This document shows positions 1-64,000 of a stretch of 64,000 nucleotides of DNA, one piece after another. The notes beneath the pieces were generated by a model. It saw only the letters and a program-made list of their open reading frames with translations, ran no database searches and was not told the origin of the DNA. Position numbers and translations under genes: made by a program. This DNA comes from Thermoplasmata archaeon (GTDB lineage Archaea > Thermoplasmatota > Thermoplasmata > Lutacidiplasmatales > UBA184). The stretch is taken from contig JAKAVQ010000004.1 of NCBI GenBank assembly GCA_021817245.1, positions 1 to 64,000 on the forward strand, read 5' to 3'. Each line of letters opens with the position of its first letter. The stretch's first letter is position 1.

Positions 1-208
1 GCGGCTACTGACAGTGTATCGAACGAGTCGGAAGCGCACCGAGTCATTCCGGGAGACCGTACTCAACTCGCTGATGGGATCGGGTCCGCCGTTCCCGTCA
101 ACCCGACCTCAAACGTGAGTTCATACGTCTACTGATGCCGGACGAAATAGGTTAACACTCTTCGAGGGAAGACCTCCCTGCTCGCCCTGAGATCCGGCCA
201 TCAGTCGC

Positions 209-721
209 TCAATCGTAGAGGTGGCTGGCGGCAACGAAGGAGCGGATCAGCTTCGGTCGGACGCGCATTCGCATGACCGACAATCGGACCCCTCGTCGGA
301 GTTCGCGCACATCGTGCGGGGCGTAGCTCGCGAGCTCGTGCTTCTTCAGATGGCTCCAGACCCATTCGTCCGGGTTCAGTTCGGGGGAGTACCCCGGGAA
401 GCGGTGGACCTCAAGGCGGGGCTGAGTGGCCCGGTACTTGCGTACCACCTTCGCCCGGTGGTGGGGTCCGCTGTCCCAGAAGACCATGACCGGCCGACGG
501 CGGATGTGCCGAAGGAGGTGGCGGAGGAACGCCACCACCTTCGGGCCACGGATCGAGCTCTCGTGGACCCGAAAGTAGAGGCGGCCCGTCGGGGTCACGC
601 CACTGATCGCCGAGAACTTCGACCAGCGACCTTGATGCACGAGCACCGGCGTCTGACCGACCGGTGCCCAGGTCTTCCCGACGTATGGGATGAGGGAGAA
701 CCCGCTCTCGTCGACAAACAC
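209..721 (-). CDS. IS630 transposase, DDE catalytic frame (orfB)
   Basis: The catalytic half of the IS630 transposase (RNase-H-fold DDE endonuclease). Expected acidic residues are visible: D in FVDESGF at the beginning, D in VFWDSGPHH, and E in YSPELNPDEW. The frame is open upstream of the nominal GTG at 721 (KARRRRAVVV precedes FVDESGF), back to a TAA at 754-752. The true protein is therefore almost certainly made by frameshifting from orfA within the A tract rather than by independent initiation. Confidence 0.85.
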   Translation of the reverse strand: MFVDESGFSLIPYVGKTWAPVGQTPVLVHQGRWSKFSAISGVTPTGRLYFRVHESSIRGPKVVAFLRHLLRHIRRRPVMVFWDSGPHHRAKVVRKYRATQPRLEVHRFPGYSPELNPDEWVWSHLKKHELASYAPHDVRELRRGVRLSVMRMRVRPKLIRSFVAASHLYD

Positions 722-1224
722 TACGACGGCTCTTCGGCGTCGGGCTTTTTTTTATACCGAGGCCAAGAGCGTTGCCGCCAGTTCCTCACGGCGATGAGGT
801 TCTTCTCCCGCGCCTGGCGTCGAGGTCGCTGCCAGGAGAGTCCCTGGCGCTTGAGCATGCGCCAGATCGCGGTCTCGGAGTAGCTCACGCCCCACTCCGC
901 CTCGGCGACCTTGGCGATGCGGGGGATCGTCCACAGATCGGTGGAGAACCCGTAGCTGAGCGCTCCCTCGCGGAGGAGCTCGGGAAGGGCGGCTTGGTGC
1001 TCTCTCGCCACGAGGGGCGGTCGCCCGGACCGAGGGATCGCGCGAAGAGCTTCCGTCCCTCCTTCGTCGGCGGCGGTCTTCCACTTGAACACTGCCACGG
1101 GCGTCACACCGAGGCGTCGGGCGACCTCGGCCTGCGAGAGCCCCGAGTGCAAGAGGGCGAGGCCGTTCAGTCGCCGTTCTTCGAGAGTCGCGGTATCACG
1201 ATGGCGCAGAGCCCACCGACCCAT
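721..1224 (-). CDS. IS630 transposase, N-terminal frame (orfA)
   Basis: A 167-aa product carrying the DNA-binding half of an IS630 transposase. A helix-turn-helix lies near residues 28-50 (LSQAEVARRLGVTPVAVFKW), followed by the linker and second HTH region (ISRSGRPP-like linker, SYGFSTDLWTIPRIAKV). It lacks the DDE catalytic residues, which are encoded in the next frame (209-721). The reading frame stops at TAG 723-721, shortly after an A8 tract. A -1 slip there would fuse both frames into a protein of about 338 aa, the usual IS630 length. Start is ATG at 1224. Confidence 0.85.
   Translation of the reverse strand: MGRWALRHRDTATLEERRLNGLALLHSGLSQAEVARRLGVTPVAVFKWKTAADEGGTEALRAIPRSGRPPLVAREHQAALPELLREGALSYGFSTDLWTIPRIAKVAEAEWGVSYSETAIWRMLKRQGLSWQRPRRQAREKNLIAVRNWRQRSWPRYKKKPDAEEPS
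745..751 (-). other. -1 frameshift slippery heptamer A AAA AAG
   Basis: On the minus strand orfA reads TAT AAA AAA AAG through an A8 run (746-753). The heptamer A AAA AAG in the orfA phase is the classical strong bacterial -1 slip site. In the orfB frame a TAA lies immediately 5' of the run, so the switch has to occur inside it. This geometry fits programmed frameshifting. A simple one-base indel in a homopolymer, or a sequencing error there, is the alternative. Confidence 0.65.
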
Positions 1225-1271
1225 GACGAAGAGGAGATGCGATCCCGGATATTAACCCATTTACTCAATGG

Positions 1272-1282
1272 TTAGTAAATAG
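1272..1282 (+). promoter_or_regulatory. TATA box for the propeller gene
   Basis: TTAGTAAATAG is an isolated A/T island in GC-rich DNA, centred about 35 bp before the ATG at 1313. This spacing would give a transcript with a very short leader. Confidence 0.5.
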
Positions 1283-1312
1283 GCCCGCTCCAATCCGCCG
1301 CGCGCGGGTTCA

Positions 1313-3034
1313 ATGGCCCCTCCTCAGGCTCCGCACTGGGGTGCCCGCGGCGGCCTGATCGTCCTGCTTTGCGCTTTGGTCATCGGCGCGTCCGTTGCGC
1401 TACCGGTCACCCACCCGAAGGTGGCAGAGGGGAACGGGACGGGAGCCGTTCGGAGTTCGGTAGCGAGCAGCAACACGGTGATCGCGACGATCCCCGTGGG
1501 CTCGAACCCGTTGACTCCGGTGTGGGACAATGCCACGGGGAATCTCTACGTGGCCAACCTTCGATCCAACAATCTCACGGTGATCTCGGGCGCGTCCGAG
1601 ACCACGGTCGCGACGGTCCCCGTGGGCTCCGCTCCTTACCCACCCGCTCTCGACACCGCGAACGGAGATCTCTACGTCGCCAATCATGGGTCGAACGACG
1701 TCAGCGTGATCTCTCCGACCTCCAACAGCGTAGTAGCGACCATCCCGGTCGGGACGGGCCCCTTCACTCCGACCTACGACGCGGCGAACGGCGATCTCTA
1801 CGTTCCGAACAGTGGCTCCGCGAACGTGAGCGTCATCTCGGGCGGGACGAACACGGTGATCGCGACGGTGGCCGTGGGCGGCCAGCCCCAGACGGCGCTG
1901 GTCGATCCCGTGACCGGGAATGTGTACGTGGCGAACTTCGCTGCCTCGAATGTGAGCGTCATCTCGGGCTCCACCAACTCCCTCCTGGCGACGGTCGCGG
2001 TCGGATCGAGCCCCCGAACGCCCGGTTATGATCCCCTCAGCGGGAATCTCTTCGTGCCCAATCGGGGCTCGAACAACGTCAGCGTGATCGCCACCTCGAC
2101 GAACTCGGTACTGGCGAGCGTGGCATTGGGGCCACGGCCCCATACTCCGGTCTATGTTGCGGCCAGCGACGACCTGTATGTGCCCGAGTACGGCGGTAGC
2201 GCCGTCACGGTCGTTTCCGCGGCGTCCTACTCGGTCATTTCAAGCGTTACGGTCGGCGCGGTGCCCGACACGCCGGCCTTCGACGGGGCGAACGGGGACC
2301 TCTACGTACCGAATCTGAACTCCGCGAACGTCTCCGTGATCTCTTCCTCCACGAACGTTCTCGTGGCCACCATCGTCACTGGTGCCGGGCCCACGACTCC
2401 GGCGTACGACCCCGCCACGGAGAGTGTCTACGTTCCCGACAGCCAGAGTGCCGAACTGACGCTGATCTCCGGTAGCCCCCCACCCCCGGCGAACTACTCG
2501 GTGACCTTCGACGAGTCAGGACTCCCCGGCGGCACGAACTGGTCGGTCACGTTCGCCGGCGTCGTTCAGAGCTCCACGACGTCCTCGATACCCTTCACGG
2601 CCACGAACGGGACCTGGCCCTTCACGGTCGGAAATGTCACGGGATACTCCGCGAGTCCCTCCAGCGGAAGCGTCAACGTCTCAGGCCAACCCCAGAGCCT
2701 CCTCATGGCCTTCGCCCCTTCGAACACTTCGGTCTACTCCGCGGACTTCACCGAGACCGGCCTTCCCGTAGGTACTACGTGGTCAGTCACGCTCAATCGG
2801 TCCACGATCTCCACCAACGGCTCGGCCATCGTGTTCTCGGTGCCCGACGGGAGCTACTACTACAACGTGGGTCCGGAGAGCGGCTACAACGCGTCGCCCT
2901 CCGCCGGGAGCGTGGTGGTCAGCGGTGCCGCGGTCGCGGTGTCGATCCCCTTCTCTCCGGGACCGCTCACGAGCGTGACGATCGTCACGATCCCCGGCGC
3001 GACCGCGCTCGACGGCATCACGTACGACTCCTAG
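1313..3034 (+). CDS. Secreted YVTN beta-propeller protein, 5' part before in-frame TAG
   Basis: A 573-aa product beginning with an N-terminal export signal (hydrophobic stretch about residues 14-31). It then has about eight repeats of roughly 42 aa of the YVTN type, each with an IPVGxxPxxPxYDxxNGDLYVxN and VSVIS signature; these build a beta-propeller outside the cell. Two 'FxESGLPxGTxWSVTF' repeats follow (from about residues 395 and 480). The frame ends at TAG 3032-3034, immediately before NSSVYVATSDG, which continues the same propeller grammar in the same frame to 4843. So this is the front half of a single gene with a nonsense codon, a readthrough site or a sequence error. N-glycosylation sequons (NxS/T) are abundant. 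Role in surface binding is inferred. Confidence 0.8.
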   Translation: MAPPQAPHWGARGGLIVLLCALVIGASVALPVTHPKVAEGNGTGAVRSSVASSNTVIATIPVGSNPLTPVWDNATGNLYVANLRSNNLTVISGASETTVATVPVGSAPYPPALDTANGDLYVANHGSNDVSVISPTSNSVVATIPVGTGPFTPTYDAANGDLYVPNSGSANVSVISGGTNTVIATVAVGGQPQTALVDPVTGNVYVANFAASNVSVISGSTNSLLATVAVGSSPRTPGYDPLSGNLFVPNRGSNNVSVIATSTNSVLASVALGPRPHTPVYVAASDDLYVPEYGGSAVTVVSAASYSVISSVTVGAVPDTPAFDGANGDLYVPNLNSANVSVISSSTNVLVATIVTGAGPTTPAYDPATESVYVPDSQSAELTLISGSPPPPANYSVTFDESGLPGGTNWSVTFAGVVQSSTTSSIPFTATNGTWPFTVGNVTGYSASPSSGSVNVSGQPQSLLMAFAPSNTSVYSADFTETGLPVGTTWSVTLNRSTISTNGSAIVFSVPDGSYYYNVGPESGYNASPSAGSVVVSGAAVAVSIPFSPGPLTSVTIVTIPGATALDGITYDS

Positions 3035-3043
3035 AACTCGAGC

Positions 3044-4843
3044 GTGTACGTCGCCACCTCCGACGGACGTCTGGTCCCGATCGTAGGCGCCACGGTGGAC
3101 GTGACCGCCTCCATCAGCATTCCCGCCTACCCGAACGAGATCACGTTCGTCCCCCAGAACAACGAGGTCTACGTGGCCTACTATTCGGGCCCCAGCGGCT
3201 GTGTGGGCAGCGCCGGAAACATGGTCGTCGCCGTGCCGGTCGCGGTCGCCGCAAGTCCGACCGACATCGTGGTCCCGGGCAGCTGCAACTCGGAGGTTCT
3301 CGACGCCCCGAACGGGGCCCTGTACGTGGCGAACCAGGGCGAGCTGTCCGGTCAGGGCAACCTGACCGTGATCGACCCGACGACGAACACGATCTCCCAG
3401 TTCATCGATACGGGAGGGAACAATCCGTCGACGCTGATCCTGGACACGGCTTCCGGGAACGTCTACGTGGTCCGCGCCAACTTCGGAGCACCGGAGATCG
3501 GGGTGCTGAACCCGTACAACAACACCATCTTCGCCAATTTCAGCATCGGACTTCGACCCGGCGGAGGCGCCTACGACCCGGTGAACAACGACCTCTACTT
3601 CACGCACTCCAACTCGCAGAATGGGGGCGTCGACGAACTGACGCTGGTCAACGCGGCGACCGACACGCCGTTCGAGAACGTGAGTTATGCGGGGATGCCC
3701 GGAGGCTTTGGTCCCGTGGTCTACGACCCTGCCAACAGCTACATTCTCGTCGCGACCACGACCCCGGGAGGACTCTCCGTCTTCAATGCGAGCACCAACG
3801 CGTTCCTCGGCAACGTCTCGCTCGGCCTGACGGCACCGGCCTTTGCGACCTACGATCCCGCGAACGGGAATGTCTACGTGACGGACGGTGCGAGCAACGA
3901 GGTGGCGGTGATCCCTCCCGGATCGCTTCACCCGTCGGCCGGCGTGACCTCGTATACCGTCGAGTTCACGGAGACGGGACTTCCCGGCGGCACGACGTGG
4001 TCGGTCAGCTTCAACGGGGCATCCCTGAGCAGTTCGGCGGCGTTGATGTCGTTCGCGGCGCCGAATGGGTCGTACTCGTTTTCGGTCGGTCCGGTGTTCG
4101 GATACTCGGCGATCCCGGCGTCGGGGGTCCTCAGCGTAAACGGCGCGGCCGTGACCCTCTCGATCTACTTCCTTCCCACGACGTACTCGGTGTCGTTCAG
4201 CGAGTCCGGCCTCCCCGGCGGCGCGAACTGGTCTGTCACCCTGGGAGGGGTGCTGAGCCGCGGCACGGCACCGACGATCGCCTTCTCGGAGCCGAACGGG
4301 AGCTACACCTTCACCGTGGGCACGGTCAGCGGCTACGTCGCCAACCTGAGCGGCGGCACCGTGACGGTTGCGGGGGGGCCGCGGTACTATTCGGTCAACT
4401 TCGCGCCCCCGCCCAGCAACGCATCCAGCTCCGGGTCGACGTTTGCTGGCCTCACCACGACCGATTGGCTCGTCGTTGCGCTTGTGCTCGTCGCGGCGGT
4501 GGCCGTCGGGGTCTTGCTCCTGACCACGAGACGCCGCAGGCCCCGTACTTCACCTCCTGACGCTCCGCAGGCGGGCTCGGGCCCGCCGGATTCACCACCG
4601 GGAAAACCGGCGGAGCCCGCCCCGGGCCCGGGTCCGGCTTCCTCTGCTGCCGCGGCGGCCGTGCCCGCCTCGTCCACCGCGGGCGGCTACCGGAGTGGCC
4701 CGCTACCCGTTCGACCGACTCCGCCGGTCCCTCCTCGCGAAGCAGTGCGGCCGCCCAACTCGTTCTGCAATCAGTGCGGTGCTTCGCTGCGGGCTGGGGC
4801 ACGCTTCTGTCCGTCCTGCGGGGCGACGATCAAAGTCAAGTGA
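3044..4843 (+). CDS. Propeller protein, 3' part: second propeller, ESGLP repeats, TM anchor, zinc ribbon
   Basis: In frame with 1313-3034 across the TAG at 3032. The first possible start is GTG 3044, with no SD and no signal peptide, so independent secretion is unlikely. About residues 1-300 form a second YVTN-like propeller. Two ESGLP repeats lie near 305 and 380, and a transmembrane helix (DWLVVALVLVAAVAVGVLLL) near 465. A Pro-rich cytoplasmic tail ends in a zinc ribbon with C-x2-C pairs (CNQCGASLRAGARFCPSCG). The full gene would encode about 1,176 residues with the propellers outside and the zinc ribbon inside. The downstream gene starts 6 bp later, so they are probably co-transcribed. Confidence 0.8.
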   Translation: MYVATSDGRLVPIVGATVDVTASISIPAYPNEITFVPQNNEVYVAYYSGPSGCVGSAGNMVVAVPVAVAASPTDIVVPGSCNSEVLDAPNGALYVANQGELSGQGNLTVIDPTTNTISQFIDTGGNNPSTLILDTASGNVYVVRANFGAPEIGVLNPYNNTIFANFSIGLRPGGGAYDPVNNDLYFTHSNSQNGGVDELTLVNAATDTPFENVSYAGMPGGFGPVVYDPANSYILVATTTPGGLSVFNASTNAFLGNVSLGLTAPAFATYDPANGNVYVTDGASNEVAVIPPGSLHPSAGVTSYTVEFTETGLPGGTTWSVSFNGASLSSSAALMSFAAPNGSYSFSVGPVFGYSAIPASGVLSVNGAAVTLSIYFLPTTYSVSFSESGLPGGANWSVTLGGVLSRGTAPTIAFSEPNGSYTFTVGTVSGYVANLSGGTVTVAGGPRYYSVNFAPPPSNASSSGSTFAGLTTTDWLVVALVLVAAVAVGVLLLTTRRRRPRTSPPDAPQAGSGPPDSPPGKPAEPAPGPGPASSAAAAAVPASSTAGGYRSGPLPVRPTPPVPPREAVRPPNSFCNQCGASLRAGARFCPSCGATIKVK

Positions 4844-4849
4844 GGAAAG

Positions 4850-5875
4850 ATGAGAGTCTGCGGAGCGTGTCAGTCCGAAGTCGAGGATCAAGCGAGATTC
4901 TGCGATCGATGCGGCGCTCCCGTCGGGTCGGTGGTTGCGCCACCGCCTCCGACCGGTCCGAGCGGTACCGCGGCCCAGTCTCCGCCGGTCGCCTCCCCGT
5001 GGTCCTCTCCGCGGCCCCGGTCGAAAGAGGTCTACTTCAAACGGTCCCCCGGGTACCGCGATCACCGGCGTACGGTCGCGTCGGCGATACTGGCCGCCGG
5101 CTTCGTTCTCGCGGCCGTCGCGCTGGGGCTGGGCTGGTGGACGGTCAGCGCTTCGACCCCCGGTCTCAGCTATAGCTGGAGTGTTCTGCCGGGCGGGAGC
5201 GTCGGGGTGTCGTGTAGCGGCAGCTCCACGACGTGTTCCTATCTATCGGCCTTCTCCGTCGCCAGATCACCGCTGGGCTCCCTCTACGTCGATGTTGGAG
5301 ATTTGGTCGCCGCGGCGGTGGTGCTTGCGCTCGTCGCTACCGTGCTCGGCTTTCTCGGTGCCTACGGGATGAACTTCGGACGGCCCCAGATGACGCTGAT
5401 TCTGCTCTTCGGCGTCCTTTCGTTCGTTCTCCTGATCGCCGCCGTTGCGTGGGCCGCTGCGGGGACGGGCGGGGCCGCGAGCAGCGGATCGTCCGGAGCT
5501 TACGGGTCGGGGACCGTCTACTTCTGGGGGGTCAACGGTACGGCCTCGTGGGGTGCGGGAGCCGGTTGGTACGTCGCCGTCGTCGCGTTCATACTGCTCC
5601 TCGTCGGCGCGCGGAGGTACGCGAGCACGCGCAAGGAGGCCTTCACCGCGCTAGAACTGGGTTATAGGCCCCCCGCAACGGAACCTTCCGTGCCTTCTCC
5701 GTGGCCCACCGCCGCGGGGGCCGCTCCGTGGTCCGGAGGAGGCCCGGGCACAGCAACACCAGCTAGCGCTGGCTCGTCGTCATTCTCCTGCCCTCAGTGT
5801 CGGGCGTTCAACCAGACCGGTGCCGTCAACTGCTGGCACTGTGGCCTGACCTTCGGTGCGGTGCCCCGCTCCTAG
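4850..5875 (+). CDS. Multi-pass membrane protein with zinc ribbons at both ends
   Basis: 341 aa, starting 6 bp after the propeller gene with GAGGAAAG before the ATG. The N-terminal zinc ribbon (CGACQSEVEDQARFCDRCG) is nearly the same as the C-terminal ribbon of the upstream gene. About four hydrophobic helices follow (near residues 78-98, 145-170, 180-203, 240-258), with a Cys-containing extracellular loop between the first two. A second ribbon closes the protein (CPQCRAFNQTGAVNCWHCG, about 318-335). Both ribbons would be cytoplasmic. No enzyme motif is visible; a role in assembly or sensing of the neighbouring surface protein is inference only. Confidence 0.75.
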   Translation: MRVCGACQSEVEDQARFCDRCGAPVGSVVAPPPPTGPSGTAAQSPPVASPWSSPRPRSKEVYFKRSPGYRDHRRTVASAILAAGFVLAAVALGLGWWTVSASTPGLSYSWSVLPGGSVGVSCSGSSTTCSYLSAFSVARSPLGSLYVDVGDLVAAAVVLALVATVLGFLGAYGMNFGRPQMTLILLFGVLSFVLLIAAVAWAAAGTGGAASSGSSGAYGSGTVYFWGVNGTASWGAGAGWYVAVVAFILLLVGARRYASTRKEAFTALELGYRPPATEPSVPSPWPTAAGAAPWSGGGPGTATPASAGSSSFSCPQCRAFNQTGAVNCWHCGLTFGAVPRS

Positions 5876-6045
5876 CGTTTCGAGGCTCCAGATTCAAAGA
5901 CCGTTGAGGAGTTCGATGATCGCCGGAAGAGATCGCGTTCCATGACGGGGCGAGCGACTCTCTCCGCCGAGTTGAGCGCCCGGAGTTCGCCGGCCACTTC
6001 GCCTGGACCCCGTCGGCGCATCCGTGGCCATCGAAAGGAGCCGGC

Positions 6046-7077
6046 ATGAGCGCCCCGTCGTCTTCAGGACAAACCTGCCCCGACTGCGCCGCGCTCAACC
6101 CACCCTGGGCCACGGAGTGCCTTCGCTGTCATGGAGTCCTCGGCGCCCCACCGCGCTATGGCTTGCCCATTGCGGAGGCCGCCGTCTCCACAGGGGGGAT
6201 TCCCTTCGAACCAGACCGTGCACGGGCCCCACCCGCTTCGTCGGGCACCGGGGGCCCTCCCGAAACAACCTCAGGACCGGCTCGACGAGAGCGAACCCTC
6301 GTCGTCGGCACCGCGATCGCCGTTGCTGCCATCGTTGTCGTGTTGCTCCTGCTGCTCGCGGGAGCGGTGCCCGGAATCAACCTCGGCTTAAGTCCGGGCG
6401 GGGGAGTCGGCCCGGGCAACGAGGTACCGCTGACCTTCGACCAGGCCGCGGCGCAGGCGAACGGGTCGGCCGCGACCGTCGGGCCGGGGCCGTGGTACGT
6501 CACGGATGCGAATGGGTTCGATGTCCTCAACGTGGTACCGGGAACGACATTCTCGGCCTTCCAGAACTACTCCTACTACGGCTGCTCGACGGTTGCCGGT
6601 CCGACGGCTCCGCCGAACATCCCTGCCCATTCGGGGAACTACACGCAGGGAACCCTGATCGCGTGGTACTTCATTCTGTACGAGCCCTCCCAATACGTCG
6701 CGCTCTACCTTCTCGTGCTTAGCTCCACCACGAACATCTTGGGAACGGTGACGGGATCCTCCTGCACAGTTGCGGAATCGATTCGAGCCGCGCCCGGGTG
6801 GACGCTGAATAGCCCTGCGATCGCTCAAGCCGCCGGGGCCGTTTACGACATCGCGTCCGCCTACCCGCAAGGAGACGCCGAGCTGACCTACACGCCGGGG
6901 GACTCGCTCTATGGAGTCTCCTCCCAATGGCTGGTCACGTACATCGGTTGTGACTCGACCAATCAGACCTCCCAGGTCTTTCTGGCCTACGTGGACGGGA
7001 CTACGGGCGCCGTTACCTCGTCGCAGTCGAGCGGCAGTTCGTCGGGATGCAGTACCACGAATCCGTTCGGGCCTTGA
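6046..7077 (+). CDS. Zinc-ribbon, single-TM protein with extracellular domain
   Basis: 343 aa, start supported by AAGGAG 8-9 bp before the ATG. An N-terminal zinc ribbon (CPDCAALNPPWATECLRCHG) is followed by a flexible linker and one transmembrane helix around residues 87-113. An ectodomain of about 220 aa contains four or so cysteines, which could form disulfides, and several Asn sequons. The fold was not recognised. It lies 170 bp after the double zinc-ribbon protein and repeats the same topology: ribbon inside, variable domain outside. The three probably form one functional group. Confidence 0.7.
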   Translation: MSAPSSSGQTCPDCAALNPPWATECLRCHGVLGAPPRYGLPIAEAAVSTGGIPFEPDRARAPPASSGTGGPPETTSGPARRERTLVVGTAIAVAAIVVVLLLLLAGAVPGINLGLSPGGGVGPGNEVPLTFDQAAAQANGSAATVGPGPWYVTDANGFDVLNVVPGTTFSAFQNYSYYGCSTVAGPTAPPNIPAHSGNYTQGTLIAWYFILYEPSQYVALYLLVLSSTTNILGTVTGSSCTVAESIRAAPGWTLNSPAIAQAAGAVYDIASAYPQGDAELTYTPGDSLYGVSSQWLVTYIGCDSTNQTSQVFLAYVDGTTGAVTSSQSSGSSSGCSTTNPFGP

Positions 7078-7402
7078 CTTCCCGGGCGGCACGGGCCCGG
7101 ACCTCTCGACGAGTCCCACACGGCCGTACCTACTTGGGAGTCTGGGCGCGGCTCGCAGGAGGGCCGCGAACGCGTTCGCGACCATATTGGGCCCTTCGGG
7201 TGGGAAGAGTTCGTTTCGCGCGCCCCCGATCACGCCGAGGGGCCACACGGGCGTAGAGCGAGGGGTCAGGTCCAGGCGGACAGATCCCATCGTTTCGTCG
7301 GGTCAGGTCCCGTTCGCCGGGGGGGGGCACGACCTATGGACCTCGCACCAAAGAGTCTAAGAACGACCTCCTCGCGTCTTTCTGACAGCCACCGGGTGGC
7401 CC

Positions 7403-8167
7403 ATGACGACGGAGAAGCAGCGGACCTGGCAAGAAGGTCTCGAGAACCTTGGGGAGAACCTCGTCCGGTTGGGCTCGGCGCTCCGGGCGATTCAGCAGAG
7501 TCAAGGCACCCTCGATGAGGAGGCTCCAAGCTCGGTCGCCGTTGCTCAGCTTTCCGCGACGTTCGGCCTTGCACTGCGGCAGGCTCGCGCCGTTCTGATC
7601 TCCAACGAGGCATCCTTCCTTGCTCTGATGCGGCCGAGCACTCCCACTATGGTAAGCGGAGCGCTCCAAGCGGGGGAGCTCGAGCTCGCGCGGAGCCTGG
7701 TCCGAGAAGGGATCCACGGCGCGCAGCAGCTCGTGACCTTGCTGGAGCGGATTGGCAACGCGGCTCCAACTGACTCCGCGCTGGTCAGTTCGATCCTGAC
7801 GAGCTCCCTTGAGCATCTCGGCGACACCGTGGGCGCGGCGGGCTGGCAGCTTGTTGGAGTCTGCCATGAGTTCCAGGCCGAACTCAGCCTACTTGCTTCG
7901 CCCCCCGCAAGCGTGGGCGACCTTGGGCCCGGAGGCGGAGCCCTCCTCAACGACATGACCAGCGCGGTGAGGGAACTCCGCGCGTCGCGGCGGTTCTGGT
8001 TCCGGGTCGATCATCAGATCGCGTCCGCGACGGGCGTAGTCGTCAATTCGCCAGCGAGACAGTCCATCACCCGGACCTCAGCCTCCGGGCCCGCGGCCAG
8101 CGCCCTACCGTCTGAGCGAGCGGGGCGTCGGTCGGTCTTCGCGAACGGTTCCTCGGATCCGGCCTGA
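7403..8167 (+). CDS. Hypothetical helical protein
   Basis: 254 aa, ATG start. Composition and pattern are those of a soluble mostly alpha-helical protein: long stretches rich in Ala, Leu, Glu and Gln, no signal peptide, no TM segment, no cysteine clusters except one in the middle. The last 50 residues are Ser/Ala-rich and probably disordered. No family was recognised. It lies alone between the zinc-ribbon group and the flippase. Codon use looks like that of its neighbours, so it is probably a real gene. Confidence 0.55.
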   Translation: MTTEKQRTWQEGLENLGENLVRLGSALRAIQQSQGTLDEEAPSSVAVAQLSATFGLALRQARAVLISNEASFLALMRPSTPTMVSGALQAGELELARSLVREGIHGAQQLVTLLERIGNAAPTDSALVSSILTSSLEHLGDTVGAAGWQLVGVCHEFQAELSLLASPPASVGDLGPGGGALLNDMTSAVRELRASRRFWFRVDHQIASATGVVVNSPARQSITRTSASGPAASALPSERAGRRSVFANGSSDPA

Positions 8168-8217
8168 GGGAAGGGGCCTCAGTCTTGGCGGTAGGACCCA
8201 TCTCCCTGAGCGGTGAC

Positions 8218-8234
8218 TGTACGGTGTCCGTACA
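8218..8234 (+). promoter_or_regulatory. Palindromic operator-like site
   Basis: TGTACGGTGTCCGTACA is a perfect inverted repeat with 7-bp arms and a 3-bp centre. It ends only a few bases before a TATA-like stretch (8237-8245). In archaea this is where a repressor would mask the BRE/TATA, or an activator would assist TBP/TFB. The likely target is the flippase gene. Confidence 0.5.
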
Positions 8235-8236
8235 AA

Positions 8237-8245
8237 GATAAATAG
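8237..8245 (+). promoter_or_regulatory. TATA box for the flippase gene
   Basis: GATAAATAG directly follows the palindrome. Transcription would start around 8268, which is downstream of the GTG at 8252 and argues for a later start codon in the flippase gene. Confidence 0.5.
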
Positions 8246-8311
8246 CCCCCGGTGTGCCGTCGGGGGACGGGGCTCGCCCGTCCTACTGGAACCGGGTACA
8301 GGTCGACGAGG

Positions 8312-9919
8312 TTGGCGCTACAGTCCACCGAGGCCGCAGAGCCGACCAGCATCAGCGTGCCGTGGGTCTATCTGAGCAGCCTGGTCTTCCTGCTCTCCGG
8401 GGCTATCTTCTACCTGTACCTGGCCCGGGTTCTCCCACCGAATGACCTCGGCGCGGTGGTGATTCTCTCCGCTATCGCAGCCGTCATGGCGGTCGCCTTT
8501 TCCCTAGGGATCGGCCCGGGCTTCCAGCACTTCCTCTCCTATCACCTCGGACGATCGGAGACGGCGATCGTCCAGTCGCTGGTCCGGAGCGCGTTCTTCT
8601 ATGCCCTGGCGCTCTCGGTCGCCTCCGCGGTCACCACGCTCGCGCTCTCGACCGCTTTCAGCGACCTCTTCTTCCATACCCGCGCGTATGCGACCGCGAT
8701 CACGATCCTCGCGGTCTTCGCGGGGGTGCAGACCGCAAACTCCGCGCTTCAGTCCGTTCTCCTTGGCCTCCAGAGGTTCGTCTCCTACTCGCTGGTGTTC
8801 ATTTCGAGCTCGATCGCCATCTATGGTTTCGCGGTGGGCTTTCTCGTGATTTGGCCTGGTGTAGATTCGATCGTCACCGGGTGGGCTTCGGGAGCTTCCC
8901 TGGGTTGCGCCTTGGCGGTTCTGGCGATCGTGCGAGTGCGGGGGAGGCGGAACTCCGACTCTGGAATGGATTCGCGCACCGCCGGAGCGAGCCTCCACCG
9001 CAGCCTGGTGGCGTACTCCCTTCCCCTCTTCGTGTGGTCAGTCCTTGCCACGGGGGCGACCTACGTCGATCGATTGGTTCTTGCCTCCGTGGCGGACCTC
9101 GCGAGCGTTGGAGTCTATAACTACGCGCTCCTCATCGCTTCGGGGAGCCTCGTGATCGTCGGTCCCTTCGCGACCATCCTTGTGTCGAAGGCGTCGAGCT
9201 CGTTTGGGCAAGGAGACCGGCAGGAGCTGCGAACCTTGACTCGCGGCGCGATCACCATGATCGCCCTGGTCTACGTCCCCATCAGCCTTGGGATTGCCGC
9301 TCTCGGCCCCTTCCTCCTCCGGGTCCTTGTAGGTCCGGGCTTTGTCACCGGAAGCCTCGCCATGGCCCTTCTCCTGGTCGCTTCGGCGGTCGTCGTCCCT
9401 TATTCGATCCTGAGCAGCGTCGCCGCGGGAACTCGGAGGACGATGGCGTTCGCGAAAGCGGCGGGGCTGGCGCTCTGCGCAAACATCGTCCTCTCGGTTG
9501 TCCTCGTTCCCCGCGTTGGGATGGTGGGTGCTGCAATCGGGAATTCCTCGATGGTTTGGGTCCCGTTCGCCGTGTTCTACCTCGAGCTACGGAACACCGG
9601 TCTTGTCGCATTCGACCTGCGCTCGCTCTCGCGTATCTGGCTGGCGAGCTTGGCAATGGCGGCCGTGGTGGGGGTTCCGCTCGCGTTGTTGGGGTACGAC
9701 CTCTCATCGGTCGCGATATTCGTAGTCGCGGGGATCCTGGTCCTCGCCGTCCTACTCCGGCTACTCGGGGCGATCTCGGTTGGGACCGCTGCCTCGCTTC
9801 TCGGACTGTTGCCTCGCCGGCTTGGGGCCCTACGCCATGTGATCTACTGGCTCGCTCCGACGTGTCAGACCCCCACGGTGCCGGCATCGAGCGGCGTGGG
9901 TCTCTCTCTCCAACGGTGA
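8312..9919 (+). CDS. Wzx-like polysaccharide/lipid-linked glycan flippase
   Basis: Multi-pass membrane protein of the MOP (polysaccharide transport) superfamily, expected to flip lipid-linked oligosaccharides across the cytoplasmic membrane. About 12-14 hydrophobic segments are seen, starting with VPWVYLSSLVFLLSGAIFYL and including the typical first-loop pattern LARVLPPNDLGAVVIL. The frame is open from GTG 8252, but the TATA box at 8237-8245 places the transcript start after that codon. TTG 8312, just before the first TM helix, is the better candidate; it gives about 535 aa, normal for the family. The window contains a second flippase at 47561-49198. Confidence 0.85.
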   Translation: MALQSTEAAEPTSISVPWVYLSSLVFLLSGAIFYLYLARVLPPNDLGAVVILSAIAAVMAVAFSLGIGPGFQHFLSYHLGRSETAIVQSLVRSAFFYALALSVASAVTTLALSTAFSDLFFHTRAYATAITILAVFAGVQTANSALQSVLLGLQRFVSYSLVFISSSIAIYGFAVGFLVIWPGVDSIVTGWASGASLGCALAVLAIVRVRGRRNSDSGMDSRTAGASLHRSLVAYSLPLFVWSVLATGATYVDRLVLASVADLASVGVYNYALLIASGSLVIVGPFATILVSKASSSFGQGDRQELRTLTRGAITMIALVYVPISLGIAALGPFLLRVLVGPGFVTGSLAMALLLVASAVVVPYSILSSVAAGTRRTMAFAKAAGLALCANIVLSVVLVPRVGMVGAAIGNSSMVWVPFAVFYLELRNTGLVAFDLRSLSRIWLASLAMAAVVGVPLALLGYDLSSVAIFVVAGILVLAVLLRLLGAISVGTAASLLGLLPRRLGALRHVIYWLAPTCQTPTVPASSGVGLSLQR

Positions 9920-10478
9920 CATCCTACGCGGATGGGCGAAACCCACGCCGGCAACGCAAGGGACCGCCCCCGGTGCGAACCGAGGAAGCGGCTCGCAACC
10001 GGCATTCCCGGACTAGAAGTTGAACCGGGGGTTCGGGTGCCCGTGACGGGACTCCGCGGCGGAACTCGAGTGTCTGCCCGCTCGCAAGGGCGAGACTCGT
10101 TGGGACCCGGGTTCGTCGCGCTTGATCAGTGATTGAACATCTGATGCGGTCTCGCTCGCCTACCACCCGCAGGAGCCGGTGCCCACGGGATGACCCCGGG
10201 CCGGTTCAGGACCAGAGACGGACATTACGGACAGAGGCCGTCCTAATTGTTCATGTCCTCGCCGCGGAGCCGAGCCGGTACCGATCGTTGGGCCGGGCTC
10301 GACGCCGTCGGGCGGATGCCATTGTCCGGTTGCGAGGGCGCCCGAAGCTGACCTCCTCCCTTGAGGCGGGCGCACTCCTCGACGATTGACCGACTGACGC
10401 GGAGTTCGACGAAAAGACATCGGAGGACTCTATCGAGGAGGGTTAGACCGCTTTGTTCGGCACCGACACCGTCGAACG
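9920..10478. other. Intergenic region, no convincing gene
   Basis: Short overlapping frames are present on both strands, but none has a start with an SD or TATA element or a recognisable product. A weak TATA-like GGTTAGAC lies at about 10440, 35-40 bp before the small gene at 10479. Confidence 0.4.
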
Positions 10479-10706
10479 ATGCGAGAAGAGCGAGTCAACC
10501 GGGCACTGGGAAGAATCGCGGAGCTGCTGGTCCGTACCGAGACGAAGCCACGCCTCAACGAGATACTGGAGGTCCTGGCGGACCTGGATCGCCGAGCGTA
10601 CGAGGCCGGCATGACAGACGGTGGAACCCTGTTCGAGGATGAAGAAGCCCGAGCTGCAGAAATCGACTCCGAGCAACAGACCGGGGAGCGAGAATGGTTC
10701 GAATGA
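10479..10706 (+). CDS. Small acidic protein
   Basis: 75 aa, highly charged and probably helical: Arg/Leu-rich first half, then a Glu/Asp-rich tail ending in EREWFE. No domain recognised. There is no SD before the ATG, but a weak TATA-like stretch lies near 10440. The amino-acid composition is protein-like compared with the Arg-rich shadow frames around it, so a real small cytosolic protein is plausible but not proven. Confidence 0.45.
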   Translation: MREERVNRALGRIAELLVRTETKPRLNEILEVLADLDRRAYEAGMTDGGTLFEDEEARAAEIDSEQQTGEREWFE

Positions 10707-10896
10707 GCGCGCTCCCGTGGGGAGTTGTATCTGCCAGGCTGCCGAGCCACCCGCGGGTCCGCCATACCCTTCTGGCGGGAGGACGGTCCAGTTTGCCCGT
10801 GGACGTCCAGGTTGCGGGCCAGTGCGGGGACCCCCCAGGAGTTCAGGGACGGGCCCGGTCCGGTCCCGGGCAGCTTTCCGTTGGTGGAAGGGTTTC

Positions 10897-11313
10897 ATGA
10901 ACGCGGGCGAGGTCCTTTCTAGGTCGCGGCCATGCCAGGGCTGCGGTCGCACGATCCTCGCCGGCACCCCCCTCTCGGAGCTACGCTGGGATCCCATCAA
11001 CCGGGAGTGGTCCCATCTCCGCCTCGCGTGTCCCGAGGCCGGGGCACGGACAGAGCACTCGGATACCGCCGGCACGGGCCTGACTGGGGTGGGAAGCACG
11101 GAGGAAGCGCCTGCGTCGGCGAACCCCCGCGCGGCCATGGGCGAACCGGTGGCTCGCGAGCTCGCGCGGGGGCCGTGGAGCGTGACGGTCGAGGTTCACA
11201 CCGGGCCGAGCCCAGAGCACTCCCGCCGCGTCGTGCGCATCGCTCGGCTGCATCTCGCGACGTACGAGGAGGCGTCGTCGGTCGCGGACTCACTCCGCAA
11301 GTTCGACCATTGA
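10897..11313 (+). CDS. Small putative zinc-binding protein
   Basis: 138 aa from ATG 10897, preceded by GGAAGGG about 6 bp upstream. The frame is open further 5' but that part is low-complexity. The first 40 residues hold CQGCGRTI and, 25 residues on, HLRLAC, a possible C2HC zinc site. The second half (WSVTVEVHTGPS...RRVVRIARLHLATYEEASSVADSLRKF) looks like a compact alpha/beta domain. Function unknown. Confidence 0.5.
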   Translation: MNAGEVLSRSRPCQGCGRTILAGTPLSELRWDPINREWSHLRLACPEAGARTEHSDTAGTGLTGVGSTEEAPASANPRAAMGEPVARELARGPWSVTVEVHTGPSPEHSRRVVRIARLHLATYEEASSVADSLRKFDH

Positions 11314-11710
11314 AACCACCGGGTCGGCGTTGTCTTCCTAGACGGCAGGACCGCGCGCTCGGGCAGGGTCGGCGACGGTCGATCGCGGTCGGCGGAGGGT
11401 AAAGCCGAGCGCGGCCCCTGCCGCTCCGCTCTGGCAAAGGGCGGTGCGAAGAGACCCCGGGCGACGGGCGCGAGGGAACTTGGCTACCCCGTCACATAGG
11501 CGCGAGAGGATGGCATCGTCGTGGATGCGGCCGGCGGAAGGCGGGCAGGGTTCGTGGCCATCAAAGGCCAGCCGGCCGGCTACCGCGGAGCGTGAGCCCG
11601 AGCACGCGGACGCCGAACGTCAAGCAGAAGGAGAGCGTTCCGCTCGGGCGGGGTAGGATCGACCAGCCCATACGCGTAGACTGTCGCTCGCCTCACGGCT
11701 TCTCCTAGGC
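11314..11710. other. Intergenic region before IS1634-like element
   Basis: No supported gene, RNA or repeat seen. Confidence 0.4.
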
Positions 11711-13471
11711 GTGGGTTTGGCACTTCATATACCGCCCTCGAGCCCGGGAAACTGACCGTCCTCTGAGAGCGAGAAGACCTGCACAAGGTGCGCCAGCGTC
11801 CCGTCGGTCCGAGTGAGCTTGCGCACCACACCCACATCCGACCCCTTCGCCACCAGCTCGCCGATCTGGAGCTGCTCGAGCTCCCACAACGCCTCGTCGA
11901 TGCTCATCGTCTCCCCCTTCTCCTCGAGCCGTAGCTGCCCGGCGTTCCGCAGCTGGTAGCCCAGCGCGTGCACGAACACGTGCCCCCGAACACGCTCCGG
12001 TTTCGACACATACACGGGCCCGAGCCCGAGACACGAGCTCATCGTTCGGATCGACTTGTCGATCCGATCCCGCTGCCGATAGAAGCCGACGACCTCTCCT
12101 TCCGCCAGCCACCGCTCCGTCGTCGCGTAGACCTGGTAGCCCGCCTCCGCCTCCTTCGACTCGAGCGCTCCCGTCTCCTCCACCGTGAACCCGAACCCCT
12201 TCCGCGCCCCCTTCACCCGAAGATACCGGCTCATCCCGAACTTCCGAAGGATCGCCCCGACCTTCGCATCCCGCTCCGATCGACTCTTCACCCGCCCCTC
12301 GGCGATCGCTCTCGCGAGGGTGTCGAGCGCCGCCCGTGCCTTCCCCAGCTTCGCCTTTCGACCGTTCCCGTTCCGCTCGGCGACCTCGTCATTCCACGTC
12401 ACCACGTACTTCAGCCCCTCCCGCTCGACCGACGCCGCCCGCACCCCGGGACGGATCTCCGGCCACCGCTCCTGCGGCCCGAGCGCCTCCAACAGATGGA
12501 GGCCTTTCGGTTGGGCCCTCAGCGCCACCAGGAACCGCTCCTTCCGCCGACACAGCTTCCGCACGTTCTCGAGACTCGCGTAGCCTCGGTCGACCACTCG
12601 AGGCGCCTTCGCCACCGAGCTGTCGTACTCCTCCCGAAGTCGCCGGTCCACCGTAGCGAGGGTCCTCGTGTCGTTGGTGTTCCCCGGGAACACCTCGTGG
12701 CCCAGCAACGATCCCCGCTGGTCCACGAGGAACGTGACCATGATCTGCCGGTGCTTGCTCGTCCCTCCCTGCTTGGAGTGCCCGAACTTCGCCAGCACCC
12801 GACAGAGCTTCCCGCTCAGCTCCACCACCGTCGCGTCGATGTCGATGCGCTCGCAGTCGTAGTGGAAGATCTTCCGCACCCGGGCATACAGCTCGCTCTC
12901 CCAGGAACGGGTCCGCTCGGGCTGCAGGTAGTCGAGGGTGTTGAGGGTCGCCTCGTAGGTGACCTGGTCGGGAGGGAGTTGAAGGAAGAGCGGCAGCGGC
13001 GAGCGCCGATACCACTCGACGAACCGCCAGAGGCTCCCGGGGCGCAGGTTGGCGTAGACGGCGAGGGCGAGAGTCATCTTGCCGAGCGGCGGACCTCCGC
13101 CCTTGGGACTGTCGCTCTCGATCAGTTCGATGAGCCGGAGTTCCTCGGCGAGCTTGACGAAGGTGAGTTCGGGGCCATACGAGCGGACCCGGGCCAGATC
13201 GACGTCGCGCAGGGAAGGGAGAGGGACCGGGTGGCCGAGCTTGACCAAGAGCGCGTCGAAAGCCAAAGAGAGGGAGGAATCGCCCAGAGCCCGGACCTGC
13301 TGGCGCTTCCGTTCGAGTTCGGCAAGCTCCAAGCCGTCGAGTCGGCCCAGGTAGAGGCGGACGTCCTTCCAGTGTCGGTTATCCCCACGTCGCGAGGCGA
13401 GGACGTAGTAGTAGCGCAGCCCCTTCACCGTCTTGGGGGCGAGGTACACGGCGAGGGTGAGTTATACCCAC
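11711..13471 (-). mobile_element. IS1634-like insertion sequence (ends tentative)
   Basis: Contains a single long transposase frame. Candidate terminal repeats are GTGGGTTTGGCAC beginning at 11711 and, on the other strand from 13471, GTGGGTATAACTCAC. The match is modest and no clear target duplication flanks it, so the ends are uncertain by tens of bases. Size of about 1.76 kb fits the family. Confidence 0.55.
11725..13449 (-). CDS. IS1634-family (IS4 superfamily) transposase
   Basis: A 574-aa DDE transposase. The first catalytic Asp is in IDIDATVVEL, the second in RVVDRGYAS. The IS4-type third motif, normally Y-x2-R-x3-E-x6-K, reads YRQRDRIDKSIRTMSS here. The catalytic Glu position is therefore Asp and the Lys position is Ser. 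The insertion domain between the second and third motifs is intact, and the C-terminal region after it (PERVRGHVFVHALGYQLRN) is typical. The frame is undamaged, so the element was recently active or is preserved, but the substitutions may lower activity. Confidence 0.85.
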   Translation of the reverse strand: MYLAPKTVKGLRYYYVLASRRGDNRHWKDVRLYLGRLDGLELAELERKRQQVRALGDSSLSLAFDALLVKLGHPVPLPSLRDVDLARVRSYGPELTFVKLAEELRLIELIESDSPKGGGPPLGKMTLALAVYANLRPGSLWRFVEWYRRSPLPLFLQLPPDQVTYEATLNTLDYLQPERTRSWESELYARVRKIFHYDCERIDIDATVVELSGKLCRVLAKFGHSKQGGTSKHRQIMVTFLVDQRGSLLGHEVFPGNTNDTRTLATVDRRLREEYDSSVAKAPRVVDRGYASLENVRKLCRRKERFLVALRAQPKGLHLLEALGPQERWPEIRPGVRAASVEREGLKYVVTWNDEVAERNGNGRKAKLGKARAALDTLARAIAEGRVKSRSERDAKVGAILRKFGMSRYLRVKGARKGFGFTVEETGALESKEAEAGYQVYATTERWLAEGEVVGFYRQRDRIDKSIRTMSSCLGLGPVYVSKPERVRGHVFVHALGYQLRNAGQLRLEEKGETMSIDEALWELEQLQIGELVAKGSDVGVVRKLTRTDGTLAHLVQVFSLSEDGQFPGLEGGI

Positions 13472-13629
13472 ATATCCATCATCGCCTCGATCGCCATCGG
13501 GCCGGTAGCCCGCCAGGTTATCCCCACAAAGAGACGGAAACGCAAGCTATCGAGGAGAGATCCCTGAGCGAACCCGGTACGAGGGCCGCGAGAGGGCCGA
13601 GGGGGGTACTTAAACCACCAAACCCTCGT

Positions 13630-13899
13630 CTAAGGAATCGACCAATAGTGGTGGAGTGCCGTGTTCCCGGTGATCTGACGAAGGGCCACCGCGTGGTCCA
13701 GGACGAGGTGGGCGAAGAAGCGACCGTGCTCGTCGCTTCCCGCCGGATCGTGGGGGAAGTAGAACCCGTCCCGCTTGAGGTCCTCCCAGAACAGCTCGGG
13801 CGTCAGCGGATGGTCCTGGGTCCCGTCCTTGGCGCAACGGCTCGCGCATTCGAGGGCTCGTCCGATCGGATCGGAGGATTCGTTGTGGAGGAGCTGCAC
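13630..13899 (-). CDS. Small leaderless gene, unknown product
   Basis: 89 aa from GTG 13899. A strong TATA sequence (CCTATATACT, 13921-13930) is centred 27 bp upstream of that GTG, the exact geometry of a leaderless archaeal mRNA. The frame is open further upstream, but that portion precedes the promoter. The protein is soluble, His-rich near its end (HLVLDHAVALRQ...ALHHYWSIP), with two cysteines near residue 20. No family recognised. It occupies the place where the remainder of the GT2 gene next door should be. Confidence 0.6.
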   Translation of the reverse strand: MQLLHNESSDPIGRALECASRCAKDGTQDHPLTPELFWEDLKRDGFYFPHDPAGSDEHGRFFAHLVLDHAVALRQITGNTALHHYWSIP

Positions 13900-13920
13900 G
13901 GAGGTCCGAAGGAAGCGGGG

Positions 13921-13930
13921 AGTATATAGG
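13921..13930 (-). promoter_or_regulatory. TATA box for leaderless small gene
   Basis: CCTATATACT on the minus strand, centred 27 bp before GTG 13899. Confidence 0.6.
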
Positions 13931-14029
13931 CGGGCGCGGGAGGATCGAAACGAGCGATCCTCCGGCCCCGCTGCATGACAGACGCGGCGAAGCGGAATGG
14001 GCGGCGGCCCGAGGCCGCTCGCCACGCGG

Positions 14030-14254
14030 CCGTGGTTGCGACTCGAGGAGCCGGACCCCGCGCGTTGCGTAGCGGCGCGCGACCTCGGCCGTGCGGTCGC
14101 GCACCCCGTCGACCACGACGATCACCTCGAAGGGCTCGCCGCGGCGCTCGAGCGCGGGAAGGTACCGTTCCAGGATTCGCGCGAAGCGGTCCTCCTCGTT
14201 CCACGCCGGGATGACGATGCTGACGCCGGGAAAACCCGCCTTCGGCGCAGTCAC
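14030..14254 (-). pseudogene. Truncated family 2 glycosyltransferase (5' fragment)
   Basis: About 75 residues match the start of a GT2/dolichyl-phosphate sugar synthase: VSIVIPAWNEEDRFARIL, then FEVIVVVDGVRDRTAEVARRY. The acceptor region and the DxD motif that should follow are missing; beyond about residue 75 the frame turns into low-complexity Arg/Pro sequence. Start is GTG 14254 with a TATA-like GGATATAGTT (14277-14286) about 28 bp upstream, so the promoter is intact although the gene is not. The downstream small gene has its own promoter in the lost part. A nearby IS1634-like element suggests rearrangement. Confidence 0.65.
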
Positions 14255-14286
14255 TGCTGATTAAGCAGCTAGCCAAAACTATATCC
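14254..14286 (-). promoter_or_regulatory. TATA box and inverted repeat before GT2 fragment
   Basis: On the minus strand GGATATAGTT (14277-14286) is followed by an inverted repeat CTGCT-gatta-AGCAG (14254-14268) that touches the start codon. The repeat could be an operator or a short hairpin at the 5' end of the leaderless transcript. Confidence 0.4.
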
Positions 14287-14478
14287 GCCGTTCGAATGGA
14301 CAGAAGTCGGATAGCTCTTGGAGCTCGGTTTCGGACCTCCGTCGCGCCTTCTCGAAGGCGTCGGTGCGGCGGCGGATGCCCGTACCCCTCGCGGTGTTAC
14401 GTATTTTGCGCGATATCCGGACCCGCCCGGCGTTCTGGCCGCCGGGCGGTCGTTCGCGGAGGGGTGAGGGTGGGTGGC

Positions 14479-17034
14479 TCACGACCTCCGCAAAGGAGAC
14501 GCGATCAAGCTCGCCGTAAGACCTGCCGAAGCGGGCGCCGGCCCCCCGTGAACGCTCACGGCTGGGGGATCCACCACGAACACCACCGCGACGACGGGGC
14601 TGTCCGTGTAGTAGGTGAGCGAGGGGCTCGGGTTCGCGTATCCGGTGAGGTTGCCGTATCCCGGCAGCGCGAGATATCCCGTCGGCGGCGCGATCGAATA
14701 GGCCTGCTTCGTCCCGTTCGGCAGGAGGAAGAAGAGGTCCATCCCCTGGGTGATCTGGGTCTGGCCCCCGATGGTCACGCTCCAGCTCGTCCCGTTCGGG
14801 ATCCCGCCCGCCCCGGTCGCCTCGAACCACTCTTCGGCGAACGCGACCAGGTACTTCCCCGAACTGTTGACGAAGGTGACCGAGACGCTCAGCGCGTGCC
14901 CGCTGATCGTGAAGTAGCCCGCCATCGGGTCCGCGGTGAAGTTCGGCAGGTACGACGTCGCGATCCAGGTGTAGTTGCCGTCGGGCAGCGTCAGGTTGAG
15001 CGACGTCGCGATCGAGGTGAAGTTCGCCTGGGTGTAGTTGCTCGAGATGTACTGTCCGTCGTTGACCGCGTAGATCGACCAGAACGGAGTGAGGGCGGGG
15101 AGCCCCGTCTCCGTGAAGTTGACGGTGTAGTTCGCGAGCGGCGGGATCGCCGAGAACGTGATGCCGACCGAGGCGCCGGCGGTCGTCACGGAGACGCTGC
15201 CGAACGCGGGGTGGGCCGAGTAGTACGCCGAGGTCGACACGAAGTAGTCGTTGACCCCCGCCGGGACCGAGAGCGAGATCGTCGTCGGGGCCGCGACGGT
15301 CGCCGAGCTCACGTTGAGGTCCACCGACCACGAGGCCCCCGTCGGGAGCCCGGTCTCCGTGAAGGTCACCGCGTACGTCGGGATCGCCGTGAACGCCACG
15401 GGCTGCGCGACGTTCGCGGAGGCGACCGTGACGGTTCCCGTGGCCGGGGAGACCGTATAGTAGCCGACCACCGAGACGACGTACGGGTACTGCCCGTTCG
15501 GGTACCCGAGGTAGATGACCGACGACGGCGCGACCGCGCCGTGTGCGTAGGACCCGTTCACGCTCACGGACCACAAGGTCCCCGTGGGGAGGCCGGACTC
15601 CGTGAAGGTGATCGTGTAGGTCGGCACGCTGGTGAAGGTGATCCCCACCACCACGGCGACGCCGTTCACCGTGACCGTCCCGGAGGCCGGGCTCGCCAGG
15701 TACCCCAGGGAACTCGCGGTGAACGCGTACGTTCCGTCCGGGAGCTCGAAGGTGTTGTTCCCGCTGCCGGTCGACGTGCTCTCGGTGTAGTTGAGGACGA
15801 CCGCCCAGCTCGCGAAGGCCGAAAGACCGGTCTCGGTGAACGTCACGTTGTAGACCGGGGCGAACTTCACCGAGATCGTCACCGGGCCGCCCGCGACGGT
15901 CAGGTTCGCGTACGAGGGGACCGCGATGTAGCCGGACGCCGTCGTGCTGAGCGTCCAGACGTAGCTGCCGTTGGGCAACGAGAATTCGTTCGAAGCGCCC
16001 GCGCTCGTCTGGCCGAAGATGTAGCCGTGCCCGCCGACCAGGATGTATCCCCCGACGGTCCACAGGTCCGTCAGGGGTAAGCCGGTCTGATCCCAGGTGA
16101 TGGGGTACTCCGGACCGCTCAGGCCGGTCGTCGCGGTGAAGGAGATCGACACGGACACCGAAGTTCCGGCCACGGCCGCCTGGCCCGAGGCGGGAGAGGC
16201 GGTGTAGCCGCTCACGATTCCGATCGAGTAGGCGTAGGTGCCGTTCGGCATGTTGAACGAGATCGTGCTCGTCGCCGAGGTGTGAAGGGTGCCGTTCAGG
16301 GTCGCGGACCAGGAGGTGCCGGCCGGAAGGCCGCTCTCGGTGAAGGTGACCGGGTACTGGCCCGCCAGCACCTTGGTGAACGTGATCGCCACGGACTGCG
16401 CCGCGCCCGCGACCGTCACCGAGCCGGCCGCGGGGCTCGCCGTGTAGCCCGAGACCGTGCCCACGGAGTAGGCATAGGTGCCGTTCGACGCCGAGAAGGC
16501 CACCGAGGCGGTGGTCGAGCTCAGGGAGGTCCCGTTGAAGGTCACCGACCAGGTGGTCCCGGTCGGAAGGCCGGACTCGTCAAAGGAGATGGAGTAGCCG
16601 CCCGCGAAGGAGATCGCTTGGGTCACGGCGGCGCCGGCGACGACCACGCTCCCCGAGGCGGGATGGGCGGCGTAGCCGGTGACGGTACCGACCGTGTAGG
16701 GATAGGTCCCGTTCTTCTCCGAGAACACGAGGGACGCGCCGGTGCCGGACTGCGTGGCACCGCCGAGGGTCACCGACCAGCTCGTTCCCGCGGCCAGACC
16801 GCCTTCCGAGAACGTGACCGAGTAGGTCGACGCGGTGGGAGTCGGGCTGGTCCCGGAGCTCTTGAGGCCCGGAATTACGCCCGCCAGGAAGAGCGCGAGG
16901 ATCACGAGCACGATGACGACGACCGCGGCGATGGCGATCCCGGTCCCCCTCGAGACGCGGCCCCGGGAGGGTGGCGGCGGTGGGGTCGCCTCCGCTGGAG
17001 GCACGGAATAGGTCGGACCGTTCGGCGTGCTCAT
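14479..17034 (-). CDS. Giant surface protein with nine ESGLP repeats
   Basis: 851 aa. A Pro-rich cytoplasmic N-terminus of about 30 residues is followed by one transmembrane helix (about 33-55, AIAAVVVIVLVILALFLAGV), then an ectodomain made entirely of about nine repeats of 75-90 aa. Each repeat opens with a variant of YSVTFTESGLPxGTxWSVTLNG, has a central PNGTYxYxV strand and ends with GYxAxPxxGxVxVxG. These are probably small beta-sandwich domains. Topology is N-in, C-out, opposite to the TM-zinc ribbon proteins earlier. Start ATG 17034 has GGGAG about 10 bp upstream. Dense Asn sequons suggest glycosylation. A role in S-layer or adhesion is inferred. Confidence 0.75.
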   Translation of the reverse strand: MSTPNGPTYSVPPAEATPPPPPSRGRVSRGTGIAIAAVVVIVLVILALFLAGVIPGLKSSGTSPTPTASTYSVTFSEGGLAAGTSWSVTLGGATQSGTGASLVFSEKNGTYPYTVGTVTGYAAHPASGSVVVAGAAVTQAISFAGGYSISFDESGLPTGTTWSVTFNGTSLSSTTASVAFSASNGTYAYSVGTVSGYTASPAAGSVTVAGAAQSVAITFTKVLAGQYPVTFTESGLPAGTSWSATLNGTLHTSATSTISFNMPNGTYAYSIGIVSGYTASPASGQAAVAGTSVSVSISFTATTGLSGPEYPITWDQTGLPLTDLWTVGGYILVGGHGYIFGQTSAGASNEFSLPNGSYVWTLSTTASGYIAVPSYANLTVAGGPVTISVKFAPVYNVTFTETGLSAFASWAVVLNYTESTSTGSGNNTFELPDGTYAFTASSLGYLASPASGTVTVNGVAVVVGITFTSVPTYTITFTESGLPTGTLWSVSVNGSYAHGAVAPSSVIYLGYPNGQYPYVVSVVGYYTVSPATGTVTVASANVAQPVAFTAIPTYAVTFTETGLPTGASWSVDLNVSSATVAAPTTISLSVPAGVNDYFVSTSAYYSAHPAFGSVSVTTAGASVGITFSAIPPLANYTVNFTETGLPALTPFWSIYAVNDGQYISSNYTQANFTSIATSLNLTLPDGNYTWIATSYLPNFTADPMAGYFTISGHALSVSVTFVNSSGKYLVAFAEEWFEATGAGGIPNGTSWSVTIGGQTQITQGMDLFFLLPNGTKQAYSIAPPTGYLALPGYGNLTGYANPSPSLTYYTDSPVVAVVFVVDPPAVSVHGGPAPASAGLTASLIASPLRRS

Positions 17035-18088
17035 CTTCCCGCTCCCTGAGTGGTCGCGAACATTGCTTCTCTACCCTCTCCACGGATGGTGCCGCAGGCG
17101 CAGTGCCTCGATCGGTTTCCCGGACCGACATTCTCCCGATCCCGCGAGAGTGATCGGAGATCCGTTTCCGAACTCTTCCCCGGCCATCGCCGAGGGACCG
17201 CGAGTCCTCTCCTGCATAGGGCCCGGAACCGGAGGCGGAATCAGCCAGGGTAGCAAGAACTCGGGGGTATGCGCCATTCTGGGAGCGGGCTCGCAGATTC
17301 CGCCGTCCGCCGCCCGGAAAGGGGGTCTTTCCGATGGGGCGAGAGCGATCACCGGATTCGGCGGGCCGCGGCGGGGTGGAGGCAGGGATTGCTTCGGTAA
17401 GGCGGCCAACCTCGAGGGGTATGCCTCGCGACGGCAGCGCGGCCCGGCGGGTGTCCTCAAGACGCGGACAACTGCGGTGACGGGTAGCGCTCCTCGCCGC
17501 CGGGGATTGGATCGCGCCCGATTACGGGCCCCACTCTTCGCGTGAGGAGACCCGGGCGCGGTGGCTCACTCTCCGACTGAGAACGGTTCCGAAGGGGTCG
17601 GAACTCGAACGGGCAGGCCGCCGAACCATGGAGGTGGTGACCGGACTCCTCCGATCCGAGCGCATCCCGGAGGCGGACGCCATCATGGACCGCCTCGAGG
17701 AGCTCCTCGAGCGCCGAGGGAAGTAGCGTCCCCTAACGAGTAGAGTCGCCTTCTCGGGCGCAGACCCCGCCTCTCCAGTTGATACGTAAGGTTCAAGTGG
17801 GGTGTCCTTTCGGAGCAGTAGCCTCCATGCGTCGCATCGGTCGAGAAGAGGGTCGCCTCGCCAGAGGACCGGGCGGCTGCTTCTGCCATGTCCTTCGAAC
17901 CACGGGACGCGTACGGCAGACCCCCACGAACCAGCGGCTACCGCTGGTAGAGGGTACGATTCGGGATCCGGGCACGACGACCAGAGATGAATCGGGCCTC
18001 GGCCGGGTTGGGGCAGTAGGGGCGGGGTCGATTCCCCCTCGCACCCGACCGAGACCCTGAACGGGACTGCCCGAGGGGGTGCGGCGCG
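17035..18088. other. Intergenic region between divergent giant genes
   Basis: About 1 kb between two outward-facing surface-protein genes. Only one coding-like stretch was found (see 17628-17726). No TATA box was convincing, although promoters for both flanking genes must be here. Long frames on the minus strand (17522-18913) have shadow-like Arg/Ser/Gly composition. Confidence 0.4.
17628..17726 (+). CDS. Possible small ORF or gene remnant
   Basis: ATG 17628 begins a 32-aa amphipathic helical product ending LERRGK. The frame is open back to a TGA at 17478-17480 and the upstream sequence also looks protein-like (ALLAAGDWIAPDYG, then SREETRARWLTLRL), but it has no standard start codon. This may be the 3' end of a decayed gene of about 80 codons, or a small protein with an unusual start. 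Confidence 0.3.
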   Translation: MEVVTGLLRSERIPEADAIMDRLEELLERRGK

Positions 18089-21000
18089 ATGAGTCGGTCC
18101 CCTGGTTTCCGAGTACGGGCCAAAGCAGGCCGATGGGTGATCGTCGTCGTGGCCGGCCTCGCTGCGATCGCTTTCGCGATGCCGGGGGGCGGTCTCTGGG
18201 GCTTGGGGCCCCCGGGTGGTCCCGCCCTGAGAATTTCTGCTACCGGAGCCTCGGCTGGCGCCATCACCCCCGCGAGTCCGAGCCTGGACGAGGGCCAGTC
18301 GGTCAACCTCACGGCCCATCCGACCGGGGGCTCCGGGAACTACACGATCCAGTGGTACAGCGGGTCTGGGGCCGGCGCCTGCACGGCGGGAGTTCCCGTG
18401 GGCGTCCTCAACTCCACGACCTTCTCGACGCCGGCGCTGTTCGCGAACGCGAGCTACTGCTACACCGTGACCGATGCGCTCAACGCGACCGCGTCGTCTC
18501 CGTGGGACACCGTTGGCGTTAACCCGTCGCTCACCGCTCCCCGGGCTCCGGGGGTGAGCTCCACGACCCTCGACGCGAACCAGGCGCTGACGGTGACCGA
18601 CGCCGTCCCGTCGACCGGGACCCCGCCGTACGCATGGAAGTGGCTCCGGTCGGTCTCGGGGGGTTCGTTCTCCCTCGCCACCGTGTGTGCGAACGACTCC
18701 GGTGCCTCCGCGGCGGCCGGCGCGAACGAGACCTGCCGGGTTGGCGCGAACACGCTGACCCCGGGCGACAGTTACGCGTTCGAGTTCCGCGTCACGGACA
18801 ACGGAACGCCCGCGGAGGTCAACACCTCCGTGGCCTCCCCGACGGTGACGGTGAACTCCGCGTTCTCGGCCGGCGCGGTCTCGCCGCAGTCCCCCTCGAT
18901 CGACCGCGGCCAATCGATCACGCTAACGGCCAACCCGTCCGGCGGTACGACGCCGTACTCGTACGCGTGGTACTCCTCGACCACGAACTCGGGCTCCTGC
19001 GCGTCCGGCCAGGCCGCCGGCACGAGTTCGAAGCAGGTCGCGTCGCCATCGGCGTCGACCTACTACTGCTACCAGGTCACGGACAGCGCCCATCCGAGCG
19101 AGACCCAGAGCTCCGCGTGGGATCTCGTCACCGTTCGGGCCCCGCTCGCGGCCGGCGCCCCCACTCCTTCGAACCCGACCATCGACTTTGGTCAGTCGGT
19201 CGACCTATCCGCGGCGGCTTCGGGAGGGACGCCGACCTACACCTACCAATGGTACTGGGCGAGCAGCGCGGCCGGGGCGTGCGATACCGGGACGCCGCTC
19301 GGCACCGCGGCCAACCAGAGCACCGGTGCGGAGATCGCCGGGCCCGGGTCGTACTACTACTGCTACGTGGTGACCGACAGCTCGGGCAACAGTTCGACCC
19401 ACGCGTCGAACGCGTCCGTCTGGGACGACGTCACCGTCCGGCCCGCCCTCCTCGGGCCGCCGACGCCCACGATCAGCGCGACCGCGCTCGACGTCGACCA
19501 GACGTTGACCGTGACCGCGACCCTGCCGACGACGGGGACGTCCCCCTATGCCTGGGCATGGCTGCTCGCGTCGAACGGCGGGAGCTACCTGTCGGCGAGC
19601 CAATGCACGACGCCGAAAGGGAGCGGAGGGACGCCCGGGGCGACCGTCACGTGCGCTATCGGGGCCCAGGCGCTCAGCGCCGGCACGAGCTACGCCTTCG
19701 AGCTCCGGGTGACCGACCAAGCGACCCCCCCGTCGACCGCGACGTCCGCCCCCTCTCTCTCGGTCTCCGTCCGCCCGGCGCTCACCAACCCGGCGGTCCC
19801 CGTTCCGAGCACGACCGCGCTCGATGCCGATCAACCGCTGAACGTGACCGGGAAGCTCCCGTCGAGCGGGACCCCTCCGTACTCCTGGCACTGGCTCTAC
19901 TCCGTCGGGAGCGGTAGCTTCGGCCCGGCCTCGGTCTGCGGCACGACCGCCACCGGGACCGGCGGGACCGCGGGGGAGACGGTGGTCTGCGCGATCCCCG
20001 GCGGAAGCCTCACCGCGAGCCGCTCCTACGCGTTCAAGCTCATGGTCATCGACAATGCGTCGAGCCCCGAGCGGCGCACCTCGGGGGCCTCCGCGACGGT
20101 GACGACGAGCTCGGTGCTCTCGGCCGGTACTCCGACCCCGAACGCTCCCACGATCGACCTCGGCGAGAGCGTGAACCTGACGGCCGCGCCGTCGGGCGGG
20201 ACCGCGCCCTACACCTATCAGTGGTACTCGGGAGGCACGGCAGCCGCCTGCACCGCCGGGACGGCCCCGATCTCGGGCGCGCAGGCTCGGACGTACACCG
20301 CCTCGCCGACGTCGGGAACGTACTACTGCTACGTCGCGACCGATGCGAAGTCGGCCGCCTCCACGTCGCCGGCGATGGAGGTCACCGTCAACTCCGCGCT
20401 CCTCGCCCCACCCGCCCCGTCCCTGAACGCCAGCGTCCTCGACGCCGATCAGCCGCTCGAGGTCACGGCGAACCTCCCCACGACCGGCACCGCACCGTTC
20501 GCTTGGCGCTGGCTCGTCTCCGTCTCGGGCGGAGCGTTCGCGAACGCGACCGGCTGTTCCCTCGGCAACGGGACCGGTGGGGTGGCCGGGGCGGCGGTCG
20601 CGTGCGCGCTTCCCGGTTCGTCGCTCTCGGATGGGTTGAGCTACCGATTCGTGCTCTCGGTCGTCGACGCGGCCCTCGCGCCCGAGTCGGTACTTTCCCT
20701 TCCGAGCCCTTCGGTCGCCGTGGCGTCTCCCCTGACGGCCCCGGGGGCTCCCGCCATCAATGCGTCGACCTGGAACGGGAGCGCGCCGCTCGAAGTCGTC
20801 GGGACGCTCCCCTCGTCCGGCGCGTCGCCGTACGCCTGGCAGTGGCTCGAGTCGGTGAACGGCTCGGCGTTCGAGGCCGCTTCCGTCTGCTCGACGGGGG
20901 CCGGAACCGGGGCCCTCGCTGGCGCGACGGTCGACTGTACCGTTGCCTCCGGTTCCGCTCAGGACGGCCAGAGCCTGCGCTTCGAGCTTGCCGTCACCGA

Positions 21001-22177
21001 CAGCGCCTCGAATCCGGAGTCGGCGGTCTCCGCCCCCTCTCCGGCCGTCACCGTCCTCGCTCCGTTCGTCGCGGCGGCTCCGGGGCCGGCGGCTCCGAAG
21101 ATCGATCTCAGCCAGTCGGTCAACTTGACGGCGAACGCCGCCGGGGGATCGGGTAGCTACACCTACCAGTGGTACTCTTTCTCCACCGCGGCTGGCTGCC
21201 GGGCCCTGACCTCTGCGATACCGGGCGCGACCGCTAGCGTGTACCGCGCCACGCCGGCCGTCTCGACCTACTACTGCTACGAGGTCTCCGATGGGACTTC
21301 AGGCCTCGGCGGCGGGGCCTCGATCGTGTCGGCCGTCGACCTCGTGACGGTCGCCCCGACGCTCTCGCCTCCCTCCGCGCCGGAACCGAGCTCCTCGGCC
21401 CCGTCGACCAGCGAGGGATTCTCGGTCTCGGCGCCGTTGCCCACCACCGGGACGGCCCCTTACACCTGGCAGTGGCTCGTCTCCGTGGACGGGTCCCCCT
21501 TCGCCCCCGCGACCGAGTGCGGTTCGACGACGACCGGCGCGGGCGGCGGCGCGGGGACGGTGGAGACCTGCCAGATCCCCGCGAACGCGTTGAGCGCCGG
21601 GGACGCGTACGTGTTCGAACTCCGGGTGACCGACAGCGCGGCGGTGCCGGTCACGACGGTCTCGGCTCCCACGGCGACGATCGACGTCCAGAGCGCGGCC
21701 CCGGCCCCCGGGACGACGAGTCCCTCGACCCTCTGGCCGTTCGTCGGGGCGGTCCTCGTCCTCTTCGTGCTGCTGGTGGTCGGAACGCTCCGGCTGCGGC
21801 GGCGACGCCCGAGCAGCCGTTCCAGTGCGCGCCCGCCGCCGGAGAGCTGGGCGGCGGCTCCGTCGCCATCCGGCGCCCGTCCGGGACTGGCCACCGGGAC
21901 CGGTCATTCGCCGGACGAGCTCACCTCGGCTGCCGCACCGGCTACCCAACCCGCCGCCCTCGCCGGCCCTCCCGTTTCTCCTTCGCCCTCTCCGTCCGTC
22001 AACCCGACGGCCGCGGGGGAGGAAGCGCCGCCGCGCGCGGAGCCCATGGACCTCGACTCGGTCCTCGAAGAGATCGACCGGATCCGAGCCGAGATGGCCC
22101 GACGCACTCAGCGAGCCGAGAGCGCCGACCAGTCGGATGCCGCTCCGGCCGAGGGTTCGGGCGACTCGGAAGGGTGA
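18089..22177 (+). CDS. Giant membrane-anchored protein with eleven Ig-like domains
   Basis: 1,362 aa. An N-terminal export signal/anchor (about residues 11-30) is followed by eleven domains of 80-110 aa in two alternating types. Type A opens PTIDLGQSVNLTA..., has YTYQWYS and ends YYCYxVTDS. Type B opens LDADQxLxVT, has PYAWxWLxSVxGGSF and a C-x(15-25)-TC pair. The order reads A-B-A-A-B-B-A-B-B-A-B. Almost every domain has exactly two cysteines, suggesting one disulfide each. A C-terminal TM helix (LWPFVGAVLVLFVLLVVGTL, about 1,210) and a Pro/Ser-rich cytoplasmic tail ending in a charged helix follow. Start has a G-rich SD-like stretch. Probably a stalk-like surface protein. Confidence 0.75.
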   Translation: MSRSPGFRVRAKAGRWVIVVVAGLAAIAFAMPGGGLWGLGPPGGPALRISATGASAGAITPASPSLDEGQSVNLTAHPTGGSGNYTIQWYSGSGAGACTAGVPVGVLNSTTFSTPALFANASYCYTVTDALNATASSPWDTVGVNPSLTAPRAPGVSSTTLDANQALTVTDAVPSTGTPPYAWKWLRSVSGGSFSLATVCANDSGASAAAGANETCRVGANTLTPGDSYAFEFRVTDNGTPAEVNTSVASPTVTVNSAFSAGAVSPQSPSIDRGQSITLTANPSGGTTPYSYAWYSSTTNSGSCASGQAAGTSSKQVASPSASTYYCYQVTDSAHPSETQSSAWDLVTVRAPLAAGAPTPSNPTIDFGQSVDLSAAASGGTPTYTYQWYWASSAAGACDTGTPLGTAANQSTGAEIAGPGSYYYCYVVTDSSGNSSTHASNASVWDDVTVRPALLGPPTPTISATALDVDQTLTVTATLPTTGTSPYAWAWLLASNGGSYLSASQCTTPKGSGGTPGATVTCAIGAQALSAGTSYAFELRVTDQATPPSTATSAPSLSVSVRPALTNPAVPVPSTTALDADQPLNVTGKLPSSGTPPYSWHWLYSVGSGSFGPASVCGTTATGTGGTAGETVVCAIPGGSLTASRSYAFKLMVIDNASSPERRTSGASATVTTSSVLSAGTPTPNAPTIDLGESVNLTAAPSGGTAPYTYQWYSGGTAAACTAGTAPISGAQARTYTASPTSGTYYCYVATDAKSAASTSPAMEVTVNSALLAPPAPSLNASVLDADQPLEVTANLPTTGTAPFAWRWLVSVSGGAFANATGCSLGNGTGGVAGAAVACALPGSSLSDGLSYRFVLSVVDAALAPESVLSLPSPSVAVASPLTAPGAPAINASTWNGSAPLEVVGTLPSSGASPYAWQWLESVNGSAFEAASVCSTGAGTGALAGATVDCTVASGSAQDGQSLRFELAVTDSASNPESAVSAPSPAVTVLAPFVAAAPGPAAPKIDLSQSVNLTANAAGGSGSYTYQWYSFSTAAGCRALTSAIPGATASVYRATPAVSTYYCYEVSDGTSGLGGGASIVSAVDLVTVAPTLSPPSAPEPSSSAPSTSEGFSVSAPLPTTGTAPYTWQWLVSVDGSPFAPATECGSTTTGAGGGAGTVETCQIPANALSAGDAYVFELRVTDSAAVPVTTVSAPTATIDVQSAAPAPGTTSPSTLWPFVGAVLVLFVLLVVGTLRLRRRRPSSRSSARPPPESWAAAPSPSGARPGLATGTGHSPDELTSAAAPATQPAALAGPPVSPSPSPSVNPTAAGEEAPPRAEPMDLDSVLEEIDRIRAEMARRTQRAESADQSDAAPAEGSGDSEG

Positions 22178-22312
22178 CCGCGGAAGGCCAGCGTCCGCGG
22201 ACGCACGGTGGACGCTACCCGTAGCGCCGCGCAGCCGTTCCTGGGGCCGCCCTGTGGCCACGGGCGGGGGCGGGTCCGCTCCCCCTCCCCGCCCTGGGGC
22301 GGCGGGGGAGGG

Positions 22313-22786
22313 CTACGGGGGCGTCGCCGGGGCCGTCCCCGTCGACGAGACCGGCGCTCCGGCGACGGAGACCGCGACCGGGATCCCCTGGCGCACGCTC
22401 TCGGTCACGATGCAGAACTCCTCGAAGAGGCCGCGGCATCGCTCGAACGCCGCAGCGTTCGCGTCGTCGAGCGGCCCGGGGTCGAGGTCGACCCGGAGAC
22501 CGACGACCCGCCAGCGGCCCCGCTCGTTGCGCGCCAGCTGCGTGACGACGGTAGTGGTCATCCCGGCGATCGGGGCGTGCGCGCGCTCCAAGCAGAAAAG
22601 CAGGCTCGAGCTGAGACAGTGACCGACCGCGGTCGCGAGGAGGCGCGAAGGGTTCGGAGCGGTGTCATCGCCGGGGGGGCTCGACTCGTCGACCCGAAGC
22701 GGGCCGTACGGTCGACCTTCGAACCGGACGTCGAACCGGTAGCGCTCGACCCGCTCCAAGACCAGCGTCTGCTCCGACTCCACCAT
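22313..22786 (-). CDS. OsmC/Ohr-family protein
   Basis: 157 aa from ATG 22786, which has AAGGAG 8-9 bp upstream; the longer frame to 23017 lacks support. OsmC family members reduce organic hydroperoxides with two thiols. Both expected cysteines are present: VGHCLSSSLLFCLERA near residue 57 and EEFCIVTESVRQGIPV near 133. The spacing fits the YhfA/OsmC-like subgroup rather than Ohr. Lies tail-to-tail with the giant Ig-like gene and just downstream of the MFS exporter on the same strand. Confidence 0.8.
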   Translation of the reverse strand: MVESEQTLVLERVERYRFDVRFEGRPYGPLRVDESSPPGDDTAPNPSRLLATAVGHCLSSSLLFCLERAHAPIAGMTTTVVTQLARNERGRWRVVGLRVDLDPGPLDDANAAAFERCRGLFEEFCIVTESVRQGIPVAVSVAGAPVSSTGTAPATPP

Positions 22787-22901
22787 CCTCGTCGCTCCTT
22801 CGGGCGATTGTTCGCCCGTGGCCACGTAGGCCACTCGAACGTTTGGGTTCGACGGGCCCGACCGGCCGCGACCCCCAAAGTCTCCGGGGGTTTCGTCCCG
22901 C

Positions 22902-24734
22902 TCAACGGGACGGGCCGAGCGGGGCGGTCCCGGGGTTCGGGGGGGCGGCCGGCGCGGCCGAGATCGTAGCCCGCCCTTCGGGCAGCCCCCCGTCTTTGGG
23001 GGGCGCCGAGGAACCAACCGCCGCCGTCTCAGGGTGATAGTACGGCTTCCCGCGAAGGGCGGAGAGCACCGCCGCGACCGCCATCAGGCTCCCCGCAGCC
23101 TCGAACGCGCCGGCGATCGACGTGCCGAAGCCGGGGGCGACCACCGAGGCGAAGAAGTGGGGTTGGAGCAGCGTCGCCTGGACCGACGGCGACAGCGGCT
23201 GCCAGCCGGGGATTCCGGAGAGCGACTGGAGCAGTTGCTGCATCGGGTTCTCACCGAGGAACGCGCCGAAAAGGGCACCGGTCGGGTTCGCGGAGATCGC
23301 CTGGCTCAGGATGCCGGCGTCGCCCGGCGGGACGCCCGCGGCGCCCAGCGCTCCGGGCACGGTCCCTCCGAGGCCCGAGGCGAGGCCGAAGATGACGACC
23401 GTGAAGAAGAGCGCGAGCGACATCTGCTGGCCGGCGTTCTGGAGCGTCGCCAGCATCCCCGACGCCGCCCCCCGGTTCTCCGCCGGGACACTGTTCATCA
23501 CGGCGGCCGCGTTCGGCGACGCGAACATCCCCATTCCGCATCCGACGGTGAACAGGAGCAGGCCGACCTGCCAGTAGAGGAAGTTGACCGGTTCGAGCGC
23601 GAGTCCGAAGAACGCGACGGTCCCGAGCGCCATCCCGGCGGTCGCGAGCGGCCGCGGCCCGTAGGAGTCCGAAAGCCACCCGCTCAGCGGCCCCGCCACG
23701 AGGAAGCCGGCGATCATCGGCGACATCAGGATGCCGGCCCAGAGCGGCGTGACCGAGAAGCTGTAACCGTGCAGCGGGAGCCAGATGCCCTGGAACCAGA
23801 TCACGAGCAGCAGCATGAGGCCGCCGCGCGCGAGCGAGCCGAGGAACGCCGAGGAGGTCCCGGCGGCGAACGCACGGACCCGGAAGAGCTCGAGGCGGAA
23901 CATCGGGTCGGCGACCCGCCGTTCGAGGAAGACGAACGCGGCGAGCAGCGCCGCGCCCCCGACGATCGCCCCGAGGACCCACGGCGAGGACCACCCGGTC
24001 GAGTGCCCGCCGAACGGGAGCAGGCCATAGGTCGTCCCGACGAGCAGGAGCGTGAGCCCGAGGCCGAAGGCGATGTTGCCCGGGAAGTCGATCCGCTGGT
24101 TCGCCCGGCGGACCGAGATTTCCCGGAGCTTCGCATACGCCCAGACGGTGCCGAAGACCCCCACGGGCACGCTCACGAGGAAGATGATCCGCCAGGTGGG
24201 GAGCACGAGCGGACCCAAGTGGACGTCCGGGATCGAGGCGAGGATCCCGCCGGCAATGAGACCGAGCAGCGAGCCTCCGATGAACGAGATCTGGTTCACG
24301 CCCATCGCCTTGCCACGCTCCCCGGGAGGAAAGGCGTCGGTCAGGAGGGCCGCCGAATTCGCGAAGAGGAACGAAGCGCCGACCGCCTGGACGAGCCGGA
24401 AGCAGACGAGCGCCCAGGCGTCGGTCGCCCCCTGCCACGGCTCAAGGAACAATAGGATCGAACCGGTCGAGAAGACGGCGAAGCCGAAGTTGTACATCCG
24501 GGCCCGGCCCCACATGTCGGAAAGGCGTCCGACCGTCACGAGGAGGGTCGCGGTGACGACCCCGTAGCCGAGCAGTAGCCAGATGAGGATCGGGAAGTTG
24601 CTGACCTCGAACGGGTTCACCCCGAGTCCCTTGAAGACGACCGGCAGCGAGATCAGCAGGATCGACCCGTCGATCGACGCGAGGAGCCCTCCGAGCGTCG
24701 TGTTCGAGAGCACGGTCCACTTGTACGCGGCCAT
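22902..24734 (-). CDS. MFS multidrug exporter, DHA2 (14-TM) type
   Basis: 610 aa, ATG 24734. Motif A (GRLSDMWGRARMYNFG) lies in the loop after the second helix, and motif C-like glycines follow in helix 5 (GGSLLGLIAGGILASIP). The length and helix count match the EmrB/QacA drug:H+ antiporters. The C-terminus is a long Pro-rich cytoplasmic tail. The promoter appears to be shared with the divergent MBL gene (GATTTAAC at 24793-24800). Confidence 0.85.
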   Translation of the reverse strand: MAAYKWTVLSNTTLGGLLASIDGSILLISLPVVFKGLGVNPFEVSNFPILIWLLLGYGVVTATLLVTVGRLSDMWGRARMYNFGFAVFSTGSILLFLEPWQGATDAWALVCFRLVQAVGASFLFANSAALLTDAFPPGERGKAMGVNQISFIGGSLLGLIAGGILASIPDVHLGPLVLPTWRIIFLVSVPVGVFGTVWAYAKLREISVRRANQRIDFPGNIAFGLGLTLLLVGTTYGLLPFGGHSTGWSSPWVLGAIVGGAALLAAFVFLERRVADPMFRLELFRVRAFAAGTSSAFLGSLARGGLMLLLVIWFQGIWLPLHGYSFSVTPLWAGILMSPMIAGFLVAGPLSGWLSDSYGPRPLATAGMALGTVAFFGLALEPVNFLYWQVGLLLFTVGCGMGMFASPNAAAVMNSVPAENRGAASGMLATLQNAGQQMSLALFFTVVIFGLASGLGGTVPGALGAAGVPPGDAGILSQAISANPTGALFGAFLGENPMQQLLQSLSGIPGWQPLSPSVQATLLQPHFFASVVAPGFGTSIAGAFEAAGSLMAVAAVLSALRGKPYYHPETAAVGSSAPPKDGGLPEGRATISAAPAAPPNPGTAPLGPSR

Positions 24735-24792
24735 CGAGCGGCGACCCCCGGGTCCGGAGACTCGGGGGTACGGGGACGTCGAACCCTCTTCC

Positions 24793-24800
24793 GATTTAAC
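24793..24800. promoter_or_regulatory. Shared TATA element of divergent MFS and MBL genes
   Basis: GATTTAAC (GTTAAATC on the other strand) is the only A/T island between the two divergent genes and sits 59 bp from the MFS ATG. It could serve TBP in both orientations. Confidence 0.4.
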
Positions 24801-24868
24801 GGGTGAGGGCCAGTGGCAAGGTCCGTCGCGGCCGAGGGTCGAGGGCCGGGGCTATCTGGCCGAGCGGC

Positions 24869-25810
24869 GTGCGAGGTGGAGGCGATGATCTGACGCCGCG
24901 CTCACCGCACTTCGACCTCCAGCCCGTCGCGGAGGGGGTTCACGTCGCCATCGCGACCGACTCCGGCTTCGGTCTCTGCAACAGCGGCATCGTCGACCTG
25001 GGCGACGCGGCGCTCGTCTTCGACTCGATGCTGACCCCCCAGGCCGGGGCGGACCTCCGCCGCGCCGCCGAGGAGCTGACCGGTCACCCGGTGGCCTACG
25101 TGGTGAACAGCCACTACCACGGGGATCACGTCCGCGGCAACTCCGCGTTCCCCTCCGTGCACATCGTCTCGACCCGCAAGGTCCGCGAGCTGATCGAGGA
25201 ACGGGCGGTGAAGATGCTCGAGAGCGACCGACGCGAAGTGCCGGCCGAGCTCGAGAAGCTCGACCGCGGCGGTCTCGTGCGGGCGCCCCGAGACCGGGTC
25301 GTCTTCGAGGGGTGGTTCCGAGGGATCCTCGCGACCCCGCTCGGTACCGTGGTGCCGGCCCCCGATCTCCTCGTCGACGGGGAGCTCCTCCTGCGCGGAC
25401 CGAAGCGCGAGGTGCACGTCCGGTCCTTCGGGGGAGGGCACTCTCCCAGCGACGTGCTCGCCTTCCTTCCGGACGATCGGGTCGCGTTCCTCGGCGACCT
25501 TCTCGCGGTGGGATTCCATCCCGGGGTCACGGACGGCGACCTCGCGAAGTGGCGGGAGATCCTGGACTCCGTCCGACGCCTCGGGCCGGAGCGCCTCCTC
25601 CCGGGGCACGGCCCGCTCTCGGGCCCCTCGGAGATCGCGACGCTGCAGGAGTACCTCACGACGCTGCAGGACCTCGCGTCGGCGGCCCGTCGTGCGGGAC
25701 GGACGGTGGAGGAGATCCGAGCGACGCCGATCCCGGAGCCGTTCGCTGCCTGGTCGTTCGGAGCGTTCTTTCCGGCCAATCTGCTCCGGGCCTACGAGCA
25801 GAGCGCGTAG
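24869..25810 (+). CDS. Metallo-beta-lactamase-fold hydrolase
   Basis: About 313 aa from GTG 24869; an open frame starts at 24803 but is Arg/Gly-rich and unlikely to be translated. The zinc motif HxHxDH is seen as SHYHGDH. Further metal ligands are in GGGHSPSD, FLGDLL and LPGHGP. The order resembles MBL proteins of the cyclase/quinoprotein-relay type, cytosolic, substrate unknown. No signal peptide is evident. Confidence 0.8.
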   Translation: MRGGGDDLTPRSPHFDLQPVAEGVHVAIATDSGFGLCNSGIVDLGDAALVFDSMLTPQAGADLRRAAEELTGHPVAYVVNSHYHGDHVRGNSAFPSVHIVSTRKVRELIEERAVKMLESDRREVPAELEKLDRGGLVRAPRDRVVFEGWFRGILATPLGTVVPAPDLLVDGELLLRGPKREVHVRSFGGGHSPSDVLAFLPDDRVAFLGDLLAVGFHPGVTDGDLAKWREILDSVRRLGPERLLPGHGPLSGPSEIATLQEYLTTLQDLASAARRAGRTVEEIRATPIPEPFAAWSFGAFFPANLLRAYEQSA

Positions 25811-25875
25811 GCCGTTCGCGCCCGGGACCGGACCTCCGCGACGGGGAGCTCGGGAAAAGCGGCGGTCGGCCGGGT

Positions 25876-26643
25876 TCACTCGTACGAGAGGTCGGAGCGC
25901 ATGTACGCACGGACCGCGAGGAGCAGCACGACCGTCGTCTCGGCGAGGAGGACGAGCAGCTGGTACCCGTCGGTGGCCGTCAGCGAGCCCGTGTAGCCGC
26001 CCCGGACGGCGTCGGAGACGTAGGTGAGAGGGTTGACCCGGAACAGCGCCTGGAGGACCACCGGAAGGCCGTTCGTGAGCGGATAGAAGACCGTGCTCGC
26101 GAAGTTGATCACGAAGATCAGCAGGATCTGGATGCTGTTGTACGCCGTGTTCGACTTCACGAGCGCCGCGAGCAGCAGCATGAGGGCGCCAAAGAAGATC
26201 GATCCGAGCACGATCGTCCCGAAGATCGTCGCGAGGGCGGCGAGGCCGGTCGGGATCGATCCCAGGAGGACCCACGCGACCGCGAGCATCACCGCGGCGC
26301 CGCCGAGGCCGAACAGCATCGACGTCAGCATGATGCCGAGCAGGTACTGGAGACGCGTGAAGGGCCCCGAGAGCAGCTGGGCCAGCATCCCCCATCGCCG
26401 GTCGGCCCAGAGAACGCTCCCTCCGACCGTCCCGGCCATGACGGCCTGGAACGCCATGATCCCGGGCGTGAGGAAGGCGAGGTAGCTCGTACCGGAACCG
26501 CCGCCCGAAGCGAGCGACTGGAACCCGAACCCGAAGAAGACGAGGTAGAGTCCCGGAAGGCCGAGCAGGATGATGAGGCTCCCCGGGTCGGTGTTGACGA
26601 CGATGTTCCGGTAGATCAGCCGCACGAGGTTAGGCAGCGCCAT
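25876..26643 (-). CDS. ABC-2 type transporter permease
   Basis: 255 aa with six hydrophobic helices, typical of drug/polysaccharide ABC-2 exporters (RLIYRNIVVNTDPGSLIILLG at the start; GGYTGSLTATDGYQLLVLLAE near the end). Its ATG overlaps the 3' end of the ATPase gene by 14 bp, so the two are translationally coupled subunits of one exporter. Confidence 0.85.
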   Translation of the reverse strand: MALPNLVRLIYRNIVVNTDPGSLIILLGLPGLYLVFFGFGFQSLASGGGSGTSYLAFLTPGIMAFQAVMAGTVGGSVLWADRRWGMLAQLLSGPFTRLQYLLGIMLTSMLFGLGGAAVMLAVAWVLLGSIPTGLAALATIFGTIVLGSIFFGALMLLLAALVKSNTAYNSIQILLIFVINFASTVFYPLTNGLPVVLQALFRVNPLTYVSDAVRGGYTGSLTATDGYQLLVLLAETTVVLLLAVRAYMRSDLSYE

Positions 26644-27604
26644 TCTTCTCGCCCTCCCCGTGGCGCACCGACTTCAGGAAGACGTCCTCGAGGGTGTTCG
26701 TGCGCACGTTCAGCCACTCGATCTGCACACCGAGGGTCCGGGAAAGTTCGACGATCACCGCCAGCGTCTGTTTCGGGTCGTCCGTCAGGATCACCGCGGA
26801 TCCCGAGTTGGTCCGCACCGACCCGATGGTCGCGAGGGACTCCGCGAGGCGGGCGAAGTACTGCGCCACGTCGCCCCCGCCGACGGTGAGGTCGATCGTC
26901 TTCTTGCCGCCGTAGAGGCGCTTCAGGTTCTCGACCTCGTCGAGCATGAGGATGCGGCCCTCGTCGATCACCGCGACCCGGTCGCAGAGGTAGTCCGCCT
27001 CCTCGAGATTGTGCGTCGTGAAGACGACGGTGAGCCCCTTACGGACCTCGGCCCGGATCGAATCGAGCAGCGTCCGACGCATGATCACGTCGAGGCCGAC
27101 CGTCGGTTCGTCCAGGAACAGGATCTCCATGTCGTGCATGAACTCCCGGGCGACCTGCACGCGGCGCTTCTGCCCTCCCGAGATGTCGAAGGCGCGCCGC
27201 CGTCGAATGTCCGTGAGACCGAAACGCTCGATGAGCTGCTCCCCGCGGCGGATCCGCTCCGCCTTAGGGATCCCCCACAGGATCCCGTACACGTTGAGAT
27301 TGCCTTCGACGGTGGTGAAGTCGAACGACTCCGCCTGCTGCACGACGCCGATCTTCCGGCGGATCTTCTGCCCGTCCCGCACCGGGTCCATGCCGAGGAC
27401 GCGGAGCCGCCCCGACGTCGGTTGGATGAGCGTGGTCATCGCCTTGATCAGGGTGGACTTTCCGGCGCCGTTCCGGCCGAGAAGTCCGAAGACCTCCCCC
27501 TTGCGGACCTGGAAGCCGACCCCGTCGAGCGCGAAGTGTCGGTGGTCGTACGTGTGGCGAACGTCCTCCGCCGACACCGCGAACTCCGCCGAGCTGAGCG
27601 TCAC
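26630..27604 (-). CDS. ABC transporter ATPase, DrrA type
   Basis: Walker A GRNGAGKST, signature ISGGQKRRV, Walker B ILFLDEPTVGLD and H-loop TTHNLEEAD are all intact. The C-terminal extension of about 90 aa after residue 230 (VGGGDVAQYFARLAES...) is the DrrA-type regulatory domain. The frame is open to 27829, but a palindromic TATA-like CCTTAAGG (27628-27635) is centred 27-28 bp before GTG 27604, indicating a leaderless start there (324 aa). GTG 27613 is an alternative. Pairs with the permease at 25876-26643. Confidence 0.85.
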   Translation of the reverse strand: MTLSSAEFAVSAEDVRHTYDHRHFALDGVGFQVRKGEVFGLLGRNGAGKSTLIKAMTTLIQPTSGRLRVLGMDPVRDGQKIRRKIGVVQQAESFDFTTVEGNLNVYGILWGIPKAERIRRGEQLIERFGLTDIRRRRAFDISGGQKRRVQVAREFMHDMEILFLDEPTVGLDVIMRRTLLDSIRAEVRKGLTVVFTTHNLEEADYLCDRVAVIDEGRILMLDEVENLKRLYGGKKTIDLTVGGGDVAQYFARLAESLATIGSVRTNSGSAVILTDDPKQTLAVIVELSRTLGVQIEWLNVRTNTLEDVFLKSVRHGEGEKNGAA

Positions 27605-27627
27605 GAGCGCCACGACGGGTGGGGTGG

Positions 27628-27635
27628 CCTTAAGG
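27628..27635 (-). promoter_or_regulatory. TATA-like element of the ABC exporter operon
   Basis: CCTTAAGG, centred about 27 bp before GTG 27604 on the minus strand. Confidence 0.45.
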
Positions 27636-27883
27636 GGTGCGCACCGTGAGTGAGCACTCCGTGTGAGGGGGATGCCCGCCGCGCGGTCGCTCCGCGGTCG
27701 GATATCGGCATCTCCCCCAGGCATTCCCGGTCCTCGCCGAGACGGGAGAGCGGCCGCTCGGCGAGCCGGGGTCGACACGGGCGCCGGCCGGAAGGAGGTC
27801 AACTCGCGGGCCGGGCAGGCTCGCGCCATCGGGCGCAGCGGGCGGGGGTCCCCTCGGCGGATCGGAGCAATCCCACGCGGGGA

Positions 27884-28459
27884 CTAGCACGCCCACTCTG
27901 GACTCGGGTGGTCGACGCCGAGATCGACCTCCGGGGACACCTGACAGCTCGAGCTCGGGCTCCCCGTGATTTCTACGAGGAAGACGGCGCCCGCTCCTTC
28001 ACAGGCGTTCGTCGCATCGGTGGAGAGCGAGAACCGGCCCTGATAGCTGAAGGTGTGCAAGGGACGGAGCTCGAGATACGGCGAACTAGGAAGGTTGTCG
28101 CTGTAGGCGAAGAGCGAGCAGGCTTTCGGCTCGATGAGCGTAACCGTCTCGGTGATGCTCAAGGTCTTCTCGCCGAGACTGAGCAGCGCGGCCGAGACCC
28201 CGCAAGAATCCCCCGGGGCCAAGTTCTCCGCCGAGACCCGGAGGAACAACGGCGAGAGATCGACATCACATCCGACCCAGGACGCGCTCGGCGAACTGCT
28301 GACGGGACCGGTCCAGACGAGGTCGACCTGGGCACAGAGGTTGCCGTACCCGGCCGACGCGGAAGAACACTCCGATAAGCTGCCGGCGCTCGCGGCATAG
28401 CCCACGGCACCGGTCGCGCTCAGCGCGACGACCAACAGCACCGCACCGAGCGCCTTCAC
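27884..28459 (-). CDS. Small exported protein, third member of the TasA-like group
   Basis: 191 aa from GTG 28459 (the frame runs to 28609 without support). An export signal covers about residues 4-24 (LGAVLLVVALSATGAVGYAA). The mature part is beta-rich and Cys-rich. It shares with the next two genes the phrase 'LAPGDxCGxSA' plus a late CxGAGAVFLVEITGSP strand comparable to CTFSVTVTG. The camelysin-like F-x-x-x-x-x-x-x-G junction motif is not conserved, so it may be an anchor, cap or minor subunit. Distal gene of the six-gene block. Confidence 0.6.
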   Translation of the reverse strand: MKALGAVLLVVALSATGAVGYAASAGSLSECSSASAGYGNLCAQVDLVWTGPVSSSPSASWVGCDVDLSPLFLRVSAENLAPGDSCGVSAALLSLGEKTLSITETVTLIEPKACSLFAYSDNLPSSPYLELRPLHTFSYQGRFSLSTDATNACEGAGAVFLVEITGSPSSSCQVSPEVDLGVDHPSPEWAC

Positions 28460-28639
28460 GGCCGCCCGTCCGGTGAGGCCCGGCTCGACTCCTGTCGGCG
28501 GGCGACCGCACGATACTTTGGATCCGACCCTCTGCTCACTGCGTGCCTCCGCCGATCGACGGACTCTGAGTCTCCCCTCGCCGGTCGACCGCGGCCCCGG
28601 GTCCGGCACCGCGTATCGGGACTACCACCAGGATCCGCC

Positions 28640-29197
28640 TTACGTCCCGGCGACCCCTGTCACGGTCACGCTGAACGTGCACGTGCCCCCTTCCCCCGCG
28701 TTACCGGCGCCGGAGGGAAGCAGCAGCGTTCCGCCCCAGGAGATCGTTCCCTCCCCCGGGATCGGATAGGACGTCGCACCGGTCTCCCCGCCGGAGCCGA
28801 TCGTGACTCCCGGCGTGAACCCGTTGTCGCTATAGATGAGCTCGCCGCACAGCCCTCCACCCGAAGCGGAGAGGGACTCGGAGATCGTTCCGGGCAGGGA
28901 TCCGGCGTTCGACAGGTCGGCCGAGTATCCACAGAAATCCCCCGGCGCGAGGTTCGAAGCAGTGAGCTCGATCGTGTCGGCGGGAGCGTTCGTCTCGGTG
29001 ATCGAGACGCCACAGTGGTCGTACGTTCCGTATCCGTGGGAGGAAGCGAGGCTCCAGCTGAAAGGGCCGAAGGTCCCGGCGGTGGCCGTCCCGTTGACGT
29101 AGGCGTTCGCGCTGAACGCCGCGAATCCGACTCCGGCCACGGCAAGGCCGGCGACGATCACGGCGAGGAGCGCGGTCGGGGTTCGGAGTGCCGCCAC
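28640..29197 (-). CDS. TasA/camelysin-like exported fibre protein 2
   Basis: 185 aa from GTG 29197. The signal is LLAVIVAGLAVAGVGFAAFSANAYVNGTATAG, split here only by reading: a hydrophobic core followed by the FAAF...NGTATAG junction typical of SipW-processed TasA/camelysin leaders. The mature part is a beta-sandwich-like sequence with a SNLAPGDFCGYSAD turn and a CTFSVTVTG final strand. Four or so cysteines could form disulfides. Predicted to be cleaved by the signal peptidase encoded upstream and to assemble outside the cell. Subunit role is inferred from leader and context. Confidence 0.65.
   Translation of the reverse strand: MAALRTPTALLAVIVAGLAVAGVGFAAFSANAYVNGTATAGTFGPFSWSLASSHGYGTYDHCGVSITETNAPADTIELTASNLAPGDFCGYSADLSNAGSLPGTISESLSASGGGLCGELIYSDNGFTPGVTIGSGGETGATSYPIPGEGTISWGGTLLLPSGAGNAGEGGTCTFSVTVTGVAGT
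29080..29130 (-). repeat. 51-bp perfect repeat, copy in fibre gene 2
   Basis: Identical base for base to 29683-29733. It encodes the leader-junction segment FAAFSANAYVNGTAT in both genes, including all synonymous positions, whereas the mature regions of the two genes are strongly diverged. Confidence 0.9.
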
Positions 29198-29260
29198 GGG
29201 ACCCTCGGCGAGGGGGTTGTTTGTGCTGCGCGCGAGTCTACGCGATCCGTTCGTGCGCCT

Positions 29261-29794
29261 CTACGCGTAGCTCACGCCGGTCAGCGTGTCGCTGAACGAC
29301 GCGGTCGCTCCCTGGCACTCGTTGCCGGCGCCGGAGTTGAGCTGGATCGTCACCGTCACCGGGAAGGTCGCGCCGGGCGCCTGGTTGCCGAATGCCGGAC
29401 CGCTGTCGGAGATGGTCCACTCGTTGGCTCCGCATCCGCTTCCACCAGAGATCCCCGTGATGGCGCCCCCGTTCGAGGTGACCGTCAGACCGACCGATCC
29501 TCCGTTCACCGCGGTTTCGGTGACTTGACAGTAGTCCCCGGGCGCGAATGCCCCGGCAGTGATGGTCATGACGTTGGGGTCGCTCAGGACGTCCTGGTAC
29601 GACCCGAACCCTACGGAGCACGAGGTATATCCGATATTTGTCACGGTGGGCGCTCCGGAAAAGTGCACTTCGGCGATACCGCCGGTGGCCGTCCCGTTGA
29701 CGTAGGCGTTCGCGCTGAACGCCGCGAATCCGATCCCCGCCACTCCGATCACGGCCACGAGCGCCACCAGTCCCATCATCACTTTCTTTCCCAT
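29261..29794 (-). CDS. TasA/camelysin-like exported fibre protein 1
   Basis: 177 aa from ATG 29794, which has AGGAGAG 6 bp upstream (the frame extends to 29827). The leader MGKKVMMGLVALVAVIG...GIGFAAFSANAYVNG continues into TATGGI, the pattern F-x7-G-x4-G seen at the cleavage junction of SipW-dependent TasA/camelysin proteins. The mature part shares AFAPGDYCQVTET and GNECQGATASFSDTLTG with the neighbouring paralogue. A TATA-like CTTAAG lies about 55 bp upstream. Probably the major subunit because it has the best SD and promoter and comes first. Confidence 0.65.
   Translation of the reverse strand: MGKKVMMGLVALVAVIGVAGIGFAAFSANAYVNGTATGGIAEVHFSGAPTVTNIGYTSCSVGFGSYQDVLSDPNVMTITAGAFAPGDYCQVTETAVNGGSVGLTVTSNGGAITGISGGSGCGANEWTISDSGPAFGNQAPGATFPVTVTIQLNSGAGNECQGATASFSDTLTGVSYA
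29683..29733 (-). repeat. 51-bp perfect repeat, copy in fibre gene 1
   Basis: Second copy of the identical 51-bp segment (see 29080-29130), 603 bp away in the same orientation. Identity stops abruptly on both sides. Confidence 0.9.
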
Positions 29795-29991
29795 CTGCTC
29801 TCCTGCGAAGGTCGGTGGACCTTGCATCCGACGAACCGGGTCGAGCGGCTTAAGGCGTGAAGACAGACCTCCTCGGTTGGTCCGTACGGGGCGGCAGACT
29901 TCGTCGCTATCAACCCGTGGAATCGTCCGGCGACGAGGCGCGGTGCCGCGTGCGCTCGACCGACCGTCGCCGGACGGAAAAGGGTTCTAGT

Positions 29992-31368
29992 TCAGCGCGG
30001 CTCCGCCGCGCGAAGGAGGTCTTCGAGGCGTCGGTGGAATCGGTCGAGGATCGTCGGGATCTCTGCCGGTCGGGCGCTCCGGACCGCCCGGGCGGTCGTC
30101 CGGACAAGATCCAGAGCACGGTCCCGATCCGGGGGGCTCAGAGGCGCGGCGTGGATGCGGCCGATGTCCGCCCGGAGCTGTTCGCTCGCCCAAGCCATCC
30201 ACTCCACGCCCTCGGGGACGGGATTGCCCGGTCCGGGGTCGGTCACGGATCTCGGGGTGCCGCTGGGAGTAGGAACGTCGGACACCCCTTCGGGGGAGTC
30301 ACGGCCGTCGAGGTCTCCCGCAGAGGGATCCTCCTCCGGCTCGGCGCTCGGGGGGCCCGAGCGGCCGTGGCAGTACTCGTAGGCGACCGTGCCGTCCACC
30401 ACGTAGAACACGACGCCCGGTTCCCGCGCTCGGCCGACGGCGGGCCGGAGGATCGGTCGACCGAGGGTGTCCGCCACCTTCACGAGATCCTCCCAGGACC
30501 GGACGGCCATCGTGGTCGGGACCTCGGGGGGGCTTTCGACCTCGGCGATGATCTCCTCGAACGGCTCGATCAAGGGGCCGAGATCACGGGCCGAGCTTGG
30601 CCCAGGTCGGCGTCGGACGCGGTTCCAGTAGAGGACCGACACCACGAGCGCGGCGACGGCCGCCAGGAGGTAGGCCACCGCGTCGATGAGTCCGGCCGAT
30701 GGACCGGGGTCCGCGGACCCCGCATTCGGTCGGAGGGTTCCCCCGCTCGAGGCGGACTCCCCGCTCGGCACGATGTACGACGAGGAGAAGGTGAGGTTCA
30801 GGAAGGGATGGAGATCGACGGGAGCGCTTTCGTTGGCGGCGGAGACCGAGCCGGTCAGGTTCGCCGCGACCGTCACGGTAAACTGGGCCGGGGAATAGCC
30901 GAGCTGTCGGTCGATCGATTGCGTGAGGTTCTCGACCCAGGAGACGTTGAGGTCGTATCGGTCGACCTGGACGACCTGGGTCGTGCCCAGGGTCCGGTTC
31001 TGCTGCACCTGTTGCGCGAGGGGCTTTGACCAGAGGGCGGTCGACAGCGTGGTCGTGCATCGGTCGGTGAGATCGACCGAGGCCGGGGCCGTCATTGACA
31101 GGCTGTCGATCAGCGAGATGTTGACCCATCGGGTGATGGAGGGGAACAGGGTGGAGTTCGGCCCCGCCACAACGGTCGAATTCGTGAGGTTGTTGGGGGT
31201 CAGCGTCGCGACGTAATCGTAACTCCCGAGGCCGTCGTAGGCCAGGACCGGAGCCGGCGGCGGGGGCGAGGACGCGGCGCTGGCCTGATGGGCGAGGTTG
31301 TAGCCGGCCCATGCGGTCGCGAGGACGAGCGCGATGACCAGGAGCGGCAGGAGCTGGATTGGTTTCAC
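29992..31368 (-). CDS. DUF5305-family membrane protein
   Basis: 458 aa from GTG 31368, which overlaps the TGA of the signal peptidase gene (GTGA) and has GGAGG about 8 bp upstream. Topology: TM helix about residues 7-27, an ectodomain of about 230 aa rich in Asn sequons, a second TM near 265-290, then a cytoplasmic region. That region contains the DUF5305 hallmark SWEDLVKVADTLGRPILR...GVVFYVVDGTVAYEY, followed by a Glu/Ser/Pro-rich part and a terminal helix pair. Genes of this family are known beside signal peptidases in haloarchaea. A role as pilus assembly or anchoring factor is inference. The frame is open far upstream (to 32517), but that is a shadow of the peptidase gene. Confidence 0.75.
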   Translation of the reverse strand: MKPIQLLPLLVIALVLATAWAGYNLAHQASAASSPPPPAPVLAYDGLGSYDYVATLTPNNLTNSTVVAGPNSTLFPSITRWVNISLIDSLSMTAPASVDLTDRCTTTLSTALWSKPLAQQVQQNRTLGTTQVVQVDRYDLNVSWVENLTQSIDRQLGYSPAQFTVTVAANLTGSVSAANESAPVDLHPFLNLTFSSSYIVPSGESASSGGTLRPNAGSADPGPSAGLIDAVAYLLAAVAALVVSVLYWNRVRRRPGPSSARDLGPLIEPFEEIIAEVESPPEVPTTMAVRSWEDLVKVADTLGRPILRPAVGRAREPGVVFYVVDGTVAYEYCHGRSGPPSAEPEEDPSAGDLDGRDSPEGVSDVPTPSGTPRSVTDPGPGNPVPEGVEWMAWASEQLRADIGRIHAAPLSPPDRDRALDLVRTTARAVRSARPAEIPTILDRFHRRLEDLLRAAEPR

Positions 31369-32735
31369 GTTGGACGCCTCCCCGGTCGCCTCGGAACGAG
31401 AAGCATGATCAACACCACGAGGACCAGAACGCCCGCGGTCAGCAGCGGGTCGAGGACGAAGAATCCGAGGTACGGCAGGACCGCCACTTCGACCCCGACG
31501 ACATCGTGGAACGGGACCGAGCACGGATCCGGTGCGAGGTTCGCATCCCCCTTCGTTTGGTACACCGGGGCGCTTCCGTTGACCAGGATCCGGTAGACTC
31601 GGTGGACCGTCGGCGCGGGGAGGCATCCCACGCGGAACGCGATGATCGTCCCCACCGTGATGGCCGAAACGCGAGCGTGTTCCAGCACCACGAGGTCCCC
31701 CCGATGGAACGTCGGAACCATGCTCCCCGTGGCGATCGCCAAGAGCGGCGGGCTCGTCCCCGTTACGACGGGCGCGATCTGGGTCGTCGCGGCTCCCGCG
31801 AGCGCGACCACCGCGACGGCCAGCACGGTCTCGCGGACCTGTCGTCGCGCCTCCGCTCGATGGCGGAACCGATGCCGACGCGGTCCGATCGGCTCTCCCA
31901 GGTACTGACGGGCCTGCAGTCGGGGCTCTCGCAGCCCCACCGCGACCAGGACCATCAGGGCGCCATACGCGAGCAGGAGCGCGGCGAATCCGGTCTCCCA
32001 GTTGGTGAAGCGCGCTCCGATGGGGAGCAGCGTGGACGCCCAAAGGAGGCCGGTGCGTGTCGCGACCGGTCCGAGCAGACTCCATCGCTCTTTGTAGAAG
32101 TATAGGGCGAGCAACAGGCCAAGCACGAAGTTCGCGACCGGGACCTCGAAGAGGTACTGGGCTCCGGAGACCGCGCTGAGGGAAGGGAGGAGTCGAAAAT
32201 CGGTGGATTCGAGGGAGAAGGCGACCGCGGAGAGGGCGAGGGCCGCGGTCAGCGGGAGCGCTCGCGACAGGCGGCGGAACACGTAGCCACGGAAGACCGT
32301 CTCTTGGGCGAGCGCTGTGACGGGTGCGCCCAGCAGAAGGAGGCCGAAGCTCGTCACGCCGGGAGATGGTACCCGGCCGAATCCGAGGAGAAAGCCCGGA
32401 TACGTCTCCGCCAGTAGGTAGACGAAGACGAGCAGCGAGGCGAACAGAAGCGTCGGGCCGACGGGTCCCCGGAGGATCAAGCCGCACTCCCGAAGGGATC
32501 GTCCTTCGAGCCGGCAAACGAGGACCACGACTCCGAGCGTCGCGGCCTCGGCCGCGACGGAGACGAGGAGCGCGAGGTCGAGGGGCAGATCGCCGGCAGC
32601 GTAGAGTCCTGCTTGGACCAAGCTGATCGCAGCGAGGACGACGACCACGATCGGCACGAGGCCGGCCCGGGGGCTCCCCGCATCAACGTTCGCGCCGGCC
32701 ACCACCGGTCGTAGGGCCCCGTGGCGACCTTTCAT
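31365..32735 (-). CDS. CPBP-like membrane domain fused to signal peptidase I (SipW/archaeal type)
   Basis: 456 aa from ATG 32735, which overlaps the preceding stop (ATGA). The N-terminal part, about residues 20-250, has about eight helices and resembles CPBP (CAAX/Abi) intramembrane proteases around AQETVFRGYVFRRL. The usual EExxxR is QETxxR, and no FxxxH or third-motif His is obvious. About residues 300-440 are a signal peptidase I domain of ER/archaeal/SipW type: catalytic Ser in TGSMVPTFHRGDLVVL, His in PTVHRVYRI in place of the bacterial Lys, and Asp in TKGDANLAPD. A final TM helix follows. It probably cleaves the leaders of the three exported proteins downstream. Confidence 0.8.
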   Translation of the reverse strand: MKGRHGALRPVVAGANVDAGSPRAGLVPIVVVVLAAISLVQAGLYAAGDLPLDLALLVSVAAEAATLGVVVLVCRLEGRSLRECGLILRGPVGPTLLFASLLVFVYLLAETYPGFLLGFGRVPSPGVTSFGLLLLGAPVTALAQETVFRGYVFRRLSRALPLTAALALSAVAFSLESTDFRLLPSLSAVSGAQYLFEVPVANFVLGLLLALYFYKERWSLLGPVATRTGLLWASTLLPIGARFTNWETGFAALLLAYGALMVLVAVGLREPRLQARQYLGEPIGPRRHRFRHRAEARRQVRETVLAVAVVALAGAATTQIAPVVTGTSPPLLAIATGSMVPTFHRGDLVVLEHARVSAITVGTIIAFRVGCLPAPTVHRVYRILVNGSAPVYQTKGDANLAPDPCSVPFHDVVGVEVAVLPYLGFFVLDPLLTAGVLVLVVLIMLLVPRRPGRRPT

Positions 32736-33322
32736 CGGGAAGAGGACCCCCGGCGGGCGGGTCCGCGCCTGCGACGGACCGTGACGGTGGCGAACACCGA
32801 GGGAGCGGCGGGCCCACCGCCCCCTCGGAACGGCGGACCGGACGGTCCCAGCGAAGCGCCCCAGATCCCGCGTGGCGGCGATGCGCCGGGCCCGAGATCC
32901 GAGGGCTCGGTGCGGGGCTCGACGGGCCGGCTCAGCACCGCCGTCCCTCCGGTCCCCAGCGCCCCGTCGTTCCACATCCACCGTGAGAGTTGGCGCAATG
33001 CCGCCGCCTGGACGGCGGGCACGGGAACGAAGCCGTAGATGCTCCGGTGGAAGTGCTGGACCGCGGTCTCCAGCTCGACGGTCCTTGCGAGGATGACCTC
33101 GATCGCGGTGAGGACGCCCTTCCCTCGAAGCGTGGAGACGTAACCGGCTTCCGTGAGGCCGAGCAGCCCGTGGTCGGTGCAGAACTGCGCGTACTCACGG
33201 AACGATCGCGGGTTGAGGTTGGCGATGCCGATAATCCGCGTCTTGGGGGTGGGAGAGTCCGCCGCCCGGAGAATGTCGCGCAGCACTTCAATGCTGGTGC
33301 GATATCCCCGCGGCGCGGTCAC
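32732..33322 (-). CDS. Winged-helix transcriptional regulator (HTH_45-like)
   Basis: 196 aa from GTG 33322. About the first 85 residues form a small archaeal winged helix: YRTSIEVLRDILRAAD, KTRIIGIANLNPRSFREYAQ, HGLLGLTEAGYVSTLRGKGVLTAIE. Proteins of this type (PadR/HTH_45 style) usually act as dimeric regulators of adjacent operons. The C-terminal half is low-complexity, Pro/Gly/Arg-rich. Its stop overlaps the next start by 4 nt, so it heads the signal peptidase-DUF5305 operon. An A/T-rich stretch at 33376-33393 is a plausible promoter. Confidence 0.7.
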   Translation of the reverse strand: MTAPRGYRTSIEVLRDILRAADSPTPKTRIIGIANLNPRSFREYAQFCTDHGLLGLTEAGYVSTLRGKGVLTAIEVILARTVELETAVQHFHRSIYGFVPVPAVQAAALRQLSRWMWNDGALGTGGTAVLSRPVEPRTEPSDLGPGASPPRGIWGASLGPSGPPFRGGGGPAAPSVFATVTVRRRRGPARRGSSSR

Positions 33323-33375
33323 ATCACGTGTGACCCCGCGGGACCATGTCCCGGCGCATGGTCAATGCCCCGACG

Positions 33376-33393
33376 TATAACTAGATTAAAAAT
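33376..33393 (-). promoter_or_regulatory. A/T-rich promoter candidate of the fibre operon
   Basis: On the minus strand TTTTTAATCTAGTTATAC is the most A/T-rich patch in the area, 55-70 bp before GTG 33322. It would give a leader of about 30-40 nt. Confidence 0.4.
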
Positions 33394-33529
33394 CCACCGA
33401 GAACCCATCAAGACCGCACGCCGTCCTTTTCGCTCTCTCGGAAGCACGCGATGCCGGCGGACGGCGGCGAAAACGCAAGAAAGACGGATGCGGCTCGAGG
33501 GCACCCTCGCGGCGCGGAGCGCCGCGGTG

Positions 33530-33763
33530 GTCGCCCCGTACACGCGGGTCGAACTGCTGGCTACTTGCGGGAAGACCCCCGCCGCGGTTATCCCAAGAAG
33601 CGGGGAGACCCGCCTTCGCCGAGACCGCGACGATGGCGTGGGGAGCGGGCGAGACCAGGGCGGCCACGGATCCGGTCGCCGACGCATTTCCTCCGGTCGG
33701 CGACGCGACGACGGGGAAGAGACCGATCGGCGCGAAGGTCGCGAGCAGGGAGATCGAGAGCAT
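33530..33763 (-). pseudogene. Possible remnant of an exported protein gene
   Basis: ATG 33763 opens a frame with a signal-peptide-like start (MLSISLLATFAPIGLFPVVA) followed by a Ser/Ala/Thr-rich mature beginning to about residue 75. After that the sequence becomes Arg-rich and shadow-like until 33386. No SD or TATA box was found. Probably the 5' end of a decayed secreted-protein gene. Confidence 0.3.
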
Positions 33764-33973
33764 GGCCGCGCGGAGGCGTCGTGGAGGGATGCCGGGTCGT
33801 GGGCTCGGTCATACATGCTCATCCGGCCCACGAACTCCGGCCGCACCGTCTCGGAGCCCGGAAGAGTTGGGAAGCCTCGCGGCCTACCCGCCCCGCGGTC
33901 CGCAGGTAGGTAAACGGCCGTGGCCCCATGGCCACTCGGGAAGATGACGATGGGGCTCGAAGCCTTGAGCTCC

Positions 33974-34891
33974 CTAGACCGGGCGATCGACCGGCCCGGG
34001 ACGGAAACGCGGCGCCGAAAACAGCGGGGCCCCGGCGACCGGCTCCCGCACGAATGGGAGGGGGTGGCCGCGCGCCTTTGGGCTCGTCGCGGCCTCGGTC
34101 CAGAGCGCCTCGAACCGGGCGACCTGCATGCGGACCCGGGTGGGGTCGTCGGTCACGACCGCGGTCTCGGAGGGTCCGGCCCGCTCCGAGAGCGCAGGGA
34201 GCCGCAGCAGAAGCCTTCCATCGACGACATAGAAGTGGGCCCCGGCCGGAGTGTAGTGGTGCACCTCGAGCGGTCCACCGAACGAGCCCACCTCGGCGAC
34301 CAGCGCACGCTCGAACCGGAGCCCCGCGATCGAGGCGTCGATCAGGAGCCGGGTGTGCACTCCCGAACGCACGAGCCGGGCGAGAGCGGATCGGAGCCGG
34401 GTTCGGTACGTGAGCCCCGAGGTCGACGGACGGAACATCAGTTCCAGCGAGTGGCGGCCTCGCGCCAGAAGCTCCAGCACCGACGGCTCGGGGAACCGCT
34501 CACCGACCGATCCCATGGTGGGAACCAGCCAGCTCCGGGGGCCGCTCGCCGCCGGGAGGAGCCCACTCGCCCACTTCGCGTAGATCTCCGCGATCGCGAG
34601 CACGACCTCTTCCTCCTCGTGGAGGAAGCTGCTCACGCGGCGGAGGACGGCCTCGGGGGGCAGCGCCACGTAGCGCCGGGGCCGGACGCTCTCCGCGAGC
34701 ACCAGTCCCCGTCGGGTCAGTCGCGACAGAAGTCGATAGGTGGTCGCCCGATGGATCCGGGCCTCGCCGCCCACCCGGCGGACCTCGACCGGGCCGTGCC
34801 GACAGAGCGTGAGGTAGAGCGCGGCCTCCCTCGGGGAAAGCTCGAGGAGGCGAAGTCCGCTCAGAAGCTCACCGCCCGCCGCCCGGTGCAT
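33974..34891 (-). CDS. TrmB-family transcriptional regulator
   Basis: 305 aa from ATG 34891. The N-terminal winged helix is of TrmB type: LLELSPREAALYLTLCRHGP, then VGGEARIHRATTYRLLSRLTRRGLVLAE. The C-terminal half (from about residue 125) resembles the TrmB/PLD-like domain with LLARGRHSLELMFRPSTSG and GVHTRLLIDAS, ending with a strand pair containing HFYVVDGRLLLRLP. It may bind a sugar or other ligand. The frame is open to 35110, where two TATA-like stretches lie, so a longer N-terminus (for example GTG 35071) cannot be excluded. Confidence 0.75.
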   Translation of the reverse strand: MHRAAGGELLSGLRLLELSPREAALYLTLCRHGPVEVRRVGGEARIHRATTYRLLSRLTRRGLVLAESVRPRRYVALPPEAVLRRVSSFLHEEEEVVLAIAEIYAKWASGLLPAASGPRSWLVPTMGSVGERFPEPSVLELLARGRHSLELMFRPSTSGLTYRTRLRSALARLVRSGVHTRLLIDASIAGLRFERALVAEVGSFGGPLEVHHYTPAGAHFYVVDGRLLLRLPALSERAGPSETAVVTDDPTRVRMQVARFEALWTEAATSPKARGHPLPFVREPVAGAPLFSAPRFRPGPVDRPV

Positions 34892-35096
34892 CGCTAGGTC
34901 CTCGACTTCCGGCGTAGGAGTGGGATCGTCGAAGCTCCGGTGGGCGGAGCCTCGCCGGTTGCCTATCGCCAACCGGCTTCCCCCCACGACCTCGGGGCCG
35001 GGCCGGCGGAAGCTATCCGGTAGACTCGAACCGGCGCGGAACTTTGTTCGAAATGCGACGGATGGTCGCACCTTTCCTCCAGGGTCGCCACGATGG

Positions 35097-35123
35097 GATA
35101 TAATGCGCATAGTCCTGTATAAA
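35097..35123 (-). promoter_or_regulatory. Tandem TATA-like elements upstream of the TrmB gene
   Basis: On the minus strand TTTATACA (35116-35123) and ATTATATC (35097-35104) lie 20 bp apart. The second is about 27-30 bp before GTG 35071, which is in frame with the TrmB gene and would give a leaderless longer form. They lie between the HAD phosphatase gene's end and the regulator. Confidence 0.45.
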
Positions 35124-35236
35124 TCCCCACCGCCAGGGGCCCGAGGAGCTCCTCGGCCCGATTCCCCCGCACCGGACCGACCGGCAGAGCGGGCGAGGGC
35201 GCCCGGGGCCCCCGCCCGAACAAGGGTGGAGCAGGC

Positions 35237-36064
35237 CTACGAAACCGGCGGAAGGTCCACGGTCCCCGAGAGGCCCCGGGAGATCGGGCAGGCGGAGCTC
35301 GCGAGTCCGCGCAGGCGCGCCGGCGGGATCGGCTCCGCTCCATCGAGCCACCGACGGAACTGCTCGGTCACCGGCGCAAAGTCCTCGAACGGGAGGCAGG
35401 GGAGCGCGGCCGTGCGGCAGTACTGGAGGAGCCGGTGGCGCGCGAAGATGATGTCGGCGACCTCGGCGCCGTACCGGTCCGTGGAGCCATCGGCGATCAG
35501 CACCGTGCGCTGGGCGGACGCATGGTCGAGCACGAGGGCCGCCTTGCAGATCCCGCACTGACGGCACGTCGGGTGTCCGTACGGATAGGCGACCCGGGGC
35601 GCTCCCGAAGGGGGGACGACCAGCTGGTCGGAGTACACGGGGAGCGCGATCTGCTCGCGGTCGAGGACCTCCCGGATGAAGAAGTCGAGACCGCCCGAGA
35701 GGATCGCCACGTCGAGGCGACGATCGCGGGCGAATCGGAGGAAGTCGAGCGCCCCCGAACGGAGAGGGACCCGCTCCCGGACGAACCGCGCCATGTCGGA
35801 GAGGCGATCGACCGGTAGGAGGGCCACCTCCCGCTCCCAGGCCTCTCGGAGGCCGATGCGCCCGGTGTGCAACAATTGGTCGATCTCGTGCGCCACCGTC
35901 TTTCCGTCGAGGGCGAACTCCTCGACCAAGAGGATTGCCACGTTCGGCTGTACGAGGGTCCCATCAAAATCCAGCATCACGCGGAAGAGCGGCAGGGGGC
36001 CGACCGGCTCGGTCTTGCCATCGCGCGGCGCGCTCACCGCTGCGGGGACGCTGCCCTCGGACAT
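35237..36064 (-). CDS. HAD-superfamily phosphatase (PSP/MtnX-like)
   Basis: 275 aa from ATG 36064; a TTG at 36082 overlapping the upstream stop is an alternative. HAD motif I is DFDGTLV, motif II ILSGG, and motif III/IV lies in ADGSTDRYGAEVADIIFA. Together with CRQCGICKAALV before motif III this matches the phosphoserine phosphatase/MtnX branch, which dephosphorylates small metabolites. A CxxCGxC cluster precedes motif III and may bind metal. Follows the GT2 gene with almost no gap, so it may dephosphorylate a sugar or lipid intermediate; this is inference. Confidence 0.75.
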   Translation of the reverse strand: MSEGSVPAAVSAPRDGKTEPVGPLPLFRVMLDFDGTLVQPNVAILLVEEFALDGKTVAHEIDQLLHTGRIGLREAWEREVALLPVDRLSDMARFVRERVPLRSGALDFLRFARDRRLDVAILSGGLDFFIREVLDREQIALPVYSDQLVVPPSGAPRVAYPYGHPTCRQCGICKAALVLDHASAQRTVLIADGSTDRYGAEVADIIFARHRLLQYCRTAALPCLPFEDFAPVTEQFRRWLDGAEPIPPARLRGLASSACPISRGLSGTVDLPPVS

Positions 36065-36078
36065 CGGACCCCCCGGGC

Positions 36079-37500
36079 TCAACGGACGGTGGTTCCCAGG
36101 GACGGGGGCGGGTCGATCGGCTTACGGAGGAAGCGGTAGGGAACCGGCGGCGGGCTCACGACCGCCACGGTGGAGTCAAAGCCGTTCGCGACCAGGAGCT
36201 GCTGCTTGCGGTGCATCGGGTCGAGGTCCATCCGGGAACGCAGGACGGCCCGGCTGCCGGCGGTCGGCGTGGGGGGGGTCGGCAGCGCGTACGCTCCGGC
36301 ACGGGCAGTAGATAGCTCGGGAGCGGCCCCCGGACCCGGGGCGGCATCCACGGGAGACTCCGAGGTCAGCTCGATCGAGAGCTGGCGCCGCTGGGAGCGG
36401 AACGAGACCGTCATCGACCGCGCCGAGAGCCGCTCCGAGCCCCCCGAGGGGAGGGAGATCAGCAGGGGCGACGCGACCTGAGTGACCGGGCTCCAGGCGG
36501 GGACCGTGTCTCTCCCTTCGGAGAAGATCTCCCGGACGACGACCGAGGCGTCGATGTACTTGGCGCGGAGAGCCCCGGCGAGCGCCGTCGCCTCCCTCGA
36601 ACGCGAGGGATGTGATTCGACGATCGCGGTCGAGGCTCCAGAGATCGCCCCGATCGCGAGGAGCTGGGACACGGCCGGTACGACCGGCATGGAGGGACGG
36701 ACCACCACGGGAGGGGCCGGGCGGGCATGGGAAAGGATCGAAAGAAAGATCCGGGCCCCGTCGCGGACAGCCCGCAGCTTCGCCGTGCCGATCCGCTCTC
36801 GGAACTCGACCGGGATCTGGTAGACCGTGAACCCCGACCGGAGGGCCTTGAGAACGAGCTCCGCCTCGATCGCGAACGACTCGGCCGAGATCCCGAGGCC
36901 GAGGAACCGTTCGGTCGGCATCGCCCAGAAACCGCTGCAGAGGTCGAGGATCGCCCGGCGGGTGATCAGGCTCGCTGTGGCACTGAGGGCGACATTTCCG
37001 GCCCGGTGCACCAGATCCCGGAAGTCCCGGGGGGCTCCCCAGACGGGATTCCGGACGCCGATCACGAGGTCGGCCCCGGCTCTCATCAACGCGAGCGCCG
37101 AACCGGTCCGGTCGGGAGAATACGTCGCGTCGGCGTCGAGCACCACGCCGTAGCGCACCCCGACGTGGGAGAGCCACTCGAACGCCTCGATCACCGCCGC
37201 GCCCTTGCCAACGCTCCGCTGCCGTAGGACCGGCACGCCGGCGGCCTGCGCCTCGAGCACCGTCCGGTCGGTCGAGCCGCCGTCGATGACGACGACCTCC
37301 ACGCGGCCCCCCTGCGAAGTGGCGAGGATGCCCGCGAGCTCGTTGAGCGTGCTGCGCAGCCCCGCCTCCTCGTTCAGGGTCGGCAGGATGATCGCGGACT
37401 CTGCGCCGCGTATCCGGGCTTCGACCTCGGCACTGAGGCCCGGCGCCTCGGGCCGTGAGGGGGCGATATCGTTCAGTAGGGGTTTCCCGGCACCCTTCAT
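36079..37500 (-). CDS. Family 2 glycosyltransferase (dolichyl-phosphate sugar synthase-like)
   Basis: 473 aa. The GT-A domain spans about residues 30-260: AIILPTLNEEAGLRSTL, VEVVVIDGGSTDRT, SVGKGAAVIEAFEW and the DxD motif in GVVLDADATYSPD. Such enzymes transfer a sugar from a nucleotide donor to a polyprenyl/dolichyl phosphate on the cytoplasmic face. No C-terminal TM helices are evident. Instead there is an extra region of about 200 aa with two-strand patterns (RSMTVSFRSQRRQLSIEL) of unknown role. The stop overlaps a possible TTG of the HAD gene. A TATA-like AGTATAACC lies about 95 bp upstream. Confidence 0.8.
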   Translation of the reverse strand: MKGAGKPLLNDIAPSRPEAPGLSAEVEARIRGAESAIILPTLNEEAGLRSTLNELAGILATSQGGRVEVVVIDGGSTDRTVLEAQAAGVPVLRQRSVGKGAAVIEAFEWLSHVGVRYGVVLDADATYSPDRTGSALALMRAGADLVIGVRNPVWGAPRDFRDLVHRAGNVALSATASLITRRAILDLCSGFWAMPTERFLGLGISAESFAIEAELVLKALRSGFTVYQIPVEFRERIGTAKLRAVRDGARIFLSILSHARPAPPVVVRPSMPVVPAVSQLLAIGAISGASTAIVESHPSRSREATALAGALRAKYIDASVVVREIFSEGRDTVPAWSPVTQVASPLLISLPSGGSERLSARSMTVSFRSQRRQLSIELTSESPVDAAPGPGAAPELSTARAGAYALPTPPTPTAGSRAVLRSRMDLDPMHRKQQLLVANGFDSTVAVVSPPPVPYRFLRKPIDPPPSLGTTVR

Positions 37501-37591
37501 TGCTTGGATCGGTTTCAGACGGTCGGCTCCGTCAGTCGGCTTGACCTCCTCCCGAATGAGTGAAAGGTCCCATCGCGTGGTCCGTTAAGAA

Positions 37592-37600
37592 GGTTATACT
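37592..37600 (-). promoter_or_regulatory. TATA box of the GT2-HAD operon
   Basis: AGTATAACC on the minus strand, in an A/T-rich patch (37583-37615) about 95 bp before the GT2 start. Confidence 0.45.
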
Positions 37601-37620
37601 TCTCGCGTTTTGCCGCCGTG

Positions 37621-38179
37621 GATGATACAGCGACATACAGCGCAGTGCGCACGACATGCCTGCCCCGACCCGGGACGCGGGAAGCGGGCCGGGCGACTCG
37701 GGGAACCTAGAGGATCCCACAGCCCCTCACGCGACAGCTGTCCCCAGTGCCGCGGGCCTTCTTGAGGTTGCCCGGCCGGGCCGAGAAACGCTCGACGGGC
37801 GCCAAATCGGACTCTCCGAGGTCTCGCATCCCCGATCCCTACCCTGCTGCGGCACGCCCGGAGCCCCGTCCTGCCGGCCCGACTGTTTAGCCTTGTTGCT
37901 CGATTGGGGGCTCGCCCTCGCTCGCCGAACGAGAGGAGGGCGCGTTGCCGTGGCGAGAGGGGCCGTCGGGGGGACTCGGCCCGCGTCGCAACTCTTTAGA
38001 AGGGAATGGGACAGTCAATTCGCCATGCACTCGCGCACCCATCGCCTTCTGGGGTCCTCTCCGGCGCCCGATCGATCGCCCGCTGACCCGCTCGCTCGGG
38101 CGGTTCGGGGCGGTACGAGCGAGCCGGGAAGATTCCTAAAGCGGGCATGGGGTTGCCCGGCTCGCAGGGAGAGGCGGGC
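37621..38179. other. Intergenic region between divergent glycan genes
   Basis: No gene supported. A TATA-like ATTCCTAAAG at about 38132-38141 may serve the SDR gene that begins at 38180. A second A/T patch (CTCTTTAGAAGG, about 37990) has no obvious target. Confidence 0.4.
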
Positions 38180-39055
38180 ATGAAGATCCTCCTGACCGGC
38201 GCTTCGGGGTTCATCGGCACGCACTGTGCCACGTATCTCCGTAACCAGGGTCACCAGGTCACGGCAACGGATCTCCGACCGACCGGCAGCGCGCAGCCGC
38301 TCGACATCACCGATGCCGAGGCCGTCGCGACCCTCTTCCACCGGTCGCGGCCCGAAGTGGTCGTCCACCTGGCCGCGCTCGCCTCCGTGCCGGCGTGCGA
38401 ATCGAGCCCCGCGGAGTGCTGGAACATCAACATCCAGGGGACCGTCCATGTGGCGCGGGTCGCGAAGGAGGTCGGGGCTCGGGTGGTCTTCCTCTCCACG
38501 GCCGCGGTCTATGGGATCCCATCGCTCCTCCCGACGCCGATCTCGGCGGGGATCGCTCCCATCAACCTCTACGCGATATCGAAGGCGGCCGGGGAGGGGG
38601 CGTTGCGGGGGTACGCCCCCGACCACGTCACCCTGCGCCTCTTCAACATCTACGGCGAGGGGTGCAGCCGCTCCTACGTCATCCCCGACTTGATCCGCAA
38701 GCTGCGCGCGTCGCGCGGGGAAGTGCTCCTCCAGGGCACGGGGGATGAGTCCCGGGACTTCCTGTACATCTCCGACCTCCTCGATCTCCTCTCCCGGGCG
38801 ATCCGCGCCCCCGCGGGCTCGGTCTTCAACGCGGGTTCGGGCACCACGATCTCGGTCCGGGAGCTCGCGCACAAGGTCTCTGAACTCGCCGGCCTCGGGA
38901 ACACGGTCTTCCGCTTTTCCGGGCCGCGGGCCGGAGACTTCCCGATCAACTTTGCCAACATCTCCCCGGGGAACGTGCCGGCCGGATGGCGTCCGACGGT
39001 CCCGCTCGAGGAGGGCATCCGCCGGATGCTCCGCGAAGAGAACGGGGCGCCGTAA
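38180..39055 (+). CDS. NAD-dependent nucleotide-sugar epimerase/dehydratase (extended SDR)
   Basis: 291 aa from ATG 38180, which has GGGAGAGG 5-12 bp upstream; ATG 38147 is too close to the TATA element. The Rossmann motif GASGFIG, the D-rich switch VTATDLRP, the HLAA motif and catalytic YAISK (YxxxK) are all present. It probably epimerises, dehydrates or reduces a UDP/GDP-sugar. The GT4 gene follows on the same strand after about 120 bp. Confidence 0.85.
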   Translation: MKILLTGASGFIGTHCATYLRNQGHQVTATDLRPTGSAQPLDITDAEAVATLFHRSRPEVVVHLAALASVPACESSPAECWNINIQGTVHVARVAKEVGARVVFLSTAAVYGIPSLLPTPISAGIAPINLYAISKAAGEGALRGYAPDHVTLRLFNIYGEGCSRSYVIPDLIRKLRASRGEVLLQGTGDESRDFLYISDLLDLLSRAIRAPAGSVFNAGSGTTISVRELAHKVSELAGLGNTVFRFSGPRAGDFPINFANISPGNVPAGWRPTVPLEEGIRRMLREENGAP

Positions 39056-39178
39056 GGACCGCTCCCGCATGCCCGACCCTCCCCCGAACCTCTCCACCAT
39101 GGGCCGGGCGCCGCGCGACAGCGTCCGTGCAGAACGGATCGGGGCGTTCCGCGGGGAACGGTCGCGGAGGGCCCCCGC

Positions 39179-40390
39179 ATGAAGGTCTGCTTCCTCGCTC
39201 CCGAACTTCTCCCGAACCGAGGCGGGGTCGGGAGCTACTCAATCGGCATCCTGCGGGAACTCTCCCGCACGCTCGACATGTTCGTCGTCGCCCCCCGCCG
39301 CTGGGAGGGCGAGGAATCGTACGGGCCCCGGGAGATCGAGGCGTACTTCGACCATCGGATCCGAGCCGCCGTCATCTCCGAGGCGCGGGACTCCTTCGTC
39401 TACAACGCTCGGTTCCAGCTGGCGCTCCTCCGCCATTTCCCGGCGCTCGAACGCGCCGAACGCTTCGACCTCGTCCACGCCCAGCATGCGCACATGCCCG
39501 ATCTTCTCTCGGGCCCCCTCCACACGGGAGTGCCGACCGTGCGTACGGTCCACAGCACGATCGAGGGCCAGCGCGAAGGGATCCGGGAAGCCGACCGCCA
39601 GGGCGGCCTGAGGGACGTCGCCGACGAGTGGCAGATCGCGCTCGGGCCGTTCCTGGACGCCGCCGAGCGCTCCGTGCTCGGCCGCCGACGCGACCAGTAC
39701 CTTGCCGTCTCGGGCTGGACCCGGGAGGGGCTCATCGCGCGGGGGATCGCGCCGGGTCGCATTCGCGTCGCGCATTGCGGGGTCGACCCCGCGGTGTTCC
39801 GTCCGGACCTCCGGGCGCCCGAGCTCGTGCGCGCCTCCGCGGACGAGCGGGTCGTCCTCTTCCCCAGTCGCCTCACGCTCATCCGCGGCTCGTCGGTGCT
39901 CGCGAAGGCGATCCCCCGCATCCTAGCCGCGGTCCCGCAGGCCCGCTTCGTCATCACCGGCCGCAAGCAGGAGGACTCCGAAAAGGTACTTCCGCTGCCG
40001 CCGTCCGTCCAGCCGTACGTCCGGTTCCTCGGCCACCAACCGTACGACCGTCTACCGGCCATCTACGCCTCCTCGGACGTGGTGGTGGTGCCGACGTTCT
40101 ACGACAACTTCCCGATCCGGATCCTCGAGTCGCTCGCGAGCGCGGTGCCGGTCGTGGCAAGCCCGGTCGGGGGGATCCCCGAGGTCGTCCTTCCCGAGAC
40201 GACCGGTCTCCTCACCTCCGTCGGCTCGGCCGAGGAGCTCTCCGCGGCGGTCGTGCGCCTGCTCCGCGACGAGGAGCTTCGCGCCCGGCTCGGTCGACAG
40301 GGCCGTGCGCTGGTCGCCGAGCAGTTCACCTGGCAGCGCGCGGCCGAGCGCACCCTCGAGGCGTACCGCGCCGCGGTCGAGAATTTCTGA
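39179..40390 (+). CDS. Family 4 glycosyltransferase
   Basis: 403 aa with the GT-B fold. The N-terminal acceptor domain has the glycine loop PNRGGVGSYSIGILRELS; the donor domain has VLFPSRLTLIRGSSVLAKAIPRI and the E-x7-E-type region NFPIRILESLASAVPVVASPVGGIPEVV. Cytosolic or peripherally membrane-bound. Start ATG 39179 has GGAGGGC about 7 bp upstream. Likely extends a lipid-linked glycan together with the SDR upstream. Confidence 0.85.
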   Translation: MKVCFLAPELLPNRGGVGSYSIGILRELSRTLDMFVVAPRRWEGEESYGPREIEAYFDHRIRAAVISEARDSFVYNARFQLALLRHFPALERAERFDLVHAQHAHMPDLLSGPLHTGVPTVRTVHSTIEGQREGIREADRQGGLRDVADEWQIALGPFLDAAERSVLGRRRDQYLAVSGWTREGLIARGIAPGRIRVAHCGVDPAVFRPDLRAPELVRASADERVVLFPSRLTLIRGSSVLAKAIPRILAAVPQARFVITGRKQEDSEKVLPLPPSVQPYVRFLGHQPYDRLPAIYASSDVVVVPTFYDNFPIRILESLASAVPVVASPVGGIPEVVLPETTGLLTSVGSAEELSAAVVRLLRDEELRARLGRQGRALVAEQFTWQRAAERTLEAYRAAVENF

Positions 40391-40493
40391 CGAAGGAGGA
40401 CGGCGCACCGCGTCCGGGCGCGCTCCCCGAGACGCTCCGCCAGGGTCCCCCGGGGGACCACGGAGATTGGGATCATCGTCCCCGTGACCGGAT

Positions 40494-41762
40494 CTACCGC
40501 GGCCCTCGAGCGGCCGGCCCGGTCGTTGACCGGCGGCGGCGTCGCGAATAGCCGAGGAGCGTCGCGAGCCAGCCGGACGCGAGCCAGAACAGCGCACGGG
40601 ATCTGGCGGAGAGGCCCGTCTCCCAACCGAAGTCGGGCCGCAGCACGACCGACCCCTCGCCCCGGCGCCAGTTGCCGGCCGCAACGTGGCGGAGGGGGAT
40701 CGGCGCACGCTCCTCGACCTTGGCCGCCACCTGGGAGAGGTCGCGCCCGAGGAAGCGGCCGATCCGCTCGATCGTCGCGCGGGGACTCGTGACCAGCTCT
40801 TCGTAGCGGATCCGCAGGTACCGCTCCCGATCGAGCGAGCAAAGCGTGAGGGCGAGCAGGTTCATCGCCACCCAACGAGCGACGACGAACGGAGGAAGGC
40901 GGAGCCACCAGCTGCCGTCCTCGGGGGGTTCCTTCACGCGCATCTCCGACCAGAGAAACGCCCGGCCGTCGCGCACGAGATGGAGGTACTTCACCCGGAG
41001 CCGGGCCGGATCCGCGAGGTGGTAGACGCGGGCACGGGCCGCCGAGAAGCTCGCTTCCACGATCAGCCGACGCCCCGAGCGGCGGGCGAGGATCCCGGCC
41101 AGGTCCTCCATCGAACGCACGTACCGGGCGAGCGGCGCGGGGGGCGATCCCTCCTGGAGCAGGAGCCCCGGGAGCCCTCGGAGCCGGTCGAAGCGCCGCT
41201 GGCCGTCACGGAGCTCCTCGAGCCGGTGGTGCTGCTCGAAGTCGGACCGAACCCCGGACCAGAACGGGCAGGAGAGCACGCTCGCGCCGCAGGAACAGAG
41301 GCGGTGCGGATCGCCCGGGACCCAGATCGGGCGCGGAAAGCGGTACAGCTCGCCCGCAAAGTAGATCTCCGGGTCCTCGGCGAGCACGGCGCCGAGGAAC
41401 GTGGAGCCGGACTTGTGATGACCGACGATGTAGAGCAGGGTCGGCGGTCCATCTTCGGGGGTTCGCGCCCCGGCCAGCGTCGCCGTCGTCACGCCCGGGG
41501 CGGCGGCGAGCGGTCCGGCGAGAGGGCCTCCGGATTCTTCCGGGGACTCCCCCGCCCCAACCGGGCCGATCGGGCTCGGCAGCTCCTGGGTAACTCGCTC
41601 TACCTCGATCCGCCGTCCCCCGCGGAGATTCGAGGGGGCGGGAGAGACGGGCGGGGCCGGCGGGCCGCGCGGGTCGTCGACGGAGCGGTTCGAGAAGGGG
41701 GAGCTGGGGCGCCCGGGCCCGCCGGCGTCTCCCGAGTGGCTCGCATCGATCCTCGACTCCAT
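40494..41762 (-). CDS. Sulfotransferase (copy 1)
   Basis: 422 aa from ATG 41762, 24 bp after the kelch gene stop; the frame to 41939 is a shadow. PAPS-dependent sulfotransferase: the 5'-phosphosulfate loop is VGHHKSGSTFL near residue 115 and the 3'-phosphate motif is LHLVRDGRAFLWS. Between them is a cysteine cluster CSCGASVLSCPFW shared by all three sulfotransferases of the window, probably a structural metal site or disulfide. C-terminal GWETGLSARSRALFWLASGWLATLLGYSRR is typical of the family. The product likely sulfates a surface glycan or lipid. Confidence 0.85.
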   Translation of the reverse strand: MESRIDASHSGDAGGPGRPSSPFSNRSVDDPRGPPAPPVSPAPSNLRGGRRIEVERVTQELPSPIGPVGAGESPEESGGPLAGPLAAAPGVTTATLAGARTPEDGPPTLLYIVGHHKSGSTFLGAVLAEDPEIYFAGELYRFPRPIWVPGDPHRLCSCGASVLSCPFWSGVRSDFEQHHRLEELRDGQRRFDRLRGLPGLLLQEGSPPAPLARYVRSMEDLAGILARRSGRRLIVEASFSAARARVYHLADPARLRVKYLHLVRDGRAFLWSEMRVKEPPEDGSWWLRLPPFVVARWVAMNLLALTLCSLDRERYLRIRYEELVTSPRATIERIGRFLGRDLSQVAAKVEERAPIPLRHVAAGNWRRGEGSVVLRPDFGWETGLSARSRALFWLASGWLATLLGYSRRRRRSTTGPAARGPR

Positions 41763-41785
41763 TCCCTCGCGCCCACCATCGTGTG

Positions 41786-44700
41786 TTACGGTCCGAGCTT
41801 GAACTCCCAGAAGTCGCTCAGGATCCCGTAGGCCGTGATCCCTCCAAAGACCGACGGATGCCCGTCGTCGAGGTCGTTCGACATCGCGCCGAAGGCGAAC
41901 GGGGTCGTGTCCGGCTGGGTCGTGGGCAGAAGGGTCCACTGGCCACCGAGGTAGGCCCAGGTGTCACCGAAGTAGGCGGTCCCGTTCGTTCCGCCGACCA
42001 GCAGGACGACCTGGGGCTCGCCGGCACCGAGCGCGACGAGTGTCGGACAGTCGACGATCCCGGCTCCGTACCGGGGCCCGGGCGCGCTCGACGTGGAGAG
42101 CTCGGTCCAGACTCCGTGGAGGAACGTCCAGGTGTCGCCGAGCGGGCCCGAAGGACCCACGCCGCCGAAGAGGAGAACGTAGCCGTCCTCGTGATCGTAG
42201 GCCATCGCCGCGGCCGCTCGCGGCGACGGGGAGACCGACGGCGAGAGCTGGGTCCACTGCCCGTGCACGTTGAAGACCCAGGTGTCGCCGAGGTAGCCGC
42301 CCGCGTTCTGTCCGCCGAAGAGCACCACCTCGTTGTCCGCGGCATCGTACGCGATCGAGGCGTTCGCGCGCGGGGAGGGGGAGACCGACGAGGAGACCTG
42401 CGTCCAATGACCGCCGACCTCACTGCCGACCCAGTACCAGGTGTCTCCGAGATAGCCGTTCGGTCCGACACCGCCGAAAAGGACCGAGTTGTTGTACGAG
42501 GTAGGTCCCTTGAGCTCGATCATGTTCCCGAAGTAGACCATCGAGGCGAAGGCCCGGGCCGAGGGGGAGACGGGCGGGTGCGTCGCGCCCCAGGCCCCCG
42601 TGTCCCACTCCCAGGTATCGTTCAGGAAACCGATGTGGCCGTTCGACTTCGGTCCGATCCCACCGAACATCAACATGTTCTGACTGCGGTCGTCCCAGGT
42701 GCTGGCCGCACCGTACCGCGCGACCGGCAGCACTTGGGGAGCCCAGGGGTTCCAGATGTTCGACTGGAACACCCAGCGGTCGGAGATCCAAGCCCCGTTC
42801 GAGGAGATCCCATCGAACAGCAGCACGACGTTCGTCGGGGCGTGCAGGTCGTAAGCGCCGGCCGCGAGGAAACGCGCCTCGGGCGCCGCCGGGATCGCGG
42901 TGAGCCGCGGCACCGCCGGGATGATCGCCCAGCTCGCCCCGAACGCCCACGGCGTGCCAAGGGTGTCCGCGGCCGGGCAGGAGGGGTCGAGCGGGTCGAA
43001 CGAGGGCGCACTGCAGCCCCCGAACAGGAAGACGTTGTTCGACTTGCCGTTCGCGAGGAGCGTCATCCCCCAATCTGCGGGCGGGGACGCGGTCGTGAGC
43101 TTCAGCTGCGTCCACTGCCCGCTGACGAACTTCCAGGTGTCGCCGAGAGCGGCAGAGCCGGTGGTACCGCCGAAAAGCACCACGTACCCCGTCTTACTGT
43201 CCCAGGCGAGCCCCCCGAACGCACGCGCCGTCGGCGGATGGCGGACCGAGAGCTCGGTCCAGACCCCACCTTGGAAGGTCCAGGTATCGGAGAAGTGGGT
43301 CGTGCCGGCCGCGCCGCCGTACAGTACCACGAAGCCGGTCGCGTTGTCGTACGCCATCATCGCCCCGTAGCGGGGCGACGGGGCCGCCGACGTCGAGATC
43401 TGCGTCCAGTTCCCGTTCTGGAACTCCCACGTGTCGCCGAGCGCCGTGCCCGCGGGGCTCATTCCCCCGAACAGGAGCACGTAGCCGTCCCGGGCGTCGT
43501 ACGTCATCGCCGCGTACGATCGGGCCGAGGGCGACGTCACCGGAAACGTTTCGGACCAGACGGCCGTTGGGTAGGAGAGGAAGATCCAGGTCTCCGCGTT
43601 CGGACCGTAGGCCGTCGATCCGCCGAACTCGACCAAGTAGCCGGTCTCGGGGACCGTGCCCACGTTGTACTGCGCGGTCGGGTCGTACGCGACCGCTGCG
43701 CCCACGCGACCGGGAAGCTGGGCCCACGTGAACTCGCTCTGCTGGAGGGCTTGGGACCATCCCTCGGTCGTGTACGTCCAGGTGTCGGTCGGTCCGTAGA
43801 ACTGGGTGTTCGGCGGGAGCGACGGCGAGAAGGGGTCTCCATCGACGATCCCGCCAAAGACGACGATTTCGCCCGCTGCGATGCTGTAGGTCATCCCGAA
43901 CGCCTGCCGGGCGGCGGGCGAGCTGTAGGGAAGTCCCTTCTGCCCGGGGGGATGCACACCGGGACTCGGCACGATCGGCGACCAGTGGCCGTTCGAGAAC
44001 CTCCACGTGTCCCCGTCGGCGACCCACTGCGACCCCGACCGGCTCGCTCCACCGAAAAGGACGACGAACCCCGCGGAGGCGTTCGCGTCGTACGCCATCC
44101 CGGCCTCGAACCGGGGGCTGGGCGGCGAGGAAGGGGTGAGCTCGGTCCACGCACCGGCGGCGAACTCCCAGGTGTCCCCGAGGAGCCCGGACGAGGAGGC
44201 GCCTCCGAACAGGAGCACGTAGTTGTCGGCCGCGTCAAAGGTGGAGGCGCTGCCCCACCGGGGGCTGGGGGAGGAGAGGGGCGTAAGGGCGGTCCAAGTC
44301 CCCTTGACGAACGTCCACGTGTCACCGAGCGCGGTAGAGCCCGCACGGCCGCCGAAGAGCACGAGGTAGCCGTCGCGGGCATCGAAGGACATCGTCGCAT
44401 CCTCGCGAGCCGGCGGCGAGGTCGACGGCAAGAGCTGGGTCCAAGAGCCACCCACGAACTTCCAGGTGTCCCCCAGGACCACCCCGTCGTACCCGCCGAA
44501 GAGGACCACGTACTGGTCGGTGGCATCGTACGCGATCGTCGCGTTCGCCCGGGGGGAGGGGCTGTGCCCCGGCGCCAGTTGAACCCACATCCCGTGGGAG
44601 AACTCCCAGGTCTCGTTGAGATAGGCCGAGCCGTTGTACCCGCCGAACAGCACGACGTAGCGGTCCTTCGCGTCGTACGTCATCACGCTGCTGCTCCGGG

Positions 44701-45118
44701 GGGTCGGGGCGACCTCGGATTCCCACTTCTGACCCCCGATATTACCGGGGGATGTCGAGGTGGACGCGGTCAAGGTGGACGCGGTCGAGCCGACCGCGAC
44801 GGTGCAGGAACCCTGGAGCGCGCCCGCCGACACTCCACAAGCGGTCGGCTGGCCGGCCGCGGGTCCCTGCCCCGCTTCGAGCGACGCTGCGGCGGCGGCG
44901 AGCGCCTGTGCCCCCACCGCAGAGACCGCGGCGCTGGCCGAGACGACTGCCGCCCCCGCGCTGGCGATCGGCCCTGCGATCGGAAGGCCGGTCAGCCCTG
45001 AGAGGAGCATGATCGCGACACTCCCGAGGACGACCGGCATGGTCCAAGGCCGTCGCGGCCCGGAACCCCTTCGGCGCAAGAACCCCCCTGCCCAATCCCG
45101 CTCGTGCCCGGCGGCCAT
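41786..45118 (-). CDS. Giant kelch-repeat surface protein
   Basis: 1,110 aa. A TM/export segment lies at residues 27-60 (VVLGSVAIMLLSGLTGL). About 18 kelch repeats follow, each about 50 aa with YDAxDxYVVLFGGxxxxxxLGDTWxFxxGxWTQLxPxxSPSPR, enough for about three six-bladed propellers. There is no C-terminal anchor, so it is held by the N-terminal segment or released. The repeat carries double-glycine and W/Y positions intact throughout. TATA-like GATATACC (45153-45160) lies about 37 bp upstream. The sulfotransferase follows in the same direction, suggesting co-transcription. Confidence 0.8.
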   Translation of the reverse strand: MAAGHERDWAGGFLRRRGSGPRRPWTMPVVLGSVAIMLLSGLTGLPIAGPIASAGAAVVSASAAVSAVGAQALAAAAASLEAGQGPAAGQPTACGVSAGALQGSCTVAVGSTASTLTASTSTSPGNIGGQKWESEVAPTPRSSSVMTYDAKDRYVVLFGGYNGSAYLNETWEFSHGMWVQLAPGHSPSPRANATIAYDATDQYVVLFGGYDGVVLGDTWKFVGGSWTQLLPSTSPPAREDATMSFDARDGYLVLFGGRAGSTALGDTWTFVKGTWTALTPLSSPSPRWGSASTFDAADNYVLLFGGASSSGLLGDTWEFAAGAWTELTPSSPPSPRFEAGMAYDANASAGFVVLFGGASRSGSQWVADGDTWRFSNGHWSPIVPSPGVHPPGQKGLPYSSPAARQAFGMTYSIAAGEIVVFGGIVDGDPFSPSLPPNTQFYGPTDTWTYTTEGWSQALQQSEFTWAQLPGRVGAAVAYDPTAQYNVGTVPETGYLVEFGGSTAYGPNAETWIFLSYPTAVWSETFPVTSPSARSYAAMTYDARDGYVLLFGGMSPAGTALGDTWEFQNGNWTQISTSAAPSPRYGAMMAYDNATGFVVLYGGAAGTTHFSDTWTFQGGVWTELSVRHPPTARAFGGLAWDSKTGYVVLFGGTTGSAALGDTWKFVSGQWTQLKLTTASPPADWGMTLLANGKSNNVFLFGGCSAPSFDPLDPSCPAADTLGTPWAFGASWAIIPAVPRLTAIPAAPEARFLAAGAYDLHAPTNVVLLFDGISSNGAWISDRWVFQSNIWNPWAPQVLPVARYGAASTWDDRSQNMLMFGGIGPKSNGHIGFLNDTWEWDTGAWGATHPPVSPSARAFASMVYFGNMIELKGPTSYNNSVLFGGVGPNGYLGDTWYWVGSEVGGHWTQVSSSVSPSPRANASIAYDAADNEVVLFGGQNAGGYLGDTWVFNVHGQWTQLSPSVSPSPRAAAAMAYDHEDGYVLLFGGVGPSGPLGDTWTFLHGVWTELSTSSAPGPRYGAGIVDCPTLVALGAGEPQVVLLVGGTNGTAYFGDTWAYLGGQWTLLPTTQPDTTPFAFGAMSNDLDDGHPSVFGGITAYGILSDFWEFKLGP

Positions 45119-45152
45119 GAAGCTAAACCCGGCGAGCGCCCAATCGGGTTGC

Positions 45153-45160
45153 GGTATATC
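45153..45160 (-). promoter_or_regulatory. TATA box of the kelch gene
   Basis: GATATACC on the minus strand, centred about 38 bp before ATG 45118, giving a short leader. Confidence 0.5.
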
Positions 45161-45246
45161 TCCTTTCTACGAGTCGCATCTCCCTCCGTCAAGTGAGAGG
45201 GGGTGGGCGAAAGGGGTCCGTCCCGGTCCTGGCGCGAACAGAACCC

Positions 45247-45255
45247 TTTATAAAG
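45247..45255 (+). promoter_or_regulatory. TATA box of sulfotransferase copy 2
   Basis: TTTATAAAG, a near-consensus TATA box, 70-80 bp before GTG 45328. It is divergent to the kelch promoter about 90 bp away. Confidence 0.6.
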
Positions 45256-45327
45256 CGCTGCCGTGCTAATTCTTCCCCGGGCGGCACGGGACCCGCGGCG
45301 TCCCTGCCCCGGCAGGGAGGAGGTCCC

Positions 45328-46341
45328 GTGCACGACGGAAGCGAGGAGGCGGTCGCCCCCATCCCGTCCCCGGAGCAGACTTTCCACCCCTTCCGGCTCG
45401 TCTACATCCTCGGAACCGGACGGTGCGGATCGACCCTGCTCGACATCCTCCTCGGGGCGCACCCCGACTTCTGCTCGACCGGCGAGCTCACCCAGCTTCC
45501 GATGATCGCGCACGGGGCGGCCCAGCCGTGCTCCTGCGGGGCCGACCTCAGTGCCTGCGAGTTCTGGTCGCAGGTGGTCGCCGACGTCGAGCGCCAGTTC
45601 CCGCTGAAAGAACTCGACGCCGGCCGCCAGTACGAGTATACCCGGTCCCTTCTTCGCACCGCGGTCCTCCTCGGGGTGCCCGGATCGGCCGTCGACCGGT
45701 ACTCTGACCGGCTGGCCGTGCTGCTCGGGTCGATCTCCCGTCGGAGCGGCCGCCCGATCGTCGTGGACTCGAGCAAGCACGCGGGTCGGGGCCTGATCCT
45801 ATGGCGGGCCCGCCGGCGTGGGATGGACGTCCGGTTTATCCACCTCGTGCGGGACGGTCGTGGATTCGTCTGGTCGAAGCGGCGGGTCGTGGACGGTCAG
45901 GGACTTGGCCTCGCGCCGCGCAAACGGAGCGTCGCCGACCTCTCCACCTGGTGGGTGATCTCGAACCTGCTCTCGGCGATCCTCTTCCGCGGGCATCCGG
46001 GCCGCTACCTCCGGATCCGGTACGAAGACCTCGTCGCATCTCCGGCCGAGACCCTCGAGAAGGTGGGGGCGTTCGTCGGCGCCGACCTCTCGGAGGTGAT
46101 CCGGGCGGTCCGCGAGCAACGGCCGGTCGCGGTCGGCCACGTGGTCGGGGGGAACCGCCTGCGGTTCAATCGCGCGCTCGTGCTCAAGCCCGACACCGAC
46201 TGGCTCCAACACTTGCCCCAGGCCGACGAGCGCACCTTCTGGGGCTTCGCGGGGTGGCTCGCCCGACGGTACGGGTACCGTACCCGGGCCGAAGATCCGA
46301 CGGCCGTGGTCGAGCGGTCGGTCGGGTCGGGAACTACGTAG
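45328..46341 (+). CDS. Sulfotransferase (copy 2)
   Basis: 337 aa from GTG 45328, which has GGGAGGAGG 4-12 bp upstream; the frame to 45193 precedes the TATA box. PAPS motifs are ILGTGRCGSTLLDILLG near residue 27 and IHLVRDGRGFVWS near 172. The cysteine cluster CSCGADLSACEFW is conserved. C-terminus WLQHLPQADERTFWGFAGWLARRYGY resembles copy 3. First gene of a plus-strand pair with copy 3. Confidence 0.85.
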   Translation: MHDGSEEAVAPIPSPEQTFHPFRLVYILGTGRCGSTLLDILLGAHPDFCSTGELTQLPMIAHGAAQPCSCGADLSACEFWSQVVADVERQFPLKELDAGRQYEYTRSLLRTAVLLGVPGSAVDRYSDRLAVLLGSISRRSGRPIVVDSSKHAGRGLILWRARRRGMDVRFIHLVRDGRGFVWSKRRVVDGQGLGLAPRKRSVADLSTWWVISNLLSAILFRGHPGRYLRIRYEDLVASPAETLEKVGAFVGADLSEVIRAVREQRPVAVGHVVGGNRLRFNRALVLKPDTDWLQHLPQADERTFWGFAGWLARRYGYRTRAEDPTAVVERSVGSGTT

Positions 46342-46533
46342 AGCACGTATGCCTTCTTCGGGTATCGACGACGACCTCGCTCCGACCGGACGGTCCGGCT
46401 CCGGACCGCGCTCGGACTCCCGGGTGACTTTCGTTCTCAGGACCACCCGCCCCGCTCCGCCCGAGCAAGGGAGCCGGGGAGGGCACCGCATCCGCCCGGG
46501 CGGCTACCCTTGGATGAGGGAGGAGGGGCGCCC

Positions 46534-47448
46534 GTGAGCACCGGCGGTCCGACCACGCTCGTCCAGCTCGTTAGCAGCCCCCACTCGGGATCGACGATCC
46601 TCGGCGTGATCCTCGGCTCCGCGGACGAGGTCGTCTACGGGGGAGAGATGGATCGGATACCGGACCCGGTCTGGCACTCCGGGCTCCAGTGCTCCTGCGG
46701 ACAGCCCACGGCCCAGTGTCCGTTCTGGAGCGAGGTCCGCCGCCGCTTCGAGCCCGCCCACTCGGTCCCGGCGTTCGAAGCCGGTCAGCGTCGGTTCGAG
46801 CCCTGGTCGGCGCTCGGTCGAACCGTCGCCGCCCGTACCCTCGGGAGCCCTGCCTTCCGCCAGCACGCGGAGGAGACCGCCGCGTTCGTGCAGGCGGTCG
46901 CCGCGAGCGCGGGCCGGTCGGTCGTCATCGACTCGAGCAAGCTCGTCGGCCGGTCCCTGGTCTACGCCGCGGCCCGCTCTCCCTCTCTCCGCGTACGGTA
47001 CCTGCACCTCGTTCGGGATGGGCGGTCGGTGCTCTCGTCGCGGAGGGCACGGCGCGACCGGGTGGGGGCACCGGTGACGAGCCCCCGCTTCGCGACGCGG
47101 ATGGCGCGGCGGTGGGTCGTCGCGAACCTCGCCTACTCCACGCTCCTCGCCCGACAGCGCCCCGACTACCTGCGGCTGCGCCACGAGGACCTATTGAGGG
47201 ATCCCGAAGGCACGCTCCGCCTGCTCGAGCGATTCCTCGGGGTCTCCCTCGCCGCTCCGCTCAGAAAGCTCTGCGACGGCTCGGTATTCCCCGTGGTTCA
47301 CGTCCCCACCGGCAACCGCTTCCGGCTCACCGGCGAGGTCCGATTCCGTCGCCCCGAAGGGACCGCGCCGGACCCCGCTAACGCCGGGGAGCGGCGGGCG
47401 TTCTGGCGCGTCGCCGGACCTCTCGCTCGCTGGTACGGATACCAGTAG
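46534..47448 (+). CDS. Sulfotransferase (copy 3)
   Basis: 304 aa from GTG 46534, with GGAGGAGGGG just upstream; TTG 46510 is a weaker alternative. PAPS motifs are VSSPHSGSTILGVILG and LHLVRDGRSVLSSR, with the cluster CSCGQPTAQCPFW between. The first catalytic-loop residue usually Lys or Arg is His here (SPHSGST), a small deviation from copies 1 and 2. The C-terminus ends RAFWRVAGPLARWYGYQ, like copy 2. Likely the same pathway but a different acceptor. Confidence 0.85.
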   Translation: MSTGGPTTLVQLVSSPHSGSTILGVILGSADEVVYGGEMDRIPDPVWHSGLQCSCGQPTAQCPFWSEVRRRFEPAHSVPAFEAGQRRFEPWSALGRTVAARTLGSPAFRQHAEETAAFVQAVAASAGRSVVIDSSKLVGRSLVYAAARSPSLRVRYLHLVRDGRSVLSSRRARRDRVGAPVTSPRFATRMARRWVVANLAYSTLLARQRPDYLRLRHEDLLRDPEGTLRLLERFLGVSLAAPLRKLCDGSVFPVVHVPTGNRFRLTGEVRFRRPEGTAPDPANAGERRAFWRVAGPLARWYGYQ

Positions 47449-47560
47449 CACCGGGTCGGGATTTCGGGAGCGGGAGCCGTCCGCCCCCTGCCGCACAGTC
47501 ATTCGGGTCCGTCACCGCCCGCCGTCGTGCGCGGCCGGGGCCATCGGAGATATGCCAAGC

Positions 47561-49198
47561 TCACGGACCCTTCGGTCCCGAGGCGTCGAGGAACGGGTCC
47601 GGCGCCGCCCTCCGCAGGATCCATCGACGCACCTGGGGGAGCGGCCGCCGAAGCAGACGCTCGACGATCGCGAGGGCCGCGAGGTCACCCTCGAGGAGCG
47701 AACGCGTCGCGACGAGCGCGAAGAAGTAGAGGGCCGCCCCGAAGAAGAAGAGCGGGATGACGACCACTCCCGGCGGGTGCAAGAGCTCGGCGGCGACGAA
47801 CACCGGGATGCCGATCGCGAGCGTGACGACGACCGGCAGGAGCAGGACCCTACGGAACGGCGTGATCCCGTGGGTCCGATGGAGGGCGGTGAGCCCGAGT
47901 CCGGGATACAGGCACCGGGCCACCGCCCAGGCGGTGGTCGCGCCGAGGATTCCGAACGTCGGCACCAGGCCGAAGCTGAGCGCGAGGTTCGCGATCGCCG
48001 AGGTCGAGGAGGTCCACAGCTGGGTCCGGGCCATTCCCAGCCCCCCGAGGGTCGCGCTCACCGGCCCCGCGATGTTGGAGAAGAAGGCCGCGGCGGCGAG
48101 GAACTGGAGCGAGGTCGCCGACGCTTCGTACTTCTTGCCGAAGAGGAAGGCGATCGTGAGGTGGGGGGCGAAGACAAAGAGCAGGAATAGGGGGAACGTC
48201 AGCACCAGGATCCACCGGGTCGCCGTGACGTAGGTGGACCGCAGGGCGTCGTGGGCGTTCAGCCGCGCGAGACGGGCCGACATCGGGAGGTAGATGTAGG
48301 TCAGTGCCTGGGCCGCGAGCAGCACGACCCGCGAGATCGTGATCGAGGTCGAATAGTACCCGACGTCGATCGACGGCCGATAGACCCCGAGGACGATCGT
48401 GTCCGCGTAGCCGGTGACGAAGCCGAGCGACGCGACTCCCCAGAGCGAGAGCGTCAGGGTCCAGAGCATCGGGTTCGGGCGCGCCGGCCGCGTGGCGGTC
48501 TTCGGAAGCAGGCGGGGGAGGCGGCGGGCGGTGTACAGAACGATCCCGATGAGCGCAACGCCGTTCGCGATGACGTAGGCGATGATGACGCCGGTGAGGC
48601 CGAAGTTGAACTCGAAGAGCAGGACAACGAACGTGAGGAAGAGGATCGGGTTGATGATCTGATTGAACAGCGCGTTCGGCACGACGTTGTGGAACCCCTG
48701 GAAGATCGACGCGAAGACCGGAGTGATCGCGCCGAAACCGACGGTGATCGACATCAGCCGGAACACGGGGACGAGCTCGGGGTTGTGGAACAGGGCCGCG
48801 ATCCCGGGGGCCGCGACGAACACCGCGATCGACCCGGCGGCCGAGGAGATCGCGGCGACGCCGATCGCCCATCGGATCAGCGTCCGGCGCTCGCCCGCGT
48901 CCTGCTCCCACGCGAGCATCCGGGCCAACGCCTGGTTGAGCCCGAGCAGGATCATGATCGAGAGCAGGGTCGTGAACGAGACCCCGAGGTTGAACTCGCC
49001 GAACGACTCGACCGAGAGCGCCCTCGCCGCGACGACGCGGCCGAGGAAACTGAGTCCGAGGAAGAGCACGATCCCGACGATGAGCACCGTGGTCCCTTTC
49101 GAGACCGACTCGAGGGCCCCCTGCAGGAGCTCTCGGGAGTTGAGCGCGGGGCCGGCGTCTTCACCGGCCGCGGCGCGGGGGGGTGGGAGGGGGGCCAT
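47561..49198 (-). CDS. Wzx-like flippase (second copy)
   Basis: 545 aa, MOP-superfamily flippase with about 14 helices. The family's first-helix pattern LGLSFLGRVVAARALSVESFGEFNLGVSF and mid-protein GYADTIVLGVYRPSIDVGYYSTS are clear. It should flip the lipid-linked glycan made by the surrounding transferases. The first 25 residues are a Pro/Ala-rich cytoplasmic lead. Not closely similar to the flippase at 8312, so the window probably serves two glycans or had two acquisitions. Confidence 0.85.
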   Translation of the reverse strand: MAPLPPPRAAAGEDAGPALNSRELLQGALESVSKGTTVLIVGIVLFLGLSFLGRVVAARALSVESFGEFNLGVSFTTLLSIMILLGLNQALARMLAWEQDAGERRTLIRWAIGVAAISSAAGSIAVFVAAPGIAALFHNPELVPVFRLMSITVGFGAITPVFASIFQGFHNVVPNALFNQIINPILFLTFVVLLFEFNFGLTGVIIAYVIANGVALIGIVLYTARRLPRLLPKTATRPARPNPMLWTLTLSLWGVASLGFVTGYADTIVLGVYRPSIDVGYYSTSITISRVVLLAAQALTYIYLPMSARLARLNAHDALRSTYVTATRWILVLTFPLFLLFVFAPHLTIAFLFGKKYEASATSLQFLAAAAFFSNIAGPVSATLGGLGMARTQLWTSSTSAIANLALSFGLVPTFGILGATTAWAVARCLYPGLGLTALHRTHGITPFRRVLLLPVVVTLAIGIPVFVAAELLHPPGVVVIPLFFFGAALYFFALVATRSLLEGDLAALAIVERLLRRPLPQVRRWILRRAAPDPFLDASGPKGP

Positions 49199-49681
49199 CG
49201 GCGGTGGGGCTACCCCTCGTCACCACCCGCCGACCGTGCGCCCCGACGGTGGAGAGACCCGGGGCGCGCGGACCCCCGGAGGCCGGGCCGGCCGAAGCTC
49301 CGGACCGAGAGAGTACCTGCCGGTCGGACCGTGCCCGGGCCGTCCGGGAGTCTCTGGTCGAGTCATCGTGACGAAGTCATCAGCCAACCCTTCGGGCAAA
49401 ACCCTTGCGGCGGAGACGGCGGCCGTTCCGGGGGGCGGCCGACGCCCCGGCGGACGAGGCCCGACGCGAGGGGCCCCGCCCTCGGCCGAAGGCCGGCGGG
49501 GCGTGCGGAGTTCCGCCCTCGCGGCGCTCGCGCCCCCGAGCGGGCAGGCCGACCGATCCCCCCGGCATCGAAGGACGGAGCACGGAACCCCGGTCGGCGG
49601 TCGCTCCCGCGCCGGAACGGGAATTCGGGAGCGGACTGCGCGGTCGTCAAAGAAATTCCCGAGGTCCCGGGAGTCCCGCAG
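49199..49681. other. Intergenic region, no gene seen
   Basis: Very GC-rich; only shadow frames with Arg/Pro/Gly composition. No repeat, RNA or promoter could be supported. Confidence 0.4.
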
Positions 49682-52600
49682 TTAGGGCGGCGGGTTTTCG
49701 AAGTACTGCCGGTAGCGTAGCTTTCGCCGCCGGCGTCGTTCGACCCGAACGGCCAGCGCGGTGAGCGCGCTGCCGACCATCGCGAGGCAGAGGAGAGCGG
49801 GCTGCGCCAAGAGCGACCAGGGATTTGGACCTACCTTCCCGGAGGGAACCGGCACCAGGTTCGGCTCCAGGAGGACCGTGACCGCGAGCGCGTCCGCTCC
49901 CACCCAGAGCGCCCGAGAGAGGGTGACAAGGTAGCGATGCGAGTCGACGAGCACGGCCGTCAGGCTCCCCGACAAGTTGAGCCCAGAAATGTTGAACCCG
50001 CCGGACGCCCCGGTCGTGAGGTTCAGCCACTGGGAGGCCGGGGTGTTGCCGTTGAAGATCAAGCTCAGGCCGACGTCCCCGACCCCCGACCCGTTCGTCG
50101 CCTGGACCTGGCCCTCGAGCGTGCGGATCCGGGTGTGGATCGCCGAGACGTTCGCAGAGAAGGAGACCGGCACCGTGACGGCCGCGCCATCGACCGCGAA
50201 CGATCCCCGCAACGGATCGGCGGAGTAGGAGGGAGGCGGCGAGACCAAGAAGTCGTAGGTGCCGTTCGGGAGCGGGAAGGTGAGGGAGGCCGGCGCGTCG
50301 GCGCGTTGGGAGGTCCGGTTCACGCTGCCGGACCACACGGTACCGTACGCGAGCCCGGTCTCCACGATCATCACAGGGTAGGAGGCGGGGGTCGCGGCAA
50401 AGACCACCGTCACGTTCCGAGAAACTCCGTCGACCCCGACCGAGCCGCTCGCGGGGGCCGCGGCGTAGCCGGCGACGGCGGCGACCGTGAACGGATACGT
50501 TCCGTTCGGGAGCGCGAAGGAGATGGTGGGAGACGTATTGGTCGCCGCGGTACCGTTCACCGTAACCGCCCAGGACCGCCCGCTCGGGAGCCCGCGCTCC
50601 GTGAAGGAGAGGTCGAAGACGGCCTGCGAGGGAGGCGCGAACGAGATCGGCACCGACACCCCGCTTCCGCTCACCACGACGGTCCCGCTCGCGGGGACGG
50701 CCCGGTAGCCGGCAAGCGGCGCGATGCTGAAGGCATACGTGCCGTCCGTCCTCGAGAACCCGATCGAGGCCGAGGAGGAGCTGTTGCGGGAGCCCCCCAG
50801 CGTCACCGACCAGTTCGCCCCCGACGCGAGACCGGATTCGCCGAAGGTCACCGAGTACGCGGCCGGAACTATGGTGAAAACCACCGAGACGTTCACGGCA
50901 GCGCCGGCGATCTGCACCGTTCCGCTCGAGGGCGAGGCGGTGTAGCCCAAGACGGCGGGGACCGAGTAGGCGAAGCTGCCGTTCGGGAGCGTAAAGGAGA
51001 GCTCGGTCGTGGTCCCGGTCGCCGGGGTGCCGTTGACCGTGACCCCCCAGCTCTGGCCGGACGCGAGACCGCTCTCCCGGAACGTGAGGAGATAGACCGG
51101 GCTCGTCCGGGGCGTGAGGCCGATCGCGACCGAGGCGGGCCCCCCGTTCACGCTCACGGTGCCGCTCGCCGGGGTCGCCCGCTCGCCGGTCGGGGGCGAG
51201 ATCGAGTAGGAGTAGGAGCCGTTGAGCGCGGTAAAGCCGATGGAGGCCGAGCTCGAGCTGTTGTGGGCGCCGGCGAAGGCGACCGACCAGCTGCCGCCGG
51301 CGGGCAGACCGGAGGCGGTGAACTCGACCGGATAGCTCGCGGCGTCCCCCGGCACGGGACCCGTCTCGAGGAGGATCGACATCGGGGGCAGCGTGACCGA
51401 CCCGGTGGCGGAGACCGCGGTCGCTACCGGCTGCGGCGTGGAGTTGGTCCAGAGATACTGCTCGATCGGGGTGGACGGAGCGAACGTGAGGCCCGACAGG
51501 GAGGCGGTCACCGGGGTCGTGGTGTTGACGTTCACGAAGAGGTTGGCGAGGCCGGAAGCGCTCGCCGTGGTGACGGCGAAAAAGGTCGACGGTCCCGAGA
51601 CGTTGGTCGGGACGGTCTCGCTCCCGAGCCGGGAGCCGAGGTCCGAGAAGAGGTAGTACTGGCCTTGCCAGGAAAGAGGTCGGGTCGACCAGGAGCCCTG
51701 GTAGGAGCTGTCGTAGGCAAACCAGTCGAGGTTCGTGACCTGGAGGGTCAGTCCCTGGACGAGCTCGGCCGCGAGATAGAGCGTGCCCGCGAACGTGGGG
51801 AGGAGGTTCAAGTACGGGCTCACCTCAGCGGCGTTGATCTCGGTCACGAAGACCGAGAGCTGGGAGCAGTTCGGGCAGCCGGCCGCGAGGTACGCGCGGT
51901 CGGCCGCGATCTGGGCCGGCAGCGAGTAGTATCCGCCGAGGTTCGAGAACAGCTCGGCATCGGACGGGTTCGAGGGTCCCCCCTCGATGTACGAGTGCAC
52001 GGAGACGCCCGCGAGGCGCTGCCCGTCGACCTTTGCGAGCTCCTCGACCCAGGCCTTGTCGTAGTTCTTCCCGCCCATCCCCGCGCCCAGCGCGAGGAAC
52101 TGGCCCGAGGGGTCGACAGACCGGACCGCCGAGATGTAGTTGCCCACGAGCGTCGCGAACGGCGCCGGCGTCGTGTTCCCTCCACCGGTTGTCGCCCATT
52201 GGGACCAGGGGACGCTGTAGTGGGTCCACCCGCTCGGGTCGTTGCCGATCTCCCAGTACGCCGGCTGGAAGCCCAGCGCGTGGACAACGTAGTTCGCGTA
52301 GTCGGCCGCGGTCGCGGGACTGTTGATCTCGGCGGGGAGCTCGAGGATCGCTCGGCACCCGATGAGCTCGCACGCGCTGACGAACTCGGCGACCGACGTC
52401 GTCGCGGTCTTCTGGACGCCGCTCGGAGCGGTGAGGACGGACGTCGTATAGTTGTACTCCTCCGCGAGGTTGCCCGCCGGGAACCGGATGTAGTTCACGG
52501 GCGTCGAGGCGACCGCCGTCGCGTCCGAGTTGTTGAACCGCTGGGCGGCCGCCGCGTTGATCCCCCAGAAAGGCCCGGGGACGGCCTGCGCGCTCGAGAG

Positions 52601-52786
52601 TGGGGCGGTGGCCACTTGGGCGTTCGAGGACGTTCCGGACGCGGTAAGCGCGGGGGAGGGACCGTCCGGGCCCGCCGGGAACGCCGCCACGGTCGCCAAA
52701 GAGGAAAGGAGAAGGATCGCGAGGGCCACGAGGACCGCGGGCCGCGGGGCGCGGCGACGCGGGCGTCCGCTCCGGGGAACTTCCAA
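49682..52786 (-). CDS. Glycosidase-like surface protein with ESGLP repeats and TM anchor
   Basis: 1,034 aa. Signal/anchor at residues 17-37. About residues 70-480 resemble a clan GH-A (beta/alpha)8 glycosidase of GH39/GH51 style: FWGINAAAAQRF, NYIRFPAGNLAEEYNYT, and at the acid/base position AYWEIGNDPSGW, where the usual Asn-Glu is Asn-Asp. The nucleophile-type motif VFVTEIN is present. Then come five ESGLP repeats (from about 500), a carboxypeptidase-regulatory-like strand module (about 900), and a C-terminal TM with an Arg-rich tail. It may bind or cut surface polysaccharide; activity is uncertain because of the Asp. A homologous N-terminus appears at 63534. Confidence 0.75.
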   Translation of the reverse strand: MEVPRSGRPRRRAPRPAVLVALAILLLSSLATVAAFPAGPDGPSPALTASGTSSNAQVATAPLSSAQAVPGPFWGINAAAAQRFNNSDATAVASTPVNYIRFPAGNLAEEYNYTTSVLTAPSGVQKTATTSVAEFVSACELIGCRAILELPAEINSPATAADYANYVVHALGFQPAYWEIGNDPSGWTHYSVPWSQWATTGGGNTTPAPFATLVGNYISAVRSVDPSGQFLALGAGMGGKNYDKAWVEELAKVDGQRLAGVSVHSYIEGGPSNPSDAELFSNLGGYYSLPAQIAADRAYLAAGCPNCSQLSVFVTEINAAEVSPYLNLLPTFAGTLYLAAELVQGLTLQVTNLDWFAYDSSYQGSWSTRPLSWQGQYYLFSDLGSRLGSETVPTNVSGPSTFFAVTTASASGLANLFVNVNTTTPVTASLSGLTFAPSTPIEQYLWTNSTPQPVATAVSATGSVTLPPMSILLETGPVPGDAASYPVEFTASGLPAGGSWSVAFAGAHNSSSSASIGFTALNGSYSYSISPPTGERATPASGTVSVNGGPASVAIGLTPRTSPVYLLTFRESGLASGQSWGVTVNGTPATGTTTELSFTLPNGSFAYSVPAVLGYTASPSSGTVQIAGAAVNVSVVFTIVPAAYSVTFGESGLASGANWSVTLGGSRNSSSSASIGFSRTDGTYAFSIAPLAGYRAVPASGTVVVSGSGVSVPISFAPPSQAVFDLSFTERGLPSGRSWAVTVNGTAATNTSPTISFALPNGTYPFTVAAVAGYAAAPASGSVGVDGVSRNVTVVFAATPASYPVMIVETGLAYGTVWSGSVNRTSQRADAPASLTFPLPNGTYDFLVSPPPSYSADPLRGSFAVDGAAVTVPVSFSANVSAIHTRIRTLEGQVQATNGSGVGDVGLSLIFNGNTPASQWLNLTTGASGGFNISGLNLSGSLTAVLVDSHRYLVTLSRALWVGADALAVTVLLEPNLVPVPSGKVGPNPWSLLAQPALLCLAMVGSALTALAVRVERRRRRKLRYRQYFENPPP

Positions 52787-52988
52787 GATCCAACCTCTCG
52801 GTCGCGCCGCCCCGGCACGGCGCGACCGTGTTCGAATGAGGATGAATACGCATTACCCGCATATATACGCATTGCAACTCGGGCCTTGGACCGCCGTGTT
52901 TGCCCGTGGTCGAGCCCGCGCCTCAGGCCGGGCTCGCCCTCCCGCGGCGGCCGCGTACCGGGTACCCGGACCGGTGGGGAGGCGGCCC

Positions 52989-52996
52989 CTTATAGA
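52989..52996 (+). promoter_or_regulatory. TATA box of the GT4 gene
   Basis: CTTATAGA in GC-rich DNA, about 42 bp before GTG 53036; transcript start near 53020 leaves room for the SD AGAGAGGAG. Confidence 0.5.
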
Positions 52997-53035
52997 CCTT
53001 GGTCCGCTGCTTCGAGAGAGGAGCTTCTCGGGACC

Positions 53036-54157
53036 GTGCGCGTGCTGTTCGCGATCGCCCACGTCGACAAGGGCGGGGGCCAGGCGATCCAGTCCCGGCA
53101 GCTCGTCGAGCGCCTCTCCCGACGCGTCGACGGAGAGTTCCTCGCCCTTTCGAGCACCGGGAACTCCGCGGATACGCTCGGCGCCGACGTGCACATCGTG
53201 GGCCGACTGCGCTTCCCCGGAGGAATCCTCGACCTGAAGCACGCGATCGCCGCGCGTCGGAAGGAGGTGGACCTCGTCCAGGCACTCGATTCCTACTACG
53301 CGCTGCCCGGGGCGCGCCTCGCTCGGGCGCACCCCTTGGTGCTGCGCTCCGGTGCCCATCCCATCGAGGACCTCGGGAGCCGCTACGGGGCGCTCGGGCG
53401 GATGGCGATGCGTTCGGTGAACCCCTGGCTCCTCTCGGGCACGACCGTGGTCATCAATGCCGAGCATCTGCGGGCGCCCTACGGCCCGCGCAACGTCGTC
53501 TGCATCCCGAACGGTGTGGACACGGCGCGGTTTCGGGCCGCGCCGGACCGGGAGGCCGCGCGCGCAACCCTCGGCCTCCCGAGCGATCGCCCGGTGATCG
53601 CGTTCACCGGGAAGATCATCCCCCGGAAGAACGTCGAGGATCTGTACTGGCTGGCGCGCGAGATCCCCTCGGCCCACCTGCTTCTTGCGGGCAACGATCG
53701 CGAGCCGTACTATGGCGACCGCTACCATCGGACGGTGCGGGAGGCATTCCCGGACGTCCTTCCTCGGGTGCACCTCACCGGAGAAGTGGCGGCCGAACGC
53801 ATTCCGACCGTCCTGGCCGCGGCCGACCTGTTCGTCTTCCCTTCGCGGCTCGAGGGCATGCCGAACTCGGTCCTCGAAGCGATGGCCGCAGCGCTACCGG
53901 TCGTCGCGTCGGATTCCCCGGCCCACCGCGAGCTCCTGACCGACGGGATCGGTCGACTCTACCGCACCCGCGAAGAGCTCGCCGAGACCGTCCGACAGCT
54001 TCTCGCCGAGCCCGAAACGGCGCGCGCGGTCGGCGCCCGGGCCCGCCGGGTCGTGGAGCAGACCCACAGTCTCGACGCCGCCGCGGACCGGTACCTCTCG
54101 TTGTACTCCGCCCTGCTCGGTGAGTCCGACCGCGTGCCGGGCGTGGCGAGCCCGTAG
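53036..54157 (+). CDS. Family 4 glycosyltransferase (second copy)
   Basis: 373 aa from GTG 53036, start chosen from the TATA box at 52989 and an AGAGAGGAG SD. GT-B fold: VLFAIAHVDKGGGQAIQSRQL at the start; donor domain VIAFTGKIIPRKNVEDLYWLA and FPSRLEGMPNSVLEAMAAALPVVASDSPAHRELL (E-x7-E region). The same frame is open upstream to 49937 only because it is antisense to the GH-like gene. Next to an SDR and APS kinase; part of the glycan pathway. Confidence 0.85.
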   Translation: MRVLFAIAHVDKGGGQAIQSRQLVERLSRRVDGEFLALSSTGNSADTLGADVHIVGRLRFPGGILDLKHAIAARRKEVDLVQALDSYYALPGARLARAHPLVLRSGAHPIEDLGSRYGALGRMAMRSVNPWLLSGTTVVINAEHLRAPYGPRNVVCIPNGVDTARFRAAPDREAARATLGLPSDRPVIAFTGKIIPRKNVEDLYWLAREIPSAHLLLAGNDREPYYGDRYHRTVREAFPDVLPRVHLTGEVAAERIPTVLAAADLFVFPSRLEGMPNSVLEAMAAALPVVASDSPAHRELLTDGIGRLYRTREELAETVRQLLAEPETARAVGARARRVVEQTHSLDAAADRYLSLYSALLGESDRVPGVASP

Positions 54158-54233
54158 CCTCGTCGGCCGTCGAGCACACCATCGCTCCGGCGGGACGAGG
54201 TCACGCCGCCCGGCGCCGCCGGCCCTCGGCAAC

Positions 54234-54240
54234 GTTAAGC
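54234..54240 (+). promoter_or_regulatory. TATA-like element of the SDR gene
   Basis: GTTAAGC centred 28 bp before TTG 54265, the leaderless spacing. Confidence 0.45.
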
Positions 54241-54264
54241 CCCCCGCCCTCGTACTACGTCACC

Positions 54265-55224
54265 TTGTACGACTCCATCGTTACGGGGGCGGCCGGGTTC
54301 ATCGGTAGCACCCTCGCGGAACGCCTCCTCGCCGACGGCGAGCGGGTCCTCGGGATCGACTCGTTCGACCCCTACTATCCCGCGCAGCTGAAACGCCGGA
54401 ACCTGGCGCGGGCTTTAGAGAACTCCCGGTACGCCTTCCGGGAAGCCGATCTCGTCGCCTTTCGTCTCGACCGTTGCCTGGACCGCAATACGCGGATCTA
54501 CCACTTTGCCGGGCAGCCGGGGGTCCGCGGCAGCTGGGGCCCGCAGTTCGGCCAATATGTGACCAACAACATCCTCGCGACGCAGGCGCTCCTGGAACGG
54601 GTGGTACGTGCGGGGCACCCGACCCGGCTCGTCTACGCGAGCTCCTCCTCCGTCTACGGTCAACAGCCCCGGGGTGCGATGGGCGAAGAGGTCCTGCCGA
54701 ACCCGATCTCGCCGTACGGCATGACGAAGCTCGCGGCCGAGCACCTCATGCGATCGTACGCGGGCGCCCACGAACTGCCGCTGGTCGCGCTGCGCTTCTT
54801 CACGGTCTACGGGCCCCGTCAGCGCCCGGACATGGCGTTCCATCGCTTCTTCCGGTGGGCCTCCACCGGCGCGCCGATCGAGATCCTGGGCACCGGTCGG
54901 CAGCTTCGGGACTTCACCTACGTCGACGACATCGTCGAGGGGATGCACCGGGCCGCCGTCACCGACCGCGCCGTGGGGATTTACAACCTCGGACGGGGTG
55001 CGCCGGTACCCCTCATGACCGCCGTCGGCCACATCCGCCGGATCACCGGAACGAAGAGCCCGATCCAGCGATTCGACCGTCCGAAGGGAGACCCCGACGT
55101 CACGTGGGCCGACACGCGCCGGGCCACGAAGGACTTTGGATACGCGCCGCGCGTCGACATCGAGGAAGGGCTGCGTCGGCAATGGAGCTGGCAGCAGGAG
55201 CTCCTTCGGCCCCGCTCGCGCTGA
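54265..55224 (+). CDS. Nucleotide-sugar 4-epimerase-like SDR
   Basis: 319 aa with TTG start at 54265, supported by the leaderless-spaced TATA element. Motifs: TGAAGFIGSTLAERLL (NAD loop), IDSFDPYYP (switch), HFAGQPGVR, Ser in ASSSSVYG, and catalytic YGMTK. FFTVYGPRQRPDMAFHRFFR is typical of UDP-glucuronate/UDP-glucose 4-epimerases. Probably supplies a galacturonate- or galactose-type donor. Follows the GT4 gene. Confidence 0.85.
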   Translation: MYDSIVTGAAGFIGSTLAERLLADGERVLGIDSFDPYYPAQLKRRNLARALENSRYAFREADLVAFRLDRCLDRNTRIYHFAGQPGVRGSWGPQFGQYVTNNILATQALLERVVRAGHPTRLVYASSSSVYGQQPRGAMGEEVLPNPISPYGMTKLAAEHLMRSYAGAHELPLVALRFFTVYGPRQRPDMAFHRFFRWASTGAPIEILGTGRQLRDFTYVDDIVEGMHRAAVTDRAVGIYNLGRGAPVPLMTAVGHIRRITGTKSPIQRFDRPKGDPDVTWADTRRATKDFGYAPRVDIEEGLRRQWSWQQELLRPRSR

Positions 55225-55312
55225 AGCGCCGACCGGCGCGAAAGGACCTCGCGGTCGGCCCGTAGTCCCGCGACGAACCGCGGCGAACGGCGGGGGGCCG
55301 CAGCGGGCGCTC

Positions 55313-55864
55313 TCAGGCGCCGGTGGCGCCGTGGCGCACCGGCCAGCCGAGACGCTCCAGCTCCGCGAGGATGTACTGCGCGGACTCCGGCGGCGAGCGG
55401 CCGATCGTCTCGACCCGGATATCGGGTCGCTCCGGCGGCTCGTACGGGTCATCGATACCGGTCATATCGTGGATCAGCCCGTCGCGCGCCTTCTTGTAGA
55501 GACCCTTGACGTCCCGGCGCTCGCACTCGGCGAGCGGCGTGCTGACGTAGACCTCGACGAACCGACCGATCTCGGAGCGCGCGCGGCTCCGGGACGAGGC
55601 GTACGGCGAGATCAGCGCGACGATGGGGATGACCCCGTTGCGGGCGAGGACCTTCGCCACGTAGGTCACTCGGCTCGCGTGGGCTTCCCGCGCCGTCCGG
55701 TCGAACCCGAGGTCGGAACTTAGCCCCCGCCGGACCTCGTCCCCATCCAACACCTCGACGTTCCAGCCGCTCGCTCGCAGGAGCGGTCCCAGGTGGTGCG
55801 CGATGGTCGTCTTTCCCGCGGACGGCAGCCCGGTGAGCCAGATACAGTAGCCGTGATGCGACAT
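55313..55864 (-). CDS. cysC: Adenylylsulfate (APS) kinase
   Basis: 183 aa, the normal length for a stand-alone APS kinase, which phosphorylates APS to PAPS. P-loop GLPSAGKTTIA, then VLDGDEVRRGLSSDLGFD, NGVIPIVALISPYASSR and the lid motif KGLYKKARDG...MTGIDDPYEPP are all present. PAPS is the sulfate donor for the three sulfotransferases of this window, so the genes form one functional set. No ATP sulfurylase gene is in the window. CTTAAACT (about 55897-55904 on the minus strand) is a TATA candidate about 35 bp upstream. Confidence 0.9.
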   Translation of the reverse strand: MSHHGYCIWLTGLPSAGKTTIAHHLGPLLRASGWNVEVLDGDEVRRGLSSDLGFDRTAREAHASRVTYVAKVLARNGVIPIVALISPYASSRSRARSEIGRFVEVYVSTPLAECERRDVKGLYKKARDGLIHDMTGIDDPYEPPERPDIRVETIGRSPPESAQYILAELERLGWPVRHGATGA

Positions 55865-55980
55865 CGTCTCTGTGGAGGCAACGTTTGACCGGCCTTAGTT
55901 TAAGAACTTTACGCGGGGGCGGAGAGCGACGATATCGGGCGCGCAGAGCAGGCTCGGTCGCCCGAACGGGGACGCAGGAG

Positions 55981-58900
55981 CTATCCGGGAGGCGTTCCTT
56001 CCGCGGAGGAGGCGTCCGTGCTCTTCGCGGTCGCGTCGGCCGAGGCCGCTCGATCGGCCGGTGCGCTGCCGTCCCCTCCCTTCCCGGGCTTCTTCAGGGC
56101 CAGGAGCTGCACGCGCACCGTGCGCACTCGCTCGGCGAGGTCGGCGTAGTCGCTCCCGGACCAAGGAGCGCCGTCGGCGGGGCCCCCCGGCGGGAACGGG
56201 TACGGGGGAGGGACCCCGGTCGACGGCCCGTACGCTCCGGGCGGTGGATGAGGAGATTCGTCGAGGAGCACGGGGGCCGTCGCGGGCGACGCCACCCCCG
56301 GCTCGGGCGGGCGCGGGCGGGAGGGGCCGGACCTCGTGCGGCGGGAGCGGCGGACGAAGAAGACGACCAGGAGGGTCACCGCGATGATCCCGATCAGAAC
56401 GGCACTGTCGACCACCCAGCGCGGGTACGCCGGCGGGGGGGCGGTCACGGTGAAGTTGAGCGAGACCGACGGATTCCGACCGTCGCTGATGACGACCGCG
56501 TAGGTGCCGACCGCTTGGTCGGGCACGAGGAACTGGCAAGCGATCGACCCGTTCGGGTCGGTCGTGCCGCCCCCGACCACATACGCACCGGCCCAGGTGA
56601 CGGTGAAGTTCGCCGAGTGATTGCTCGCGAAGAAGCCGGCGCCGCTGACGACGACGATCGTGCCGGGAAGTCCACTTGCCACGCTGAACGAGGCCGAGGG
56701 CACGATTGTGAAGGTCGCGTTCTGGGAGATCGTGATCCCGCCGACGAGCTGACTCGCCTCGATCGACTGGAGTCCGCCGCCCTCGGGCGGTAGGGAGAAG
56801 TAGCAGTCGAAGGCGCCGGTCGAGTTCGTGGTCTGCGTCGCGGGCCGCGACGGGGGCTGGCAGCTCGTCAAAAGGACCACCCCGCCGATGCTCAGCACGT
56901 ATGCCTTGCCGGGAGCGAATCCGCTCCCCGTGAGGTTGACCACGCTCCCCACCGGCCCCTGGGCGCTCGCGCCCGGACCCTGGATCGCGAGCTGGGGGAT
57001 CGTGAGTACGAAAAGGGAGACCGATGCCGGCGAGCTCCCGGTCGATGCCCGGAGGAGGTGGGGACCCGGGCCCGAGGTGAGCGGAACGTTGAACGAGCAG
57101 CTGAACTCCCCGGCGCTGTTCGTGATCGGGATCGAGGAGGCGCACGAGATGGCCGAGCCGACCCAGGTGACCGAGTACGGCGCGGAGGCGTTGAACCCGG
57201 TGCCGTTCAGGATGACCGAGGCACCGGCCGGCGCGCTGCTCAGCGAGAGCGTCAAGAACGGCACCACCGTCAGCGCCGTCGAAGCCGCGGTCGTACCGTC
57301 ATGGGCCGTGAGCGTGAAGGTTCCCCCCGGTTCCGCCGGGACCACGATGACGCACCCGAAGCTGCCGTTCGACGCGGCGGTCGGGGTTCCCGAAAGGCAG
57401 TTGATCGGCGTCGTGCCCCACAAAAGGGAGATCTGGGCCCCGGGGTCGAACGCGGTCCCGGCGACCGTCACGTTCGTGCCGACGTCGACGAACGGGGAGG
57501 AGAGGGCGATCTGAGCCATGACCGAGATCGGGGCGTAGGAGATCGTGGCGTTGTTTCGGGAGATGTCGACCAGGTAACTTCCCCACGGCGTCGGGGGGAT
57601 CGGGAGGATGGTACTGCCGGGGATCCCACCGGTACTGGACGTGGTGAACTGGAGCCCCGTGCCTGCCGGACACGCGGAGGCGGCGGCGTTGAACGTGGCG
57701 GCCGGTAGGAGGCAGTAGGAGTACGTGGTCAACCCAAGGTACGCGGAGCCGTACAGCTCTACCGGGGAGCCGACGACGGCGGAGGCGGTCGAGAGGGTGA
57801 GCTGGGCCAGACTGACATTGAACGACCTCTCAAGGAGCAGGGTGGTGTTGGAGACCACCACGTAGTACTGCCCTTGCGCCAGCCCCGCCGGAACCAGCAG
57901 GGAGGTCGCCGAAGGGATGCTCCCGCTCGCGAGTGCGGTGAAGGAGGTGGAGCCGGACGGGCAGGAGATCGGGGTCGCTTCAAAGCAGTAGAGGTACGAG
58001 GAGCTCGGCACGAACCCGGTACCGGACAAATTCACCGGGTTCTCGGCGATCCCCGTGGTCGGCGTAAGCCCGAACGTGGGCCGGACAGTGAAGTTCACGC
58101 TCACGCTCAGGGAGAGGCCCTGTTGTTCCACCGCGACGATCGCACGGAGACCTCCCGGGCCGGAAGGCACCCGAAGGGTCGAGCCACCGCAGACGAAGCT
58201 GCCCGAGGCGCCCACGGGATAGCCGCTGCACAGCGTGTAGGAAGCGTTCCACTCCACGTTGACGGTGGAGGTCGCCACGAAACCGGTACCGGAGATCTGG
58301 AGGGGCGTGCCGTTCGCCCCCGAGTAGGCCGAGAGGGTCAGGTTGGCACGGATGCTGAACGTCGTGGTCGCCGAGTTCACGCCATCGCTCGCGCTCACGA
58401 CCTGCCCGCCGTACGGGCTCTGCGGGACGGCAAACGTGCAGACGAAACTGCCGGCGACGTTCGTCGATGGGCAAGTCGATATGCTCGAGGTACCGAGCCT
58501 CAGGGAGATCTTCGCGCTCGCGGCAAACCCGTCGCCCGAGATGCTCAGGGAGCTGTTCACGACCCCGGACGTCGCGGAGGGGACGATCGCCGGTTGGACC
58601 GTGAAATTGGCGACGGCGCTGTTGAACCCGCCGGCGACGGTGACCTGTTCCACACCCGCCGGGGTCGGCGGCACCGCGAAGGTACAGTTGAAAAGGCCCA
58701 GCGAAGTCGAGACCATGCTCCCCGCGGTGCACCCGGGGACACCGGCCGTCCCGAGGGTCATCGTCAGGGTGGTGTTGGGACTGAAACCGCTCCCGACCGC
58801 ATCCGCGAGCGACCCGACCGTCCCGGCCGATGGATTGAGCTGAATCACCGCCGGACCGACGTGGAACGTCTGGGTAGCCGTGTTCACCGCATCGGTGACG

Positions 58901-59856
58901 GAGACGATGTACGAGCCCGAGGTCACGGGGGGCACGCTGAAGGCGCATGCAAACGCGCCGCCGGAGGTCGCAGTCGTGTGCTTGCCGCACGAGAGCGTCG
59001 ACGCGTTGAATTGAAACGTGAGCGGCGCCCCCGGCGTGAAGCCGGTGCCGTTCGCCTGGACGGAGGTCCCGACCACGCCACCGCTCGGCGACAAGCCCAG
59101 GTAGGGAGGGAGTACCTTGAACGGAATCGAGCGGGAATTGACCGGGTCGGACGCCACTAGGCTGGAGGACCCCGCCGGAAGCGCCGGCACGCTGAAATCG
59201 CAGGCGAACGAACCGTTGGCCTGCACCGTCAGAGAGGTGCCGAAATTGCAGGTCTTGATCGAAGCGGTCCCGAGAGAGAGCGTCAGCTTCGAGCCGGAGA
59301 CGAACCCCTCCCCGGTCGCATTCGCGGGGGCGGCGACCTGCGCCGCTGAAGGCGAAACGGAAAGTGTTGGGGGGAGGATGGCGAAGTTGGCCAGCGCAGA
59401 GGTCGCGTTCGACAGCTGCGTCGCGTTGATCGTGTAGTTCGCGGCTGAAAGCGCAGGAACCGTGAACCCACAGGTGAAGCTGCCGTTCAAGCTGGCGGTC
59501 GATGAGCCCGTGCCGCACGTCAGCGGGGCTCCGTTAAAGGTAAGCGTCACGGGACCGGGAGCGAACCCGTTCCCCGAGACGTTCGCACCGGAATCGACAT
59601 ACCCCGATGAGGGGGAGGCACCGAGACTCGCGCCGCCCAACGCCGAGTCAAGATGCGAGGAGCCTGGCTGGGTCCCCATCGGCGCGGGCAGCCCCCCGCC
59701 GGCAGGGGCGACCCCCGAAAGGGCCACGTACGAGCCCGGAAGCGCTACAAGCACCACCAAGAGACTTACGACGGCGAGCTCGCTCCGGGAAGTCCTCGAT
59801 AGGGCTCCACCGCCCCATCGAGGGCGACGATGGTCTGCCCCGTGGCTCAGCGACAT
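55981..59856 (-). CDS. Giant TIG/IPT-like adhesin with paired cysteines
   Basis: 1,291 aa from ATG 59856; the open frame to 60438 is antisense to the DUF1616 gene. Signal/anchor at about residues 24-44 (LAVVSLLVVLVALPGSYVAL). About twelve to thirteen domains of 80-90 aa follow, each with a 'VSGTGFxPGxxLTLxxGT' first half resembling TIG/IPT Ig-like folds. Most then have a C-x(9-17)-C pair in the middle followed by xFxVPxxPxG. A C-terminal TM (SAVLIGIIAVTLLVVFFVRR) and Pro-rich tail with an Ala/Asp end follow. Topology: long disulfide-stapled stalk outside, tail inside. Confidence 0.75.
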   Translation of the reverse strand: MSLSHGADHRRPRWGGGALSRTSRSELAVVSLLVVLVALPGSYVALSGVAPAGGGLPAPMGTQPGSSHLDSALGGASLGASPSSGYVDSGANVSGNGFAPGPVTLTFNGAPLTCGTGSSTASLNGSFTCGFTVPALSAANYTINATQLSNATSALANFAILPPTLSVSPSAAQVAAPANATGEGFVSGSKLTLSLGTASIKTCNFGTSLTVQANGSFACDFSVPALPAGSSSLVASDPVNSRSIPFKVLPPYLGLSPSGGVVGTSVQANGTGFTPGAPLTFQFNASTLSCGKHTTATSGGAFACAFSVPPVTSGSYIVSVTDAVNTATQTFHVGPAVIQLNPSAGTVGSLADAVGSGFSPNTTLTMTLGTAGVPGCTAGSMVSTSLGLFNCTFAVPPTPAGVEQVTVAGGFNSAVANFTVQPAIVPSATSGVVNSSLSISGDGFAASAKISLRLGTSSISTCPSTNVAGSFVCTFAVPQSPYGGQVVSASDGVNSATTTFSIRANLTLSAYSGANGTPLQISGTGFVATSTVNVEWNASYTLCSGYPVGASGSFVCGGSTLRVPSGPGGLRAIVAVEQQGLSLSVSVNFTVRPTFGLTPTTGIAENPVNLSGTGFVPSSSYLYCFEATPISCPSGSTSFTALASGSIPSATSLLVPAGLAQGQYYVVVSNTTLLLERSFNVSLAQLTLSTASAVVGSPVELYGSAYLGLTTYSYCLLPAATFNAAASACPAGTGLQFTTSSTGGIPGSTILPIPPTPWGSYLVDISRNNATISYAPISVMAQIALSSPFVDVGTNVTVAGTAFDPGAQISLLWGTTPINCLSGTPTAASNGSFGCVIVVPAEPGGTFTLTAHDGTTAASTALTVVPFLTLSLSSAPAGASVILNGTGFNASAPYSVTWVGSAISCASSIPITNSAGEFSCSFNVPLTSGPGPHLLRASTGSSPASVSLFVLTIPQLAIQGPGASAQGPVGSVVNLTGSGFAPGKAYVLSIGGVVLLTSCQPPSRPATQTTNSTGAFDCYFSLPPEGGGLQSIEASQLVGGITISQNATFTIVPSASFSVASGLPGTIVVVSGAGFFASNHSANFTVTWAGAYVVGGGTTDPNGSIACQFLVPDQAVGTYAVVISDGRNPSVSLNFTVTAPPPAYPRWVVDSAVLIGIIAVTLLVVFFVRRSRRTRSGPSRPRPPEPGVASPATAPVLLDESPHPPPGAYGPSTGVPPPYPFPPGGPADGAPWSGSDYADLAERVRTVRVQLLALKKPGKGGDGSAPADRAASADATAKSTDASSAEGTPPG

Positions 59857-59894
59857 GGCCGAACGGATAGGGGGGATCGCTCCACCGGTGGCAT
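59847..59894 (-). CDS. Possible leaderless upstream ORF overlapping the adhesin start
   Basis: ATG 59894 lies about 31 bp after the centre of a TATA-like CATTATAGC (minus strand, about 59921-59930). It opens a 15-codon frame (MPPVERSPLSVRPCR) whose TGA overlaps the adhesin ATG at 59856. This could couple translation of the adhesin or simply be leader sequence. Confidence 0.25.
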   Translation of the reverse strand: MPPVERSPLSVRPCR

Positions 59895-60028
59895 AGGGCG
59901 GCCGCAAGGGGGCTGGACTCGCTATAATGGTTGCTCCCACGCCGGGACGCGGTCGCGTTCGCGCGTGGCAACTGCGCCGAGGCGACGGCCGGACGGAGCG
60001 CGGGCGGAGACCGTCCGTCCGCACCGCA

Positions 60029-60038
60029 ATCTTTAGGG
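60029..60038 (+). promoter_or_regulatory. TATA-like element of the DUF1616 gene
   Basis: ATCTTTAGGG centred 28 bp before ATG 60062, the leaderless spacing. Confidence 0.5.
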
Positions 60039-60061
60039 CCGGGTCCGCTTCGCGTCTCGGC

Positions 60062-60979
60062 ATGACCTTTCGGGAGGGTACGACGCTCCCGGAGTACCCG
60101 ACGTTCTTTCGACGCGCGCACCTCGCCATCCTCGCGCTGCTCGGGGTGGCGTACGTCGTCGTCGCCTGGTTCCTGCCGGTGGTGGAGCTCGCCGTCCCGC
60201 TAGGGCTCATCACGCTGCTGATCGCCCCCGGATACGCGCTCGGCGCGCTTGCCCTCGGGTTCCGGCCTCGCTGGCCCTGGGCCCTCACCTTCGTGATGGT
60301 CGTGGGGCTGAGCGTTGCCGTTTCCGTCCTCGAGGGGCTCGTTCTGCTCGCGCTCGGGAAGGGGCTCCTCCCGCAGGTCTTCTCGCTCGTTTCCCTCGCG
60401 CTCCTCGCGCTCGCGCTCATCGGTCGGCTGTCGACCACCCCTTCGGCCGAGGCGCCGCGGTTCGGCGCGTTCCTTCGCCGGGAGTTCGCCCTACCGGGGC
60501 ACTCCTCGGGCCAGCGGACGGCCGGCTACGCGCTGCTCGCCGCGATCGTCGCGGTGCTGATCGTGATCGTTTACCTCGCGAGCGTCTTTCCCCACCCCTA
60601 CACCTCCGTGAGCCTTGGCATCACCGGACCCGGCGGAACGAGCGCCACGCTGCCGACGACCGGCAAGGTCGGAGAGATCCTCGCGATCAACGCGACGATC
60701 GGGAACAACGCGACCGCCCAGACGCTCGACCTTGTGGTCCGGTCCTCGGTCGTCGGCGCTCCGCCCGCCAACTACTCCTCCGTGCCGTGGGCCCTCCCTC
60801 TATCGCTCGGACCCAATCAGACCAGCACGGAGGCGATCCCGCTCTCCGCAGGTCAGCTCGATACGGTGAGCGTCTCCTTCGACTTCGCCGTACGGGGTAG
60901 CTATGTCGTCGAATTCCTTCTCGCGAACTCGGGCGGCGCCGTCCTCGCGACGGTGTCGATCCCGGTCACGATCAGCTGA
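60062..60979 (+). CDS. DUF1616-like membrane protein
   Basis: 305 aa. Four to five TM helices in the first 190 residues, including LGLITLLIAPGYALGALALGF, the feature of DUF1616 proteins. A C-terminal extracellular beta-sandwich of about 110 aa follows (YTSVSLGITGPGG...SFDFAVRGSYVVEFLLANSG). The start is supported by the TATA element 28 bp upstream. DUF1616 proteins often lie in archaeal glycan loci; the function is unknown. The next small gene starts 15 bp later, so they form an operon. Confidence 0.75.
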   Translation: MTFREGTTLPEYPTFFRRAHLAILALLGVAYVVVAWFLPVVELAVPLGLITLLIAPGYALGALALGFRPRWPWALTFVMVVGLSVAVSVLEGLVLLALGKGLLPQVFSLVSLALLALALIGRLSTTPSAEAPRFGAFLRREFALPGHSSGQRTAGYALLAAIVAVLIVIVYLASVFPHPYTSVSLGITGPGGTSATLPTTGKVGEILAINATIGNNATAQTLDLVVRSSVVGAPPANYSSVPWALPLSLGPNQTSTEAIPLSAGQLDTVSVSFDFAVRGSYVVEFLLANSGGAVLATVSIPVTIS

Positions 60980-60993
60980 GGAAAGGTAGACGG

Positions 60994-61173
60994 ATGGTCG
61001 ACCTGCAGTTCGCGGCGATCGTGGTCGGGCTCGCGACCCTCGCGGTCCTTCTGCCGCTCGCCGTCTCCCCCCGGCCGTTCCGGCCCATCGTCGCCGAGAT
61101 CCTCGGGTTCGTCGGGGCCGGGCTCTTCCTCACCGACATCGTCCTGATCTGGGAGCTCATCGCTCGCGTCTGA
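60994..61173 (+). CDS. Small two-helix membrane protein
   Basis: 59 aa from ATG 60994, with GAGGAAAGG 7-15 bp upstream. Sequence is two hydrophobic helices (FAAIVVGLATLAVLLPLAV and EILGFVGAGLFLTDIVLIW) joined by SPRPFRPIV. Coupled to the DUF1616 gene 15 bp upstream; probably a partner or stabilising subunit. No family recognised. Confidence 0.65.
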   Translation: MVDLQFAAIVVGLATLAVLLPLAVSPRPFRPIVAEILGFVGAGLFLTDIVLIWELIARV

Positions 61174-61183
61174 GCGCGGGTCC

Positions 61184-63124
61184 TCAGGGACCCACCGGCG
61201 GTACGTGGACGACCTCGTAGATCGTGAAGAGTGAGTTCTGGTAGAGGACCGCGAAGTCGCCGGGGTCGTTGTACTTGTCGATGTTCGCGGCCGGAATGGC
61301 GCCCTTGGGCTGGTCGTTGGCCGGCCCGAAGAACATCGGCGGCGAGTAATGGATCGTCATCAGCACATCGGTCACGATATACTCCCCCGGGAAGAGCCGG
61401 GCAACGAGACCGCTCGTGAACGTGGCGTTCTCGAACGCCGGATACGCGTCCCAGACGATCTCAAAGTGCCCGAACCCTCCGAGGACGGTGTACGTGAGAT
61501 AGTCCCCCCAAACGGGACGGTTATGGTTCAAGTGGGCGCTCGCCCAGAGCGCGGTGGCGTAGGCCGTCCGGTTGACGATGAGCGCCGAACTGACCTGGAC
61601 CTGGCCGGGGGACTTCGCGAACTGGTCGCGCGTGCTGAGGGGAACCAGGGATCCGCCCCCGACGATCAGGAGCACCACGATCGCCGCCACGACAACCCGG
61701 GCCGTCGCTCGTCGGGGTCGGGGAGCTCGCGGACGGCTCGGGGAGGGCACCGTGGCCCGCTCCGGCCGGGGCCGGGCCTCTGCCAACGCCAGACGGTGCG
61801 TGATCCACCACGCCACCGCCGGCGCGAAGAAGACGCCCGCGAACTCGAAGACCCGTAGCGCGAGGAAGTTGAATCCGGTCGAGGCAAACGGGATCGCGAC
61901 GGCGCCGACGAGCAGCGACGCGAGGATCCCGAAGGTGACGAACGCGTAACGCTCGACCCGGAAGACCTCGAAGAGGGCGATGAGGGAGAGGACCACGAGC
62001 AACAGGATCGCAAGACCGATCCATCCGAGCTCGTACAGCGGGAACGACTGGCCGGGAGCGACGGCCGCGCCGGCCGCCCGCGCCGCCGGGTGCGTAAGCG
62101 CCGTGAGGTGGCCGGTCAGGATCACCCACTGCCCTTGGATCACCGGCAGGGTCACCGCCGCGACCCAGACCAGCGCGAACGCGACCGCCACTCCCATCGT
62201 CGAGAACATCCTCGCGTTCGGGTAGGGGTCGCGGCGGAGCAGGATCCACGGCAGGATCGCTAGGCCGATCAGGAACCCGAGGAGGACGTAGGTCGAGACG
62301 TGGTGGCTGATCACGACCATGATCGACGCGGCCACGACCATCGCGCGGAGGAACGTCGCGCCCCGCGCGGCCGTGGAGGTCGCGAGAAAGCCCAGCCCGA
62401 CCACTGCCAGGATGAACCAGACGGTGGCGAAGTCCTGTTGCGTCGGGATGTTCATCTCGACCGAGGGGAGCGTGAGATAGAGGAGCGCGGCGAGCGGCGC
62501 GCTCCGGGGGCCGAAGAACCGTGCGGCGAGCGAATAGATCGCGAGCGGGATCACGAGCAGCCGAAGGAGGTCGACCGACCAGTTGAACGTCCCGAGGGGG
62601 GGAAGCGTCGTGAGCGCGGCCACCTCCGCGTTGAAGATCGCGGCGCCCGGGTAGTAACTGTAGGTCTTCGCCTGGGCCGTGACCCCGAGGAGCGGCCTCC
62701 AGGTACCAGTATTGAGGAGGGCCTGGGAGAACTGGAAGACGTAGGTCGGGTCGTGACTGAACGGGAGGCCGTACGGCGCGAAGATCGGGTACAGGAATAC
62801 GATGACGAGGATCGGAGCGATCAGGTAGGGCACCGGAACCCGCCGAAGGGCGGAAACGTAGAACGGCGCCGCCGCGAGGGCCACGAAGAAGACGAAGAGC
62901 ATGCGGGTCGGCAGGCCGTGAAAGCTGTCGGTGACGTGGTGGAACTTGAACTCGTACAGCAGTAGGGCGACGCCGACGAGCCCGAGCAGACTCACGAAGA
63001 GCGCGAGCAGCGCGGCGCGCGGACTCGTCCGGTACGAGGTGACCTCAAGGCCCTGTGTCCCCGGAGTGAGTGCGCTCGGAGCCGTGGAGGGTCCGAGCGG
63101 CGGCGGTGAATGCGCCCCGTTCAC
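61184..63124 (-). CDS. Multi-pass membrane protein, GT-C glycosyltransferase-like
   Basis: About 646 aa from GTG 63124; the frame to 63454 has no start support and the true start is uncertain. About twelve TM helices occupy the first 430 residues, with an early extracellular loop GLPFSHDPTYVFQFSQALLN and YSYYPGAAIFNAEVAAL, in the manner of PMT/GT-C enzymes that use polyprenyl-phosphate sugars. A soluble C-terminal domain of about 190 aa ends the protein, facing outside. The acidic catalytic motif of GT-C could not be assigned with certainty. It is tail-to-tail with the small membrane protein. A TATA-like ATCTTTATCC lies at about 63294-63306. Confidence 0.7.
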   Translation of the reverse strand: MNGAHSPPPLGPSTAPSALTPGTQGLEVTSYRTSPRAALLALFVSLLGLVGVALLLYEFKFHHVTDSFHGLPTRMLFVFFVALAAAPFYVSALRRVPVPYLIAPILVIVFLYPIFAPYGLPFSHDPTYVFQFSQALLNTGTWRPLLGVTAQAKTYSYYPGAAIFNAEVAALTTLPPLGTFNWSVDLLRLLVIPLAIYSLAARFFGPRSAPLAALLYLTLPSVEMNIPTQQDFATVWFILAVVGLGFLATSTAARGATFLRAMVVAASIMVVISHHVSTYVLLGFLIGLAILPWILLRRDPYPNARMFSTMGVAVAFALVWVAAVTLPVIQGQWVILTGHLTALTHPAARAAGAAVAPGQSFPLYELGWIGLAILLLVVLSLIALFEVFRVERYAFVTFGILASLLVGAVAIPFASTGFNFLALRVFEFAGVFFAPAVAWWITHRLALAEARPRPERATVPSPSRPRAPRPRRATARVVVAAIVVLLIVGGGSLVPLSTRDQFAKSPGQVQVSSALIVNRTAYATALWASAHLNHNRPVWGDYLTYTVLGGFGHFEIVWDAYPAFENATFTSGLVARLFPGEYIVTDVLMTIHYSPPMFFGPANDQPKGAIPAANIDKYNDPGDFAVLYQNSLFTIYEVVHVPPVGP

Positions 63125-63499
63125 AGAGGCTCTCCGGACCCCGACGCAGGTCGCTGCCGACCGCGCCGAGTCACGCCGAGCCCGGTGGGGGAGCGCGGCG
63201 GACGGCGGACCGACATGGCGAGTTCGGATTGGAACCTCGATCCGCCGGAGCCGTCCCTCGTGGGGTGCATGGACAGCCGCTCGACGGGGGAGCGCAGGAT
63301 AAAGATAACCGGCGAGAGACCACTGGCGCGCTAGCACGACGCACTCGGTCCGGCGAGGGTCGCGGCGCGGCGGGGCCAGCGGACCCTTCGCGACCGACAA
63401 GCGACCCGGTCTCAGTATCGTCCGGAAACTGATCGGGAACCCGACTCTGCCCACCCGGGACGGAAACGACGTCCTGTCCCGAGAGGGGGGACCAAACTA
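63125..63499. other. Intergenic region between divergent genes
   Basis: No gene. It contains the minus-strand TATA-like ATCTTTATCC (63294-63306) for the GT-C-like gene, leaving a leader of over 140 nt if GTG 63124 is the start. Confidence 0.35.
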
Positions 63500-63508
63500 C
63501 ATATACAA
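63500..63508 (+). promoter_or_regulatory. TATA box of the right-edge glycosidase-like gene
   Basis: CATATACAA, centred 30 bp before GTG 63534, in otherwise GC-rich DNA; leaderless geometry. Confidence 0.6.
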
Positions 63509-63533
63509 GTGCCCGGCCGGTTGGACGATTACC

Positions 63534-64000
63534 GTGCGCGAACTGAGATTTCGTACGCGCCGGTGGCCCGCCTATCTTCGGTTGCGGATCCGCCGTACGC
63601 TGACGGTCGCCGGTCTTTGCCTGTTGATGCTATCGTTCGCATGGCTCACCGGCCCTCTCGGCCATGCATCCGCCGTCTCGCCCACCGGGAGCGCCGTGAC
63701 GCTCGCGACCACCACGAGCTCCGCCAGCGTTACGGTCGGGGCGTTCTCGACCGCCACGCCCGTCCCGAGCTCCTTCTGGGGCGTGGATGTCGCAGCTCTC
63801 CAGCGCTTCTCGTCCACGGATGCCGGCTATGTGGCGAAGACCCCAGCGACCTTCATCCGGTATCCCGGAGGAGTACTGGGCGAGGAGTTGAACTACACCT
63901 CCGGCGTGGTGACCGCCAGCAACGGCGCCCAGTCGAAGGTCCCCACGACGGTCGCAGAGTTCGTCGCGTCCTGCAAGCTGATCCACTGTCAGGCGATCTT
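63534..64000 (+). CDS. Glycosidase-like surface protein, partial (runs off the right edge)
   Basis: At least 155 residues from GTG 63534, start fixed by the leaderless-spaced TATA box. An Arg-rich start and a TM/signal helix (about residues 22-42, LTVAGLCLLMLSFAWLTG) are followed by the same opening as the protein at 49682-52786: SSFWGVDVAALQRFSSTDA, FIRYPGGVLGEELNYTSG, TTVAEFVASCKLIHCQAI. The catalytic motifs lie beyond the window. A paralogue on the opposite strand, so this is duplication rather than a direct repeat. Confidence 0.75.
   Translation, partial: MRELRFRTRRWPAYLRLRIRRTLTVAGLCLLMLSFAWLTGPLGHASAVSPTGSAVTLATTTSSASVTVGAFSTATPVPSSFWGVDVAALQRFSSTDAGYVAKTPATFIRYPGGVLGEELNYTSGVVTASNGAQSKVPTTVAEFVASCKLIHCQAI

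Follow-up and report, generated by a model that had tools for sequence, protein, structure and literature searches.

We analysed a 64,000-nt stretch of DNA (the window) in which a preliminary description had placed six consecutive minus-strand genes, the first three joined by short overlaps. An ORF check recovered all six: a winged-helix regulator (32732..33322), a 456-aa fusion of a CPBP-like membrane domain with an ER/archaeal-type signal peptidase I (31365..32735), a 458-aa DUF5305 protein (29992..31368), and three small exported proteins, namely donor-type subunit 1 (177 aa, 29261..29794), donor-type subunit 2 (185 aa, 28640..29197) and subunit 3 (191 aa, 27884..28459). Both overlaps were seen, ATGA at 32732-32735 between the regulator and fusion genes and GTGA at 31365-31368 between the fusion and DUF5305 genes. 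A promoter and terminator scan of the locus returned signals no more than in shuffles. The regulator matched HTH_45 in Pfam (E 8.1e-9, 35.8 bits, cut-off 25.5); against the Sso10a family it gave E 1.7e-10 but only 40.8 bits, below the curated NCBIfam cut-off of 60, and it was therefore not assigned to the Sso10a chromatin proteins. It stands at the head of the block in the window, and a winged-helix gene was found in 12 of 16 genus cassettes (window counted).

The leader junction of TasA/camelysin type (FAAFSANAYVNGTATxG) reported for two of the three exported proteins was confirmed from the translations of subunits 1 and 2. At this junction the two genes share 51 identical bases (29683..29733 in subunit 1, 29080..29130 in subunit 2, minus strand), which lie within an 82-nt repeat and cover the donor segment along with the predicted site of cleavage. 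This identity is more than chance, and it stands against bodies that are 36% identical; comparison of subunit 2 with subunit 1 gave 38% identity (E 2e-20). The bodies of all three exported proteins were homologous, with alignments after residue 40 scoring 8.3 (subunits 1 and 2), 6.1 (2 and 3) and 5.0 (1 and 3) sd above 200 shuffles per pair. The model of subunit 1 (pLDDT 81.5) showed a beta-sandwich with residues 24-26 and 28-33 below 50; the donor segment, for which AFSANAYVNGTATGG is the predicted candidate in the mature protein, is thus modelled as partly unordered in the monomer.

We used two subunit profiles, A3 with 27 members and A6 with 35 hand-picked donor-type rows from several lineages, terminal-class proteins being left out of the latter. 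The results showed that the donor segment (residues 22-39) was the best conserved part of A3, with a mean of 0.81 versus 0.45-0.66 in five later segments. Position P2' was Phe in 25 of the 27 A3 members, both exceptions being terminal-class proteins, and F, W or Y in 35/35 rows of A6; these counts come from the alignments, since the regular expression that was also used demands an aromatic P2' and hence provides no evidence for it. TIGR04088 matched 3 of the 27 A3 members with E up to 1, subunit 1 not among them. Judged by sequence, subunits 1 and 2 carry SipW-type leaders with an aromatic P2', and cleavage there is predicted. TasA likewise has Phe at P2'; according to PMC10269814 it is processed by SipW, an ER-type enzyme, and is a poor substrate for LepB of E. 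coli.

Searches of the PDB with single window subunits reached neither AbpX nor TasA and gave one chance match each. Profile A3 returned AbpX as its top matches (9sj2, E 2.2e-6; 9rhp, E 1.3e-5), and A6 returned AbpX (E 4.8e-13), TasA (5of1, E 3.7e-4) and the TasA filament (8aur, E 4.3e-4), so that through both profiles the subunits are related to solved members of this group, with AbpX their nearest solved relative by sequence and TasA next. AbpX (9sj2, 9rhp) probably corresponds to the Pyrodictium abyssi fibre named ABPx in PMC11952670. In the A6 match, profile positions 26-160 were paired with chain residues 2-137, which takes in the N-terminal segment as well as the body, and the donor segment aligned to WSETLSLSATISTG of AbpX. 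This segment is the N-terminus in 9sj2 but lies at the chain end of 9rhp (residues 159-174), which we read as a strand-permuted construct. By sequence, the profiles thus support the proposal of TasA/ABP-type subunits, for which the TasA/AbpA fold is a candidate. When the model of subunit 1 was compared with known folds, 0 of 687 matches had E <= 0.001; Ig-like and PapD-like domains were returned, and TasA and AbpA, whose structure is given as 7UEG in PMC12954529, were absent among the matches listed. The many unrelated Ig-like domains, together with extra C-terminal parts on some copies of the subunit 3 class, would suit a sheath, S-layer-like coat or soluble adhesin that forms no thread and resembles TasA in signal peptide type and Ig-like body only. 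We consider this unlikely, as the AbpX match extends over both body and N-terminal segment and conservation peaks in the donor segment.

An enzymatic role was also considered. The first subunit profile reached a protein (P0025) that itself matches camelysin PF12389 (E 1.1e-17), and the module subunit at locus L136 passed the same model (23.5, cut-off 22.5). This Pfam family is named camelysin metallo-endopeptidase, and the locus might on that account export a secreted enzyme and build no fibre. The window subunits had no match to PF12389 in Pfam, and an NCBIfam scan of the subunits of ten relatives gave only names below cut-off. The usual zinc motif, HExxH, was absent from all three window subunits, and subunit 1 has a single His; a metallo-endopeptidase role was therefore rejected and is very improbable. 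Several donor-type copies with one common N-terminal segment fit a polymer better, and TasA, of the same kin, is described as a matrix fibre (PMC9674648).

The three exported subunits of the preliminary description are related in body, but only two have the donor-type leader. Subunit 3 (27884-28459), which contains 8 Cys, lacks FAAFSANAYVNGTATxG and reads GYAASAGSLSECSSASAGYGN instead. It was placed by a terminal-class profile and by body homology; ten relatives served as seeds of that profile and match it by construction. A6 also matched subunit 3 in its own genome (E 4.6e-18), although it is absent from A6. This class, with its Gly/Cys-rich start, is recurrent and was last in 13/13 gene runs where it was recognised. 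Subunit 3 is of a separate class, which probably caps the fibre. Additional C-terminal parts occur in some terminal-class copies, and one copy has pentapeptide repeats (E 1e-18).

The peptidase half of the fusion (domain at 31407..31826, minus strand) matched archaeal signal peptidase I TIGR02228 (NCBIfam; E 3.5e-22, 79.0 bits, cut-off 51.85) and SEC11A (E 8.4e-14). In an alignment of 116 sequences, which includes near-duplicates and three fragments, Ser338, His378, Asp397 and Asp403 were each identical in 115/115 sequences with the column. All four aligned with the matching SEC11 residues, Ser338 standing opposite Ala of chain 9rjb. Profile score and Ser/His/Asp residues point to a signal peptidase I of archaeal/ER type. 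The enzyme had been described as SipW-type, and its family and catalytic residues agree with this; against the SipW model NF046067, however, it scored 44.9 bits with an equivalog cut-off of 190. We therefore do not file it as SipW, though it may work in a SipW-like manner. In the protein database, 97 proteins of 414-476 aa (P0026-P0122) were matched, P0045 being 99% identical to the window fusion.

We rejected the idea that the cassette peptidase does the general signal peptidase work in this genus, as no match was found in 60/78 assemblies, many of them incomplete. Matches above the TIGR02228 cut-off occurred in 17/78 genomes of the genus, in every case at a cassette locus. Apart from the fusion, the own genome yielded one further S26 protein, which adjoins a gene for nickel superoxide dismutase (sodN, E 7e-46) and scored 52.2 bits against a maturation-protease cut-off of 63.25; from our reading of its KR motif it would be a Ser-Lys protease. 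An enzyme for the general signal peptidase job was not found in the search of the own genome.

The membrane half (residues 130-225; 32061..32348, minus strand) matched the Rce1-like/CPBP profile in Pfam (E 3.2e-7, 31.0 bits, cut-off 22.4), so both halves of the proposed fusion were recovered. The catalytic motif of CPBP/Rce1 intramembrane proteases consists of Glu, Arg and His. In the alignment, Glu145 was present in 41/115 and Arg149 in 41/115 sequences, and no His was found in any of the three regions inspected; an active CPBP protease was therefore rejected, and this half is a predicted pseudo-protease. Comparison of N-terminal membrane domains gave 15.4% for the window family against those labelled Thermoplasmataceae-like in this analysis, 5.3% against Thermoproteota and 0.2% against bacteria. 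A common origin of all these domains was rejected, as only Thermoproteota versus bacteria was clear (96.3%, E 1.8e-9).

The DUF5305 protein matched PF17231 (Pfam; E 2.8e-16, 60.1 bits, cut-off 29). Its model (pLDDT 80.8) contained a helix at 3-31, strands within 42-212 and a helix at 225-252, and the predicted architecture is helix, beta-sandwich ectodomain, helix and cytosolic domain. A fold search gave three matches at E <= 0.001, the best being 3but, an Archaeoglobus protein. A search for DUF5305 found no paper in the literature collection covered.

Conserved co-location of these gene families had been set beforehand as a test, and it was found within the genus, across the class and beyond, which also supports DUF5305 as a partner in the set. 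The fused peptidase occurred in 18 of 78 genus genomes, and 18/18 of these had subunits and DUF5305 (Fisher 8.9e-16, 2.5e-13 and 1.6e-13, genomes of one genus not being independent). Across the class, 40 of 42 genomes with a strong subunit match had the peptidase and DUF5305 beside the subunit. Outside the genus, 20 class genomes had a DUF5305 match and the loci of 13 were examined; the other seven (G103, G104, G125, G131, G141, G156, G351) were all below the DUF5305 cut-off, and G103 was later included. The same gene set was found in Thermoproteota, Saccharibacteria and Bacilli; the module is thus not special to this Thermoplasmata-like genome or to archaea, contrary to the dedicated set first envisaged. 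No account of it was seen among the literature matches listed, the main ABP and cannulae papers lying outside the search.

We then compared 79 peptidase loci, which came from the 80 top-ranking stretches among 371 confirmed ones. DUF5305 was present in 23/27 loci with a peptidase of 370-530 aa, limits chosen after the lengths were seen, versus 0/50 with a shorter one; without the 15 nearest loci the counts were 8/12 and 0/50 (P 1.5e-7). Subunits beside the peptidase-DUF5305 pair at L170 and L187 matched AbpX (E 6.7e-5 and 2e-4). DUF5305 could instead serve long archaeal-type signal peptidases as a non-catalytic accessory subunit, comparable to the extras of the eukaryotic complex, with no chaperone role and with spontaneous assembly. 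Single-chain peptidase-DUF5305 proteins exist (P0123, P0124, L174) and two loci (L174, L208) have the pair without a detected subunit, which gives this explanation a real though lesser chance. Against it, 21 of the 23 DUF5305-bearing loci have subunits and none of the shorter-peptidase loci has DUF5305; the pair therefore appears tied to these substrates.

Among known systems, archaeal bundling pili (AbpX, AbpA) resemble the window subunits, which are related by profile over the body and N-terminal strand segment. The locus differs from theirs in its two donor subunits with one strand, Cys-rich terminal subunit, CPBP-like fused peptidase and winged-helix gene. The Bacillus tapA-sipW-tasA and sipW-calY loci, as described in PMC9674648, PMC10269814 and PMC4292775, likewise encode an ER-type Ser-His signal peptidase with TasA-type, aromatic-P2' substrates; the window has a DUF5305 protein in addition, no TapA-like gene was recognised among its six, and its peptidase departs from Bacillus SipW in its 456 aa with a membrane domain as well as in score. 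The Sulfolobus acidocaldarius thread (Saci_0406/0405) is a donor-strand archaeal fibre with predicted signal peptidase I cleavage and a putative cap protein (PMC9715654), and its authors could assign no chaperone in the cluster.

A fibre locus of TasA/bundling-pilus type is well supported by sequence comparison and gene neighbourhood, with filament formation predicted, and the six genes probably serve to cut and assemble fibres of biofilm type. We propose, with a probability of about 70%, that the locus builds a donor-strand surface fibre of this class, with the peptidase and DUF5305 as the membrane platform on which its subunits are likely released and joined. Subunits would be exported via Sec and remain tethered by their signal peptides, for which the dead CPBP half may offer a docking or lateral-entry domain within the membrane. 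The fused peptidase would cleave before xF, with the aromatic residue at P2', and the freed N-terminal strand would enter the groove of the next subunit; since cleavage would free the strand for insertion, it would act as the assembly switch. Anchored beside the peptidase, DUF5305 may hold the just-cut subunit with its beta-sandwich ectodomain and pass it on, as TapA does for TasA. Subunits 1 and 2 could mix in one fibre because they have the same strand. Subunit 3 would keep the acceptor body, with a different start replacing the strand; it could therefore receive a strand without giving one, and the fibre would stop there.

More tentatively, the long signal peptidase and DUF5305 could represent an unnamed donor-strand fibre assembly machine common to archaea and bacteria. 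It would work by cleavage-coupled strand exchange at the cytoplasmic membrane: a dead intramembrane-protease domain would keep hold of the signal peptide, DUF5305 would be the resident chaperone, donors with one strand would be interchangeable, and a strandless, Cys-rich subunit would form the end. The finding bears on how TasA-type and bundling-pilus fibres are assembled without an usher: since the subunits are accompanied by one specific membrane pair throughout archaea and also in bacteria, removal or reconstruction of two genes could put this to the test. If the proposal is true, DUF5305 would gain a function, the retention of a signal peptidase for one substrate class would be explained, and an archaeal fibre would have a defined end, set by the terminal subunit that lacks the strand.

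We examined the six minus-strand genes at 27884–33322 of the window, which lies on contig C26 of a 2.31 Mb genome. The sequence contained them as the preliminary description had them, with 4-base overlaps at both junctions among the first three genes. The first gene (32732–33322) encodes a winged-helix protein (HTH_45, E 8.1e-9), the second (31365–32735) a 456 aa fusion of a CPBP/Rce1-like domain (residues 130–225) and an archaeal-type signal peptidase I (residues 304–443), and the third (29992–31368) a 458 aa DUF5305 protein; the last three (29261–29794, 28640–29197 and 27884–28459) encode small proteins with signal-peptide-like starts, here subunits 1, 2 and 3. On the same strand, a TrmB-like regulator gene lies upstream of the module (33974–35110; TrmB E 6.7e-13), and ABC transporter ATPase and ABC-2 permease genes lie directly downstream (25876–27616). 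Of 24 genus loci scanned, 4 had a relative of this ATPase, in no case adjoining the module.

A search with subunit 1 returned 15 proteins; a profile built from 14 of them plus the window's three found 24, the last being P0025, a camelysin-family protein. Compared with the PDB, the 27-row subunit profile A3 gave AbpX as both of its top two matches (E 2.2e-6 and 1.3e-5). A6, a wider 35-row profile whose rows were picked by hand and take in Thermoproteota and bacterial module subunits, matched AbpX at E 4.8e-13 and TasA at 3.7e-4 and 4.3e-4, while single window subunit sequences found neither protein in the PDB. These profile-level matches bear out the proposed kinship of the exported proteins with TasA and archaeal bundling pili (ABP), and by sequence the window subunits are members of that group. 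According to PMC11952670, Pyrodictium ABPx is a fibre of ABP-like type with donor-strand exchange, and we infer that AbpX in the PDB is this protein. The strand opening the chain in 9sj2 sits at the chain end in 9rhp, probably a permuted construct built to satisfy the groove. The locus, we think, functions in the manner of both tapA-sipW-tasA and archaeal bundling pili. Among the matches listed in searches of open-licence literature, which did not include the main ABP paper, none described the pairing of peptidase and DUF5305 or the terminal-class subunit.

Among 78 genomes of the genus, subunits were found in 20, the fusion in 18 and DUF5305 in 23, the last count including a weak match in G055 not borne out on re-examination. 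All 18 genomes with the fusion had the full set of subunits, fusion and DUF5305, and the co-location expected in relatives is conserved. The order fusion, DUF5305, subunits was kept in 14 of the 18 cassettes; subunits lay ahead of the fusion in G078, G088 and G089, and DUF5305 was inverted in G053, where the regulator adjoins it. The regulator was present in 12 of 16 cassettes, window included (G021 and G071, whose contigs start at the fusion, are omitted), and was not found in those of G068, G078, G089 and G092. The largest array among these loci, L094 (G088:C15), had five donor-type subunit genes and one terminal-class gene ahead of the regulator. DUF5305 also occurred at a contig end (L102, G046) and alone on a long contig (L103, G048:C11), with no peptidase or subunit recognised within the 14 kb fetched.

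In the class, A6 matched 83 of 400 genomes. Peptidase and DUF5305 lay within the subunit locus in 40 of the 42 genomes with A6 E ≤ 1e-10, counting G072 (split across two contigs), G128 (subunit fragment at a contig end) and G268 (DUF5305 in two pieces); the remaining two were G080, a fragmented genome with DUF5305 present, and G219. In 11 of the 40 (G035, G111, G119, G128, G149, G250, G268, G296, G310, G333 and G385), DUF5305 was recognised by a local profile alone; none of these 11 is among the 36 genomes that Pfam's own model picked out, indicating that the Pfam model undercounts the family. The two DUF5305 ORFs of G268 are about 1.6 kb apart (L265, G268:C1:729000-748000), and the G385 module (L276) has DUF5305 in one piece. 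Module-bearing class genomes also had additional subunits elsewhere without the module.

A peptidase search reaching beyond the class confirmed 371 stretches, and the 79 loci considered here come from its top 80. DUF5305 occurred in 23 of the 27 loci whose peptidase measures 370–530 aa; none of the 50 loci with shorter peptidases and neither of the 2 with longer ones had it. Without the 15 nearest loci the figures were 8 of 12 versus 0 of 50 (P 1.5e-7), the length limits having been chosen once lengths had been seen. Six of these eight loci have peptidase, DUF5305 and a subunit match together: those of Desulfurococcales (L170, L204), Thermoproteota (L187), Saccharibacteria (L188) and one MAG each of Firmicutes (L189) and Bacilli (L199). 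Another Saccharibacteria locus (L208) had the pair with no subunit match, as did L174 (Thermoproteota), where the two form a single chain. Pfam placed DUF5305 over cut-off in all six loci scanned (L170, L174, L187, L188, L189 and L199). The single-chain form of peptidase plus DUF5305 recurs in two database proteins, P0123 and P0124, and such fusions are strong evidence that peptidase and DUF5305 act jointly.

In the fused peptidase, Ser338, His378, Asp397 and Asp403 were identical in all 115 fusions having the column (116 aligned, near-duplicates included), and the domain aligned with SEC11A at E 8.4e-14 as a single sequence and 3.1e-24 as a profile. TIGR02228 was over cut-off in 17 of the 78 genus genomes, at the cassette locus every time. 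The suggested SipW-type peptidase holds as a signal peptidase I beside TasA-type subunits, but the protein falls short of the curated SipW cut-off. No general signal peptidase was found in the window's own genome with TIGR02228 or PF10502; the only other S26-type peptidase found there (L234, G000:C12:85500-89500) adjoins the gene for a nickel superoxide dismutase (TIGR02753 E 7e-46). In the CPBP half, the motif Glu and the motif Arg were each kept in 41 of 115 fusions, the printed CPBP regions of the alignment contained no His, and residues 95–290 lacked His in 50 of 116 rows, including one fragment without that region. Judged by these residues, this half is not an active CPBP protease, and we call it a pseudo-protease.

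Conservation in the subunits was highest at residues 22–39, the putative donor segment around the predicted cut (mean 0.81; next segments 0.66 and 0.65), and residues 24–26 and 28–33 had the lowest certainty in the subunit 1 model. P2' Phe was present in 25 of 27 A3 rows, the other two being this species' terminal-class protein and its near copy. Window subunit genes 1 and 2 shared 51 identical bases at the donor segment, versus 46 of 129 aligned body residues alike. This identity would follow from gene conversion or from selection for a strand common to both, and each would fit mixed polymerisation of the two subunits.

The terminal class, to which subunit 3 belongs, was recognised in 11 of the 18 cassettes of the genus; a further genus has it at L141. 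These proteins have a Gly/Ser/Cys-rich start in place of the donor segment, and Cys directly follows the predicted cut in 8 of 11 printed sequences, the window's copy not among them. In all 13 runs where the terminal-class protein was recognised alongside other subunits, it came last, a count leaving out L107, a lone fragment. The L088 copy carries extra C-terminal pentapeptide repeats (E 1e-18), and that of L015 (G008; 7826–9115) a long C-terminal extension without assigned family, containing FSESGLPSG, which we take to be a motif typical of Thermoplasmata surface proteins. A terminal-class subunit would accept a strand and be unable to donate one, and may in this way cap one end of the fibre; its Cys could instead serve as an anchor.
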